NCBI GenBank assembly: GCA_015501595.1 | Contig: JADNRX010000123.1 | Span: 1-64,000 of the forward strand | Origin: Hymenopellis radicata | Lineage: Eukaryota > Basidiomycota > Agaricomycetes > Agaricales > Physalacriaceae | Length of the DNA stretch: 64,000 nucleotides | Direction: 5' to 3' | Part shown: positions 1 to 64,000 of the stretch, one piece after another | Position numbering within the stretch: position 1 is the first letter of the stretch | How the letters are laid out: every line of letters begins with the position of its first letter | Translations under genes and position numbers: made by a program | The notes under the pieces: generated by a model | The model's input: the letters and a program-made list of their open reading frames with translations, nothing else | The model's database searches: none | Told to the model about the DNA's origin: nothing

Positions 1-2716
1 TGGCTATGGGAAAGGGACTGGTGTCATCTCGGTTTCGAATGCGATTTTGTACATGGTGACCTGCAGTATGACAGTCCGGTAACTATTTTCTCGGCCTTTC
101 TGGTGTTAGAACTGATGTAAAACGAACAGGTTCCTGAAATAATGACTCTTCCTGACGAGGAGCCAGAAGATGACGACGTTAAATATCCGAGACCCCGGAA
201 TAACGCAACCTGTGTGTACTGGTTACGCGGCTATTGTCATCGTGGACCTACATGTCCATGGTTTCACGGCGATGTGAACTATGAAGATCCTCCAGTAAAC
301 ATCTCTATTCTTCATATGAAATTATGCTAATTCAGTCAAAGGACTGGCCTCTGCCTGATGAAGGGCCTGCCAACCAGCTTCTTCATCCTCGGCCACCAAG
401 AAACGAGATGTGTAGGGCGTGGCGGCGCGGACATTGCAAATTGGGATACGACTGCAAGTACGTGCACGAGGATCTCGTATACGACGATCCGGTACGTTAA
501 AATGTCACGTTTTCCGCGTTTTGACTGACCGGTTACCAGATACCTGGACTTCACATGCCTATGAAAGAGCCTGTACATCGAATGGCCAACCAGTTCGAAC
601 TCCCCTAGTACCATCGGAATGGACCAAGGTCGTTCATGACCACATCAGAGTCAAGCTAGGACCTGGTTTCGACATCCTAGACGTTACGACCGGTTTCGAA
701 ACTCCTTGGCTTTTCGTGGATCAGCTTCCACCTTTCGTGACGGAAAGCAGCATTTTACAACTGCTCTGTCGCTTCGGAAAGGTGGAACTCAAGTCTTTTT
801 CACGGAATACGCAGGGCGCAAACGTCAAGGCGAGATATGAGGAACATATCGACGCGCGGAATGCTTCTACTTGCCTGGACATACAATGCAATTCGGCAGG
901 GTCATCCGAGCACAGCTGTCCGTTAACAGGTCGGCGTCCGGCGGCATCTTGAAGGATTGCACTGTTCGTGTCCATTGGGACGCTCCATCTATCATCGGCT
1001 ACGGTGGATATCCCAGTATCCAACGTGCAGAGAAGGCTATTGCTATCGCCCGAAAACCATTTCGAGGTTACCAGTTGCGGGCTCAGATGTACGAGGACTG
1101 CCGGCTGTCGGCCTCTATACAGTCAAATTCTGGAACTTGCCCATCGACGTGAAGAAACAAGACATGTCCGTCTTTGCAGAACCAACCGGTATGGTTTGGG
1201 AGCCATTCCCTACGTCTCCGTCAGCGATGCGGCTTCTAGCATTCGTCGAATGATCACTGGAATATTGATCTTCTCGGCTGGGACGTGACACCCCCTCCGT
1301 ATAGCGACGGAACTGTCCGCGTCTTCGCCCGTTTCCCTACGCCTGCCGAAGCATCGCAAGCTGCAGGTCTTCTTCATCTACGAAAGCTCGGTGTATTGGC
1401 GGCAAGCGCGTATATGCGCATCACCAGAAGGAGCTGACCTTGAAGTTGACTGCAAGTTCGTACATATGGCTCAAGTCGGATATATGGGATTTTCGAGATG
1501 CTCTGAAGTCCTCCCAAGAGTCTGGGACTGAGCCCTTCTCTGGTATCAATGTCCGTCATTGTCAGAACAATACAGTGATGATCAAATTATTTTCCGACGA
1601 TTTGAAGAGTCTGGGCAGGTTTGAAGGCTCAGTTGGAGAAGATTCAACGCGGAGAAGTGGCACTCTTCGAAGGGAAAGTCGCTTGGGACAGCTACTTTGG
1701 CTTACCAGTTGGTGTGGTATTCTTGGATGGCTTACAGCGCGGCTATCCCGATCTTCTCATCCATCGAGATCCCATTCGGCGGCGTATTGTGCTGCGTGGT
1801 CCGTCTTCGAGCCGCGCGCGCGCGCAGCAGGATATTGTAGCCAAGCTCAAGGACCTTCGGCAAAGGCTGGCACGGATCGTACCTGTACCCGGTACCCTTC
1901 TCGGTTTTATCCTGTCATCCGTTTACCCTAAGCTGAAGCGCGAATTGGGAGGGGAGGTTGTGTCCATCAACTTGTGGGATAGGAACATCATTGTGCGGGG
2001 TACTACAAACCAATGGGCTACCGCAAAGCGCGCAGTGCAGAGCGCCGCGGGCATGCAGAAGCCTGCTGGTCGGAAGGCCGCCGTCGAGTGCCCGATATGT
2101 TTCGACGAGCTCGCTTCGCCTTGCACCTTGCTTTGTGGCCACAAGCACTGCGGCTCCTGCTTGAAGGAATACCTGCTTGCCGCGCGGGACAGCCGTTTCT
2201 TCCCATTGACGTGCCTCGGCAACCAGGCGAACTGCACCGAATTGATTCCCCTGCGGGCTGCAAAGGAATTTCTGACAACCAGCGAGCTCGACACGTTGGT
2301 GACTGCAGCATATTCGGCGTACATCGCCAAGCGCCCTAACGAATTTCACCCATGTCCGACTGCAGATTGTCCACAAGTGTATCGTGCGGGTCCAGCTGGA
2401 AACATCCTCCAGTGCCCTGCGTGTTTAGCGCGCATCTGTTCAACTTGCCGTGGCGAGGAACACGAAGGCGGTGAATGCCCGGACGGCGATGGGCAAGAGC
2501 AGGCGTTCAAGGAGTGGAAGAGTCAGCACGACGTCCAGGCGTGTCCAGGATGCAAGGTCGACATCGAACGCGCTGAAGGCTGCAATCATGTTACCTGTAC
2601 ACGATGTCAGACGCACATATGCTGGGTCTTGCTCTGCGACATTTCCACGCGGCGAGGGTATTTATGACCACATGCGCGCGGTTCATGGCGGTATTGGACT
2701 TGCAGCTGTCTTTTAA
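1..2716 (+). pseudogene. Broken CCCH-zinc-finger / RRM / RBR E3 ubiquitin ligase gene, 5' end outside window
   Basis: The intact product would be an RNA-binding RING-between-RING ubiquitin ligase. Three C-x7-C-x5-C-x3-H-type fingers are visible: the end of one at 1-78, one at 142-294 and one at 336-491. They are joined by phase-0 GT-AG introns at 79-129, 295-335 and 492-539. RRM-like stretches follow (about 660-1190), then a KH-like stretch (about 1880-2070). The RBR module covers about 2088-2690: RING1 CPICFDEL, an IBR with paired Cys, and RING2 with CPGC and the catalytic Cys in GCNH. The frame breaks repeatedly: a stop at 606-608, shifts near 870, 1110 and 1200, and one extra T at 2629-2630 inside RING2 just before its last Cys. 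Each segment still reads well, so decay is recent or partly an assembly artefact. Confidence 0.75.
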
Positions 2717-2802
2717 CGTCTCCGATTCATGTATTTTATCTTGCTTTCGCTGTGTTCCTGTTAAAAACCATATGTGTTACCATTATGTATTATGTATGTC
2801 TA

Positions 2803-3055
2803 CTGTTACGGTTTCGACCGTAGGTTCGCGGCCTGTGACGCGTTATGCTACGAACTTATATGGAAAAGTTCGTAGCCAGGCACAAGGGTCCAAATTACTA
2901 TATTTGGACGTCCCGCCGTAGGCGGGACCGAAATTTTTGCCGTTTTGGGCGATTTGACCCTGGATTTGTGGTCCGTGATGCGTTATGGTTTTGGCTAAGT
3001 TCGGTTCTCAGGCCCGCGTGACGCGTTATGCGAACTTAGGGTCGAAACGGTACAG
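2803..3055. mobile_element. MITE-1, TA-flanked, CTGT...ACAG termini
   Basis: A 253-bp element with about 25-bp terminal inverted repeats (left CTGTTACGGTTTCGACC, right end reverse complement CTGTACCGTTTCGACCC), flanked by TA at 2801-2802 and 3056-3057. It has no coding capacity. TIR sequence and the TA duplication match two other elements in this window (11853-12233 and 31777-32020), so the three form one family. A TA target site suggests Tc1/mariner-type mobilisation; that is inference. Confidence 0.8.
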
Positions 3056-3169
3056 TATTGATTCTGTCTTTCAAGTATTCAACGTAGAAGAGACAATGCG
3101 GCGCACATGACCAGTAACACCAAGTACTTAGCAGTGGTCGTAATTTACGCGCCTGAGAGTCTGGATTTT

Positions 3170-3600
3170 CGGGGATCGGTGGTCGTAATTTGCGGGTATC
3201 GTGGTCGGAATTTGAGGGAAAAGTGGTCGGAATTTGCGGGTATCTTGATCAGGATTTGCGGGTATCGTGGTCGGAATTTGAGGGAAAAGTGGTCGTAATT
3301 TGCGGGTATCTTGATCAGGATTTGCGGGTATCGTGGTCGGAATTTGCGGGAAAAAGTGGTCGTAATTTGCGGGTATCTTGATCAGGATTTGCGGGTATCT
3401 TGATCAGGATTTGCGGGAAAAGTGGTCGGAATTTGCGGGTATCTTGATCAGGATTTGCGGGTATCGTGGACAGGATTTGAGGGAAAATTGGTCGGAATTT
3501 GCGGGTATCGTGGTCGCGATTTGCGGGTATCTTGATCAGGATTTGCGGGTATCGTGGACAGGATTTGAGGGAAAATTGGTAAGACTTTGAGGGCAAAATC
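3170..3600. repeat. 22-bp minisatellite
   Basis: About 19 tandem units of roughly 22 bp, alternating between two main variants: one with TTGATCAGGATTTGCGGGTA and one with GTGGTCGGAATTTGCGGGTA. Degenerate units (GAGGGAAAA endings) are interspersed, and the array fades into diverged copies up to about 3640. Small open frames across it are products of the repeat and not genes. Confidence 0.9.
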
Positions 3601-3679
3601 ATAAGGATTTGCGCGCAAATTAGGCAGATTTTGAGTGCAAATTGGTCAGCAGCCGCTTGAACGGCGGTCGACCGGCGTT

Positions 3680-3794
3680 GTCTAATATCCAGACAATCTC
3701 CTTGCCTGTGTATCGCTTTCTTTGGCTTTAAGGGCCGTAAGTACGCGAGGGTGTTCAGGGTCAGTGGCTGTACCTTCTCTGGCACGTGGATATT
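3680..3794 (+). promoter_or_regulatory. Distal promoter of F-box gene 1, cut off by an insertion
   Basis: This stretch aligns with the region upstream of F-box gene 2 (about 6835-6962): shared blocks are GTGTATCGCTTT, AAGGGCCGTAAGTACGC and TCTCTGGCACGTGGATATT. In gene 2 the sequence runs straight on to CCCATCTTGCTTTCC and the start codon. Here the continuation is displaced to 5077 by the 3795-5076 element. Confidence 0.75.
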
Positions 3795-5076
3795 CCCAGG
3801 CTCCAAAACCAGCCGCCTTACAGTGAGTTATGTAAGCGGACCAATCAAAACCCGACCAACAACACACAAAACTCACTGTAAGACGGCTGGCAAAACTCCT
3901 GCGGCATAGTTTCGGCACAGTGTCATTCTGCCGCTGAGCCGAATACCACCTTTACTTTCGACTTATAGATTTCGTGTATGCCGCCTTGATTTTGCGTTTT
4001 CTAATGCAATTCTTTGAATTTCTTTCTTTTAATATGACCAAGGGGTATCAGATCACAGAATCGGCCATATCGTCTCCAAAAGATTATGGCGACCATGATC
4101 ATCATCTGAAAATGGCAATCGCCCCTTTCCACCGCTGGTGCCATAGTCTTTCCGTTCTCTACGCTTCCTTTTGGCTTCGTTCCGCCTCTTAAAGGCGACG
4201 CCTACTGACCAGCAATGTCGTAGAGTAGAATAATCATTATTATTGATACGAGCGGTGGTGGCAAGACGGAAGCAACGCGACGCGCTCTTGGGTCATTTCC
4301 GTTGATCACGTGCAAAGTTGAAAATATCGCATTTTATTTCTACGTTGCTCACCACTGCACGGACATGTGTCATTACTCGTCCAATAATTGTTTAAATATG
4401 TTACATAAAATGTGTCTACTACAAATATTTATTCAAGGCCTACGACAAAAGTTACACGAGGATTGACGCTTTGCCTGTCTAAAAGTTTGAGCGTCCGAAG
4501 TAAACACAATCAAACAGACCAGACGTTTTGAGAAATTCAGTGATCGGATACTCCTTGAATATGACTTCCAATGCCCACGTACTTCCAGAATTCCTGAGAG
4601 GCCTTCAATGCATAGTCACTATCACAGCCGGTGGCACCCATCGATATCTCGCAGCAGATTCACACTGTCCTAAATACCCTTCTCCTACATCCATGATTCC
4701 ATATACCCGAAACGAAGTTGATTCATGGGCACAACAGCATGTCTTTACGAAGTGTAGGCAGGAGATCTGTATTCTGGCTATACTGCTGGTTTCCACTTTG
4801 GTGCAGGAAAGACGACTGCCCGCCCATCACCAGAACACTGAAAATAGTTAATCTAAGAAGTAAAGGAGCGAATGGGGGCGCGTTGCGCGCGTCTATGGTC
4901 GTTGTCGGCGTCGAAAGTAAGAGTGGTATTCGGCTCAGCGGCAGAATGACACTGTGCCGAAACTATGCCGCAGGAGTTTTGCCAGCCGTCTTACAGTGAG
5001 TTTTGTGTGTTGTTGGTCGGGTTTTGATTGGTCCGCTTACATAACTCACTGTAAGGCGGCTGGTTTGGAGCCTGGG
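3795..5076. mobile_element. 1.28-kb non-autonomous element with 167-bp TIRs
   Basis: The ends 3795-3962 and 4910-5076 are near-identical inverted repeats (a couple of differences over about 167 bp) starting CCCAGGCTCC. Each arm carries an internal palindrome (AACCAGCCGCCTTACAGTGA against its complement CTCACTGTAAGACGGCTGG), so each can fold by itself. ATATT is duplicated at 3790-3794 and 5077-5081. The interior is AT-rich and I see no transposase. The uninterrupted site is kept in the promoter of the tandem paralogue at 6950-6965. High arm identity points to a young insertion. Confidence 0.85.
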
Positions 5077-5162
5077 ATATTCCCATCTTGCTTTCCTCCA
5101 CCAGGTACAAATACCTCCTTTCTCATTTCAGTTCGCCATCATAGTAATCAATATTTCAGATT

Positions 5163-6770
5163 ATGACTTGCTCGCAGTGTGGACATGCCCCGCCAGAGCA
5201 GCTGGAGACTCTTCCCGAAGCTACGTTGACGAGAATCAAGGAACTTCTCGCGTCGAATGTAGCTCCTCACGGGGCTGAAAAAGCGCAGCTTTCAGAACTC
5301 CTGTTACGCACTCAAACCTATGACATCGCTCTGGACACGCGAATCGCTGAGCTGCATGCTTCATTAGAGGACCTGCTGGCCCAAAAGACGCAGACTAAGC
5401 AGCGCCTGTTGGACGTCCAAACCATCCTCCATCCCAAACGATACATTCCCCCAGAGATTCTCGCAGACATCTTCGACCACGCTGTCAGTGATGCCGCCGA
5501 CACTCCTTTGGACAGCGTTCGAGACGGTAGGTTTGCCGATAGTCTCAGTATGAGTGCGCCGCATTGGGTTGTCTCGCACGTATCTTCCCATTGGCGGCGT
5601 ACTGCACTGACAACGCCTCGCATATGGCGCTTTGTTCATGTGTCGTTCGACCGACATCCAAAGAACCTCTCAACGCCCATTTTCTTAAACCAGTATCTTT
5701 CCCGTTCGGAAAACCATACATTGAATGTCCTGGCTCATGGTACTTCGGATCATCCCGCCCTCACGGTGTTGCTTCTCTCATCGACTCGGTGGTGTACCGC
5801 TGCCTTAAGCTTTGAGTATCAAGTTTATCGTTCGTGGAATGCCGCACAACTCATCCTCTCGGCTCTCACGAGACTGCATGTCCACGTCCAGCTTCCCGAT
5901 ATCGATCTAGCTCGCGACCTCTTACACTCCCTGGTTAAATGTGGCCTCATAATCATAACTTGCCCCCAACTTCGCAGTTTCTCTTCCGACACTCCTGGAG
6001 CGTTTGTGATGCTCTTCAATCTTTATGCGGCGGGCCCCATTGAGATTTTTGAACAAACAGGATGTCTTGACATCGATCTGCAGGGCCAGAGTGGTATTTC
6101 CTTTGTGGCGCCGGCCATGATAATTGCCAAACCCTCGTTGATTTCTGCACGGTTCCACCTCACACGAGCAGTTCCCCCACAGATGTACAGCAGCAGGTAT
6201 AAGGCCGTCCGCGACGATTACCCCAATATCCGAGTGCTTAAACTTAGTGGGACGCAGATAGGGCAAACAGACTTCTTTTCGAGGTTCACTTTCCCCCGTC
6301 TCCAAGAACTATCCTTCGATGACGTTGTCGACGGTTGTGAAGACGACGAAATTCTATTCTTCCCCTCTCCGATGATACATCCTACAGGGCAGGACCTCAA
6401 GAAATTGCAGGTTTCCCTCCAAAACGCCGCCGACACGGACAAATTAATAGCATTTCTACGCACAACGCCCAAACTCTGTCACCTTGAATTGACGTTGAGG
6501 ACCCGTTTGGATATCAGCTTCACTATGAAATCCATCCTCGTGGACGAGCAGGATCTTATTCCGGCTCTCACTCGTCTAATTATTGTCGCGAAGGAGGGCG
6601 CGGACATTTCGCATGACTTTGTTGAATCAGTCAAACATAGGCGTTCCGGTGAAGACAAGATGGCGTGGTTGGACGAGGTCGTGGTCGACTATGTGGTGTC
6701 CGTCGATGAGCATGTCGAAGCCGCTTTCAATGTCTTGCTGAGTGATGGACTGACCAAGGTACACTACTAA
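5163..6770 (+). CDS. F-box-like protein 1 (tandem copy)
   Basis: A single open frame of 535 codons without introns. It starts MTCSQCGHAPPEQ, has a helical, coiled-coil-prone stretch at about residues 50-85, then an F-box-like motif (RYIPPEILADIFDHA, about 95-150, ending in the HWRRTALTTPRIW block), and a long leucine-rich C-terminal part typical of substrate-recognition regions. Known members of this large Agaricomycete family are presumed Skp1-Cullin-F-box adaptors for ubiquitination. It is about 75-80 percent alike by eye to the gene at 7039-8655, strongest over the first 150 residues, so the pair is a tandem duplication. Its promoter is interrupted by a transposon, so expression may differ from the sister gene. 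Confidence 0.85.
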   Translation: MTCSQCGHAPPEQLETLPEATLTRIKELLASNVAPHGAEKAQLSELLLRTQTYDIALDTRIAELHASLEDLLAQKTQTKQRLLDVQTILHPKRYIPPEILADIFDHAVSDAADTPLDSVRDGRFADSLSMSAPHWVVSHVSSHWRRTALTTPRIWRFVHVSFDRHPKNLSTPIFLNQYLSRSENHTLNVLAHGTSDHPALTVLLLSSTRWCTAALSFEYQVYRSWNAAQLILSALTRLHVHVQLPDIDLARDLLHSLVKCGLIIITCPQLRSFSSDTPGAFVMLFNLYAAGPIEIFEQTGCLDIDLQGQSGISFVAPAMIIAKPSLISARFHLTRAVPPQMYSSRYKAVRDDYPNIRVLKLSGTQIGQTDFFSRFTFPRLQELSFDDVVDGCEDDEILFFPSPMIHPTGQDLKKLQVSLQNAADTDKLIAFLRTTPKLCHLELTLRTRLDISFTMKSILVDEQDLIPALTRLIIVAKEGADISHDFVESVKHRRSGEDKMAWLDEVVVDYVVSVDEHVEAAFNVLLSDGLTKVHY

Positions 6771-7038
6771 AGAACGAGAGTTATGGTACATGGAATTAGT
6801 TTGGTATGAACGCACAATTACACTGTAATAGTCGTGATCCCACCCTTTGTGTATCGCTTTTTTTTTGCTTCAAGGGCCGTAAGTACGCCTCGCCACTCTG
6901 GCCAGTGGCTGTTGGTGGCTGTACCTTTGACATTTGTATCTCTGGCACGTGGATATTCCCATCTTGCTTTCCGCCACCAGGTACAAATACCTCCTTTCTC
7001 ATTTCAGTGCTTCATCATAGTAATCGATATTTCAGATT
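6771..7038 (+). promoter_or_regulatory. Promoter of F-box gene 2, uninterrupted version
   Basis: A 268-bp spacer with the block GTGTATCGCTTTTTTTTTGC, the conserved AAGGGCCGTAAGTACGC, and TCTGGCACGTGGATATTCCC followed directly by ATCTTGCTTTCC. It shows the pre-insertion state of the gene 1 promoter. It was duplicated together with the gene. Confidence 0.7.
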
Positions 7039-8655
7039 ATGATTTGCTCGCAGTGTGGACATGCACCGCCAGAGCAGCTGGAGACTCTTCCCGAAGCTAC
7101 GTTGACGAGAATCACGGAACTTCTCGCGTCGAATGTAGCTCCTCATGGGACTGAAAAAGCGGAGCTTTCAGAACTCATGTCACGCACTCAAGCCTATGAC
7201 ATCGCTCTGGACACGCGAATTGCTGAGCTGCATGCTTCATTAGAGGACCTGCTGGCCCAAAAGACGCAGACTAAGCAGCGCCTCTTAGACATCCAAACTA
7301 TCCTCCATCCCAAACGATACATTCCCCCAGAGATTCTTGCAGACATCTTCGACCACGCTGTCAGTGACGCCGCCGACACTCCTTTGGACACCGTTGGAAA
7401 CGGTACGTTTGCCGATAGTCTCAAAATGAGTGCGCCGCATTGGGTTGTCTCACACGTATGTTCCCATTGGAGGCGTACTGCACTGACAACGCCTCGCATA
7501 TGGCGCTTTGTTCATGTGTCGTTCGACCTACATCCGACCAACCTCTCAACAAGGATGTTTCTGGACTATTTCCTTCGTCTTTCGGGACAGCATACATTGC
7601 ACGTCATGGCTCACAGTAGGAACGTCCATGTTGAACTTGCAATCTTACTCCTCTCATCGCATAGGTGGCGGACTGCTGCCGTTAGCTTTCAGTCTTCGGT
7701 TTATCGTTCTTGGAATGCCGCGCATCTCACCTTCACCGCTCTCACGAAGCTGCACGTTCACATCCAACTTCCTATGCATATACCACTGTCCGAGGGCACT
7801 GGGAGCAGCCGTTACCCATGCGTGCTCATACGTTGTCCACAACTTCGCGTTCTGTCTACCGACACTCCTGCGGCGTTTATCGTACTGTTTGCTCTTAGTT
7901 ATGCGGAGGCCCCCATTGCGGTGTTTGAACAACCGGACTGTCTCGACGTTGACCTACGTCCAATGCGTAGCGTATCCCATGTGGCACCGGCCATGATAAT
8001 CACCCAACGTTCGTTACATTCCGCGCAGTTTCACCTCACGAATGAGGTCTCCATGTCGTTCTACGACAAGTGGGGGTACAATGACATTCGCGAGTACCCA
8101 AACATGCGGGTTCTCAGACTGAGCGGGACACATAAAGGACGAGCACATTTCTTTTCAAAGTTCACCTTCCCTCGTCTCGAAGTATTATCATTTGATGACG
8201 TTGTCAAAGGCTTTGACGACGGCGACGTCCTATCCTTCCCTGCTCCGCTGATATCTCCAACAGGGCAAGACCTCAAGACATTGAAGGTCTCCCTCGACGC
8301 CGATCCCTGCGAGAGAAGGAAACTAATCGCATTTCTACGCACGACGCCCGTACTTTGTCACCTTGAACTCACGTTCAGGGCCCTCCTCGATATCGACCTC
8401 ACGATAAAGTCTATCCTCGTGGACGAGCAGGGCCTCATTCCGGCTCTAAGTCGTTTAATCATCGTCGGCAAGCAAGGGGTGGACATTTCGCTTGACTTTG
8501 TTCAGTCCATCACACAGAGGCGTTTCAGTGCAGGCAAGACGGCGCGGTTGGACGAGGTCGTGGTCGACTATGTGGTGTACGTCGACGAGCATGTTGAAGC
8601 CGCTTTCAATGCTTTGCTGAGTGATGGATTGACTGGTACACTCAAGGGACGCTGA
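7039..8655 (+). CDS. F-box-like protein 2 (tandem copy)
   Basis: An intron-less open frame of 538 codons starting MICSQCGHAPPEQ. The architecture equals that of the upstream copy: N-terminal Cys pair, coiled-coil-prone segment, F-box-like RYIPPEILADIFDHA and a leucine-rich tail. The first 150 residues are nearly identical to copy 1. The middle (about 170-330) diverges more, as expected if the substrate-binding part changes faster. The last residues (GTLKGR) differ from copy 1. No frame damage is seen. Role by family: adaptor of an SCF-type ubiquitin ligase; the substrate is unknown. Confidence 0.85.
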   Translation: MICSQCGHAPPEQLETLPEATLTRITELLASNVAPHGTEKAELSELMSRTQAYDIALDTRIAELHASLEDLLAQKTQTKQRLLDIQTILHPKRYIPPEILADIFDHAVSDAADTPLDTVGNGTFADSLKMSAPHWVVSHVCSHWRRTALTTPRIWRFVHVSFDLHPTNLSTRMFLDYFLRLSGQHTLHVMAHSRNVHVELAILLLSSHRWRTAAVSFQSSVYRSWNAAHLTFTALTKLHVHIQLPMHIPLSEGTGSSRYPCVLIRCPQLRVLSTDTPAAFIVLFALSYAEAPIAVFEQPDCLDVDLRPMRSVSHVAPAMIITQRSLHSAQFHLTNEVSMSFYDKWGYNDIREYPNMRVLRLSGTHKGRAHFFSKFTFPRLEVLSFDDVVKGFDDGDVLSFPAPLISPTGQDLKTLKVSLDADPCERRKLIAFLRTTPVLCHLELTFRALLDIDLTIKSILVDEQGLIPALSRLIIVGKQGVDISLDFVQSITQRRFSAGKTARLDEVVVDYVVYVDEHVEAAFNALLSDGLTGTLKGR

Positions 8656-8689
8656 AGAAGAGTCATGGTACATGTAGTTGGTTTGGTAT

Positions 8690-8800
8690 GGACGTCTAAC
8701 TATACTGTAATAATAATCACACCGTCGCCTGTGTATCGTTTTTGCTCAGCTAAGTACCCTTGCCGCCCATCGAGGGTCGGTCGGTGGCTGTACACTTTGT
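8690..8800 (+). repeat. Third, decayed copy of the F-box promoter
   Basis: Downstream of gene 2 the motif series recurs: TAACTATACTGTAATAAT, then GCCTGTGTATCGTTTTTGCT, CTAAGTACCCTTG and GGTGGCTGTACA. No F-box frame follows. This is the end of the tandem duplication unit, now next to an unrelated pseudogene. Confidence 0.6.
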
Positions 8801-8867
8801 GATGATTTTAGTTTGATTTTAGTAAGTACATCTCTGACTTCCATCTTCTCCTCTGAACAGCTCCGGG

Positions 8868-9869
8868 ATGTCTTCAGAATCGACGATTTCCCTCCATTTC
8901 GCCTACCGCGGCGCGAGCTTCCCGCTTAGCTGTCATCAGACACTACTTTGGGCCAATTGACTGGAGGAGTTGACCTCGGTTCCTCGGTCTCTGCAGAAAC
9001 TACTCTACAAGGGCAAGAATATCGCGCAGAATAGAGAAACCGATGCCCCATGTCAAGCCTTGGCCTCCGAGCGGCAGGCAAGATACCACTACTGGGAACA
9101 ATCTGGAACAATGTCACCGGCTTGCAGGCTACCGAGACGGAACAGCAAAGGATCGACCGCATTTTGCGGGAACGGGCATTGAAGATGCCTACTTACAAAG
9201 TGAGCCTAACTTTATCTCTCCCGTTGGATAACACCCTTACTTTTACAGGTTCGTTTAATAGCAACACATCAACACTGTCCTACCGCTTCCGCCCATTAGT
9301 AGCACTTTCCCACCTCCCAAAGCCAGACACGGCACTCGCTCTCCTACGCCGTACCGTCTATCAGAGGATGCTGCCATCCAACATGTGATGCAAATGCACG
9401 AATTCTCTGTGGGCGTCCAACGGAACTCGCTCCGTACGAGCATCCACAGCTCCTCGGACTCAACATCAACGCCGGCCAACAGATCAAGCTGCACCTGCGC
9501 ACTGATCATTACGACAAATTTCGCTCCTACCGCAAAGTCCGTCGCGTCCTTTGCCGTGAACTGACACATAACGTCTGGGGAGACCATGATAATAACGTGA
9601 GGACTACCTTCCCTTTGCAGATCTGCGGTACTTACCTTTTCCGCTTTAGTTCAAGACATTAAACTCTCAACTCAATAGGGGGGTCGACGAGTTCTAGGGC
9701 GCGCGGACGGCAGGCACCCATTCGCCGAAACGACGCGCAGGTTCTCGGCGGGACTGGATCTTTGCCAATAGATCCCAACGAGTCTGCTGAAGAACGGCAG
9801 AGGCGGGTTCTCGCTGCAAGAATGGCGCGCTTTCAGAAGGATGGTTCGGAGTCTAGTCTCGGTTCGTGA
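8868..9869 (+). pseudogene. UBL-WLM domain metalloprotease (Wss1-like) pseudogene
   Basis: Pieces in different frames spell an N-terminal ubiquitin-like domain (8868-9197: STISLHFAYRGASFPLS, TTLGQLTGGVDL, LQKLLYKGKNI), then a WLM domain (about 9430-9700: ELAPYEHPQLLGLNINAG, IKLHLRTD) and a C-terminal SAEERQRRVLAARMARF segment. In the WLM family the protease motif is HELxHN. Here the first His codon reads Arg (CRELTHN), removing a zinc ligand. Single-base shifts occur near 8930, 8980, 9048 and 9420, plus a stop at about 9698. Introns at about 9198-9249 and 9597-9649 are still recognisable. Family role: DNA-protein crosslink and SUMO/ubiquitin-linked proteolysis. A working copy would have to lie elsewhere. 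Confidence 0.75.
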
Positions 9870-9998
9870 TATTATACAGTTCTTCATTTGTTTCTATAGA
9901 TATAATTTGTTGTAATTCTGTAATTCTTCATGGTTGTTCACAGGATGGCCTCAACACATTCGACCTCGCCAGATTGAGATGTCCTTGTCAAGCGTCTT

Positions 9999-11162
9999 CT
10001 ATAGCCGACGTGAGTGATAAAATAGAAACTCGTTCCAATGGCTCACCTGGTATTCCTTCAGGACCACAAGGACTTGCTCGATAGCGCGTTTAAGTTTCGG
10101 GTACAAGTCGGTGGGCAATATATCTGCGCATGACTTTTGAGTGGACGCCTGATAGCCCATGTAAACCGAAACCCCCGACTCATGATTATTCGGGCTTCTG
10201 GGCTGGGTGGCTTCATAATGCTCCGCTCGGTACCACACCTCCAGCGCGGTCTTGTGGTAGTCGCCAAGATTCCTAAATATTCCGGTCTCAATGCGTTCGG
10301 TGAGAGTGCGGATGCGCTTCTTAATGTCCCTAAGCTTGCAGACATTCTTTTCCTCTTCTCTCCACCCAGTCGTGCGTTGTATGCTGGCAGTCTGATTCTG
10401 GTTAGTGTGATAGACGCGCGACAACTTCGGACTCTACTCACGCTTTCATAGACTTGGTCGCCGATGTCGTTCAATTCCCCGGCGAGATCGTGCAGGTACG
10501 GAATGAGGTCGCCAATCGACGCGCCCAGAAGAGACATCATATCATAGTACGCTGCCCTGTTGCGATCCTTCTCGCATTTGGCGGCGTTGAAGATCTCGAC
10601 CATCATGTCGTGATATTTCTCAATCTTCTCTTCTGTGAAGATGCCGTCCGCTGGCCAAATATGTGCGGCGCTAATGAGCTTGAGGTCCCTGGTAACATTT
10701 CTTAGCTTTCATGAAAGAAACGTTAGGAGGAAGGGGACACACTGGATGCTCTGCTCGATCAATATAATCTCCGGGTCCACGTTCTTTACAGATCCAGTTT
10801 GCCAAAAGATCGCTACAACGACCCCGACGACGAGGGCAAGGAAGGCGGATAGTATAGGGCTGCAGATGAAGCATGGTTTTACAGCTCTCGCCGGCTCCTG
10901 GTCGTTGTGAAGCAGAAGGCAGATTCGAGTGGCAAGTCTAACGTACAGGCCTAGCATTAAAGTCGTTCCGCGTCGGATATGCGCCAAACGTCGGCGTGAC
11001 AGGACTTGCGAGGGGACTTGCATCCGAAAGTTCGATGGGGTTGAACGCTTGCAAATCCATATTATGGGGGGCGTAGTACAGGCTCCTTGCGAAAGGTCCC
11101 TGCGCCGTATGCGCCCATATGGCGCGGTTGTGGAGATCTTCGCGTTCGACGTCTGTGTCCAT
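9999..11162 (-). CDS. Hypothetical protein with one transmembrane helix
   Basis: Four exons join cleanly: 11162-10947, 10897-10743, 10688-10442 and 10397-9999, with introns of 49, 54 and 44 nt and GT-AG borders, giving 338 residues. The start is MDTDVEREDLHN. A hydrophobic segment at about residues 86-103 (ILSAFLALVVGVVVAIFW) would anchor it in a membrane. The rest is helical and charged, with a Lys/Arg-rich run near the third intron and a long C-terminal helical part ending EFLFYHSRRL. I do not recognise the family. The topology resembles small Agaricomycete single-pass proteins next to F-box genes. Splice phases agree at every junction, which supports a real gene. Confidence 0.7.
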
Positions 11163-11449
11163 TGATGTACTGGGAGGAAGAGAGCAGAATGGTTTCTTAT
11201 TTGTGATGGACAGATGAAAGGACAGCGGCGCCTCGTGTTCAAAACATGTCAATGCTTCCGACCAGGTAATCAAACTTCCTTGCCCTATGAAACGCGATAA
11301 AGGTTGTTCTACATACTCTCTGCGTGATTTATAGTATATACATACAGTCGTAGTGGGCCAATAACTGGTGTCAGGCGGACTGAATCCGACTGATAATGCG
11401 GCTTGCCAGTCCAAAAGTAAGCGCTGGCATTGAGCTACAAAGCTGGGGA

Positions 11450-11523
11450 TGAGTCGACCCAGGCTCGAACTGAGGACCTTCTGTGTGTTAGACAGATGCG
11501 ATAACCAACTACGCCATCGACCC
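11450..11523 (-). tRNA. tRNA-Val (anticodon AAC)
   Basis: The full cloverleaf folds on the minus strand: acceptor GGGTCGA paired to TCGACTC (one G-U), D-stem GCG/CGC with AGTTGGT loop, anticodon stem TCTGT/ACAGA with loop CTAACAC, T-arm CTCAG-TTCGAGC-CTGGG, discriminator A. The anticodon is AAC, and there is no intron. Confidence 0.88.
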
Positions 11524-11852
11524 GATGTATCCCGTGGGAACTCATTACTCTCACAATGTTGAATGCGCCACAGATAGAATCTTTCTTCGTCACTGGTGAG
11601 TTTCCTCACCTCGCGCCTCCTTTCACCTCACTTGATTTGTTATCTACTGGGTCTCAAAACAACGTGGCAAAACAGGTGAGTTCCCTTTGCCTTCAGCACC
11701 TTAAGTAAGTAGCCCAGATGATCCAGCAGCATGCATTGGGCGATTCACTTGTTTCTTGTTCTTCCCGCAGCTTCACCTCTCGGGAGTCGGTCGTCTTACT
11801 TATTGTTGTCCTGGATTGTGGCACCCTCAGTTGAATTTCGGTGATGGGGATA
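11524..11852. other. Intergenic, nothing assigned
   Basis: AT/CT-mixed sequence between the tRNA-Val and MITE-2, with several GTGAGT/CAG pairs that look like splice borders but no connected coding frame. Confidence 0.4.
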
Positions 11853-12233
11853 CTGTACTATTACTACCATAGGTTCACGTCACAGGTCACGAGGCCTTAT
11901 GATGCGAACCTAATTGTAGTTAGTCACTAGGTCACAAGGCTCTGTGAACATGTCTAAAATTGGTCACAAATCTGACTTGATCTAAATTTTGCTTCTTCGG
12001 CCTAATTTTAGTAGTTTTTTCTTCTATTTAGCTCTATTTAGGATGAAAATTGTCTATTTCTGCTGTTTGCATTTACTTTATAGGTCAAATTAACCTAAAA
12101 AAGCAGAAAGTTAAAAATCTCAATGAACATAATTTTTTTAGGTCACACACTTTTGGCCAGCATGAACATGCTACTTAACATGTTCATGAGGTCACAGGTC
12201 ACAACCCATGAACCTATGGTAGTAATAGTACAG
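11853..12233. mobile_element. MITE-2, TA-flanked, near-perfect TIRs
   Basis: A 381-bp AT-rich element. Left end CTGTACTATTACTACCATAG, right end its reverse complement, matching for about 26 bp. TA is duplicated at 11851-11852 and 12234-12235. The subterminal motif GGTCAC(A) repeats several times at both ends. It is non-coding and is the best-preserved member of the three-copy family (see 2803 and 31777). Confidence 0.85.
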
Positions 12234-12456
12234 TACTTACAGCTGCTTTCCAGAACATGTATCAGTTCGGCCCTCGAGTCGTACTCCGTCTCCGTCTCGC
12301 CAGGTGAGTTGTGAAACCTATTTATCTTGCTAATTTTCTTATGCTAGTACATGGCCGTTGCTCGCCCTACATACACGGGCTACTACTTGCAGTTCTACTA
12401 ATGCGCCGCCTCCCTCGCCGGCTTTTCCGACAATACAGTATACACTATCGACGCCA

Positions 12457-14072
12457 TCACCAAAGATGTGTGCGCACTGGTCCCCTGCAGATACGCTTCA
12501 TGAAATCCCGAATTCCTTTCGACACATTGCCTCCATTCCTAGTCCCCAGAACAAGCAACCCCAACGATCCGAACGGCGCAAGTCGGTGCTCGATCATCTG
12601 CAAAAGCCACGATTCTGTGAATGCTGGGTTCTCGAATGCCCAGACTAGCTCCAACGCTTCCATCTTGGGACAGTAATTTCGGCTTGACAGGACGTTCAGG
12701 AGTTCATCGGTAAGCAGGGTGGGTGCATGTTCGACGATGGATAAGTGAGTAAGTTGTGGCGTCAGCGCCAGAAGTGCAAGCATCTCTGGCGAGGAAATGG
12801 TGTACGCGACGTCAATGCGCATCACCAGGATGTAGAGATGGGTAAGAGTGCAGTGGGATGCCATTATGAAGGTCTGCAAAGGAGACGCCAGTTGTCCTTC
12901 CTGGGATGGACTTGGAACCAGAGGAGCCTGATTAAATACGAGGCTGAGGCTTTGTAGTTTCGGAAGACGAAGCCGAGCGACATCTTCAAGCAACGTCCGT
13001 GACCAGCCGGACATGCGTGGTGCAATCTTAAGAGATGTAACCAACATGCCGTCGGCAATCCCGGACACTTGGCCGTTGACTGTGACATGGCGAAATTCTG
13101 CTTCACCTTCTCCCAATACATCGTCCACAGCGATTAGACTGTCAGAACTCATGTCAAGCATCACCATCCCGGGGTGGTGAAGTTTGTGGTAACATTGACT
13201 ATTTTGCCCCATTCGAAAGGATCAACGTCGTCGTTAGCACCGCCATCTCCGAGTCTGAGATGTTCCAGGACATCGATTGCCGTGATGAATATGTCGAATG
13301 GAGCACCTATAACGTCGAGATTGATATTACCGTCCACTCCAAATGAAAGCATTCGGAGAGTAGGTAGTAGCAGTTTACCTTCATCGCAGATCATCTGCAA
13401 AATTTCCCAGGCCTCGTCGTCCATCATGATGTCCGCCTCCAACCATCGGTCGCTGACCTCATACAAAGCTGAGATTTGGGGATGATCCGGGTGAGCGACA
13501 ATCTCTCTCTGGCGATAATATGGTGATGAAGAGACATTTTCAATCTTCACCGAAAGAGGTGCAGTCCCGGATCGCCTGATGTATAGGTCAACAAGGGATC
13601 GTTTTACCGAGGGACTGGCGTAAATGTGAGTCCATAGCTTCGGTCTGAATAGCGCGATCTGCCGCCATTTGAAGCACGTCCAACTGATGCTGAGAGGCGT
13701 TTTGAACGCAGCTGGTTCATAAGAGTCGCATGCGAGTTCAAAGATGATCTCCAGAACTTCGACAGGTAGGCGACGGATACCGGATGGAGAGAGGTAGACA
13801 TCCCATTGAGCCGCGTCTCTCTTCAGTCGCCGTCGAAGAAGCTTCATGGAAGCGAGTGTCGTCTGAAAACGTGCAATCTCTTTGTCGAGGAAGGATATAT
13901 GGTCCCCAATTGTACACACTGTAGAAGCGACGTGGTCCATTTGCACTGCGGATGGAGGGGTATAGGCTCTATCACGCGAAGTTTGCTCGTCTGGAATGAG
14001 GAAGTTGAGCCTAGGAGACGCATAGTGGCACTTTGGGCATAGCGGAACAGTCGCCATTACGGGAGGAGGCAA
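12457..14072 (-). pseudogene. F-box-like gene with one frame break
   Basis: Two open frames on the minus strand overlap at 13161-13212 and together form one F-box-like protein. The first (14072 to about 13165) has an N-terminal CPKCHYASPRLNF zinc-knuckle-like start, a coiled-coil-prone segment (about 55-85) and an F-box-like LPVEVLEIIFELA with a distant FKWRQIALFRPKLW block. The second (about 13190 to 12457) continues with leucine-rich repeat-like sequence to RGPVRTHLW. They differ by one base near the run CCCCGGGATGG at about 13165-13175. No GT-AG intron of plausible length restores the frame. Either one G was lost or it is a sequence error. Not closely related to the tandem pair at 5-9 kb. 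Confidence 0.65.
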
Positions 14073-14394
14073 ATGTCTACTGAAACGAGAGTTAGTCGAA
14101 TTGGAAGAGCTGGAGCTAACTCGCCAATGTCGTCGTTGGTCGTTGTGAGATCAGAGTGCAAGGCTGAAAGCCACTGAAAGATGATCGAGAAGCAACGCGG
14201 TCGGACGGTCACGTGAGCAGGCACCATTGCAAGACCACCGTTCGGCTCTCAGTACAGGCTCGGACAGAGATAGTAGGAAGCCTTATAGCAGGAGCTACGG
14301 TATTGGAGGTCCTCTTGTAGATAATTTACGAAGTACAAATGCGAATACGGCTCTGATTGCCAGAATGAGTAAATGCGCCACACAACACCATCAA
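14073..14394. other. Intergenic, upstream of F-box-like gene
   Basis: 322 bp between the start of the minus-strand F-box-like gene and a tRNA. Promoter presumed, with no clear TATA motif and no coding frame of note. Confidence 0.4.
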
Positions 14395-14468
14395 GGTAAG
14401 CTAGCTCAGTTGGTTAGAGCGTGGCGCTAATAACGCCAAGGTCCTGGCTTCGACCCCCATGTTGGCCA
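14395..14468 (+). tRNA. tRNA-Ile (AAT), possibly degenerate
   Basis: D-arm GCTC-AGTTGGTTA-GAGC and anticodon arm TGGCG-CTAATAA-CGCCA with anticodon AAT are perfect. The acceptor GGTAAGC/GTTGGCC has one mismatch and two wobbles. The T-stem CTGGC/CCCAT has mismatches at its first and last pairs, including the normally fixed G53-C61. Expected length 74 and no intron. It could be a weak functional gene or a recent tRNA pseudogene. Confidence 0.55.
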
Positions 14469-14760
14469 TTTGCGGATGATTGAACTCTTTTTATATGTAG
14501 GGCGAGTCGACATGGACGAAACATTTTGTCAATTAGATGGTTGCCCGGTCGACCGTCGAAGGGAGAGCACTGCAGATTTTGATGTACATAAGTGACGGCG
14601 ATGCTAAGCATCTAATACAGTAACGAGCGAAAGTGTTATATGTAGTAACGTAAAAAGACCTCACAGCAATTCTAGCTTTTAGAAGAAAAGAGCACGGACA
14701 AGACTGCACCTAAGCACACTGAGATGCGCCAAAGGAGATATTATCAAAGTACGGTCCTAG

Positions 14761-15989
14761 TCAGTTGTCAGGAGATGCCAGCACAAGGTGCGAAACCAAC
14801 ATACCAGTATGATTTTCGACGTCCGACTGCAGGAGGTTATCCTTGTCGGAACAATTGCGGTTTTCCTGTCCGGGGCATTGCGCAACATCTAGCGCGTTCC
14901 CATTGGCATCGACAGAATTGATATGGACCTCCCCAGACGCATGCACAAACTCCAAGAAGCGGGGCGGGAGTAAGGGGACAGGATCAGCCTGGTTGGTTAT
15001 GCGCGCGAGGCTGGTTCCGAGTACTTGGTCCGCAAAGTTGGCGAACGCCTGATCTCCGACACGCGGAGAGCCAAAGAGAGTGGTGGTCACCGCAATAGAA
15101 GGGTCGAGAGCGGACTTGAACATGAGCGCGTCGAGCGTGGCGATTGCGGCACCTAGGACGCATAGGTGAGATAAATCGAACAGAGGATATTCGAAGCTTA
15201 CCTAGGGAATGTCCAGTAACAATAAGGTTCTTGGAGCCGGTGCTCGTCAAGCCGTCTTGAACGGCTCTCATGACCTCTGCGGCAGTCCTCTCGAACGTGT
15301 TCTGGAATCCGGAATGGACTTTGATGTCTACGACGCACGTCAGCGAGTAGATCTTTGGATTGGCGTCGGTCCTTGCCATCCACATTAACTCCGGAAATCA
15401 GATTCGTATTGATATCTTGTAAGAAGAAAGCGGCGTCGTTGAGGACTGAAAGACTGATGAAGATATCAGACTTAGCGCTGCGTATTGTGATGGCGACCTA
15501 CATGTTATCAGGATCTGTTCCCTGATGCGCGACGACGATAGAGTTTGTCGGTGCATCATGGGCAACAAAGACTTAATGCTGGGATCAATCACAAGCAGCG
15601 GTCAAGAAACAGTGATTCTTACAAAGTGGAGTGACACCCCCATCTGTAGAACAATCAATTGTTCAGCCATCTAAACGCTTTGTTGATAAGGAAGACTCAC
15701 CGCCACCGGAGAGCAAAAAAGTTACATCTCCACCGAGAGCGTCGCAGGCCGCACCGCAAGTAAGTGTCGTAACAGAATCAGTAGCGCAATACACGGCGCG
15801 ACTGAATTGAGCAGCCCTGCTGAAGGCCGAGGTAAGGTCGGCGGCAGAGATGGCCGCAACACCAGATTTGCTTTTCCCGCCCAGCAAGTCCCCAAGGTCA
15901 TCGAGGAAACCTGGTGCTGGGACAGGCACAGCCCAGGCGACAGACGTAAGGAACGTTAGGGTGACCAGCAGATGCATGTGGGAAAGCAT
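14761..15989 (-). CDS. Secreted class-3 lipase / feruloyl-esterase-like hydrolase
   Basis: Alpha/beta hydrolase of the fungal lipase_3 family, which hydrolyses glycerides or feruloyl esters outside the cell. The start MLSHMHLLVTLTFLTSVAWA is a signal peptide ending at AWA/AVP. A second Met four codons on is an alternative. The nucleophile sits in GHSLG (split by an intron directly after SLG), the Asp is in NQADPVP, and the His probably in ENHTGML. About six exons: introns at 15644-15700 and around 15552-15602, 15460-15510, 15160-15210 are clear. The junction near 15330-15380 does not keep frame with a standard intron, so exon 4-5 borders are uncertain. The end is VLASPDN then TGA at 14763-14761. 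Near-full length for the family (about 300 residues). Confidence 0.82.
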
Positions 15990-16075
15990 TGAGAAGAAGA
16001 ATAAAAACGGCACAGCCAGGGAGAAGCGAGGGAAAAGGTGGTCCACCGAGGAAAGAAATGAAAAGACCCTCGAGG

Positions 16076-16084
16076 CTTATATAC
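16076..16084 (-). promoter_or_regulatory. TATA box of the lipase gene
   Basis: On the minus strand GTATATAAG lies about 90 bp upstream of the chosen lipase start codon, the usual distance for a fungal TATA box given a short 5' leader. Confidence 0.55.
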
Positions 16085-16089
16085 CATGC

Positions 16090-17170
16090 CAGTCGATCGG
16101 GTGTTCTGCCATCAAATCTTCACGAACGCGTCGCGACGACGCTTGCACTTAGCCGACTGTAGCCGACAGACATTGTTACAGACACGAGGTTCGACAGGCA
16201 CTGATCGCATTGCATCCGTACTGGCAAGTCGATTGACATGTCCTTGCGCTGCCTTCAAAGATGAGCTGCGTCGAAGACTTCCTGGTCGATCCGGAGCATG
16301 TTACTACGCGCTTACTTGCCATTTGAGAGCGCGCCGAGATCGTTGAGTGATTGCTGTTGAATGGAGATGTAAACACAATCATGATATGTCACATTAGGCA
16401 GCTGCACAACTTACCGCTGTGTTTCTGTACGCTCACCACATCCCGCGACAAAGAGCATCGAACGCGCGCTTCCTACTCAGGTTGACAGTAGGCATTGGAA
16501 GCTTCGCAGATCTGCAGTGCTTCTGCTGCAGGTTCGTGATGTTTGGACCACCTTTTGACCAAAGGCCGGAGGAAATCGAGTCCTTCGTAGCGCTGATCGC
16601 TGGCCCGCTGGCCTTCAAATCATGAACGATGTGATTTGCTGACCTCGAGACGCTGATCCTGGAATTGCGGAATGGTATGGCCAACAGGATCACAAAGTCA
16701 AGACAACAATTCCAACGCTATGGGCCTCGTCAAGTTCCTCTTGGCGAACAACGCACTGTTGATCCGAACCATAGCAATACTAGCCAGTAATAGGCCAATA
16801 GCGAAGTCGTAATGTCAATCCTTGACTCGTTGATGGCGCAGAAGATGTGCGAGAATACGCCTAAATGCGGATACTTGGCACAAGCAGCTTTAGGCTACCC
16901 ATCGTGGTAGTACCGGAGCAAGCACCACTGATAAATGAAAGGTCGGAAGGGAAAATACGTCGAACAGCGGCTTACTTGTAGCACCATTAAGTATATTCAT
17001 GTACGAACTCGCGTAGGACAAGATTGCACCTGACGATAGGCGGCGATTAGAGGCTAATGTCGCCATGTTGACCTCCCAAGTATATTCAGCACGTCTCGTG
17101 TGGGGTCTGAAGAAAGCCGGAAGGCAACAGGATCATTCGGGGAGTTGAGTAAAGCTCGTAACGGTAAAGG
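16090..17170. other. 1.1-kb stretch without a recognisable gene
   Basis: Only short frames on both strands. GT-AG-like borders occur, but no connected protein appears. It may hold decayed sequence related to the kinase-like locus that follows. Confidence 0.4.
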
Positions 17171-17174
17171 TTCT

Positions 17175-17672
17175 TTAGTCCCGGCGCGCGATGCCTGCTC
17201 CGCAGTGTCCAAACATGAAAATGGCTGGTCCAGTTGAGGCGACGGATATCACGATTCGCAGGAAGAGCATATTATATATGCCCACATTCGTTAGTTTTTG
17301 AAAGTGATCGTTGTGAACGAAGTTGCACATTGGCCCGGATTCTCGCTCCAGTTCGGTCCGAGAGCCGGCCACCATTCCAATAATGGCACCTGGGACGCAC
17401 AACGCCTTTATCCTCAGGCTTAACACGTATACAGCAACATGTTTGATTAGAAGAGAGTCGATTAGTGTCAAAAAGCTACGACGTGTACAACGTGAATATC
17501 CTTCACCGGGGGATTGAATGATCCACCCGACTCCGACGAGAGGGATTCTAGAGGGATTTAACGGTCTGGAAGGTGCTGTCGGAGTCCGAGAAATGACTCT
17601 GGACTCGAGCACTTCTCCTGATTGACGGCAAAGCTCCTCAGCGGTCAGTTGCATCGTCGGATTTGGCCTCAT
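17175..17672 (-). pseudogene. Duplicated C-terminal fragment of the pseudokinase gene
   Basis: The start of this frame, MRPNPTMQLTAEELCRQ, repeats the end of the neighbouring kinase-like gene (MRSNPTTRPTAEDLCRR at about 17910). The flanking block GGTTCTTTAG also occurs at both sites. After about 50 residues the sequence becomes unlike any kinase. It is best explained as a partial tandem duplication of the gene's 3' end. Confidence 0.5.
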
Positions 17673-17784
17673 GGGGCCGCCTGGTGCAAGGAAGCTTTGA
17701 TCATTAACACTTTATTATACTGAGTTCTCGACAAGATCCTCTATAAGTAAGTAGATAGTTGAGTGGAGCGAGTAAACAGGTTCT

Positions 17785-18868
17785 TTAGAGACCGTCGGGG
17801 CCAGCCAACAGGGTACTACTAGAATCCGAGAACTGATTTGGTACGAGTATCCCCAGCTCACGCCGACGGCAAAGATCCTCAGCTGTCGGTCGCGTTGTCG
17901 GGTTAGACCTCATGGCCGGTCTGAGAAACGTTTCTTGAAGGCGTTTATCGCTAACCTGGGTGATTGCACTAGGCTCCTGACCAGATCCTCTCTGAACATC
18001 ACATGAAGCGGCGCGCCATCGAAGAAAATGCGACACAGCTCACCTGGTAATTGAACATTTCTAAGCCTTGAGTAAAGCTCCACGGCCCCGTAGACACATA
18101 CAGTGCGGTACACCCAAGAGCCCATATGTCGGCGCTGCATGAGATTTCCCCGCGTGCTATGAACTCGGGGGACCAAAAGTGGCAGCCATGCTGAATAGCA
18201 TCACGTAGCTCACTGGTCAAATCGGCGTAGTCTTCCGTTATAGTGGCCGTATGTGTCAGCAACGAGCGACGTCTTTCTTGAACTACTGGGAGCGCTACTC
18301 ATGAGTCACTTTGCGAGAGGACTGGTGACATGTTTCACTGACCGTCATCGTCTGGGGTATAGACATCTAGGTTGATGATCTTGATATTGTGATAGATATC
18401 CAAGAGGATACTCTTAGGACTGATACCTCGATGAATGAGACCTCGCGAGTGTATAAAATGAAGAGCAACCAAGGCCTGTTTGATGATACACTTCACAGTT
18501 TCCTCTCCGAGCGACTGTCGCTGCGCTTGGATCCAGCGTAAGAGCGAGCAACCTTCGATGTAATCGGTAACCAGACACAGATACGCAGGTTCGCCAGGAT
18601 TCGAGCTTTCAACAGTCCCTAGACATAGTGGTAAGCTCGAAGCTTTGACTGTTCCAACAGTATGCTTACCAGAGGCAATATATTGAAGCAAGCAAGGGCA
18701 TCCCTCTTTCGACATGAGCTTCAAGGTCTCCACTTCCTTGCGTGCTATAGCACGACTGACTAGATCAGAAGGCAGTTTGATGCGCTTCAGCACAGTCACT
18801 TGTGCGTCGCCTCCATCTGAGCGGCTCGATGCGAAGAACAACTTTTTGTTAGCGTACGTCCTTGTCAT
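17785..18868 (-). CDS. Pseudokinase (kinase fold, catalytic residues lost)
   Basis: The exons read without damage. The N-lobe has VTVLKRIKLP. The hinge and C-lobe have LCLVTDYIEGCSL, LIHRGISPKSILLD in place of HRDxKPxN, IKIINLDVY in place of DFG, then CHFWSPEF (APE-like) and SADIWALGCTALYVSTGPW. Introns lie near 18301-18346 and 18000-18060, and an optional 51-nt in-frame intron near 18610-18660. The last exon ends SSTLLAGPDGL. The HRD Asp, the Asn four to five residues on and the DFG Asp are all changed, while the fold and frame are kept. Its closest relative in the window is the active kinase at 26636-28158 (shared GCSL, GPW). The N-terminus is uncertain: I give the first in-frame ATG, but an upstream exon is likely. 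Confidence 0.65.
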
Positions 18869-19019
18869 ATCCGAGTCACGAGTGTTGAAAGGGCTACAAT
18901 CAAGAGGTATTCCCACTTCGACTTCAAATTCTACTGATAGTTAGACATACGTTGGTGATACGAGGGAACCAACGCACTATAACGACCTTCATCTAGGGAC
19001 AAGGTCGGAAATATTCGCG

Positions 19020-19589
19020 CAGAAGGAAAGTATTCCCAATAGCATTTACGAATCAATTCTTTGCGGGGCCGCTGCCTTCTCATTTCGAATCAGCGAAGAC
19101 ATTCATACCACTGGGTGTTGCGCCACATACTGTAATGCCACAAACTCCTTTCTTTCCTCTGCCCGCGCAGCAGATTTAGCCCTGGTGTGAGGTTCAGCGC
19201 CGAAAAGGTCCCCAAAGACTGGGTCTCATCGGAATCAAAATACACGTACCGGAAGAGTTCATGGGCCGTGGAAACATCTTTAAGTAGGCCCCGACAAATA
19301 TGAGCAGGATTGGTTCTGAGCCTCGAGAACAGCCCATTAGATTGTTTGGCAAAATCAGTGAGTCTCATGCGATGTCTATCACAATGTCGTTTGTTAATAC
19401 ATCACAGGTGAGTCGTGGAGATCCATACTTCTCGAAATCAAGGTGATGTAGATAGGCAAGGTCGGGGTCGACTTCGGTCTTGACGTCTTCTTGGTATAGA
19501 GAAGCGGCGCGCTGCAGGGAGATTACGTCGGCGCAGGTCTGACGGCGAAGCCACTTGAGAAATTTCGGGCCATTTGTTTCGTCGGACAT
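19020..19589 (-). CDS. Hypothetical N-terminal segment, perhaps part of the pseudokinase gene
   Basis: It starts MSDETNGPKFLKWLRRQ at 19589, with a TATA-like CTATATAAG about 60 bp upstream (19645-19654). A second frame (MRLTDFAKQSNGL, 19368-19090) overlaps the stop of the first by ATGA, and the open sequence continues beyond a TGA to about 18960 (LSLDEGRYSALVPSYHQ). This could be one leader region of the pseudokinase with one or two frame breaks, or a small separate gene. The fragments match no family I recognise. Confidence 0.4.
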
Positions 19590-20054
19590 CTTTGGAAGGA
19601 AGGAGGTGAAAAGTAGTAATTGTGGCCAGAGGACCGCTTCTGGGACTTATATAGGTCAGAATGACATCAATTAGCAAGCCTTTGTTATCTATTTGATCCC
19701 CGTGGTCGTTGTTCTGGCACAGGCGACCAATTAGTTCAGGCAGATCGACATAGTATACACCAGTTCCTGAGTTCGGGCTGTATTGAAGAGCTGATAACCA
19801 GGTGGAAGGGTGAGGTATTAAGTGAAAAGAGGGCATGCCCCAGAACGAAGAGGAAGCAAGCAGTGTACTGAAAAGATACGTTATTGTTCGGCGAGCTGAC
19901 AAGAGTTGACAATTAGAGGACAAGAACCGCGGACCCAGGTAATGATCTCTTTGTTTCTGCCCATCACCCGGATCACCGTCCCCATACAAAAGGCTTGTAC
20001 TCGAAGAAATGTGGCTCTCTACTCAAGACCTTCAACGAGAACTTAACGACTACT
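19590..20054. other. Divergent intergenic region between two kinase-like loci
   Basis: 465 bp between head-to-head starts. It contains the minus-strand TATA-like element at 19645-19654. An upstream in-frame ATG for the plus-strand gene lies at 19995. Confidence 0.45.
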
Positions 20055-21282
20055 ATGTATTCCACCCTCGAGATCACTCCCATGGAGCGATTCTGGGTAA
20101 CCAACTACGACAGGCTTCTTGAAGCTGGATACAAGTTACGTCCACGTTTCCATCCTGAATGGAAGCCTAGTCCTATCAAGTACTCCTACGAAGTACCAGA
20201 AGACCATGTGGCGCTCTATTATGGGGTAAGTGTGGGGTTATACTTTGTTCGATACCTACTTACCTACCTTTTCAGCATGAGCACCTCAACGACGCCATTC
20301 GCATTTCAGACCAGCGCCATGTCATGCTCCGGTCGTATAATTCCGACACTGAGAAGAAGGTTCTCGACGAGCTCCGGAAGCCACAGGCACAGTCTCCGCA
20401 TAATCGTACCGTTCCAATCTTGGACGAGCTGGAGATCGACGGCACCACAATTTTCGTAATGCCATTTCTGCGCCAGTTCGACGACCCACCATTTTTGCGG
20501 CGAAGTGAATGTTTGGAGGCTATTCGCCAAATCCTCCAAGGTCTAAAGTTCATGCACGAGAATAAGATCGCACATAAGTAGGTGCAAACAACTCGTTCTT
20601 CTGTTCCGCGACTCAGCATCTACCAGTGACGCGTGCAGAGGCAACATCATGATGGATAGTTCATCGCTCATTCCAACCAGCTTCTCGTTGATTCGCCCAT
20701 GGACCACCGACGGCTCGTATAAAAGCATTAAGTATCGCACGAGGTTCGCAGTACGACCGGTGAACTACTACTTCATCGATTTCGAGACCGCTGCCGTATA
20801 CCCTGAAGGCCAGCACTCATCGGGTTCGGTCCGCTTCGGAAGGGCAGGGCAAGATAAAACCCCTCCAGAGTTTTCTGAGCCTTTCATTCCTTTCTATCAG
20901 GCTTTCAAACTCGACATTTACCAAGTTGGTAATCATGTCCTGCGCGAGTGTTTCCTCGAGGTAAGCTAGGTCTACTGCGATCTCTGTGATTTCTAATAAG
21001 AAATCCGCAACGTAGCAGTATGATGGTCTTGAGTTTCTGACCCCGTTGGTCGAAAAAATGACCCATAACAAGGCCTATGAACGCATTGACGCAGCGCAAG
21101 CACTCGCTTTGTTCGAATCGCTGGTATCTGACCTGGATGCGAGGACACTACGGATGGACTACATCGTAGAAAAGTCCGATCGTATTCGACCCTACTTCCC
21201 AAAGAATTCGCGACGCCACAGGCGGAAGGCGAAGTTGTATAACTTCATACTCGATAAGTTTAGTTGCCTGGGATTGATGTAG
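20055..21282 (+). CDS. Protein kinase-like protein, Agaricomycete family
   Basis: Four exons (20055-20225, 20276-20577, 20627-20960, 21019-21282) join in frame into 356 residues. The N-terminal block MERFWVTNYDRLLEAGYKL leads into a reduced N-lobe. The C-lobe has MHENKIAHNDACRGNIMMD, which keeps the catalytic Asp and metal-binding Asn of HRDxxxxN, with the intron splitting the His-Asn codon pair. FIDFETA takes the place of DFG. AFKLDIYQVGNHVLRECF corresponds to the DVWSLG helix, and the end is KFSCLGLM. Known relatives are short kinase-like proteins abundant in Agaricomycetes; activity is possible but no clear Gly-rich loop is seen. Decayed relatives lie at 21299, 25690 and 30420. The start may be 19995 instead. 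Confidence 0.72.
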
Positions 21283-21298
21283 CTCATCTTTTGTTGTC

Positions 21299-21650
21299 GC
21301 GTACGTCCACTGAACTACTACTTCGTCGATTTTGAGACTGCCGAAATACATCCGGATCGTCAGGACCCACCAGTTCGAGCTGGTGGTTCGACATCTATCA
21401 AATCGGTAACCACATTCTTCGCCAGCGTTTTCTTGCGGTCAGCAAAACTAATCCTTATTCTCATTGTCTTCATCTAACCAGGTTACCTACCACCAGCCTT
21501 ACAATGGACTCGAGTTTCTCACACCGTTGGTCGAGAAGGTGACACAGGCTGATCCCCGTCATCGCAGGACGACGGGGCAGGCCCTCGAAATGTTTGAAAA
21601 CCTCGTTTCTGCACTCGATAATCGATTCCAGGATTTTGCGGAAGGACTAA
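21299..21650 (+). pseudogene. Truncated copy of the adjacent kinase-like gene
   Basis: Right after the parent gene the C-lobe is repeated: VRPLNYYFVDFETAEIHP, then DIYQIGNHILRQRF in a shifted frame, an intron-like gap and YNGLEFLTPLVEKVT. About 230 residues of N-terminal sequence are missing. The fragment ends before tRNA-Asn. Confidence 0.7.
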
Positions 21651-21702
21651 CATCTGTTGCTGTGTCTTTCATGTCAAAAAGCACTTCTCAAAGACACGTC
21701 CA

Positions 21703-21800
21703 TGCCCCATGGCTGAGTTGGTTACAGCGTCCGACTGTTATACCCACCGTACAACGCGATTACAATCGGAAGGTCGAGAGTTCGAGCCTCTCTGGGGCAG
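21703..21800 (+). tRNA. tRNA-Asn (anticodon GTT) with intron
   Basis: Acceptor TGCCCCA/TGGGGCA is fully paired. D-arm GCTG-AGTTGGTTA-CAGC, anticodon stem TCCGA/TCGGA, T-arm GAGAG-TTCGAGC-CTCTC, discriminator G. A 23-nt intron (about 21741-21763) follows position 37, the canonical nuclear tRNA intron site. The anticodon is GTT. Confidence 0.88.
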
Positions 21801-21999
21801 TTGCCAACCACATGATTGGTATTTTGCTGATTTTTGCTTCGCAAAATGATCTGATGTAAGTTTTACTGAGCTTCTGATGTATGTATTCAGTCTAGTAGCT
21901 CATTACCCATCCATCTTGCCTCCAATCACCCTTCTCCCCGCCGATCCCGCCCCAACGCGCCCACCCCGCCCCACCTGTTCACATGACTGCATCATGTGA

Positions 22000-22760
22000 T
22001 GGGTTAATAACTCCCCAAAAACTTACCTCTCGAAAGGGTGTTATTAACCCGGTTAATAACCGTTAATAACCGGTTAAATATCGAACGGCGCGATATCATA
22101 GGTATCCTGCGCAACCCTAGGCGGCGGGCTAGGGTGGCGCACTGCACAGTAAACCTCCAGGGGTGTTAGCAACGGTACCGACCGACGCGCCGGGAGGCCA
22201 TGGTTTTGAAACCCTTACTACCGGTTTCGATACCGGTGTGTAAACACGTGATGTGGCGCCGCGCCGCCCCCCCCGCCCCCATCCCGCCTTTGTCCCGCCT
22301 CTCTCAGCTTCTCCCTGCGCCAGCGTGCCGGCACGTGAATTCACGTGCCAGTATCGAACCCTACCTCCCAACCCCCGAGGGTTTCGATACCGAATCAATA
22401 CTTACTGTTAATACTTAACCGCAGGTGTATCGCCACCCTAGCCTGGTGTGGCGCAGTCCTCGACTCCTCATGATCAATTCGTCGGGCGCACGGCGCACGC
22501 TGCACTGGCCCAGTAAACCTCTTGTTAACTCAGCTGGGGCCTGGATGCTCGTTTTGGACAGGCACCTCGGTCCTCCTCCCCCTGTGACTGAATGGTATCA
22601 GAGAGCTACGTGTTTGTTACCGGTTTTAAACTGTTATTTACAGGTCAAAGACCAAGGTGCATCGAAACCTAGCGATTACTTCACAGTAATACTTCAAACG
22701 GTAAACCCCTGCCCATGGTCTGGCGCAACCACTGAGGTGTTGCCTGTAGTATGACCTAGT
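22000..22760. repeat. Palindrome-rich repeat region, possible degenerate MITE
   Basis: It contains a TTAATAAC palindrome cluster (22040-22080, including TTATTAACC-C-GGTTAATAA), GC-rich CCCGCC runs, and loosely inverted blocks around GGCTAGGGTGGCG (about 22128 and, on the other strand, 22432-22450). GGTTTCGATACCG also occurs twice in opposite sense. No coding frame. Ends and target duplication cannot be fixed by eye. Confidence 0.45.
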
Positions 22761-22993
22761 GGGGTACGCCACGCTTTGTTTACGAATATGGACGGCGCAC
22801 GCCAGTCATTGTCATCAATACACCGACAGTCACCAGCACAGAAGTCGAGGACCATGATTCAGTAGCTGGAGAGCATGTCCGGACTTTATAATCATTGGTA
22901 AATACTACATGTAGGATATATGATAGGACGTAGCGGAAAGCAATACAGACGGGATAGACCAATTTTACTACAGAACAGTACTGTCCTTGTTTC

Positions 22994-24980
22994 TCATGCA
23001 TCCGGGATGCGATCACGTATGTTGTTCAGTAGATCCTGTGTCACTGAGGCATTGCTAAGCTAAATGTGGGGTCAGATGCTGTCAGGCAAGAAGGGTATCG
23101 TGCGACTTACCCGCAGATTGAAATGTGTCGTCTGGGTGCCTTCACCCTTCTCGATGACGCTTAAGCGGAGATATCGCGGGTCCTGCGCTATACTGCAGGA
23201 CATACCGTGAAAAAGAGATACGTTGAGCAGCGTCGTGTGTACAGCTTCTTTACGCATCACTGCCGAACGCTTAGAGAGAACGAACCTTGACGATGAGAGA
23301 ACTTACATATCCGTGCTCGGTTGGTGGTCTTGTGCACGTTCACTTTCAGGACGCCAACTCCTCGCTCTTTCCACGCCTGTCCATCCAAGGCGAAGAGCTT
23401 GCACCGAACGGAGAACATGGTATCCTCCTCTTCCTCTCCAGTAATACCTGTAAAAACGCGGTTAGTAAAGCTCTTGACGATATAACAACAACCTACGGTC
23501 TTGTTCCGTCAAATTCAACTTTGGACCATCGTCTTCATCACTGTCGTCTCGTCCTGCACGAAGCTTGTCACCAAATGTATTCGGTTCGTCCTCCCCGCCA
23601 CTCTCTGGCGTCTGAGATGATGGAGAAGGTGAACCGGCACGTGTCACCTTGAAAGCAGGCACCGCAAAGGCATGAACGCCTGCACCTTTATACGCCGAAA
23701 AGGCATTCTTCGCGCCAGACGCGTTCTTGCGTGGAGGAGATTTGCTCCGGCTGGCTTTGAATGGGGAGCCGGTTGTGGCAAACGCGCTGAAGCCGGACTT
23801 TTTGGCAGGCGACGAGGGAAGGGAGGATGGAGGTAGGGTGAAAGAGGCTTCTGTGCTGGCGGGCAGAGATCTAGTTTGCTTTGAGGACTGTCCCAGAACA
23901 GGTGCCGCAAAAGGTGATGGAGCCGTGGATGGTGGTAGGGCCGAAGTTGATGAGGATGCTGACGCGAATATATTCGGCCCCTTGACAGCTGAGAACGGCG
24001 ATTTGGTAGCTGCATAGGCCATAAATCCACCCTGATAAAGGAATCAGTCAGGCGTGATATTGCAACATTAGAGATCCGCACCAGCTTTTTCGCAGGCTTC
24101 ACGGGAGCATCTGGGGGTGGTGATGGCCGTTTGGTCTCACGCGGATTATCGTCTTTATCCGCGTCGTCTCGGGGGCGTTTGGAAGTCTCGGGGACGGCAT
24201 CGTTTTCGGGTGGTCCCTGGCTAAGCCCTCGTTCGGGATACTTGCGCTTAAGACCCTTCTCCCGCTCGCCCGAGTCTGAATCTGAATCTCTGCGGGAATG
24301 GGTACCATTCATATTCAGAGTTATGTCGACCGGTATCTGCTGTGGATCGTTGACTGATTGGGGCTGCGATGAGCTGGCGGGGGAGTCGTCTACGGGGACG
24401 TCCATCTTGTTATCATCTTGGGATTCCTCTGGGACAGTCTGGCCATCAACTGACATCTTTGGGGGCAAGTCGTCGTCTGATTTGTGCATGTTGCGCCAGT
24501 TGAGGTCCTCGACGCCCTGGCTGATTTGTCGCACTCTGATTTTCATTTCTTGGGGCGGCGAGTCGACGGCTGGTGTTGGAGAACTTGACCGTGATCTAGA
24601 GCCAGAGTCGTCCTCTTCAGCAGTAGAGTCCAGTTGTAGACGGTTCTTCTTCTTTGGCGCCCGTACTTCCTTGGGGTCGCGAGCGCCGTCCTTCACAACA
24701 CAGCATTAGTACAACGTCATATCGTTCGCGACGGCGCACCTCTGTTGGCGTCGGCACAGTCGCCGGCTCTTGCGATACTTCTCGCTCACGCTTTCGAGAC
24801 GACTTGGCCTCTAAATCGGACAAAGGGACCGCCGTCAGCCTTGCCCAATGTTTGCCCTACGATAAGTGGTCTCTCACCAGCTTCTGAGCCCACTGGCGAG
24901 GGCGGCGTCGGCGGCGGTGAGTTTGCATTTCGCTTTGCAGGCTGTGAAAGCGGCATGTCGCTGTTGTCGCAGTCGGCCAT
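22994..24980 (-). CDS. Ran-binding protein of the RanBP3/Yrb2 type
   Basis: It probably assists Crm1-dependent nuclear export by binding RanGTP. The start MADCDNSDMPLSQPAKR at 24980 is followed by a long Ser/Pro/Asp-rich region with basic NLS-like patches (KSSRKREREV, APKKKNRLQL). Then comes an FG-like part (KSPFSAVKG, AKKSGFSAF, KNAFSAYKG) and a C-terminal RanBD1 domain: ITGEEEEDTMFSVRCKLFAL, AWKERGVGVLKVNV, LLNVSLFHGMSCS, THFNLR, ending NNIRDRIPDA. Six or more introns; the clearest are 23060-23110 and those near 23238-23275, 23465-23510, 24023-24083, 24695-24740 and 24820-24885. Domain order and length fit Yrb2/RanBP3 rather than the small RanBP1. Confidence 0.8.
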
Positions 24981-25689
24981 GCCTCGATGGTGGTGGTAAC
25001 TGAAGAACGTGAACAAGAAGACAAGGTCTCCGCCGGCAATTCACATCTTTCCTAATCTGGCACATTCTCGGCCACTGCCGATGGCGAACAATGGACTGTG
25101 CACTCTTTTGTTCACAAACATCGGCTGAATAGTGAGTACTAGTGAGTCCGCAATCACTTCAACAACTATGGCAACAAATCAACTACAGAAATTACAGACA
25201 ACCCTACAACTTCGCCTTCCACCAGTGGCGCCGCGAGTTCTTTCTCAAGTAAGGTCGGACATGATCGGCCTTTTGCACAAGGCTAGTCCATCCGTAGAGT
25301 CCTAGCATCCAGCTCAGACACCAGATATTAAAGCAATACCAGTACCTGGGCTGCGCCAATACGTTCGTGAGCATTATAGCCAAGAATTCAAGACAATTGA
25401 CAATGATGAGACTGCCTTGTTAGAGAGTTGACCGAGCCCGCCTCGAGGAAACACTGGCGTAGGACGTGATTACCTACCAACTTGGTAGGTGTCAAGTTTA
25501 TAAGCCTGATACAGAGGAGTAACAGGATCGAAAAACTCTGGATGCATTCTGTCTTGCCCCGTATCGATCCCGGTGAGTGCTAGCCTTGAGGATACTATAT
25601 AGCACCAGTCTCGAAATCTATACTAACGTAGGATTTCATCGGTCCTACATCCTGCGGACCTCGTGCGATATTTGACCGGTCCCCTGTTA
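24981..25689. other. Intergenic, upstream of the Ran-binding protein gene
   Basis: Promoter side of the minus-strand gene. No further gene seen. CTACGATA/CGAGACT-type short motifs only. Confidence 0.4.
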
Positions 25690-26055
25690 CGCAGGCCGCC
25701 GGTGGTCCATTGAGAATCCGGAAGATTGAAGGATTTGGGATATGGTCGCCAAAACTTTCACTTCATCGCGTAAACGAGACACGGCATAACAAAAATAGTG
25801 GTACCTTCGATGTCCAGCTCGTCCAAGATTGGGACTCTCGAAGACTGTCTTCTCAGAATTGGCGAATCGCATCGTTGACGTGCTCGTGCTAAAATCTATC
25901 ATCTTAGCTGACATCGAACGACGTACATATGCGGGCCACTTACTCCAGAGAAGAGCGCCACATGATCCTCCAGTGTTATCTCGTACTCATACTTCATAGC
26001 CATTGAGGTGGGCGCCGCTGGCATCCGGCTGTCGTGGTTACCCAGAATTGCTCCT
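25690..26055 (-). pseudogene. Decayed kinase-like gene copy, reverse strand
   Basis: Reverse-complement pieces match the gene at 20055: EQFWVT (for ERFWVTN), KYEYEITLEDHVALFSG followed by a recognisable GTAAGT...TTTAG intron, HEHVNDAIRQF, and LDELDIEGTTIFVMP in another frame. Several stops and shifts are present and only the N-terminal half survives. Confidence 0.7.
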
Positions 26056-26530
26056 ACGAGAGGAGATATCATAGTGGTCGTTCTCGATGAAGATCAACAC
26101 TGCGAATAAAGAGCCACATTCCTGTCGTGGAAAAAAGCCTTTTGTATTCCGACATGATGGGAAGAAGAAAAGAAAAGTCGATCGAGTCTACCCGAGTCCC
26201 TTGTCCTGACGGGCAAAGCTTGTATTTTAGTCCTCCTTGCGCGCGTCCATCAGGCCACAGTCCAACAGGCTCCCGCCATGTATCAAGCGTGGGCGATCTG
26301 AGTCCACCGCTTTCAGGGGAACGACGCGAGGCCAACGCGTAGCATCACGTGCGGCTCTTTGGGCGGCGGCATCTCCCGGCCCTTCTTCCTCTTTGACCAC
26401 GTCGCTATTGTACTTTGCCTGCTATTGTTCTGTCTTTTGTGTCGTGACGCTCTCTGGGGTCTCGCACTGCTCTTATTATGCATTCGGATGCTCTTGCCTC
26501 TGCCTCTGTTGTTGTTACTCGTACTGGCAC
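26056..26530. other. Intergenic upstream of kinase gene
   Basis: No coding frame with family resemblance. It is progressively CT-rich toward 26500. Confidence 0.4.
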
Positions 26531-26602
26531 TATAAAGCTCTGTGGCACCATCCAGTCCCTTGTTTCCTTCCCTTTTCTTTTCTTTTTTCTCTTCTCTTCT
26601 CG
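26531..26602 (+). promoter_or_regulatory. TATA box and CT-rich core promoter
   Basis: TATAAA at 26531-26536 is followed by a pyrimidine tract at about 26560-26602 and the start ATG at 26636. TATA plus CT-rich tract just upstream of the start is the classic core of well-expressed fungal genes. Confidence 0.6.
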
Positions 26603-26635
26603 GACACGGACCACTCTTCTTTACTATTACTAGCT

Positions 26636-28158
26636 ATGACAGTTCTGACTCATGCGCCACGTTCTGGAGCGTACACTCTCTTCAACTCCAAGGGCCAGAA
26701 GTCTAAGCCCCAACACGATATCCCTCACTCAGTCGGTCAATGTCACTCTAGGAAGAAAGAGGATGCAGACATGAAACAACTATGTACCGACTTTGAAGAA
26801 GTCCTTGACTTTGTACGGTTCGTAATTTTGAAGCTCTTCGTGCAGTCACTCATCCAACTCATAGTGATGAATCTTGCTCATTAGAACCAATTATAGAAGA
26901 CGGTGTCTTCTCCTGGTATGTAGATTGGCATCACTCTGTTCGAAACATTAAGCCGTCCAAGTTCCGACAGCAGTCTTGTCCTCTCCAACGCGGATTACTA
27001 CTTCGCAGACGACGCATATATAGCTACCTTGCTTCTGGATAACGGTCATTTCACCCTCTGGTATTCCGTTCTCTTCGCTCATCCGGACCTCAACAGGTAC
27101 CACTGTGGATATCGGCAGACGAATAGGCGAAGGAACGTATGGTATGGTCCATCTGGGCTTGATGACGCATCCCGCCGCGAAACAGGTCACCCCAGCCGCC
27201 GATCTCGAGGACGGCGAAATACAAGAAGACGCGGAGCCGACCGTCTGTGCCGTCAAGGTGGTCAACATAACCCACCCGCTCGACAGGCGCCAATCCCTCG
27301 ACGAAGTACACGTCTTCAAAACGCTCTCTAGCCACGAACGCTTCCCCAAATTCATTGCTGCGCGCAAGTCGTGTTTCCCCTCTCTATGTCAATCATGAGC
27401 TGAACTACTATCGCCGAACAGAAGAATCCAAGAACGCAACTGGCGAATACCTCTTCATCGTAATGGAGTACGTCGACGGCTGCTCGCTCGATCGCTGGCT
27501 GGAACAGGACGCAAAGCCATTTCCCGAGGTTCTCCTGAGACGCATCGCGAAACAGCTCCTCGAGGGACTCGTGTGCATGCAGTCTTTCGGTCGCGTGCAT
27601 CGCGATATCAAGCCCCAGAACATCGTCCTCGATAAGCATAGCAACATCAAGATTGTCGACTTTGGCTTGTCCATTTATGGTCCGCGAACTTTCCTCTTCT
27701 CATTCATTAGCGCCATTACTAACATCCACAGCAGAGTCTGAGGACGATGCCTATGTCGGGTCACTACCTACGGTGATGTGCTCTGGGACACCGGCCTTCC
27801 TCGCGCCCGAAATCCTGTACACGTACCGGTACAGTGCGTATAGCGATGTCTGGGCGCTGGGAGCGACACTCCTGTACATGCTCGTCGGTCCTTGGTACCT
27901 GCAGCTCGGCAGGCTCTCTGATCTAGACGACCACGAGGTAACTTAATTCAATGTCCAGTGCTAACTTTGGAACTGAGGACTAACCAATGAGTGCAGAGAA
28001 ATTGGCAACTTATGGAGGAAACGACAAGGTCGCTTGAAGGCCCCATGGGCGATTTCATTCGGAAGGCGCTGACCAGGAAATGCGAGAAACGTCCTTTGGC
28101 TGCTGACCTACTCCGGCACCCTTGGCTAGTGGACTCGGATCTGCTTGACTCGGACTAA
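26636..28158 (+). CDS. Serine/threonine protein kinase
   Basis: All catalytic motifs are present: Gly-rich loop GEGTYGMVHLG, AVKVV, VHRDIKPQNIVLD, IVDFGLSIY, CSGTPAFLAPEI, SDVWALGATLLYM and a closing RHPWL. It ends LLDSD-TAA at 28158. Exon borders in the kinase part: introns 27364-27420 (GC donor GCAAGT), 27680-27734 and 27938-27996. The N-terminal exons from MTVLTHAPRSG at 26636 include an intron at about 26820-26866; the link across 26930-27095 is not certain, so the first 100 residues are provisional. The HPW ending and GTPAF activation loop resemble the SNF1-upstream/CaMKK-like kinases, though I would not name an orthologue. It is related to the pseudokinase at 17785. Confidence 0.8.
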
Positions 28159-28347
28159 TTCCCTCAGAGTCACATGTATCACTCGCATCGACACCTGTAG
28201 CATTAGAACTCCTTTCTTCATGTATACACTGTCCAATGTACAACGTTGCCACCGCAATACCTCTTGCCGCGCTCGAACGCAGTGCGGGGGGAATTAAGAA
28301 GATAATACGATTGCGCGCATATAATACAGTGGGTGGGCAAACCCTCG

Positions 28348-29522
28348 TCATTGCGATTTGAGCTTCACCGTCCACCGCCCAAGGAGGAAGTTTGCTCGCA
28401 CTACCAGCAGATCCTTGAGCATCTGCAACGACGCGGTGACTACATTCAGCTTGCTCCCCGGAACCTCGTGCCAATCTACAGGCACCTCTGCAACCGGTAT
28501 CCGCAGCTGTTTAGCGAGGAGTAACAGCTCGACGTCGAATATCCATGTCGCGAGATGTTGCAGAGGAAATATCTGCTGTGCCGCAGCACGCGAGAAAAGC
28601 TTGAAGCCACACTGAGTGTCGCGGATGTGCCCAACGCCGACGATACGCAAGATGGTGTGCAGGCCATACATGAGGACATTTCGGATGAAGGATCGCTGAA
28701 CGAGGGTAAGAAAAGGATGATAGATTGGAATGGCACATACCTTCACAACAGCCTCTGTTTTGACGAGATGGGCTCGGCTACCGACAACGACGCCAGCGCC
28801 CTTGTTAGGTGCGATATCGTCCATGGCAGTCCACAACAACTCGAGATCATTGAACCGACTTGCGCCGTCCGCGTCGACCATCAGCATACGCTCTCCGCTG
28901 GAATAGAGCATCCCATGGCGCACCGCGCCTCCTTTGCCCAGATTCTTTTCTAGCGTGACTACTCGAATATCACAGGTGGGGTATTTGGCGGCCAGCTCTA
29001 GCGATGCTGCGCTGGTATCGTCAGTAGAGCCATCGTCTACGATGAGAATCTCGAATGAGTGCAGGTTTTTGGATGTGAGGTGGTCTATAGCTGACGACAG
29101 CATGAGGGGGAGCCGTTCGGTCTCGTTGAACGCGGGTATCACGACGGTGAGGTCAACAGTGCTCGGTTCTGATAGTCGCGAAAGCGGCTTTGGCGTCGTC
29201 GGAGACTTGTGCGAACGGTATTTCTGCTCGGAATCATGGGTAACGACGGGCGCTGGTGTCGATATAACGAGCAGAGCGTATGCCTGTGAGCAGTTCAGCA
29301 ACGACCAAGGACATCGGAGAAGGAGTAATGGTCAGTACAGGGCAAAGCCTGACCCAATGTTGTCGTCTGCACCGCGGCGCACGTCGCGGACGACGGCCCG
29401 CAGCTCGAAGAACAAGGATGAAACGGGGCTCATCATAGGAAATAGCTGGAAACAGTGCTCACCGTCGCCAATCCGCCTGCGAGCACTGCTGCGGCCGTGT
29501 AGAGGATAGTGGAGGAGTCCAT
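28348..29522 (-). CDS. ALG5: Dolichyl-phosphate beta-glucosyltransferase
   Basis: It transfers glucose from UDP-glucose to dolichyl phosphate at the ER membrane, supplying the terminal glucoses of the N-glycan precursor. Two exons: 29522-29463 (20 codons, hydrophobic) and 29283-28348, with a 179-nt intron, giving 331 residues, the normal ALG5 length. The N-terminal membrane anchor is split between the exons (ILYTAAAVLAGG, then AYALLVIST). GT-A fold family 2 motifs: VVIPAFNETERLP, LIVDDGSTDDT, KNLGKGGAVRHGML, MVDADGASRF, DTQCGFKLFSR, ATWIFDVELL and VDWHEVPGSKLN. It lies tail to tail with the kinase gene, 189 bp apart. No damage seen. Confidence 0.93.
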
Positions 29523-29926
29523 TCAAGGCGCCCACTGCATGCGTTTCGGCCAATTCTAGCATGAAACAGGTCAGCCCCACACCGCCGTCGCCGCGCCCAT
29601 CGCGCTCACCGATGGCAGTGCCGTCAAAAGAGCCCGAAATGAAGGAAATAACGATAAAGTAATGGCCCAAGACGACACGTAGAAGCCATCGTCAAATTAG
29701 TCGTCGTGAGAAACTGCGCGGTAACGTGCGGCAGCGAATTCGACTGCGGTCCGCTTTGCAGTCCGTAGTATACAGAACCTTTGATAGCAACAGAAATTGG
29801 CTGAAAATGCTTCTGTGTAGATTGATGTGGGAAGATGAATGGCCTATTGGCATCGTAATTTGACTGGCCGTACGCGTCTTGTTTGAGATAACAAAGAACT
29901 CACAGAGCCCGGGCCGTTTACTGCGC
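29523..29926. other. Intergenic upstream of ALG5
   Basis: 404 bp with no convincing gene. It presumably carries the ALG5 promoter on the minus strand. Confidence 0.4.
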
Positions 29927-30298
29927 ATGGCATCTCCTTCACCCTCACCTCCATCTTATACCTATTCTCCACGTTCCTATGGCATTCCCTCTCCCCCAGG
30001 CTGGAATCATGCACTAGTGGGCTCTCCGAATGCTATCAGATTCTCGCACTCATCGCGAGATACTACTCGATTTCCACGCTTCCACGCTGCCTACGAAGGG
30101 AAACACCGCCGTCACATTCCGGACAGTCTTAGCCTAAGACGCGTTAAACTCCTTCCATCATTGCCCACCGATATCTCCAATGCCCGCTCTTCCGGACACA
30201 TGCGAAGTGTAGACGCCAAGTCTATTTCTTACTTACGAGATTATGGTATCTGTACTACTTCAAAACGCAAGCCTTGTGCTCCGACCAACGCATCCTAG
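29927..30298 (+). CDS. Hypothetical Ser/Pro-rich protein, weak
   Basis: An ATG-initiated frame of about 123 codons (MASPSPSPPSYTYSPRS...), low-complexity at the N-terminus and then basic. No family recognised and no intron evidence. It sits directly before a transposon-disrupted kinase relic, so it may itself be decayed sequence. Confidence 0.25.
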   Translation: MASPSPSPPSYTYSPRSYGIPSPPGWNHALVGSPNAIRFSHSSRDTTRFPRFHAAYEGKHRRHIPDSLSLRRVKLLPSLPTDISNARSSGHMRSVDAKSISYLRDYGICTTSKRKPCAPTNAS

Positions 30299-30812
30299 TG
30301 GGCAGTGTTTGCTTTTGTGGCTCAGACTACGAACAGCCCAAGAGCACGGGCTGTTGCACGAGGAATACGCTTCACAGGTCTTGACGTTAGAGGTGGACAA
30401 ACCTCTCTCGAATACGGTCCCTGTCCTATCGTAAACCGGTGTGGATCTGATTGATTTTGAGACCGCCGTTCCATTTCCTGCCGAGTCGGACGGACTTGTT
30501 TCTGGCCACTACTTTGGCGATAATCGAAGCGTCCTTTCACAGGTGGCATTACCCATGGCAGTAAATTTTACCTGCCACCGTGGCAGTAAGGCTGGAGCTG
30601 GGTTGGAGTAAATGATCGGTTTCAGCCCCGGAAGAGCCTTGTATGGAAAGTCTTCGGTGATCAGCTTAGAAAGATATTCTTTATCTGCCGGTGATGGGCT
30701 TTGCAATGTGGCCTGTGCTGAATACACATTGTTTACATGTTTCATATTTTTGTTACATGAGGCCGCATGAGGCTGCTATGCTTCTCAACAGCGGGCGTCG
30801 GTGCCAAGCACT

Positions 30813-32043
30813 ATGAGTCCCAAAAGTGGACAATATTATTTCCGCACATTCCCTAGAGGTGTTATAACCTTGTTCCAAGTAGCTGTTCCGAAGTTCCAAA
30901 TGAAAAGGTCTTGAATTGTTCGGAAAGCGTGAAATGTTCGGGGAAAGTGTGAAATGTTTGGGGAAAGTACGAAATGTTCGGGAATTCGTGAGAAAATCAG
31001 TCAAACCCGAACATTTGAGTAGGTTTCCGAACATTTTCGAGTCATTTCGACGTCAAAATGTTCGGGATGACTTGCCAATGTTCGCGACAAGTTGCAAGTG
31101 TTCGGAAGCCAGATCGAGAGGTGATTGGGGTCCACCCTCTTGCCGAGAGCGGCTTCAAGCCGCGAACGGCAACAGTGGCTGATGTGGCGCACGAGAAGGA
31201 GAAGATGCTCATGCGTAAGTACCCATAGATTTATGTATGTATAACAGCTTATGTCACTAATGGACTCTGAGTAGCTTTTGCTTCACTCAGCCTCTCAATC
31301 TCGCCCCTTACCTCTCCTTCATAGTAGACCTCACGGTGTCACCCTGGAGCCGACCTCAGTCCCTCCGAGAGTACCGCCGAAACAGAGGGTCTGGACCCTA
31401 TGGTATGCCCCCAGCCACCAAGTATTGTCCGAACTTATCGATAGTTTGAAGGAAATCTTGAGGAAATCTGTAGTCTTGACAAATGGTTCATAAAATGTGC
31501 GGGACACACAAAATGTTCGGAAGCCTGAAGATTTACGAACATCGGTCAGCCATTCCGAACATTGGCAGGTCATCCCGAACATTTTCAACGTCAAAATCAC
31601 TCAAAATGTTTGGAAATTTACTCGAATGTTCGGGGTTTACTGATTTTCTCACGAATTCCCGAACATTTCATGCTCAATTCACGCTTTCCGAACATTTCAG
31701 GACGTTTTCATTCGACACAACGGAACGGCTACTTGTAGCAAGTTTTGGGACTGCCGGGCAATGTCCGGGAATAATACTGTAGCGTTTCAACCGTATATTC
31801 TCATATCGGGTCACAGAGCCCCACGAACTGAACCTATACATATTGCATATTGCATCACGGAGCCTCCTGGCCAGGCACAGGCATCCAAAAGCGGAAATTT
31901 CAGGTCCCGCCTGCAGCGGGCCTGTCCAAATAAGGGAATTTAAGGGTCTACGAACCTATTTGCTGTAAGTTCACAGCATATCGGGTCACAAGCTGCGAAC
32001 CTATGGTTGAAACGCTACAGTATTGTCCACTTTTGGGACTCAT
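30813..32043. mobile_element. 1.2-kb element with about 280-bp TIRs, nested
   Basis: Termini ATGAGTCCCAAAAGTGGACA and its complement. Inverted similarity continues for about 280 bp per arm through repeated TGTTCGG/CCGAACA blocks. The flanks CAAGCACT (30805-30812) and AAAGCACT (32044-32051) agree at 7 of 8 positions, which fits an 8-bp target duplication with one later change. The core (31110-31500) has no transposase. The right arm carries MITE-3. Confidence 0.75.
31777..32020. mobile_element. MITE-3, inserted in one arm of a larger element
   Basis: A 244-bp member of the CTGT...ACAG family: left CTGTAGCGTTTCAACCGTAT, right end reverse complement CTGTAGCGTTTCAACCATAG, TA duplicated at 31775-31776 and 32021-32022. 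Removing it with one TA restores GTGGACAATATTATT, which is exactly what the opposite arm reads at about 30827-30841. Confidence 0.88.
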
Positions 32044-32895
32044 AAAGCACTGAATTCACCTAGAAATGACAACCCGGCATGACAATGATGAGATAATGCG
32101 GTTTTGCAAGCTGAATGCATTCAATAGTGTATATTTTCTTTCTACTTGCTTATTTATAAGATCCAAATAGTTTATACTCATTTCTATTCCTTTAATCATC
32201 TCCTCACTCTCTGTTATGCCGTCTCCTCACTCTTTGTTGCATCTCCTCGTCATATCTCCTCGCTCTCCTGATCTTGATATCACACTTGATATCCTCCTTA
32301 GCATCACACTCACATGCACGCTAGTAGCCCCTGTGCAATGGCTCGGGGGTTGCCAACAGGCATAAAAACATATACTAAGTTGACATGGGTACTTGTGAGG
32401 TCAGTTGGTACTCTAGTGGGCTGTCAACTTCGGACACAGCATTCATGGAGTGTCGTTGGGCGCACAGGCTGAGGGTGGCTCGCACACTCATCAGCTCAAG
32501 GGTGAATACTGCAGGCTACCCCGGGTACCTGCCTGGTCCTGTAGGGTGAGTGTGAACCAACCGGGGGTAAGGGTGCACGTTCAAACTCAATCACGCATGG
32601 GACATCCGTGCGATTTACTAGTGATGCCGCCCAACTCCTTAAAGATCCCCATTCCCAAGTTGGATACAATGGCGCAAGGGTATAGCCAGCATCTTGAAGC
32701 CAGTCGCCATTTGCTTGTAGCCTTGCGCCAATATCCTAGCGACTTGCTTGAAAGTTGATCCGCATCCAGATTGCCGATCTGCCTAAGGAATGTGCATCTG
32801 CAGCACTCAATGGTGTTCTTTGCACCATCATAGTTGCAGATTGCGGTAGTGAGATCTGGAGACAAGAATGTGCTTACTAAGCAGGACTTTAAATC

Positions 32896-32946
32896 CTTAC
32901 TAAGCGGGGGTTATCTGCCATCCCAAGATAACCCCGGCTTAGTAAG
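32896..32946. repeat. 21-bp hairpin
   Basis: CTTACTAAGCGGGGGTTATC and its near-complement (20 of 21 pairs) are separated by 9 nt. It lies inside the 30538-33274 element, close to its right end. Probably a subterminal structure of that element. Confidence 0.7.
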
Positions 32947-33399
32947 ACAGACTTTTCTCTCCCTTTGCGATCATATTCCGCTCAGGCCAACATCTCTGGC
33001 ACTTTTCAACGACAATGAAGAAAGGATATGAAAGCAAGGCATAATGTTGAAACATGATATGAAAGAGAAGGCATTATGAAAGGAAGCGTGATTAACACAT
33101 GTTTAAGACATCGCGGCATCATCATGCCAATTTCATTAAAGAGCTTATCTAGCAGTCGGCCGGTAGAGCTACGGCCACCGGCGCCATGCTACGATCATGT
33201 AGTGCCAGCTACCTGCATGCCTACTGCCACGGTGGCAGGTAAAATCTTACTGCCATGGATAATGCCACCTGTGTTTGGCGCCCGATCGCGAGCTCAAGAA
33301 CAAAGAAATTTCATTCGATCCTTTCGCTCTGGATGTCTGACAGCTTGTGAAGCAGATGAATCCTGGCATTTTACGACGGCTTGCTTGGAGTAGACAGAT

Positions 33400-34383
33400 T
33401 ACTCGACTTTGTACGAAGATTGTCACTTCACTCGCATGTACCTCTACCTCGAGTCCCGCTTTTCTCGCATCAAGCCGGGCACGCTCCCTGCTGGCGAGGC
33501 GTTCCTATGTCGCTGTACCTTGTGAGCCGAACATGAGTACTTGAACAATACTGAATGATTGGCATGTATGGAGGAATTACTTTCGTGGGACAGATTGCGC
33601 ATATCGTCAGTCCAAGGAAATGGATCGAGGCCGCCGAGTTTCGACCTGTTTCAACATCTGTTAGGCAGCGGATTATGCAAATTGAATGGCACGAGGTGAG
33701 CAAGTCGCGGATTGATCTCGTTTCTATATCTGATCCGGTGTGCTCAGATGCCGAACACAAGTTACCAGTCAATAGGTCACCGGTGCAAGATAAGGACAGT
33801 CATTGGTAGTTCCATGGCGTACAATCGAAAGTTAGAGGATCCGCGATGGAATGTTGCACTGGGACTCATTCAGAGTTTAGCAGTCAATCTCCCTCTTGGT
33901 CCCTGTACCTCATCGCGTACCTCGTTGTCGAATGTTGGTGCATCAGGTACTGCGCGCTGCCGACCGCTGGGCTAAGAAAACGCCACAGTCTCGTCTGGAC
34001 CTGGACTACCGTACGCCGAGCACAGCATCCACAGAATGCGACGCCCACGTCCTTGTATTCGCCACCTCCGAATTGTTCTAGGAGTGTAAATCGTGCATGA
34101 ATGTCTTTGCCACCAGTCTTTGTCGTTCCCTTTAACAGGCATAGAGGCTCGTCCAATCCGGTTTCCGCGAATTTCATCGCGCCGCTGCCTGACCTGCTAC
34201 GCCCTCCCAGCGACCCTGCCAGTCAAAGCTTACATCGTTGCTGGTAAAGGATTGCGTCGAAGAGAATCGTGTTGTCGGATCGCTCGCAGCGGTGCCCGTC
34301 ATGTCTCGTATGGTTAGCCGCCTCGCTCCCTCACTCTTCTCCACCAAGCTATTGCCTACCGAATACCGCAACGTAGCTCGGTC
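33400..34383. other. Region with short frames only
   Basis: Frames of 60-100 codons on both strands lack family resemblance or splice continuity. It may include the last part of the kinase relic up to about 33700. Confidence 0.4.
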
Positions 34384-35751
34384 TTAGCTCGAAAACCTAG
34401 CCTCCTTTAGAACATGAGCAAGCGCGATGTAGGAGGCTAGGTAAAGCTCGTCGAAAATTTGGCGTGAACATGTTTTGTAGTTGTTTGGCGGGTCGGATCA
34501 GGACGGTCCGACTTCCTATATACCATATATGGTCCTTTTGCTTTCCCTCTATCGCTCCGCATCGCTTCATGGCCGTAGGCGGCCTCAAATCATTGTTATA
34601 AACCATTACAACTCGCTTAACTCTCATGTCCACACCCATTTCTCTTTCTTCGATCGAAATCCGTCTGTCAAATATGTGTTCATCGACGAGATCCACACTT
34701 GACTGAGTTGACGTGTTTTCCAGAGGTGTTTCTCGCGCATGAGGGGTAGAAGACGATGCATTTGTTGACTGTAATCGAAATCGGCCTCGGGAACTAGGCG
34801 TACCCGTTTAATATGTACGCGAGAGTACGACCAAGGCTGAAGGCAAGAATTAATTACTATATACGGTAGTCCATCATATCGGACCGCTGTGACCCGGCGT
34901 GACGAAAATGTTCACGCCAAATTTTCGACGAGCTTTACCTAGCCCAAGGGGTACCCAAAAGCTTAATCCACAAATCTGACTGTTGAAAGTTGAGTGGCAG
35001 GACCCCAAGAACTCGGGTACCCACCACCACCAGTTTATGGTAATTTTTTGTACCTGTTCATGCGTTGCATCAAATGTTATTGCCTCCGCGCATCTAGTCC
35101 GATGGCGCGTCCTGGGCGCGTCCCCGCCGCTGCACAGATTGCGCTCTCGTGTAGCAAGCGCCACATTACTGTACTGCAGAGAGAACACATTTAGCAAATG
35201 ATATCAAGGATAATTGACCATGGAGCATTGCTCCGCTCATAAGTAACGGTGGACTAAGGTCTAATGTAAACGTCATACACTGAGCCGGTTGGGAGATATC
35301 GCTCAACGGCCATGTGCTTGTGATGAATGGGCAGTAAGACGCTGCGCGGCCGTCTTGAGAACTGCAGTATCAAGCGCGCGTACGCATCACGTCTCACTAT
35401 TGGGTCCGGTGCCCAATTCGGTCAAGAGGCGACAGACTTCATGAATTCCGCACATCCTTCGCTCCGCTGCACAAGAATTGATGATAACAGTACCGGGAAC
35501 TACATTTCTTTCCATTCTGAAGACATTGGCCAGGTAAAACATATTATTTTATGTGGTGTACACGAAGCAAACACGAAGTTACAAACTTTGCAGCAGAAAA
35601 CCTTCGTGGCTGTGTTTTTTAGGACCCCGAGAACTCGACTACCCACCCACCACCACCTAGTTGGCTGAGTCGATTAAAGTTCTGGGTACCCCTTGACCTA
35701 GCCTCCTACATCGCGCTTGCTCATGTTCTAAAGGAGGCTAGGTTACCTAGC
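34384..35751. mobile_element. 1.35-kb element, CCTAGCC inverted arms
   Basis: A 47-bp inverted repeat is perfect between 34396-34440 and 35697-35742 (CCTAGCCTCCTTTAGAACAT... and its complement). Inverted similarity continues inward (CAAGGGGTACCC at 34944-34956 and 35686-35698). TAGCTCGGTCT occurs directly on both outer sides (34374-34384 and 35752-35762), a likely 9-11-bp target duplication, which would suit a Mutator-like element. The exact outermost bases are not certain. No transposase. Confidence 0.65.
34441..34938. mobile_element. 498-bp MITE with CTAG target duplication, nested
   Basis: A perfect 31-bp TIR beginning GTAAAGCTCGTCGAAAATTT, flanked by CTAG at 34437-34440 and 34939-34942. 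It interrupts the left arm of the 34384-35751 element; the right arm reads through (GGCTAGGTCAAGGGG), showing the site without it. Confidence 0.82.
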
Positions 35752-36003
35752 TAGCTCGGTCTAGTAAAATTAGCCTTTGGCCCCGATCGTGTTTCTTGGA
35801 GAGCGGTTGGGCTCGCACTCGCGGACCGGGAAGGCGCGTTTAGACTTGATATTGATGAATAATGGAAATCGGGTATTGGCGTGATGTGTTTTTCAGGAGA
35901 CGTTTCGCAGGGGGTATGGAGAGATGCTACTACTTAAAGGCTAGTATGTTGGGATGAAAAGCTAACGCTCATCGTTACCCTACACGGAGCCCCAGTGTCA
36001 AGG

Positions 36004-36632
36004 ATGTTCTCCCCGGTCAAGGTCTTCACCGCAGCTCTAGCCCTGTGCACTGTTGCCGTTCAGGCTCAGCCGACCTTCACCAAGGTCTTTAGCGGGCTCC
36101 TGGGTTTCGATGATATGGCGACGATAGATGGTCCGTTCGGTGCAAGGGCGCTGTACACGTTCACCGGGTAGGCTTGCGTGTCTCGTCCGACATAACTCGA
36201 CTTATTTCAACGCGTGCTTAGTGGCAACCTTACGGACTCAAACACCGGCGCATTAGCTGGCACGTTCTTGACCGCGGGAGGAGGCGACCTCGGAATCGCG
36301 TCTATGAACAATGGGATGTTCTATGCGAACATTCGTGGGATCTTACAGTGGACGGACGGGACTTACGCGTACTTGGAGGCAGTGGGCAGCGGGGCGTTCA
36401 CTGGTACTGTCGCCAACACCTACCTGTGCGTGCCTCATGTCCCAGCGTCGACTGCATACTGACGTTGTGTAGCCACGTCGAGACCAACTCGTCGACGTAC
36501 TCTGGCCTCGAGACGCAGTTCTTGTTCATGGATATCAACGTGACAACAATGCCGAATGTCATTGGCATCTATGCTTTGGTGTGTTGGATGTTCTATCCAC
36601 CGTTGTGATACTAATTTGTTGTTAGAATTAGA
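36004..36632 (+). CDS. Secreted DUF3237-like protein
   Basis: Signal peptide MFSPVKVFTAALALCTVAVQA, then about 140 residues. Exons 36004-36167, 36222-36425 and 36473-36579, plus a final tiny exon (Asn-stop, 36627-36632) if the intron with branch-like TACTAAT is used; otherwise the frame ends at 36608. The body GTFLTAGGGDLGI, ILQWTDGTYAYLEAVGSG and HVETNSSTYSGLETQFLF follows the DUF3237 layout: a beta-barrel-like protein with G-GGD, a TDDG-like block and an ET...Y-L block. Function of the family is unknown. There are two potential N-glycosylation sites (NLT, NSS). Confidence 0.72.
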
Positions 36633-37157
36633 ACTCTGGCCAGGAATCTAGTTGGGGAAGGCGGCACTAGAAATGGCACGCAGAGAGAAACAAAGGCTCG
36701 GACTGTCCGTGACAGAGCCGATAATTTAATGTATTTATCTCAACATCCCGGCGACAGTCACTTTTTATTTTACATGTGGCATCTTAGCTTGTGCACCTAC
36801 GCGCATCCCACTTCGTAAATTTGAATTTCGTCTCTCAAAAAGGCTGGATTATAGTTTAAAGTTCTTTGGAGACGAGTGAGTGGCCACCGAGCGACACGAA
36901 GTATATACGCGAGTTGGGCGGCGGTGCTGAGCGGCGAGTCTATTTTGACGCGTGGACTTCGGTTCTCTGGTCCTTCTAACCTACCGAATCCGAACTCTTT
37001 GAGTCACTTAATTACATGTCTGATCTTCAAGACGCGTGGAGTACTCATTGAAAATGATGACACTCAGATGTAATCCGAGTCCGCAGTTCTGGCGACAAGT
37101 AAAGCCTTGTATCATGGCGTCGATTTGAATTGGGGACGAACGCACTGGTAAGTTCCG
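36633..37157. other. Intergenic
   Basis: No gene recognised; AT-rich just downstream of the secreted protein gene. Confidence 0.4.
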
Positions 37158-37718
37158 TAGGGCTTGGTTAGTATGGGTGTGTTTGTAAACAACGTTAGAA
37201 ACAGCCTGTTTTAAACAATATAAACCGACCAAGTGCTGAACACCCCCTGTTTTTAAGGTTTTTAATGATGGCCTACACGTGATGTGCCCGCCCACCGACG
37301 TGTCGGGATCGCGCCTCCGAGAAGGCTGAAAATAATCTAGGTGCAAAATTTGTTTCAGTATAACCCAGTATGTTGAGTGGAGTGAGGAGATTCAAGAGCA
37401 CTTCAGCTAGACTTCTGAGATTCCAAAGGTTGCCGGCGGTGGCGATCCCGGTGATTTACACTCCGCACAAGGCTTTGACACCTTCCATAGGCCTACAAAT
37501 CCCAGCCCAGGCTCGATTTACATGTTATAATGGATCTCATGCTCACTGGAGGGTGAAATCAATGAGTTTATGGCCGCTCGAGATGTGAATATTCGTGTCA
37601 CGTGGGACGGCTCGGGTAACTCGGCCAAGTGTTAAAAACCGCGTTAGAAACACCTATATCTCGACCAAATATTTGAAAACCGTTTGCATTAGCCAGAATC
37701 ATTATAAACCAAGCCCTA
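37158..37718. mobile_element. hAT-like MITE with perfect 8-bp target duplication
   Basis: A 561-bp element with termini TAGGGCTTGGTT and its complement, flanked by AAGTTCCG at 37150-37157 and 37719-37726 without mismatch. Both subterminal regions share CGTTAGAAACA and CGACCAA blocks. No transposase. An 8-bp duplication and TA-G-GG termini fit the hAT superfamily. Confidence 0.82.
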
Positions 37719-37788
37719 AAGTTCCGACGGGCGAAACCAGGGCCACGTGATCGAAACCTCCTTCACCACCAACTAGCAATCTCGCACC

Positions 37789-39552
37789 ATGCCCAGCACA
37801 GAGCCCTCGTTGTATTCGGAGGAATTCAACCCGTAAGAACGCTGTTGAAACCATCTAGGGTCTTGCTCATGTCTACCTAGGCCCAAAGCAAAGAAGGCAC
37901 CTGCCTCGTATGCTTTCCTTTCTCATCGAGCTATCTCTTGACATCTTAGCAGAGTAGTAGCTGCCTCCCAGGATGCCTATGGCCGTTGGTTTTCAGGCCC
38001 AGGTGTTAACCTGGCTATGCGATCTGATGCGACTATCCAAGAGATCCAGCAGGACATCAAAGTCCTGCTCGATCTCGTAGTTCCGGAGGAATGGAAGGTA
38101 CGTCGCCTTCTCGCCTTCTTCCTTCTATCATTTTCAACGATTTTCAGGACCCGACTCATCGTCCAGAGTCTGACAAGCAAGGAGCGGCGGATTTTCGCGA
38201 GGCTGTTGTCGGCGCAGCCACCACAACCCCCTTCAAAAGGTCAGACGGCACATCCCCATTCAAAGGGTCAGATGACAGAGACTCGCGCGCAATCCTGTGG
38301 TCTATGTCCCTCTTGGTCGCTCTGAGCCGGGCTGCTGAGTCAAGGGATGGCTGGATTGGCAAGAACGAGGTCACGTTTAGGCGCCACATGGACGCATTAG
38401 TCGCGGATGTCTTCGACGTTCAGTTCTTGATAGATGGCGAGCCCGAGTTCGGAGACGGAAATTTTTGCGTGGTGTACGTTGTTTTCTAGTGCATATACGA
38501 CCACTTATTTCTTTCTTGGCAGACATGAGGAACCCATTTGGCTGCAAGAAAATTACGTATCCACCAGCAAGGCCCATCCTGATGCTATCGTTGCTTATGG
38601 TCCCATCAATGCAGACGCGATTCACCGGCAGCTTCGCGACATACAGATGCCTACAGCCACCGACGCCAACCCCGCATCAACCACTGCCCGCACCCGCATT
38701 CCTCAACCACTGTCCCAGCAGATAGTCAACCTGTATTCCAACGTCCACTTCCAATACCGCCCCTCCACTGCTATTGGGCTCCTCTACCTCATCGCTGTAC
38801 TTTTTGAACACAAAACCTCGAAGCATCGATTCGAGCAATTGTGTATGGATTTCACAACAGCGCAACTACAACGCCGTGCTCTGCACTTGAAAGAGCGGAT
38901 TCTGTTTGGATTCGCCTTGGGTGACGATGGGGTATCTGTTTATGCATCCTTCTGGTCGAACGGGACCATTTGTGTATCGCAGAGCCCAGTCCATGTCTTC
39001 TCCTTCTCCAACAATATCCCACTTCAGGTATTGAGACTCTTTCTGTTTTTACGGCGACTTGCCAAGAAGATAGCACCCGATTTGAAGGAGGATGAACTGG
39101 CAATCATTTCGAGTGCAAAGGATATCGCTTCGGAGCTTGTGAAGGGTACAACTATTTGGCGAACCTCCCCCGGACCACCAGGACCCTCCCGTTCACGTTC
39201 ATCAGGATCAAATGGCCCATCTCCAAAACGACGAAGACTCACAGACACCGGAAACGCTACCGATGTTGCAGACACAAATACTCTCACCGCCCAAAATCTT
39301 TCTGGGTTCAATCAATGTGAAGGCACCGGAGGAGGTCTTATTGAGCATTGGGTTGCACGTGTTAAATTCGAGCTTGCAATGACTGGAGAGCCCTCATGCA
39401 TGATGGAGGATTTGGATGAAGAAGATCCCTGCATGGATGGTGAGGTATTAGTCCCTGCCCTCGAGGATGCCGAAGCTACATTTGAGATGTCGCCGAAGAA
39501 GGTTCAGCCTTTCTGCACCGCTATTCCCATCTCTCCACCACTGTCATGTTAA
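37789..39552 (+). CDS. Hypothetical protein, probably nuclear
   Basis: Five exons (37789-37832, 37881-37907, 37953-38097, 38148-38473, 38523-39552) join in frame into 523 residues, with consistent GT-AG borders and a 27-nt exon 2. Start MPSTEPSLYSEEFNP. The middle (ILWSMSLLVALSRAAES, PSTAIGLLYLIAVLF, ILFGFALGDDGVSVYASFW) looks like a folded alpha/beta domain. A classic basic NLS-like patch (SPKRRRL) lies in a Ser/Pro-rich linker near residue 405. The last 120 residues are acidic. I do not recognise the family. Layout resembles the N-terminal regions found near fungus-specific kinase-like genes, but no kinase motif is present. Confidence 0.7.
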
Positions 39553-40168
39553 CGACAAGACGAGGGCTATCCTTCCACCACCACCACCACCACCGTATCT
39601 GTACTCATATTCTCATCTCCAATGTGTTTAAGTGTAATAACTTGTGTTGTGGAATTGCTAGCTCTGCGACTCTGACTACGAATCCGTACTAAACTTGACC
39701 ACTCAAGAAAGACACGCTGCTTCATATGTCGAAAGCACGGTCATATCGCTCGAACTTCCGAACAGGATGATAATGATGGTGACTCTTCACTTGAGAACGA
39801 GTCAGTGAGCAACGATGAACACGTACCGTTTACATCATTGTCTTCAACGACGAGGAGAAGATTGATGGCCGAGGGCCGATGTTTCCTCTGTCGGAAATGA
39901 GGCGGTTTTGCAACTCTGTCGACAGTGAAGTAAACATTGAAGATGAATTTCAATGCTGAAGAGATCGATTCAACCGGCATTGAATTGGCCGATTGACCTT
40001 TGACCTCCTCCCCGCTGAAGGTGATTTCGTTCTTCGAGGCCGAGAAGGTACCCGAAACATTTTGTAAACTCAGAGTTCACGCGAAATTCGGAGTAATAAG
40101 GTGTTTCAAGTTCGTGTCGTGTAGTATGTAGTGATTTAATTACTTATATGTAAGTGATTGTAAGGAAG
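39553..40168. other. Convergent intergenic region
   Basis: 616 bp between converging genes, starting with a CCA trinucleotide run. No gene recognised. A run of weak frames on the minus strand is without homology. Confidence 0.4.
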
Positions 40169-41090
40169 TTAGTGTACATTGAAGTGTAAGACATCGAATC
40201 CCTCTCCGTAAGCTTCATCCCAATTAAAACTGCTATCTCGATTTTCCCTGCCAAAGGCTTCAATCAAGTGCGCAGCCTGCTCTTCGCCGTTAAGGACTAG
40301 CTTCGCATCCTCGGGAGTCTTTCCCGTGGCGCCCTGTCCCCAGATGCGCTGCAAATCCGGTGTGAGGTACGTCCCAATCCAACGGAACGTCAAACTGATT
40401 CGGTCCCCCCTCTCTTCCGCGTTCTTGAGATTCTCAGGTCTGTTATCCGTGTGTATCCCATGCACCCATACACGGTTGCTGTTCAGTCCCAGCACGAACA
40501 TGCTATTGTGCGGCAGCGGCACACGCTGAACCTTCTTCGGTCCTGCGTCGCGTTTTGTGCGTAAGAACATGGTACGCTGCGCGCCGAGCGAGACGTTGAC
40601 GATAGACGAGTCGCGCACGACATCGATGGTCTTGTCAGAGTGCTCAGAGATGTAGTCAGCACCAGAACGGTAGTGCTGTATCAAGACGTGGTTGACAGGG
40701 TGGTTTAGTGTGGCGGAGGCGCGTGCGGCAATGGCCGCGACGGTAGGAGTGAAGGGACGCAGTGGAGGAGATTCGTCTGCTGGATGGCGGTAAAGGGGTA
40801 TACTGCCGTCTGGCTCGACAACTCCTTGTACAGCTACGCGTCGCGGAACTTCGCCACCTTCGTGGAAGGTTGTATTAGGCATGTAACAACTGTGTGAGGA
40901 GAAGCCTACCCCGATGATACATAGTTGCCCATTCCACCTCGTTCTTCAGTTGCTCAAATGCGACGCCAGCGAGCTCATCGTCGAGAAGATGCTCGACTAG
41001 GTGTGTATCACCCTCCCCTATAATGTCCCCAATGCCAAGGATTGGACTATTAGATTGTCCTCGTTGGGTCTTTACTGGCGGTTGAGACAT
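40169..41090 (-). CDS. AlkB-like 2-oxoglutarate/Fe(II) dioxygenase
   Basis: An oxidative demethylase of nucleic acids (ALKBH2/3-like core). Exons 41090-40910 and 40857-40169, intron 52 nt, 289 residues, start MSQPPVKTQRGQ. The jelly-roll core shows the iron ligands HSD (DYISEHSDKT) and the distal His in RVWVHGI, with the 2-OG-binding Arg pair in DRISLTFRWIG. The preceding NHVLIQHYRSGADYI and NVSLGAQRTMFLR are typical of the family. It has a C-terminal extension of about 65 residues after the core. Frame is intact, so the gene is likely active in alkylation repair. Confidence 0.85.
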
Positions 41091-41450
41091 TTTGCTTGCT
41101 ATACAGACGGTGGGTGAGGTGTTTCTATATATTCGCCACACTAGATGATGAACGTAAGAGGCAGAATCTGATCAATGACTCATGATCTTGACTCGACTCG
41201 ATCGAACTCGCCCAGGCCAGACGTCGCGTAGAGTCATGAAGAAAATACGAGAAGGTTCCTCGAGAGCCTGAGGTCAATCGTGACACCGCTACCAATCCGC
41301 AGGCAGTCTTCAGCTAAACATAATAACGACATGATAATGGGTATCGTACACCGAGTTACTATAACAACGCTAACAGGAAGACAAGTGTCGCCGTCTACGT
41401 ATAAACTGATTGTATACAAAAGCCTGACGGCAGAATAAAAATCAGAGCCG
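41091..41450. other. Intergenic
   Basis: 360 bp upstream of the AlkB-like gene and downstream of the DUF6534 gene; no gene seen. Confidence 0.4.
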
Positions 41451-42925
41451 CTAATACAACGGAGCTACACTGTAATCGCGTGAGCAAACTCCATGACATG
41501 TACTCCTGTTCAAACACAGCTTACCTGTCAAGTGGGCGTTCATTTTGGAATCCGTCGACGGCATTCGGCCGTTGGCCCAGTCCGAGTCGTCATCCACATG
41601 TGTCTCGCGTGTTTTCGATACAGCGATGTTAAGGCTCTGGGCAGTTAACTGTTGCGCCCTCCGGTTCATGGCCTACTAATGATTAGCACATTATCCAGCG
41701 CCGAATTAGACTAGGAACGCGCACCTGAAGATCCACAGAATTGGTGCTGTACGAATTGTCAATCTCCCTCACTCTAATACGAGCATTAAGAGACTGGCGT
41801 TCCCAGGTTAGCATCTAAAAGTGTTTGCGGAAGGAGAATCCGTACTGTCATGAATGTGATCCTTTTGCGAAGTCAGTAGAGAACGAGGACGAGTGTAAAG
41901 AACAACTCACGTGTAGAAACGTCCAAGGTTCAAAGTGAACGCAGTGTGGATGTTGGTGCCTTCCTTCGTTTTCCCAATGACCAGAATCAGGATCTAAGGA
42001 GTCGGGGATCGGCGTTCTAGTAACAAGTACGCAGGCGGCAGTGTAGGCTTACCGTGCAAAGGGTCACCGGTATTGCGGACTGAAGCGAAACCTGGATGTA
42101 CCTTGACAGGATCTTGTTGGTGCCTTGAAGGATATGAGAACGCCGCCTTCGGTACTACTACGGCTACGACTCACGCTCGAACCCAGTTTTCCGCCGCCAG
42201 AGGTAGAAAACCATCAATGCACTGCAATTTTGTCGCCATCAGGCCATCGGTGCTAAACGGGGCAACAAAGTTCACGTACCTCAGGATAGTATCACAGGCC
42301 ACGTTCAGTGCAAGCCATGCATATCCCACACTCACAACGGTAGCACGAGCAACCACCGCCGCCTTGATTTGTAGCTGCACGGACGTCATGCAGCCAAGTA
42401 CTGCAGGGCCCAAAATAAGAATCACAAGTGCGCCATACAAAACCCAGCTCGTGGAGAATTTACGGATCCGATTGGCAAGAAAGAGCTGAACGGGGAGCGC
42501 GGACCTGCGTACCATGTGCTCTAATGAGTACGCTGCGCCAAGGAGATATGCGGGATACATACAGTGTGGAAAAGAGCGGCGATAGATTGATGTTCCATGG
42601 ACTAGTCGCCAGTACACCAAAATCCGAAAAGTGTACGATGACATACTCCCAAAGCGCAGTAACATTATTGATAGTGGCGAAAACATCCAGGATGCCCAAC
42701 CAAATGACAGTACAGCTAAGGGCGCTCGGGGGTGTCAGAACATACAAGGTACTGGGAACGATAGGGAACGCACACGATGATCTTACTGTCGTTAAATTTG
42801 GACGTGAAGTAGGTGATCTGCATCACCCCGCACACCGCCAGAAGGAAAGAGCTGCCGACGACGGCAAAGACGATAGGTCCTATGATCTCTCGAACGGCCA
42901 CCTTAAGATCGGACGGCTCTGCCAT
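41451..42925 (-). CDS. DUF6534-type multi-span membrane protein
   Basis: Start MAEPSDLKVAVREIIGP at 42925, then hydrophobic helices (IVFAVVGSSFLLAVCGVM; VIWLGILDVFATINNV; WVLYGALVILILGPAVLGC), NIHTAFTLNLGRFYT and a conserved-type C-terminal exon MLTWERQSLNARIRVREI followed by a soluble tail. About seven small exons with GT-AG borders (clear ones near 41670-41725, 41815-41910, 41993-42052, 42127-42171). The junction after the first exon (near 42720-42780) does not keep frame with an obvious intron and may hide a one-base error. The family is large and basidiomycete-specific with unknown function and a predicted seven-helix topology. Confidence 0.7.
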
Positions 42926-43431
42926 GGTAGGGAAGAGGGGATGGAGGAAGGAAGATATCAAGAGAAGAGTAAGTCATCTCCATTGCTTATAAGTACCTGC
43001 GTATAGCAGCCGGGATTAGCCAACTCCCACGGGAAACAGGCGAGTACCCCGGGAAATAGGCAAGTATACTATCTTCCTGATCTGGAGAGGACGGGAACCG
43101 ACCATCACGCATCATGGAACATGATGGAGACTCGGAGACTCGATGGCCAACAACTAGCCAATGATAGTCTCGGCGCGGGGGCACATGGTGGTCATAACAA
43201 AAGGGATTTTTCCCTCACTGCGTTTCGGCTCACGAGAGCGAACCACGAGAGGCCATCAGACACAGAGTGGACAATGTTTGCACCCGTTCCCAGTGGAAGT
43301 AAATTCGGTGTACAAAATCGGTGCACACATGTTCGAATACCATCATGAACATCAGAATGTGATCTGCAACCCTCATCAGTCAAGGATAGCATAATACAGT
43401 GTCCCATCTTACATACCCTGACTTTCCCATC
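42926..43431. promoter_or_regulatory. Divergent promoter region, DUF6534 / MBOAT
   Basis: 506 bp between head-to-head genes. A near-direct repeat of CGGGAAA(C/T)AGGC(A/G)AGTA occurs at 43030-43065. No TATA is obvious. Confidence 0.45.
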
Positions 43432-44675
43432 ATGGAGGAGCACAACACCTATGCGCGAGAAGTGTTCATTTTTGCAGTGACCTGCCTCGTCGGTTCACTT
43501 GTCGTGAAGCCATCCTTCCCACGTTGGATCTTCTTCATCGGCTCCCTTTCCATGACCTATCTTTACACGACGACATCAGGAAGCATGGGCTTCGACGTCG
43601 CCATCGCGCCGTGCGGCATCTGGTTCCTCCTCACGGCTTCAGATATGATACTCCTCTCGGAGCCTCAGCGCGAGTTTCGATGGGTGCGTCAAAAGCAGAC
43701 GGACATCGAGAACGCGCCCTTCGGCGTGCGCCTGAAGTGGGGCCTGCGTCTATTCTCGAGTATGCGCGGAGTTGGGTGGAATTTCGAGCCCAGGATCTTC
43801 CGTCCACGAGCGGCCCGGGGCGCGTCCCGGATCTCCTTCCTCGCGAAGCATGTGGGCGCGTTCTTTCTATGGCTTGTAGCGAGGGACATCGCGACACTGT
43901 ACGTGGGGCGGTCGCCGGCGTTCACAAAGGAGGGCATACCGCTTACGGGCCGTCCGTGGTATTGGAGACTGCCCGACACGTTTTTCAACGTGATGGCGAT
44001 CGAGTGCGGGGTAGTGCTGGTTCATAGCCTTGTCTGTCTGGTGTCGGTGACCTTGCATCTATCGCGCCCGGAGGACTGGACACATTCGTTTGGATATTGG
44101 GGCGACGCGTACACGATTCGTCGACTTTGGGGGTACGTTTCATCTCCGGAAAGGACACTGTCACATTCCTCATTGCATCTGCAGCCGAACATGGCACCAG
44201 CTACTGCGGAGGGTAAGGCAGAGTTCGCTTGGAAGACTGGGCTAACCGATTCTTCAAGTTTTTATCCGCGCATGGAAAATTCGTGTCACGACGCGTTCTT
44301 CATCTTCAACCCGGAACGAATGCCTCATCCTACGTCCAGCTGTATGTCGCCTTCTTCCTTTCCGGCGTTATACACTCGGTCTGCGAACCGATGAGTTACA
44401 TGAAGTGGTCGGAAGGACGCGACTTTCATTTTTTCCTCCTGCAGGCAGTGGCCATCACCCTGGAGGACGGTATCATCGCTATTGGGAAAAAACTCGGTGT
44501 TCGCCAAGGACGTGCTATCCACATCCTGGGCTATTTGTGGGTCGCGACGTGGTTCTACCACACATTGCCGATATGGTGGGAGCCCATGCGTAGAGTCGAC
44601 CTCTGGGATACGTACAGCGATACCGCGCTGCCTGCAGAGTGGTACGCCAGGCTCGCGGGTTTGGTTCGATGGTAG
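43432..44675 (+). CDS. Wax-synthase-like MBOAT O-acyltransferase
   Basis: A membrane enzyme that acylates hydroxyl groups of lipids or secondary metabolites. Exons 43432-44132, 44185-44212 (28 nt) and 44259-44675 give 381 residues. Start MEEHNTYAREVFIFAV; an earlier in-frame GTG is not a start. Several membrane helices (VFIFAVTCLVGSLVV, CGIWFLLTASDMILL, GVVLVHSLVCLVSVTLHL). The catalytic-type His is in YVAFFLSGVIHSV. GRTWHQLLRR spans the first splice and RRVLHLQPGT the third exon. Family members in Agaricomycetes acetylate terpenoids. A decayed paralogue lies at 55372-56456. Neighbours (P450, GST, FAD monooxygenase) make a metabolic context plausible but unproven. Confidence 0.8.
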
Positions 44676-45775
44676 TTTACGTAGAGTTACATTTCTGTGA
44701 TTGCTGCGCGCGAAAGAGGAAATGATAGAGCCTTAGAGGGCCAACAAGGGAGGATCTCCATGGACCGTAACAACCAGGCAAGAATTCTATGTTGGTTTCC
44801 TGGGCCATAAGGATTATTGTGGGTACCACAATGGGCTCACATGTCCGAACTGCCCTGTCCGCCCGCCTGCGCTGTCAAGTAAAGAAAATTTGTTGAGTTG
44901 TTCGTGTGAGATTCACGTCCTGGGGTGCACTCACAGTCAGGGAAGGCAATTCATTCAAGTGTTGGAATGATGGTCCCTTTTACAATGTTTTATTTCGTGA
45001 ATGAACATCACGAAAGACCTGCAAAAGTCAAGGATTTGCATTGTTTCGAGGGTTAAAACGTTGAAGTGAGAAAACGGACAAACAGGTTCAGAGTTGGACA
45101 ATGGAAGGAAGGAAGCCGGAGGAAGCACGACGCGTTTGTTTGTCCATGTTGGGCTTGATCACGCGATCCAGACCATCTCCATGCTGCTCTCAACCTCGAA
45201 CTTCGAAGAGGCCATCAACGGTCAAGCTGCCGCTTTTCCGTTTGAATGCTTCTTCTATGCCATCACCCAGTATCAATCTATCAAGGTACCTCTACTCTAT
45301 CAAAGCAGGCTCTACCCCAAATCAGTATCAAGTTCTTCTGATGAGTTTGCAACGATGGCAAGTTGTTCTAACCGTGACGCGATTGTTTCTTGGGCGTCCA
45401 TCTGAGATGTCCGGCTTCTCGATATAGCCGACTAGTCAAAAGTTACGGGAACCTTCGCCGCTTCGCCACATGCCCCATCAACAAGTTAATCATGCTTAAT
45501 TTGCTCAGAAGGTGACATGTCAGAGCCGGATCTTGGAGAATGACATTGATCATTCTTCGAGTCCGAGCTCACAGATACCGAGCTCCCGATGCCAGAGTTC
45601 GTAATTATAGTGCAGTGCATAACAGGCTCGTCTCCAAATCATGATGAGGTTTATATTGATTCAATCCCGTGAAAGGACTCGTCTATAGACCAGACGATTC
45701 AGAATGTAAAGAAGAAGAGAGAGCGACGCGTTTATGAACACCTGATGATGGGCTTTCCTCGGGACACGGCGTGCT
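44676..45775. other. 1.1-kb region, no gene assigned
   Basis: One stretch at about 45115-45280 translates to protein-like sequence (VHVGLDHAIQTISMLLSTS, then FPFECFFYAITQYQSI) but lacks an ATG and any family match. It may be a remnant exon. The rest has no coding signal. Confidence 0.4.
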
Positions 45776-48046
45776 TTATTGACCATGGCCAGTGGTACGC
45801 GTCCTTCGGATATACTCCTTATCAGCAGGTCCCAAAGTGCTCTCAAAGTTCTCAAACACGCGTATAGCATCAATGAACTGCTGCTCGATAATTTTCTCCT
45901 TCGCTTCGCTGCGTAGCGTGATATTGCACTCGAAGGGACGTGCAGTGCACGTCAAGCCCTGCCAATCATATTCAGGACGCGAGTACGACAGAGAAATGCT
46001 GTAAGACAGACCGTGACGAAGTTCTTGATATCATAAGGGTTTCCCGCATCCTTATTTGCAGGCGCAAAGTCGAATGCCCATATCAAGTTCATCATGATGA
46101 TCGCCTATCCGAGTTATAGTCATATCAGCACGCACGTTCTGAGCAGGGTATGGACAAACTAACAAGCGAATTATTCGCCAGAATCTGCCCCGGGCAAATG
46201 CGCTATACATGTTGATCATTAGTAGAGTATCACATGTGGACCCGACGCCACTCTACTCACCCGTCCGCTCCCGAATCCAAAGTTATTTCGAAAGTTCGCA
46301 TCGTCAAACCCCTCCTTCGTACCATGTCGCGACTTGAGATATCTTTCAGGGATAAACGCCTCCGGCTCGTCGAAGGCATCTTGTCAAGGCGACGTCACGT
46401 ACGAAAATAGTTAGACGATGATCTACTTACCTGGATCATGGTAAATTCCCCCTGCAATCAGGTAGCTATGCGTAAGAACGAGTCCACTATCAGATTAGAA
46501 CAAGGGCGGGCTTACAAACATTAAGAAAGATCACCGCGCCCTTGGGTATAACATATCCTTGGTACTAAAGAACCTTCAGCGCTGTCATAACGCCAGGATC
46601 ATTGTGAGAAATGAACCTTCTGGGCCACCGTCGCGCGATGAGGAACAGTCAAAGGCGCTACGGGTCGTGTTCGGTGTACCTGCACGGGTCAGTCAGAGGG
46701 ATGTCAGTGGTACAACGATAAGTCACAAACTTCTTGAATGAAGGCCCGAGTATAGGGAAGACTATCATAGTCAGCAAGCGTTGGTGCTCGGTCGTGCCCG
46801 ACAACTCGATCAATCTCTTCTTGCGCTTTCCGCTGAGTCCGGGGTAGCTGACCAAAGCCAAAACAAGGCAGAGCAAAAAACTCGCAGTCGTGCTGGTTCC
46901 ACCCTCGACGAGAACACCCGCCAGGTATCTACACCTGGAATGAGTCGAATATCGACGCTGAAAGCTGAATACCCACGCAATCTGATCTCGACTCAACGCC
47001 AGCTCGTCCTGTTGTCGAATCAATTCCTCCAAATAACAATCATTCCCCTCGCCACGTTCCAGTCGTTCCTCACACTCCCGCAACGCGGTGTAGTGCAGCT
47101 TATGCTGCATCCTGCGCAATTCCCTGGACTCCTTCTTCCATGGCGCCAAGAACTCCGGTAAGTACTTGAGGATCGGGACCATATCGACCGGGGTGCGCTC
47201 CCGGAGCAAGATAGGTGTCCCAGCGTTCAACGAACTCGTAGAACAATACCGTATGCTCGGACTCGTAACTCGGAGAACGCTTCCCGAGGACGACGGAGGA
47301 GATAACAGAGTCCGTGTAGCGCCGAATGTGATTGAAGAATGCCTGACAGTGACATGATGCAAATCAGTTTTCGGCGTGCATTGAAGGAGCGTCCCACAGA
47401 CCTCGGGCTGTTTCATAAAATCGTACATCAACTGTGTCGCCTCGGCATGTTGGATGGGAAAATGACGCGCTGATGCCTGCGGGGTTAATACGGCCTGAGC
47501 CCCCTTCCGAAGCGCGCGTCCAAGGTCGTCTGACTTGGTCAAAATCATGTAGGTGGTTAATCAGAGAATTTAACGAACCGTAGTTGCGCAAAGCGAGGTG
47601 CATGCCATCCGTGACGAGGTCCGTAAGATAGGATGCAGGGCGATCAGCAGTAGCCCAGCTCTGCTGGTCTAAGAGCTCTTTGACGGCGGTCGCACTCGAA
47701 AGAACTATAACCGTGCCAGAACCCAATTTTAACTATACATCCTTCTAGTCAGAGCGCGCCATAATTGAACGAGACGCTAAACGTACAGAATATATGCTGC
47801 CATATCGAGCAGCCCAGTCCGTCAGCCTATACATAGGTGAGAGACGAGACTAGGACATGACTTGATCATTGTCGAAACGTACTTGAGATATGCGTACTCC
47901 TTTGGGAAATCAAGAAGATTCCCTAACAGTGGTATCGTCGGTGGTCCAGGAGGCAGGCCCTTTTCACGTCGGCCGGTTTTCAGGAGACTGAAATAAGCGG
48001 CAATAGCAACAAAGACAAGGGAGGCAGTCGCCACGTATGCGTCCAT
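45776..48046 (-). pseudogene. Cytochrome P450 with several frame breaks
   Basis: The intact family member would be a haem monooxygenase anchored in the ER. The start MDAYVATASLVFVAIAAYF gives the membrane anchor and GLPPGPPTIPLLGN the hinge. The I-helix region reads [19 protein letters not shown]. The haem loop FGFGSGR|RICPG is split by an intron near 46255. The end is YDWQGLTCTARPFECNITL and GHGQ. Most introns are recognisable. One base is missing near 47188-47194 (GAH/PPVDMV), one near 46845-46850 (before [12 protein letters not shown]), and a TAG stands before YQGYVIPKG at about 46566. Three independent defects suggest a dead gene; sequencing error would need three coincidences. Confidence 0.72.
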
Positions 48047-48049
48047 TGG

Positions 48050-48524
48050 CGAAAGGGAAGAGGAAGAAGACGGTTCTTTTATGCTTAATCGGATAGCTAA
48101 TATAGCGTGTTCTTCCTCGGTTCCTGGACGATTCATTTAGTGCTACTGAAGAAGGCTTTCTTCGCTTCTAAGCCGAAGGAAAAGATGAACTGAAGGCGCA
48201 TGAGTACATGTATAAGCTAGACTGGCAGCGCGATCCTTACCTGTCTCAATTTCGAGTCCCAAATGCGACGTGCTTTCAATGAGTCGAAATATGGTGTCCA
48301 AGTTTGTGGGTCAACCGAGGCGTAACTCCGTCTGTGACAGCTATCATATCTGACTGAGCGCAACCTTGGTAAAAGTGTTCATAATAGAGATACGCACCGA
48401 TGCCCTCACTAGATCCACCTCGCCTCCTCAGTCCTGACCCAATGCCACTTGGTTCTTCGCTCAGTACTTCCGCAAATTTAGTACAGGAATGGCGGGTCTA
48501 TGATTTGAGATATGTTGTACAAGC
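48050..48524. other. Intergenic with a GST-tail duplicate
   Basis: It contains, at about 48307-48340, a copy of the last-exon sequence of the adjacent GST (minus strand reads AVTDGVTPRL against AVTDGVTSRL in the gene). No other coding signal. Confidence 0.55.
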
Positions 48525-49393
48525 TTATTCGTAGCTTAACCGAGACGTAACTCCATCTGTAACAGCCAACCAACTAGGCCTAGCTCTAATATCCTTAAAC
48601 CACCTTTGCCAAAACCATCAGTCCCGTTCCATCCGATGGAAAGTATCCTCACATACCTAGTAACATTCGGCTTCTGCGTCATAATATCGCTCCCAGCAAG
48701 CCCGAGCATAACGCCCCACGTAAGATGATACAGATCCGCAAGAGTGACATTCTAAAATGCGGATCAACGTCGTGCAAATCATCTCGCCTTGACCCCGGAA
48801 ATCACTCACATCCCCAGCAAGATATGCTTGTTTACCGAGAATGACATCGTACGCGTCTAGCTTGATCGATAACTTGGCGATTGCCTTCTCGAACACTTTC
48901 ATGTCGACGGGTTGTTTCAACAAACTGCGACAACAGTCAAGTACGCTGCCAAGTAAATATGTACACGGTGGACTCACGGTCGGATGAGCACTTCATAAGC
49001 AGCCTCGCCGGCGAATGGATCCCAGTTGCACAGCTCGATTGAGCATGCCTGTTCGTAGAGCGCGATCTCGTTGAGGTCGTCATGAGGCGCGAGCTCGGTA
49101 CCTTGTCCGCGGTATTTCTCCTCGAGGTAGCGGCATATTGCCCGACTTTCGTAGAGGATGAAGCCGTCGTCGTCCTATCGTCGCGCATTAGCACAATGTG
49201 ATCGACCGATGAGCGAACTCACAATATAAGGAACCTCCGCGAAGGGCTGAATAGCCTTGAACACGGCCGTCTTGTGCTCCCCAGTAGCCAAATCAACGTT
49301 CACAAACTCGTACGGTATCTTCTTCTCAATGCACACCATAGCCACACGCTTCGTGCAGGTCGAGAAAGGCGCGCCGTAGAGTTTGAGAACCAT
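48525..49393 (-). CDS. Glutathione S-transferase, phi-like
   Basis: A cytosolic detoxification enzyme that conjugates glutathione to electrophiles. Start MVLKLYGAPFSTCTKRV at 49393, with the Ser of FSTCTKRV in the active-site position of phi-class enzymes. IPYEFVNVDL and AEVPYI belong to the thioredoxin fold. DDDGFILYESRAICRYLEEK carries the glutathione-binding ESRAI. The C-terminal helical domain (LDAYDVILGKQAYLAGD, NVTLADLYHLTWG, RWFKDIRARPSWLAV) ends RLSYE-TAA. About five exons with GT-AG introns (for example 49172-49221 and 48600-48655). Length about 210-215 residues, normal for the class. The frame is intact. Confidence 0.85.
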
Positions 49394-50100
49394 CGCAAAG
49401 CTTGGAGCTTGATACAACATCGATCCAAATCAATGGCGTTATTTATACTTGCCCAAGGAGATCGCGGTAAATCGCATTTTGATGGTAAGTCAATGACCGC
49501 CGCATAAGAAGTCGACGTACGGCAGGATATCTATTGACTCCAAGTGAGCAAGAACCCCAGTCCTAGAAAGTAAAGGTACGAAAAACCTGAATTTTCACGA
49601 GGCGTTCAATTCGAATCTCATCATTTTCGGTCACCGCTGAGGAAAGCAGGGAAGAGACAAAACAAACAACCTGACTGTATTCAAAGCAAGCGCGCTTGTT
49701 CAGAAGTCAGCACGATAGAGCCCTTTCCATGACGGCCGGTGTTGTATCTACAAGACGATCTTATTCAGCCGCCTGACGGAGAGATTCAATCAACCATGGG
49801 CCACATACAGTCCTGGTATTTTTCTCTCCTTATGAAGGTCCCCAGAAATACGTGTCATCGTGTTTTAAGTGGGGCTCATTCGCAAGCATACCTGCCTCGG
49901 AAGACTGTGGCAATCCACATGCATAGTCGCGCTGCAGCTACCCCAAGAGAGCATCCACGGTTCTGGAGCACCTGCAGCGGTGATACCAACACGTCGAGAA
50001 AGCCTGTCGCAAGTGCGTCCAATCATGATGGGATGGTCATCGAATAAACTGTTGATAGCATGTGGTGGTATGCATCCATTCCCTAGATAACCGTACAGAT
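49394..50100. other. Intergenic, GST promoter and unassigned sequence
   Basis: 707 bp. Short frames only; nothing with family resemblance or splice continuity. Confidence 0.4.
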
Positions 50101-50770
50101 CTACATTAATACAAGGGCAACGGTTGAGACAGCAGTCACGCCCATCAGGGCGTACCCTGTGCTGTACGCGCCCTTCACATTAAGAACTAAGTCAAGTAAG
50201 TACAAGAACGACGCCAGAAAGCATGGATAACATACATTTCCCCGCATCCCACACCAAATGTCTGATCCCATTGTAAGAGTGGTAGGCGAAAGGGAACGCT
50301 AGGAGCGTCTTTGCGCCATACTTGACCACCTCCGGTAGTCCAGCGACAAATTCGACGATATGCGCGCTATCAAATGTGCCCGGCGCAATGAGGTAGGCCA
50401 GGGAGAAGCTGTAGAGCAAGGCGCCTAACGCCAGACCAGTTGCACGATGTGCGCCAGAGAGGACGGACGGAAGTGGGTGGCGGTAAATAGTCATGTGGGG
50501 ACTGGTGGGACGCTGCAAGCGCTGCTTGTTGAGAATCTCAACGGCTGATGAAGGAGGCAGAGATTCCGTCTGGATTGACCTGCTAACCGGATCAGCCTGA
50601 GGACTGTATGCGGGGTAACGTTGCTCACCGTTTGGCGATTACATTAGCCTGTAATCGGGCTACAAAATTCAGTCAACTTGCTGTCAGTTTTGTTGAAGAA
50701 GCTCACCAAGCCTTGGAGCAAACACTGCCCGTCTAAGCGCAGGGCTCATGCCAATTCGCGAGGTGATCAT
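50101..50770 (-). CDS. SDHC: Succinate dehydrogenase cytochrome b560 subunit (complex II subunit C)
   Basis: It anchors SDHA/SDHB to the inner mitochondrial membrane, binds haem b and forms the ubiquinone site. Exons 50770-50707, 50659-50629, 50582 to about 50238, and a last short exon to 50101, with introns of 47, 46 and 49 nt. The first two exons encode a basic presequence (MITSRIGMSPALRRAVF...). The mature part begins near RPTSPHMTIYRHPLPSVLSG, with the family motif SGAHRATG, three membrane helices, and HSYNGIRHLVWD containing the haem His. It ends VSTVALVLM-TAG. It is the parent of the presequence copies at 54716-54924, 56583-56727 and 58950-59170. Confidence 0.92.
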
Positions 50771-51272
50771 GGTGTTCGGATAAGTACGGAAGCGGCGCCG
50801 AATCCCGATGAAACCTCGGTCAGTGTCACATGACCTCTACGGGTCCTTTCTGAGTTCTCATCTTGCCCTCTAGAGTCTAAGTATGGAGTCCTGCAGTACA
50901 CGCAGACCTTGGCAGGCACCCATATTACATGTCAGAGAAACATACTTTGATCAATAACGCTAATGTGGTAAACTCCCCGCCACCAAAGGTTATAGAGCAA
51001 ACACATTACATACGAACATACGCTCTCATACCCTTCCCCGGACCTTCGACCACTCATACACCCAACGCTCGGCCTCATTCCAAATATCCCCGCGTGGTCC
51101 CTCGCCTCATCCTATCATCCCCCGTCCGTTGATCGTGTAGTTGGGTGGGAAACCTGCTTCCCAAAAAGGAATAGAACATCGCCAACCAGATGCCAGCGGA
51201 CTAAAAAAGGCCTCCGTTTCCCTGGGCAGGCGCCTTAAATTGGAGATTAGTGGACGCCCCATTACATCTCTA
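50771..51272. promoter_or_regulatory. Divergent promoter SDHC / FAD monooxygenase
   Basis: 502 bp between head-to-head starts. Blocks such as TCACATGAC, TAACGCTAATGTGGTAAACT and GCTCTCATACCCTTC recur in the duplicated zone (about 54960-55160 and 57660-57860), so the promoter was copied along with the SDHC presequence exons. Confidence 0.65.
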
Positions 51273-53710
<2,438 letters not shown>

Positions 53711-53853
53711 ATCGACATGCAGGAAACGTGGTCTTCCCCGAGAATGGCTGGACTCTGAGGAAATGGGCGAACGAGCAAAGCAAATCGTTATTACCGACGA
53801 AATGAAAGATGATACAAAGTTACAGAAGGGTACAGCAACCGTTATTTAAAAAT

Positions 53854-54924
53854 TCATATTCCCACAACCGTCTTGAATGCTTCAAAACAGCTCAGGATCT
53901 GGCGTCTACTATCCAAAGGCATCATCCCCTCACTCTGCCGCTGAGCGGGCCGCGGAACAGGCGGCTGACAAAATGTCACAGTGGTGATGTCTGGAGGATG
54001 TGTACCATCTCGGATATGGGTTGACAGCGTCTCGGTGACAGGAATTTTGAAGAACGTCGGGGATGTGCCGGCCATAACGATTCCGGGCATGGCCTACGGA
54101 ACAAGATTAGACTACATATGCCAGGATCAAAAAATCCAACACAACTAACCTTTGTCGACAACAGATCTAATCCAACTGCCCTCCTCTTCGTGTTATTCTC
54201 TGTAAATGCGGCTATGGCCTTGGCAACAAGTTGAGCTTGCGCATCAATGACGGGATCTTCACCCTCGATATACTTGTCCTCTTGAACAAGGAGGAGGACC
54301 TCCTCAGAATGGCTATCAACGATGCAGGCAGCGGCCGTTCCGGCATGCCTATATTCTCCACATATGAGGAGATGGAGGGGCCTCCGACCACATGCCATCC
54401 AGGGTCGGGAAGTATAGCCCATGAGCTTGAAAAGCGCAACGACGAATTCAGGAACATCGGAGTGACGGGTGCGCATAGTGATCAGCTCGAGGTAAAGGAT
54501 CAGCTGTGCATGACGGTCTTGTAACATAGCTTTAGCATCGCGAACATTAAGTAGCTCTGCATCGACCACTGGTTCGGGTAACTGCCCGACGCCAAAAAAT
54601 GTGAGCGCATTCTGTTCTCGAAGGTGGATGTTGTACGACTCCAGGTCGTTCAAAGTCCACTGGCAGCTCTCGGACTCGGCGACGTGACGACGACTGAACG
54701 AACGCTGCACGTTGAGAATGTCGATTGGCCTACTGACCGGATCAGCCTGAGCACTACATGCGGGGTAACCTTTCTCACCGTTGGGCGATTACATTGGCCT
54801 GGTATCGGGCTCAGTGCGCAATTCAGTCAAGTTGCTGTCAGTTTTGTGGAAGGAGCTCACCGAGTCTTGGAGAAAACGATGTACGTCTGAGCGCAGAGAT
54901 CATGCCACATCGCGAGGCGATCAT
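53854..54924 (-). CDS. Chimeric protein A: SDHC-type mitochondrial presequence + nuclease-like domain
   Basis: Exons 54924-54861, 54809-54779, 54732-54150 and 54093-53854 join in frame into 305 residues. Exons 1-2 (MIASRCGMISALRRTSF...ARYQANVIAQR) equal SDHC exons 1-2 in length (64 and 31 nt), phase and sequence, and the first two introns are also homologous. From exon 3 the protein is unrelated: CQWTLNDLESYNIHL, FKLMGYTS, HLLICGEYRHA, then ACIVD (D171)...VLLLVQEDK (E183-D184-K185), AQLVAKAIAAFTENN, PGIVMAGTSPTFFKI and MMPLDSRRQIL...FKTVVGI. The Asp...Glu-x-Lys spacing plus a following Gln helix resembles PD-(D/E)XK nucleases (inference). Targeting to mitochondria is predicted from the presequence. 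This is the best-preserved of three copies. Confidence 0.75.
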
Positions 54925-55371
54925 GGCGGTTGAGGGTGTTGAAACGCTTCGAGTCAGCGACCAATCACATGAGAAACGCTCCCTGTCACATGACCGCTCC
55001 GCATCTTGCATTTTTGCATCAACCGCGAAGCGAGCTGGTCATGAGCCTAGCATCCACCCAACCGCCACCCAAAGGTTACAGAGCAAACCAAGAGCAAACG
55101 GTGACACATCACATAAGAAAACACCGCTCTCATACCCTTCTTCGGACCTTTGATCGGCCCAGTAAAAAGAAACCGTCCTCTCCTCTGAGTCCATCCTCGA
55201 GCCGACCCCCGTCTTCCCCCGCCAATGGCACAGCCGCATTTTCACTTCCTTTGGTGCCCTTGGTTCCCTCACGCTCTTTCGCGTCTACCTCCTCCCATAC
55301 ATTCGTGCCCACAGCCTCTACAATAGCACGGCGGTTGGTCTCCATTCCGCGCGACCTCTCCGGTATGACTC
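54925..55371. other. Copy of the SDHC/FAD-monooxygenase promoter
   Basis: From about 54960 to 55160 it aligns with 50790-51050 (TCACATGACCGCTCCG, GGTTACAGAGCAAAC, GCTCTCATACCCTTCTTCGG). The rest up to 55371 is Ser/Pro-type low-complexity sequence without a start. Confidence 0.6.
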
Positions 55372-56456
55372 ATGAAGTATGGTGTCGTCATGGGCTATTG
55401 CAGCAGGAGAAGATATACTGACAAGTGTCTCCTTCATATTGTGTTGACGGCGAGACGAAGCATTGTCTGGTCCCTGCCAGTGTGGCGCGTCGTCGTTAAA
55501 CCCTCCTTCCCTCGCTGGATCCTCTTCATTGGCACTCTTCCAACAATCTCTCTGATCAAACCAAGGACTGACGGTGTATTCGCGGATTACTTGATTGCAA
55601 GCGCCATCGTCGCCTTCATCCTGACGGCATCGGACCTAATTCTCCTCTCACAGCCCCAACGAGAGTTTCGCTGGATACGGCAGAAGGATGCGTCCATTGA
55701 GAATGCGTCTTTGGGCGCGCGAGCGAGATGGGGAGTACGCCTGCTATCTAGCGCGCGCGGTGTGGATGGAGCCACGAGCCGGGTTTATTCCATACAGACG
55801 TGCCTCCGGGAACGTCTCGTCTTTCCTTTGTCGCAAAGAAGATCCCCACCACGCGCCTCTGGGCACTGAAAGTAGGCTTGTCTGCATTATACATCATGCA
55901 CTGCACGACCATGGCATGGGAAATTGGGGGCATGTTCTTTTGGCTATTGGCGATCCAATCGAATGCAGAGAGCTTGTCCATAACGCTATCAGCCTTGTTT
56001 CGGTGACGCTGCACCTCTCCCGCCAGAAGACTGGTCTTCGGCATGTGGATATTGGCGCGACGCGTATACGCTTCGCGAGTTTTTGGGGTAGGTTCGTCTT
56101 CTTCGTAGTTCCGACATCGTTTCCACCGAGCCCGTAGACGAACATGGCGTCAATGGCTACGAAGGGTGAGCAGAGATTTACAGAGGTTTCAATATGACTT
56201 ACAATCTATACAGTTCCTTTCCGCGCATGACAAGTTCGTGGCACGAAGAGTGCTCTGTCTTAAGGCAGGATCGAAGGTGGCGTCCCTATACACCGCCTTC
56301 TTCCTATCCGGAGTGATACACTGCGCCGGAGAATACGTCGTTGGACTACCCCATGTGATTCTTTCTTCTTCTCCAAGCATTACTAGCAGGGCGGTTTTGC
56401 CGGTGGAGTGGTACGCCCTAGTAGCAATGAGCGTAGTCAGAGAATGTATGCCTTGA
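55372..56456 (+). pseudogene. Decayed MBOAT acyltransferase paralogue
   Basis: It matches the gene at 43432: VVKPSFPRWILFIGTL, FILTASDLILLSQPQREFRW, LGARARWGVRLLSSARGV, then a frame change (GTSRLSFVAKKIP) and FLSAHDKFVARRVLCLKAG, AFFLSGVIHCAGEYV, VLPVEWYALVA. About 100 residues of the middle are lost or scrambled, and the N-terminal Met and helix are missing. One intron (about 56166-56213) is conserved in position. The stop is at 56456. Confidence 0.75.
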
Positions 56457-56582
56457 GATGGTTTTGAGAATCTATAATACCGGTCAAATATGCGGGGAAG
56501 GAAGTATATACTAATCCTCTCTTATGGATGTCTGAGAGTGCTCTGAGGTTCATGTGATTGGCAGACAACCTCTCCGTCCACC

Positions 56583-57583
56583 ATGATCACCTCGCGACTT
56601 GGCATGAGCCCTACGCTTAGACGGATAGCGTTTACTTCAAGGCTTGGTGAGCTCGCTCAACATGACTGACGACACATTGACTCAATTCTGTAGCCCGAGT
56701 ACAGGGTACTGTTATTGCCCAACAACGGCGAGCACGCACGGTGACTCCATGCAGCGCTCCGGCTGACCTGATTCGCAGACCATTCCAGACCTCCCCGGTC
56801 CTCGAAAATCGCAGGAAGAAACGCGCCAGCGATCCGCGCCCCAAAGATGGCGGCTGCTGGACCCGCAAAGACCTGGAGTCTTACAATATCCACATTGAGG
56901 AACAAGATCCCCTCACCTTCTTCGATCTACAAGAGCTCCCAGAACCCACGGTTACTACCGACTTTTTAAACTCTACCTCTGCTTCCGATTCCTTCTATCT
57001 CGAGCACGCTAACGCTATGCCTGGCACTGGTGAACCAGAATTCGCTTTGATGGCTGTTGTTGTCTTTGCTGGCGAGCTTTTTAATATCATGGGCTATACT
57101 CCGAGTCATGAAACCCGGACGGCGCACAGACACCTGGACTTTCATTTCCGCATATGTGGCAAATTGAAGCATGCAAGGGCTGACATCTGCATTGTCGATT
57201 TTGTTCAGGACAGTATCCTCCTCCTTGTTCGGGAGGACAAGGGCCAGGGTCAAGAGCCCAATACTGATGTACAAGCCCAACTTGTTGCTGCCGCTGTAGC
57301 TGCATTTACCAAGAATAACATGAATAGGAGGGCAGCTGGACTAGATCTGTTGTCGGAAAAGGTGTTGTGTTGGATTTTTTGATCCCATATGTACTCTAAT
57401 CTTGTTCCCTAGGTCATGCCCGGCATTGTTATCGCGGGCACATCACCGACGTTCTTCAAAATTCCCGTTAGCAAGTCATTATCAAGCCATATCCGAGGAG
57501 GTACATATCCTCCAGACATCACCACCGTGACGTTTTGTCAGCCACCTGTTCCGCGGCCCGCTCAGCGGCGGAGGAGGGGATAG
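56583..57583 (+). CDS. Chimeric protein B: SDHC-type presequence + nuclease-like domain, C-terminus clipped
   Basis: Exons 56583-56646, 56694-57361 and 57413-57583 give 300 residues. Exon 1 (MITSRLGMSPTLRRIAF) is the SDHC presequence copy. The counterpart of SDHC intron 2 (56728-56778, 51 nt) now starts GCGAGC and is in frame, so it is either read as 17 codons or spliced with a GC donor; both keep the frame. The domain follows as in copy A: CWTRKDLESYNIHI, FNIMGYTP, FRICGKLKHARADICIVD...LLLVREDK, AQLVAAAVAAFTKNN, MPGIVIAGTSPTFFKI. One base is missing near 57565-57575, so translation ends RRRRG-TAG and the conserved last 25 or so residues (PLDSRRQIL...TVVGI) lie in another frame. Confidence 0.65.
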
Positions 57584-57639
57584 TGCCTCTGGATAGCAGA
57601 CGCCAGATCCTGAGCTGTTATGAAGCATTTAAGACAGTT

Positions 57640-57860
57640 GTGGGAATATGATTTTTTTATGACCGCTCCACATCCTTTCTCATCTTGTCCTCTATGGATT
57701 TCTGCAGTAAGTACACTTGGGGGTTTGATCCATAACGCTAAGCTGGTAAACTCCCGCCATCGATAACCACCCCCGCCCAAAGGGTTACGGAGCAAACAGC
57801 GACACATTCCATACGAAGACACCGCTCTCACTGTACCCTTCTTCGAACCTTTGACCGGCC
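57640..57860. repeat. Second copy of the SDHC promoter segment
   Basis: GACCGCTCCACATCC, TAACGCTAAGCTGGTAAACTC, AAAGGGTTACGGAGCAAACA and CTCTCACTGTACCCTTCTTC align in order with 50836-51040 and 55000-55160. It is not followed by an intact gene start. Confidence 0.65.
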
Positions 57861-57939
57861 CAGTACAAAGAGGGCTGAGGCAAATTGAGGCTGATCGAGG
57901 CTGAGCGATGCAAACGTCGATGGAGTGCGTCGATATTTG

Positions 57940-58117
57940 CGACACCGATCGAGGCAAATCTCGCAGCCAGTCACTGATGCTGGACTCTGAGGAAATGGGC
58001 AAACGAGCAAAGCGAAGCGTTCAAATTACCGACGAAATGATGATGATACAAAGTTACAGCGGTGCGTTGAAGGGAATATTTGATGTTGTGCTTACAGGAG
58101 TCCAATATCAGGAAAAA
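57940..58117. repeat. Copy of the 3' flank of the FAD monooxygenase
   Basis: GAGGAAATGGGCAAACGAGC and TTACCGACGAAATGATGATG repeat 53756-53815, directly before chimera C, just as the original flank stands before chimera A. This shows that the block of monooxygenase end plus chimera was duplicated as a unit (about 53740-54960 to 57940-59170). Confidence 0.65.
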
Positions 58118-58949
58118 TCATATTCCCACAACAGTCTTGAATGCTTCATAACAGCTCAGAATCTGGCGTCTACTATCCAAAGGCATCATCCCCCCGCACC
58201 GGTTGGGCCGCGGCACAGGTGGCCGACAAAATGTCACAGTGGTGATGTCTAGAGGATATGTGCCATGTCGAATATGAGTTGTCAAGGTCTCAGTGATAGG
58301 AATTTTGAAGAAGGTCGGTGATGTGCCGACCAGAATGATTCCGGGCATGATCTAAGGAAGAATAAGATTGCGATCAAACACAAAATTCGACGCGACTAAC
58401 CTTTGCCGACAACGGATCTAGTCCCTCTACCATCCTATTCACGTTATTCTCTGTAAACGCAGCTACAGCCGCGGCGACAAGTTGCGCTTGTGCAATGATG
58501 GACCCTCGAATGCGCTTGTCCTCCCGAAGAAGGAGGCGGATCTCGTTCTCAGGAGGACGATCCATGATGCAGACATGAGTCTTGGCGCGCATACGTTTGC
58601 CACACATGAGGAAATAGTGGTCCAGCCGTCTGCGTGCCACCCGGTCGCGGTAAGCATAGCCTAGGACGTTGAAAAGTTCGACAGCAAAGTCAGGAACACC
58701 GGTATGAATCACGGCGAGATCGAGTAACCTGAGCAGGTGTGCATGATGGTCTTGAACCATATCGCGAGCGTCGCGTACGTTGAGTAGCTCTGGATCAACC
58801 GCTGGCTCTGGTAACTGCTGCACGCCGAAGAACGTGAGGGCACTCTGTTGCTCAAGGTGGATGTTGTACGACTCGAGGTCGTTCAAAGTCCAATGGCTGC
58901 CAGGCTTGGCGACGTAGTGACTGAATCGACGCTGCGCGTTGAGAATCAT
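58118..58949 (-). CDS. Chimera family copy C: nuclease-like domain without in-frame presequence
   Basis: Exons 58949-58401 and 58351-58118 join in frame into 260 residues starting MILNAQRRFSHYVAKPG. Domain as in copies A and B: HWTLNDLESYNIHL, FNVLGYA, HYFLMCGKRMRA, HVCIMD...IRLLLREDK, AQLVAAAVAAFTENN, MPGIILVGTSPTFFKI, GGMMPLDSRRQIL, ending AFKTVVGI. The domain is complete, with a small deletion between PRPNRC and GGMM. Upstream the presequence exons exist (58950-59170), but a 13-bp deletion in exon 2 breaks their link, so translation would begin at 58949 without targeting signal, or the gene is dying. Confidence 0.65.
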
Positions 58950-59170
58950 GATGTCGATTGGCCTGCCGACCGGATCAGCCTGAGCACTGCATGTGGGGAA
59001 ACCTCGCTCACCGTTTGGCCTGCAATGGGCTAGTACACAGTTCAGTCAAATTGCGGTCAGTTTTGTTGAAGGAGCTCACCAAGCCTTGGAGCAAATACTG
59101 TCCGTCTAAGCGCGGGGCTCATGCCAATTCGTAGGGTGATCATGGTGGTCGAGCAACAACGCTAAGTCAT
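58950..59170 (-). pseudogene. SDHC presequence exons and promoter, out of frame
   Basis: Exon 1 (MITLRIGMSPALRRTVF, ATG at about 59142) is intact and followed by a GTGAGC intron. Exon 2 is CCCATTGCAGGCCAAACG, 18 nt where the parent has 31. The deletion removes 13 bp and changes phase, so no splicing choice I can find joins it to copy C without a stop. Confidence 0.65.
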
Positions 59171-59439
59171 ACACAATCGTGTCGGAGGATGGGAGTTTGG
59201 GAAGAGAGAGACAGCGGTCGGATATTTCTATTTACGGACATAGGCACCGAATAATACGAGAGACTCGTTCCTTTCCTTGGCTTGCCTTGCGCTCGTTACG
59301 GGCGCGAAGAACGAGCGCCCTAACTAGCGGTCCAGCATGCAAAGAGTCGTTATTGAGTCCAATGAATCTGAATCACATGAGAAACGCTCTCTGTCACATG
59401 ACCGCTCCTGGATTTCTGGAGAATGACCCAAGAATGCAT
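59171..59439. other. Flanking duplicated sequence
   Basis: It contains the TCACATGAGAAACGCTCTCT block also found at 54966-54990; otherwise non-coding. Confidence 0.45.
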
Positions 59440-59830
59440 TCTCGATTCGTGCGACTACGAAAAAAGCGGTCAGGTATGAAGATTCTCCTTTGATACTTGA
59501 GCCTCAGCGTTGGTCGAGCTGACTACCTCGGGTTTTTGCGCTGTCCTCCGGCCCACTGCTGAGTCCGTGCGCAGAGGCCGATGTGGATACCACCGGAAGC
59601 ACAAGGAGGACAGGCCCGGGCGTACAAGGCCTTTGGCGTTTCCGGACATGGTGCGGGCGTTGTGGTCAGGCCAGACGGTTAGATTGTAATGGTCGCGCCT
59701 TTGAGGAAGGCGGATGACCTGACTGACTCTGCAGTCATGAACCTATCGATTGATACGCGGGGAAAACTAGCTGCCGGACTCTGAAGTGGGTGAACGAGCA
59801 AAGCGACTTGATATTATGATACACGTTTAG
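59440..59830 (+). pseudogene. FAD monooxygenase C-terminal fragment 1
   Basis: It aligns with 53405-53815: CGTGCGACTACGAAAAAAGC, AGGCCGATGTGGATAC, GCGTACAAGGCCTTTGGCGT (YKAFGVSGHGAGVVVRPD) and GTCGCGCCTTTGAGGAAGGC. Frame shifts and a TAG after RPDG make it non-functional. Confidence 0.75.
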
Positions 59831-60364
59831 AGCAATGACTTGATGGAATCTATATGGTACAGCAGCAGTTATTTACGAGAGCCCAATATGATAGCTTACC
59901 AAGACACCGTTCTCAGTTGTTTTCAAAACAACTGGATTCCTTACAAGTCTATTATAATCGTCCACGGCGATAAAAGGCAGCGGCTTTGCGCGATTTGCCT
60001 TTGCCCTTGGCTTTCCCTTCAATATGATGTGAATATATGCGCTTCAAAACGAAGAAAGGACGCAGATTTCTTAAGAGGTGGCGGGGCTTCGTCTGAATGA
60101 GATGGCTTTGAAGAAATATCAGGAGAGTCCTTTTTGGAACGCATATACGCACTTCGTCCAGCATAGGTCGACTTTCCAGCCCCGTCCGACTCGATAATCT
60201 CGTCTTGATAAAAAGTCAGAAGACTCGGCCGATTCGATTTGTTCCTTCTTGAGGCTAGCTTCGCGGGTGTAGTCTTGGAGGCGCTGCCAGTTCGTTTCTG
60301 TCGTAGTATTTCTCATGTGGAAGGGTAGCTGGATAAGGGATAGTTGAATGCGATTCCAAAGCGA
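59831..60364 (-). pseudogene. Fragment of an acidic-protein gene, copy 1
   Basis: On the minus strand, EASLKKEQIESAESS and WKVDLCWTKCVYAFQKG correspond to the fuller copy at 61000-61700 (PKKEQIESVESSESS). The plus strand carries the TTTAGAGCAATGACTTGATG unit that recurs at 60585. Decayed. Confidence 0.5.
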
Positions 60365-60620
60365 GACGACTTTGGGGCGACTTCGGTGTCACCGCACACG
60401 GCGCGGTGGTCGTAGTAAGGCCAGGCGGTTAGATTGGAATGGTCGCACCTTTGGACAAGGCGGATGACCTGACGAGTTATTTCTCTGCATTCTTGAGCCT
60501 ATGGGAGAAAAACTAGCAGCCGTGGTCTGAAGAAGTGGGCGAACGAGCAAAGCGACTTGTTATTACCAACACAATGATACAGGTTTAGAGCAATGACTTG
60601 ATGGAATGTATGATACAGCA
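60365..60620 (+). pseudogene. FAD monooxygenase C-terminal fragment 2
   Basis: A second copy of the monooxygenase tail: TTCGGTGTCACCGCACACGG, GCGGTGGTCGTAGTAAGGCC, GTCGCACCTTTGGACAAGGC, TATTTCTCTGCATTC. The segment repeats fragment 1 about 760 bp downstream, including the shared 3' flank, so these two are tandem copies. Confidence 0.75.
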
Positions 60621-61000
60621 GCAGTTATTTACGAAAGTCCAATATGATAACCTACCAAGACGTTGTCAGTTGTTGTTCCCAGAAAAGTGGATTCCTTACA
60701 AGTTTAGAATCGTCCATGGCGAGCAAAGCAGCATTGAAGGTAGTCGGCTGTATCGTGCTGTTGGAGAATGCCATAGACCTGTACCGAATGTCAAGACACG
60801 AACGGCATACAGACCAACAGTAGCATACTTTTTGTGGCGGATTTAGCCCCATCCTATCTGCGCGCTCCCACCTTTCGATCCTTGACATACCGATACAGGG
60901 ACCGTACTCGTATGTCAAGTCGAATTCACGGAGAATCTGGTGTTCGGGCGTCTCGCCTTCGGCATGAACTATACGAGCTGTTAGTGCTAGTAAGCCTGAG
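60621..61000. other. Tandem-unit flank
   Basis: CCAATATGATAACCTACCAAGACG and GGATTCCTTACAAGTTTAGA repeat 59886-59950 (second tandem unit). No gene. Confidence 0.5.
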
Positions 61001-61700
61001 GTATAAGGTACGCACTGGGAAACTCGGTTTCGACGATTTCGTCTTCACTGGCAGCAACCTTTCGAGATTTGCCTTTGTCAGTTCGAAGTCCGGTGATATC
61101 GGAAATAAGAACTACACGGCGCTTTCAGCGCCGTACGCGCGCATCCAAAAAAAAAAAAAAGAGATTTGCCTTTGGCCTTGGCTTTCCCTTGAATATGGGG
61201 TGAATATATGCGCTCCAAGATGAAGAAAGAACGCACCTTTCTTCGGAGGTGGTGGAGCTTCGACTGAATCGTCGGAGTCAATCTCTTCATAGGAGGTAGC
61301 TTTGAGAAATGTCAGAAAAGAGTCGTCCTGCGAACGCATATACGCACTTTGTCCAGGACGGGTCGACTTTCCAGCCTCGTCCGATTCGATAATCTCGACT
61401 TCGTCGTCGTCCGAGGATTCAGAGGACTCGACCGATTCAATTTGTTCCTTCTTGGGGACTCGCTTGATGGTCGCGGGCGACTTGCCCTTGGGGGTTGCTT
61501 TAGAGGCACTGCCAGTGCGTTTCTGATTGGTAAAGCAGAGTGAGAGGGGAGCGCGCCTCGGAGTACATCTGATTTGTGCATCCGTGATCCCGCAGAGAAT
61601 GGATACAGCTCGGGCTGGCGCTGCACTGGCGAAGCAGTCGTCGAAGCGCCAATGGAGGAAGTGATCGAGATCATATTACCTTTTTCGGCCGCAACACTCA
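61001..61700 (-). CDS. Relic or short gene for an acidic Ser/Glu-rich protein
   Basis: The minus strand shows, in part, RTGSASKATPKGKSPATIKR, VPKKEQIESVESSESSDDDE, VEIIESDEAGKSTRPGQSAY, MRSQDDSFLTFL and EEIDSDDSVEAPPPPKKGAF, a basic segment followed by acidic runs, as in nuclear or chromatin-associated proteins. GT-AG borders separate the pieces. A 14-A run at about 61149-61162 interrupts the 3' part. Two shorter relatives lie upstream. Family unknown; whether it is expressed cannot be judged. Confidence 0.4.
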
Positions 61701-62315
61701 AACGTATTCCGAGTCAGGCACACATGTGGCTGCATTTGCAGTACTAAGAGGGGCAGGAAAAATAAGGAAATGCAGGGAATGCATGCGCAGTGTGCCTACT
61801 ACAAAAGTTGGGCCGGTTTCAGAAATTATGGATGCCCTAGAGTGCTCTGTTTTCGTCTTTCTCGTCTTTCCGCTTCTCGACGATCAGACTGTTACATGAT
61901 GTGGTAACAGTCACAGTACTGCCCTCGGAAACTGCCTTGGCCGCAATTATTGTCCTCGTAAAAATTCAGCTCGCGGTGGGAGGGCTATTATACCTTCAGG
62001 TAATATAGAGGGTAGTTTGGGCTTTATTAGCACCCGTAGAGCTAAGTTTGGAAGGATTGTTGACTCTTGTTGACCTCAGAGTTATCTAAAACGGGAACAT
62101 CGTTGTCGATGAATCGGGCAGCAAATTCACACTCCGCTCGTCTGCCTCCTTCGTCCTTACTTCGACTGTTGTTCCCTCCCACCCTTCATAAATAATTGAA
62201 GGCACCTCTCCTCCTCTTCCTTATTCATATTTGTCGCTCTACTGTATTTATAGTCCCCTCCTGCTTTTTCCTCGCTGCCTTTCGCTTTACATCCGTCATC
62301 CACACCCCGCAACCC
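61701..62315. promoter_or_regulatory. Promoter region of the BAH-PHD gene
   Basis: 615 bp without a gene. A pyrimidine-rich stretch lies at 62145-62240 (CTCCCACCC, CTCTCCTCCTCTTCC), then TATTTATAG at 62245, about 70 bp before the start codon. This is a plausible core promoter. Confidence 0.5.
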
Positions 62316-64000
62316 ATGATTTCTCCACATCAAAACGGTACAGAGCCAGAACTCTCCGCTGACGTCCCTGTCTTTCTCAAAAATGGCGAACGCGTCCATG
62401 TGAACGGTGAATTTCTTTTTGTGCACATTCAGCTTCCGTGCCTGAACTCGCTTTCCCAGACCATGTTATATTGCTCTCCGAGCGCGGAGGCTCGCGATGG
62501 CACGCCTTATTCCATTGCGAGGATTATGGAATTTCTTAGGCCACTAGGCAAGAATGACGAGCACTACCAGTTTACTCGCGTGCGACTCGCATGGTACTAC
62601 CGTCCTTCCGACGTGACCGAGCGTGCAGTTGCGGATTCGCGCTTGCTCTTGGCGGGGATGTACACGGAGGTGTGCGACATCAATCAGATACGCGCCCGGT
62701 GCTTTGTTGTCCACAGAGACAAAATCTCTGACCTCGCAGGCTGGAAGAAGCGACCTGACCGCTTTTACTATAACCGGCTATTTGATCCGTACATGAGAAA
62801 GGAGCTGGAGATTCTTCAATCGACCGAAGTTCGGAATCGTGGGTCATTAATTGCGCCGCATATCCCTTGATTGACGTGTCTTGGTTTTTAGTGCCGGATA
62901 ACATTCGGGATACCCTCTGCTCGCGATACGAGTATGTTATCTCGGAAAAGGAAGTTATCCCGGACTTGACCGATAACTTGCGATTATGCGAAACATGTGC
63001 GGAATGGTGTCCGAGGTAGGTTAGGCACGATGTGGCGTTCAATTAATTCACCCTCCCCTAGTTTGGAATCTGTTCAATGTGATCGATGTCAAGCTCTATT
63101 TTCACATGCAATGTGTCAATCCTCCGTTGGCCGCGAAGCCCTCGCGTGGTTACGGATGGACATGCGCACCATGCTCGCGGCGGCACGAGGAGGAGGTCGA
63201 CCGACATCATGTGCGCCACAATACCCCCAACGGCAAACCGGTGACCAGAGCGAATCCACCGGCGACACGCGGCCGAGGAAGACCGCGGAAAGACAAGAAT
63301 CAAACTGAGAACGTGGAAAATATACCAATAAAGTACTTCAAGATGTGGCCGTTCAGATATTTTGGGTAAGGGTTTTGTTGTCTTCTAGTGACCGGGAGCA
63401 TTGCTGAAGTATATTTTCTTGCAGGCAGTACACGATCGCTGAGGATACACTTGGTACGTGTCTTCCCAGTTTTCAAAAACCGTTTCGTTCAGTTTTACTG
63501 ACACCGTATAGATCCCGACGATCTTATTTCGCCCCGTGCCCCCACAAGAGTTGGACCCAAGTTCCAGTCATCAGTACCAGACATCGGCAGTGCTTACCCT
63601 TTAGGTAAGTTCATTCGAAAAAACTGGTCATGTTCTGACTGGGTATCCAGATGAAGAACGCGGTGGTGACGGAACAGTCGAAGTTTTAGGCGCCATCAAC
63701 ATCCTTACTGGCGCAGAAAGTAAGTTACTCCTCATCCTCTATTGACAAGCTCATGATCTGACGCATTTCACTTTAGTCGACGAAAGTGAGTTTGGAGCAT
63801 CACTCAACAACGTTGAGCTAACTTTCTCTAGTGGAATCTTTCAAACGTGATTTGACGGATGATGAGAAGGAGCGCTCATCCGTCGACTGGCTTACGGAAG
63901 TCATTCGTCGATATTCCGATGTCGCACTCAACGCTGGGTCGATGTCTGCAGTTGACATGAAGACCGTGATTCGACAGGAAATGGTACTAATTCTATCATT
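62316..64000 (+). CDS. BAH-PHD chromatin protein (Snt2-like), 3' end outside window
   Basis: A histone-reading protein of the Snt2 / Lid2-complex type. Start MISPHQNGTEPEL. BAH domain at about residues 20-170 (VFLKNGERVHVNGEFLFVH, YSIARIMEFL, RLAWYYRPSD, INQIRARCFVVH). Then a PHD finger: CETCAEWCP, VQCDRC, FHMQC, WTCAPC, followed by an AT-hook-like RGRGRPRKDK. Introns at about 62850-62893, 63013-63060, 63368-63425, 63456-63512, 63606-63651, 63721-63776 and 63786-63830. A 9-nt exon lies at 63777-63785. One extra C at 63090 shifts the frame between CDRC and KLYFHMQC within the PHD finger. Since the rest is clean this may be a sequence error. The gene continues beyond 64000. Confidence 0.78.

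Follow-up and report, generated by a model that had tools for sequence, protein, structure and literature searches.

SDHC2-derived 5' ends on an amplified PD-(D/E)XK-fold gene family in the mushroom Hymenopellis radicata: a candidate case of presequence capture

Five genes of Hymenopellis radicata begin with the 5' end of SDHC2, a duplicate of the gene for the mitochondrial protein SDHC, and continue into a domain that is not part of SDHC. We consider it fairly probable that this 5' end was captured in frame by a gene of PD-(D/E)XK fold, that the resulting chimera was amplified to five copies and that its start acts as a mitochondrial presequence. The window analyzed is a stretch of 64,000 nucleotides (contig JADNRX010000123.1, positions 1 to 64,000); the sequenced strain is IJFM A160 according to the available text of the genome paper (PMC8480192). 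Ten ORFs of the window were compared with Pfam, and one of them could be named, a glycosyltransferase.

Results

The chimeric genes and their parent

An initial annotation of the window had placed SDHC exons 1 and 2, together with both introns, directly upstream of one and the same non-SDHC domain at three places, and this arrangement is present at all of them, at 54924 on the minus strand, 56583 on the plus strand and 59143 on the minus strand (Table 1). Chance similarity of the SDHC module is ruled out by its whole-genome E values (1.3e-53 for A, 3.0e-38 for B and 1.1e-52 for C). The count of three copies was too low, as five are present, D and E lying beyond the window on the same contig. 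A 288-bp module query, which reached from 90 nt 5' of the SDHC2 ATG to just inside exon 3, found six places in the 75-Mb assembly, namely SDHC2 and the five chimeras (E 1.3e-53 to 2.4e-34), all on contig C258, and no further gene with the module at E 0.001 in the whole assembly; SDHC1 was not retrieved by this query of the 75-Mb assembly. Four protein queries located the non-SDHC domain in those five genes only and found no unfused copy in the H. radicata genome, where divergent copies might escape such a search.

Table 1. Coordinates of the parent gene, the chimeric genes and the upstream blocks. Positions refer to the window unless the contig is named.
Feature	Position	Strand	Details
SDHC2 (parent)	50101..50770	-	exons 50770-50707, 50659-50629, 50579-50236, 50186-50101; 174 aa
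CATGTGAC box of SDHC2	50817..50843	-	repeat family D16; 74% to A, 78% to C; short and so weak
Distal upstream block of SDHC2	51001..51049	-	common to A and two intergenic places
Chimera A	53854..54924	-	exons 54924-54861, 54809-54779, 54729-54150, 54093-53854; 304 aa
CATGTGAC box of A	54977..55003	-	repeat families D16/D18
Distal upstream block of A	55104..55153	-	common to SDHC2
Chimera B, 5' part	56583..57583	+	exon 1 56583-56646, intron 56647-56693
Chimera B, rest		+	exon 2, former intron 2 and exon 3 fused to 57361; intron 57362-57412; last exon, early stop 57583
Chimera C	58118..59143	-	exons 59143-59080, 59029-59012 (18 nt), 58962-58401, 58351-58118
CATGTGAC repeat of C	59371..59408	-	repeat family D18, 97% to A copy; ~230 nt from the ATG of C
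Chimera D	C258:72347	+	outside the window
Chimera E	C258:74905	-	outside the window

In SDHC2, exon 1 (64 nt), an intron of 47 nt, exon 2 (31 nt) and an intron of 49 nt precede exon 3. The deposited Sdh3p model P0050 equals our spliced SDHC2 exons letter for letter, and the protein matches Pfam Sdh_cyt at 2.1e-26. Copy A had been said to splice in frame into the new domain; it does so, and the product is a protein of 304 aa. Deposited models identical to our splicing exist for D (P0001), E (P0004) and B (P0013, 300 aa), the last two labelled partial in the deposit, and the 49 proteins listed include no model of A or of C. A frameshift near the C-terminus of B leads to the early stop at 57583, with the homologous tail running on in another frame to 57657. 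Annotations of H. radicata were improved with RNA-seq, in genes that the available text of the genome paper leaves unspecified (PMC8480192).

Position of the join and reading frame

The initial annotation limited the module to the first two exons. Homology does not stop at exon 2 but continues into exon 3 of SDHC, which places the join inside that exon. The donor side shows what presequence capture leaves behind, in that the 5' exons and introns have their homologs in SDHC, which encodes a mitochondrial protein; in place of the intronic junction that characterizes capture by exon shuffling, the join lies within an exon. It is cleanest in Mucidula mucida P0002, which begins like the Hymenopellis chimeras and in which the QRLQRP of SDHC is followed by FSSVTKSGSNWT at the point where plain members have MANLIRSAKSGSDWT.

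A 31-nt exon 2 in the phases of SDHC, which had been attributed to the copies in general, is found in A and is not found in B, C, D or E. At 18 nt, exon 2 of C puts the reading frame out by one; that of D has 19 nt and is in frame. In B and E the intron-2 donor has changed from GT to GC and the former intron 2 is read as coding. One exon-3 deletion is common to A, C and D; B and E retain a different exon-3 remnant. The ATG of SDHC exon 1 is the sole in-frame ATG 5' of the domain in A, B, D and E, and C has an ATG of its own in exon 3. Deposited models run across the join in two genera, Hymenopellis and Mucidula.

Polarity and age of the fusion

The recipient family was aligned in 47 rows, comprising three chimeras, five rows without a visible N-terminus and 39 others. 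None of the 39 non-chimeric rows with a visible N-terminus carries the SDHC module; in 34 of them the domain is preceded by no more than 15 residues, the longer ones being P0005, P0015, P0043, P0046 and P0049, and the usual N-terminus of this mushroom family is MANLIRSAKSGSDWT or similar. A domain tree of 51 rows groups the five H. radicata copies with two Mucidula rows and P0049 (100/98); the sister rows of this clade, P0023, P0025 and P0037, are plain, so that the recipient has relatives without the 5' part. The initial annotation had counted an unrelated N-terminus on the domain of every relative as speaking against capture; the relatives do differ, with the module in 0/39, and the difference gives the direction of change and is no refutation. 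Capture by an unrelated family and amplification beside the parent are to this extent borne out, by relatives that lack the module and by models that cross the join.

The six clear chimeras make no strict clade in the best tree, which carries three label changes because P0033 and P0049 fall among them. P0033, from Mucidula, is a model whose start lies within the domain, and P0049 has another N-terminus, a long branch and possibly a wrong start; a single clade for the six chimeras is compatible with the AU test (p 0.15).

The fusion had been ascribed to this one fungus, with Polyporales as its relatives. A polypore origin is rejected, since four deposited H. radicata models (P0001, P0004, P0013 and P0050) equal our spliced genes. 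Since Mucidula mucida also has a chimera, the fusion is most simply older than the split between Hymenopellis and Mucidula, which is the simplest reading of the sequences. Its upper age bound was taken from an SDHC tree of 24 rows (picked from 120 listed, plus SDHC1), in which SDHC1, SDHC2, Mucidula P0051 and the sequence P0165 form one clade (100/99) with Guyanagaster and Desarmillaria outside, and from this we infer that the donor SDHC2 arose in the Hymenopellis-Mucidula lineage. Armillaria was rejected as a dating outgroup because its rows P0011 and P0039 lie on another branch of the domain family. Hymenopellis and Mucidula both belong to the Physalacriaceae (Agaricales), a family whose origin the genome paper, in its available text, puts at ~86 Ma (PMC8480192).

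Predicted fold and catalytic residues

By sequence the domain has no match in Pfam, NCBIfam or PDB, and its predicted structure has the core fold of the PD-(D/E)XK family. The catalytic rule of that family, D..(D/E)xK, holds for E, for P0049 and for 32 of the 41 plain rows, and on inspection by eye also for B. Departures from it occur in P0002, in copy D (D to H, K to R) and, again by eye, in copies A (D to A) and C (D to H). Absences in structure searches were not counted as evidence.

Selection and N-terminal composition

Across all 10 pairs of copies the dN/dS of the domain is 0.38-0.56, and dN is lower than dS with p<0.02 in 9/10 pairs and 0.051 in B-E, the pairs not being independent of one another; by this measure of sequence change the domain is under purifying selection. 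Identity to SDHC2 is 80-91% in exon 1 and 74-89% in intron 1, and in A exon 1 stands at 80% versus 86-87% for the introns. Intron 2 is 82-86% identical in the three copies A, C and D; in B and E, which now read it as protein, the figure is 64-73%. Exon 1 shows no clear sign of stronger constraint than the introns, and in A no sign at all. The dN/dS of exon 1 is 0.79 between SDHC2 and A and 0.68 between SDHC2 and D (one inserted codon of D was removed before comparison), and SDHC2 and B are separated by seven amino-acid-changing differences and no silent ones. These values do not show constraint on exon 1.

Residues 1-30 of A, B, D, E and P0002 have a net charge of +5 or +6 and include five Arg, with the first D or E at positions 32-57, and three plain members have a net charge of -2 or -3 with D at position 13. 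At or near the join the same five proteins carry an R-x-F[S/Q] site, which by the usual rules would be a presequence cleavage site. The hydrophobic moment did not separate the chimeras from plain members. In neutral simulations an acid-free N-terminus of net +5 was retained with a frequency of 0.15 in A, 0.19 in B, 0.15 in E and 0.27 in D, and because of this chance per copy the support that composition lends to targeting is modest. Copies A, B, D and E carry indels of 3, 3 and 12 nt in exons 1-2, all multiples of three. As an argument for constraint this is weakened by intron 1, whose indels (4, 3, 9 and 3) are mostly multiples of three as well. Judging by N-terminal composition, we regard import of the chimera into mitochondria by its first 30-45 residues as fairly probable.

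Upstream blocks

The initial annotation had the promoter captured along with the presequence. A 27-nt CATGTGAC box is common to A and SDHC2 (74%) and occurs, displaced, 5' of C (78%), and the distal block of A agrees with that of SDHC2 at 84% over 50 nt (E 2e-8). The distal block recurs, beside no gene start, in the intervals that separate the 3' ends of B and C and those of D and E. A 300-bp promoter query matched itself only, and a bacterial promoter scan, using a bacterial model ill-suited to a fungal host, returned nothing. Because block copies occur away from gene starts and the promoter query matched only itself, capture of the promoter is weakly supported by these sequences; the 50-nt block and the CATGTGAC box speak for it in A only.

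Segment exchange among the copies

A and C differ at 13/99 sites in introns 1 and 2 and at 17/49 sites in intron 3 (p 0.004), and A and D do so at 16/99 and 17/49 sites (p 0.02). Between A and B the pattern is reversed, with 33/96 differing sites in introns 1 and 2 and only 2/51 in intron 3 (p 1.2e-5). As read from these intron comparisons, the chimera copies are mosaics that exchange segments, and for this reason one capture followed by exchange is not fully separable from repeated captures.

Discussion

Origin of the chimeras and competing explanations

In the mechanism that we propose, a 5' fragment of a duplicated SDHC (SDHC2, with its ATG, exons 1-2 and the start of exon 3) would have become fused in frame with a gene of PD-(D/E)XK fold, most simply once, in the Hymenopellis-Mucidula lineage. 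The chimera would then have multiplied beside SDHC2 to five copies, with segments exchanged among them. The SDHC2 start codon would begin the chimera, and the first 30-45 residues would direct import as a cleavable presequence. Once in the matrix, the protein would work on nucleic acid, A, C and D as non-catalytic binders and B and E possibly as nucleases. This matrix role is less certain than import.

The alternative with most in its favor, possible although well short of an even chance, is that the SDHC piece supplies a start codon and leader only, with or without a promoter, as an extension that has no targeting role or as part of a cluster in slow decay. The similar divergence of exon 1 and the introns, the dN/dS of exon 1 between SDHC2 and A and D, the frameshifts in B and C and the neutral probabilities of 0.15-0.27 per copy all fit this reading, yet it must account for the acid-free, five-Arg N-termini of net +5/+6 in the open-start copies A, B, D and E and in P0002, for a domain under purifying selection and for exon 1-2 indels in multiples of three, the last point again weakened by intron 1. 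A purely positional accident, in which segmental duplication put SDHC 5' fragments in front of domain genes that start elsewhere, is very improbable: although the region is rich in duplicated fragments and C has its own ATG in exon 3, the module stands on 5/5 domain copies, every module copy except the parent sits on the domain, A, B, D and E lack any other in-frame ATG before it, and deposited models show the join in two genera.

The number of captures is a separate matter. Several independent captures, in which the domain copies diverged first and A, C/D and B/E each then received the SDHC2 5' end, would explain why introns 1 and 2 are so much closer than intron 3 between A and C and between A and D (p 0.004 and 0.02), and why the exon-3 remnant of B and E is unlike that of A, C and D. 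We judge this unlikely, given that A, C and D have one exon-3 deletion in common, that the P0002 protein fits the same deletion and that the segment exchange seen in the A-B introns is enough to explain the discordance.

Relation to known systems

Compared with PD-(D/E)XK nucleases, such as the N-terminal domain of BpuSI, P0002 of Mucidula and chimeras A, C and D appear to lack at least one catalytic residue. Over the whole domain the predicted fold also resembles that of mL37 and mL65 (MRPS30), two animal mitoribosomal proteins, at ~10% identity and with a Foldseek TM of only 0.27-0.47. Pfam PDCD9 (PF07147) matches 0/47 rows at E 1, and a genome search with it gave one below-cut-off match, elsewhere (C1151, E 0.02). 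Whereas mL37 and mL65 are animal proteins, the chimeras are fungal and amplified. We suggest only tentatively that through the capture, in an oudemansielloid mushroom, a family of PD-(D/E)XK fold gained entry to mitochondria and that catalytically damaged copies bind nucleic acid there, perhaps rRNA, in a recent and independent rerun of the route from nuclease to mL37/mL65; on the same speculative reading, copies of the active type (B, E) and of the damaged type (A, C, D) would still stand side by side. The two animal proteins that the fold matches have been described as repurposed nucleases, and the cluster would make early steps of such a recruitment testable.

If import is confirmed, the cluster would be a fungal example of a protein that turned mitochondrial via the start of another gene, with donor, recipient and plain family all still readable. 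Presequence transfer as such is already known, mainly from plants, and the fungal case is what would be new if import is real; the open-licence PMC literature, searched by title and abstract opening and with subscription papers outside its scope, yielded no fungal presequence capture. Plant nuclear genes with a presequence from another gene include rps10 and cytochrome c1, and sdh3 of Cupressaceae and Cephalotaxaceae has the presequence of a heat-shock protein, according to the available portions of two papers (PMC8317393, PMC6198282). Like these plant cases, as far as those portions describe them, the mushroom genes open with a 5' segment of a different gene, set in frame ahead of the recipient coding sequence, where it would serve as a mitochondrial presequence. 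The plant recipients are known mitochondrial proteins, whereas the mushroom recipient is a nuclease-fold family without a known mitochondrial member; unlike the plant cases, moreover, the mushroom genes have SDHC as their donor and are joined to it within an exon.

Repeated sequence around the chimeric genes

Copies of the sequence block upstream of the parent gene SDHC2 and chimera A also lie between the 3' ends of chimeras B and C and between those of D and E on the same contig, and no gene start adjoins either intergenic copy. The gene adjoining A is probably a FAD monooxygenase, its FAD_binding_3 match (E = 0.0022) falling below the cut-off. Pieces of the end of this gene recur beside C as repeat families D3 and D6, which suggests duplication units of larger size.

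Features of the chimera region and of the second SDHC gene
Feature	Location	Remarks
SDHC2/A upstream block copy	window 57724-57871	B/C intergenic
SDHC2/A upstream block copy	C258 73629-73773	D/E intergenic
Probable FAD monooxygenase gene and end fragments	window 52068-52556 (+), 53587-53734, 59631-59723, 60381-60528	FAD_binding_3; repeats D3, D6
SDHC1 (second SDHC gene)	L002 1136-1860 (G000:C518)	exon 1 compared with SDHC2

Variant N-termini and the wider family

Exon 1 of SDHC1, read by eye, is off by one in frame relative to SDHC2, and the Mucidula SDHC model P0051 has its first residue only at exon 3; either the usual presequence has been lost in both or the sequences contain errors. Within the chimera domain's family, the distant member P0046 (1.6-kb contig) begins with MWRPIRARGLRRLGRSPTPNSRSAKSGNH, an Arg-rich N-terminus that differs from the start of members lacking the SDHC module; it may be a presequence of a different kind, or the start of the model may be misplaced. 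P0049 (13,995-base contig) is placed inside the chimera clade and carries a different N-terminus of 63 residues; its 5' region would bear on whether there was one capture or several.

The family, represented by P0009, is widespread in mushrooms and their relatives and is without a Pfam entry. Its predicted fold is that of mL37/mL65, with a nuclease-type active site present in most members, and the family may bear on the origin of these animal mitoribosomal proteins.
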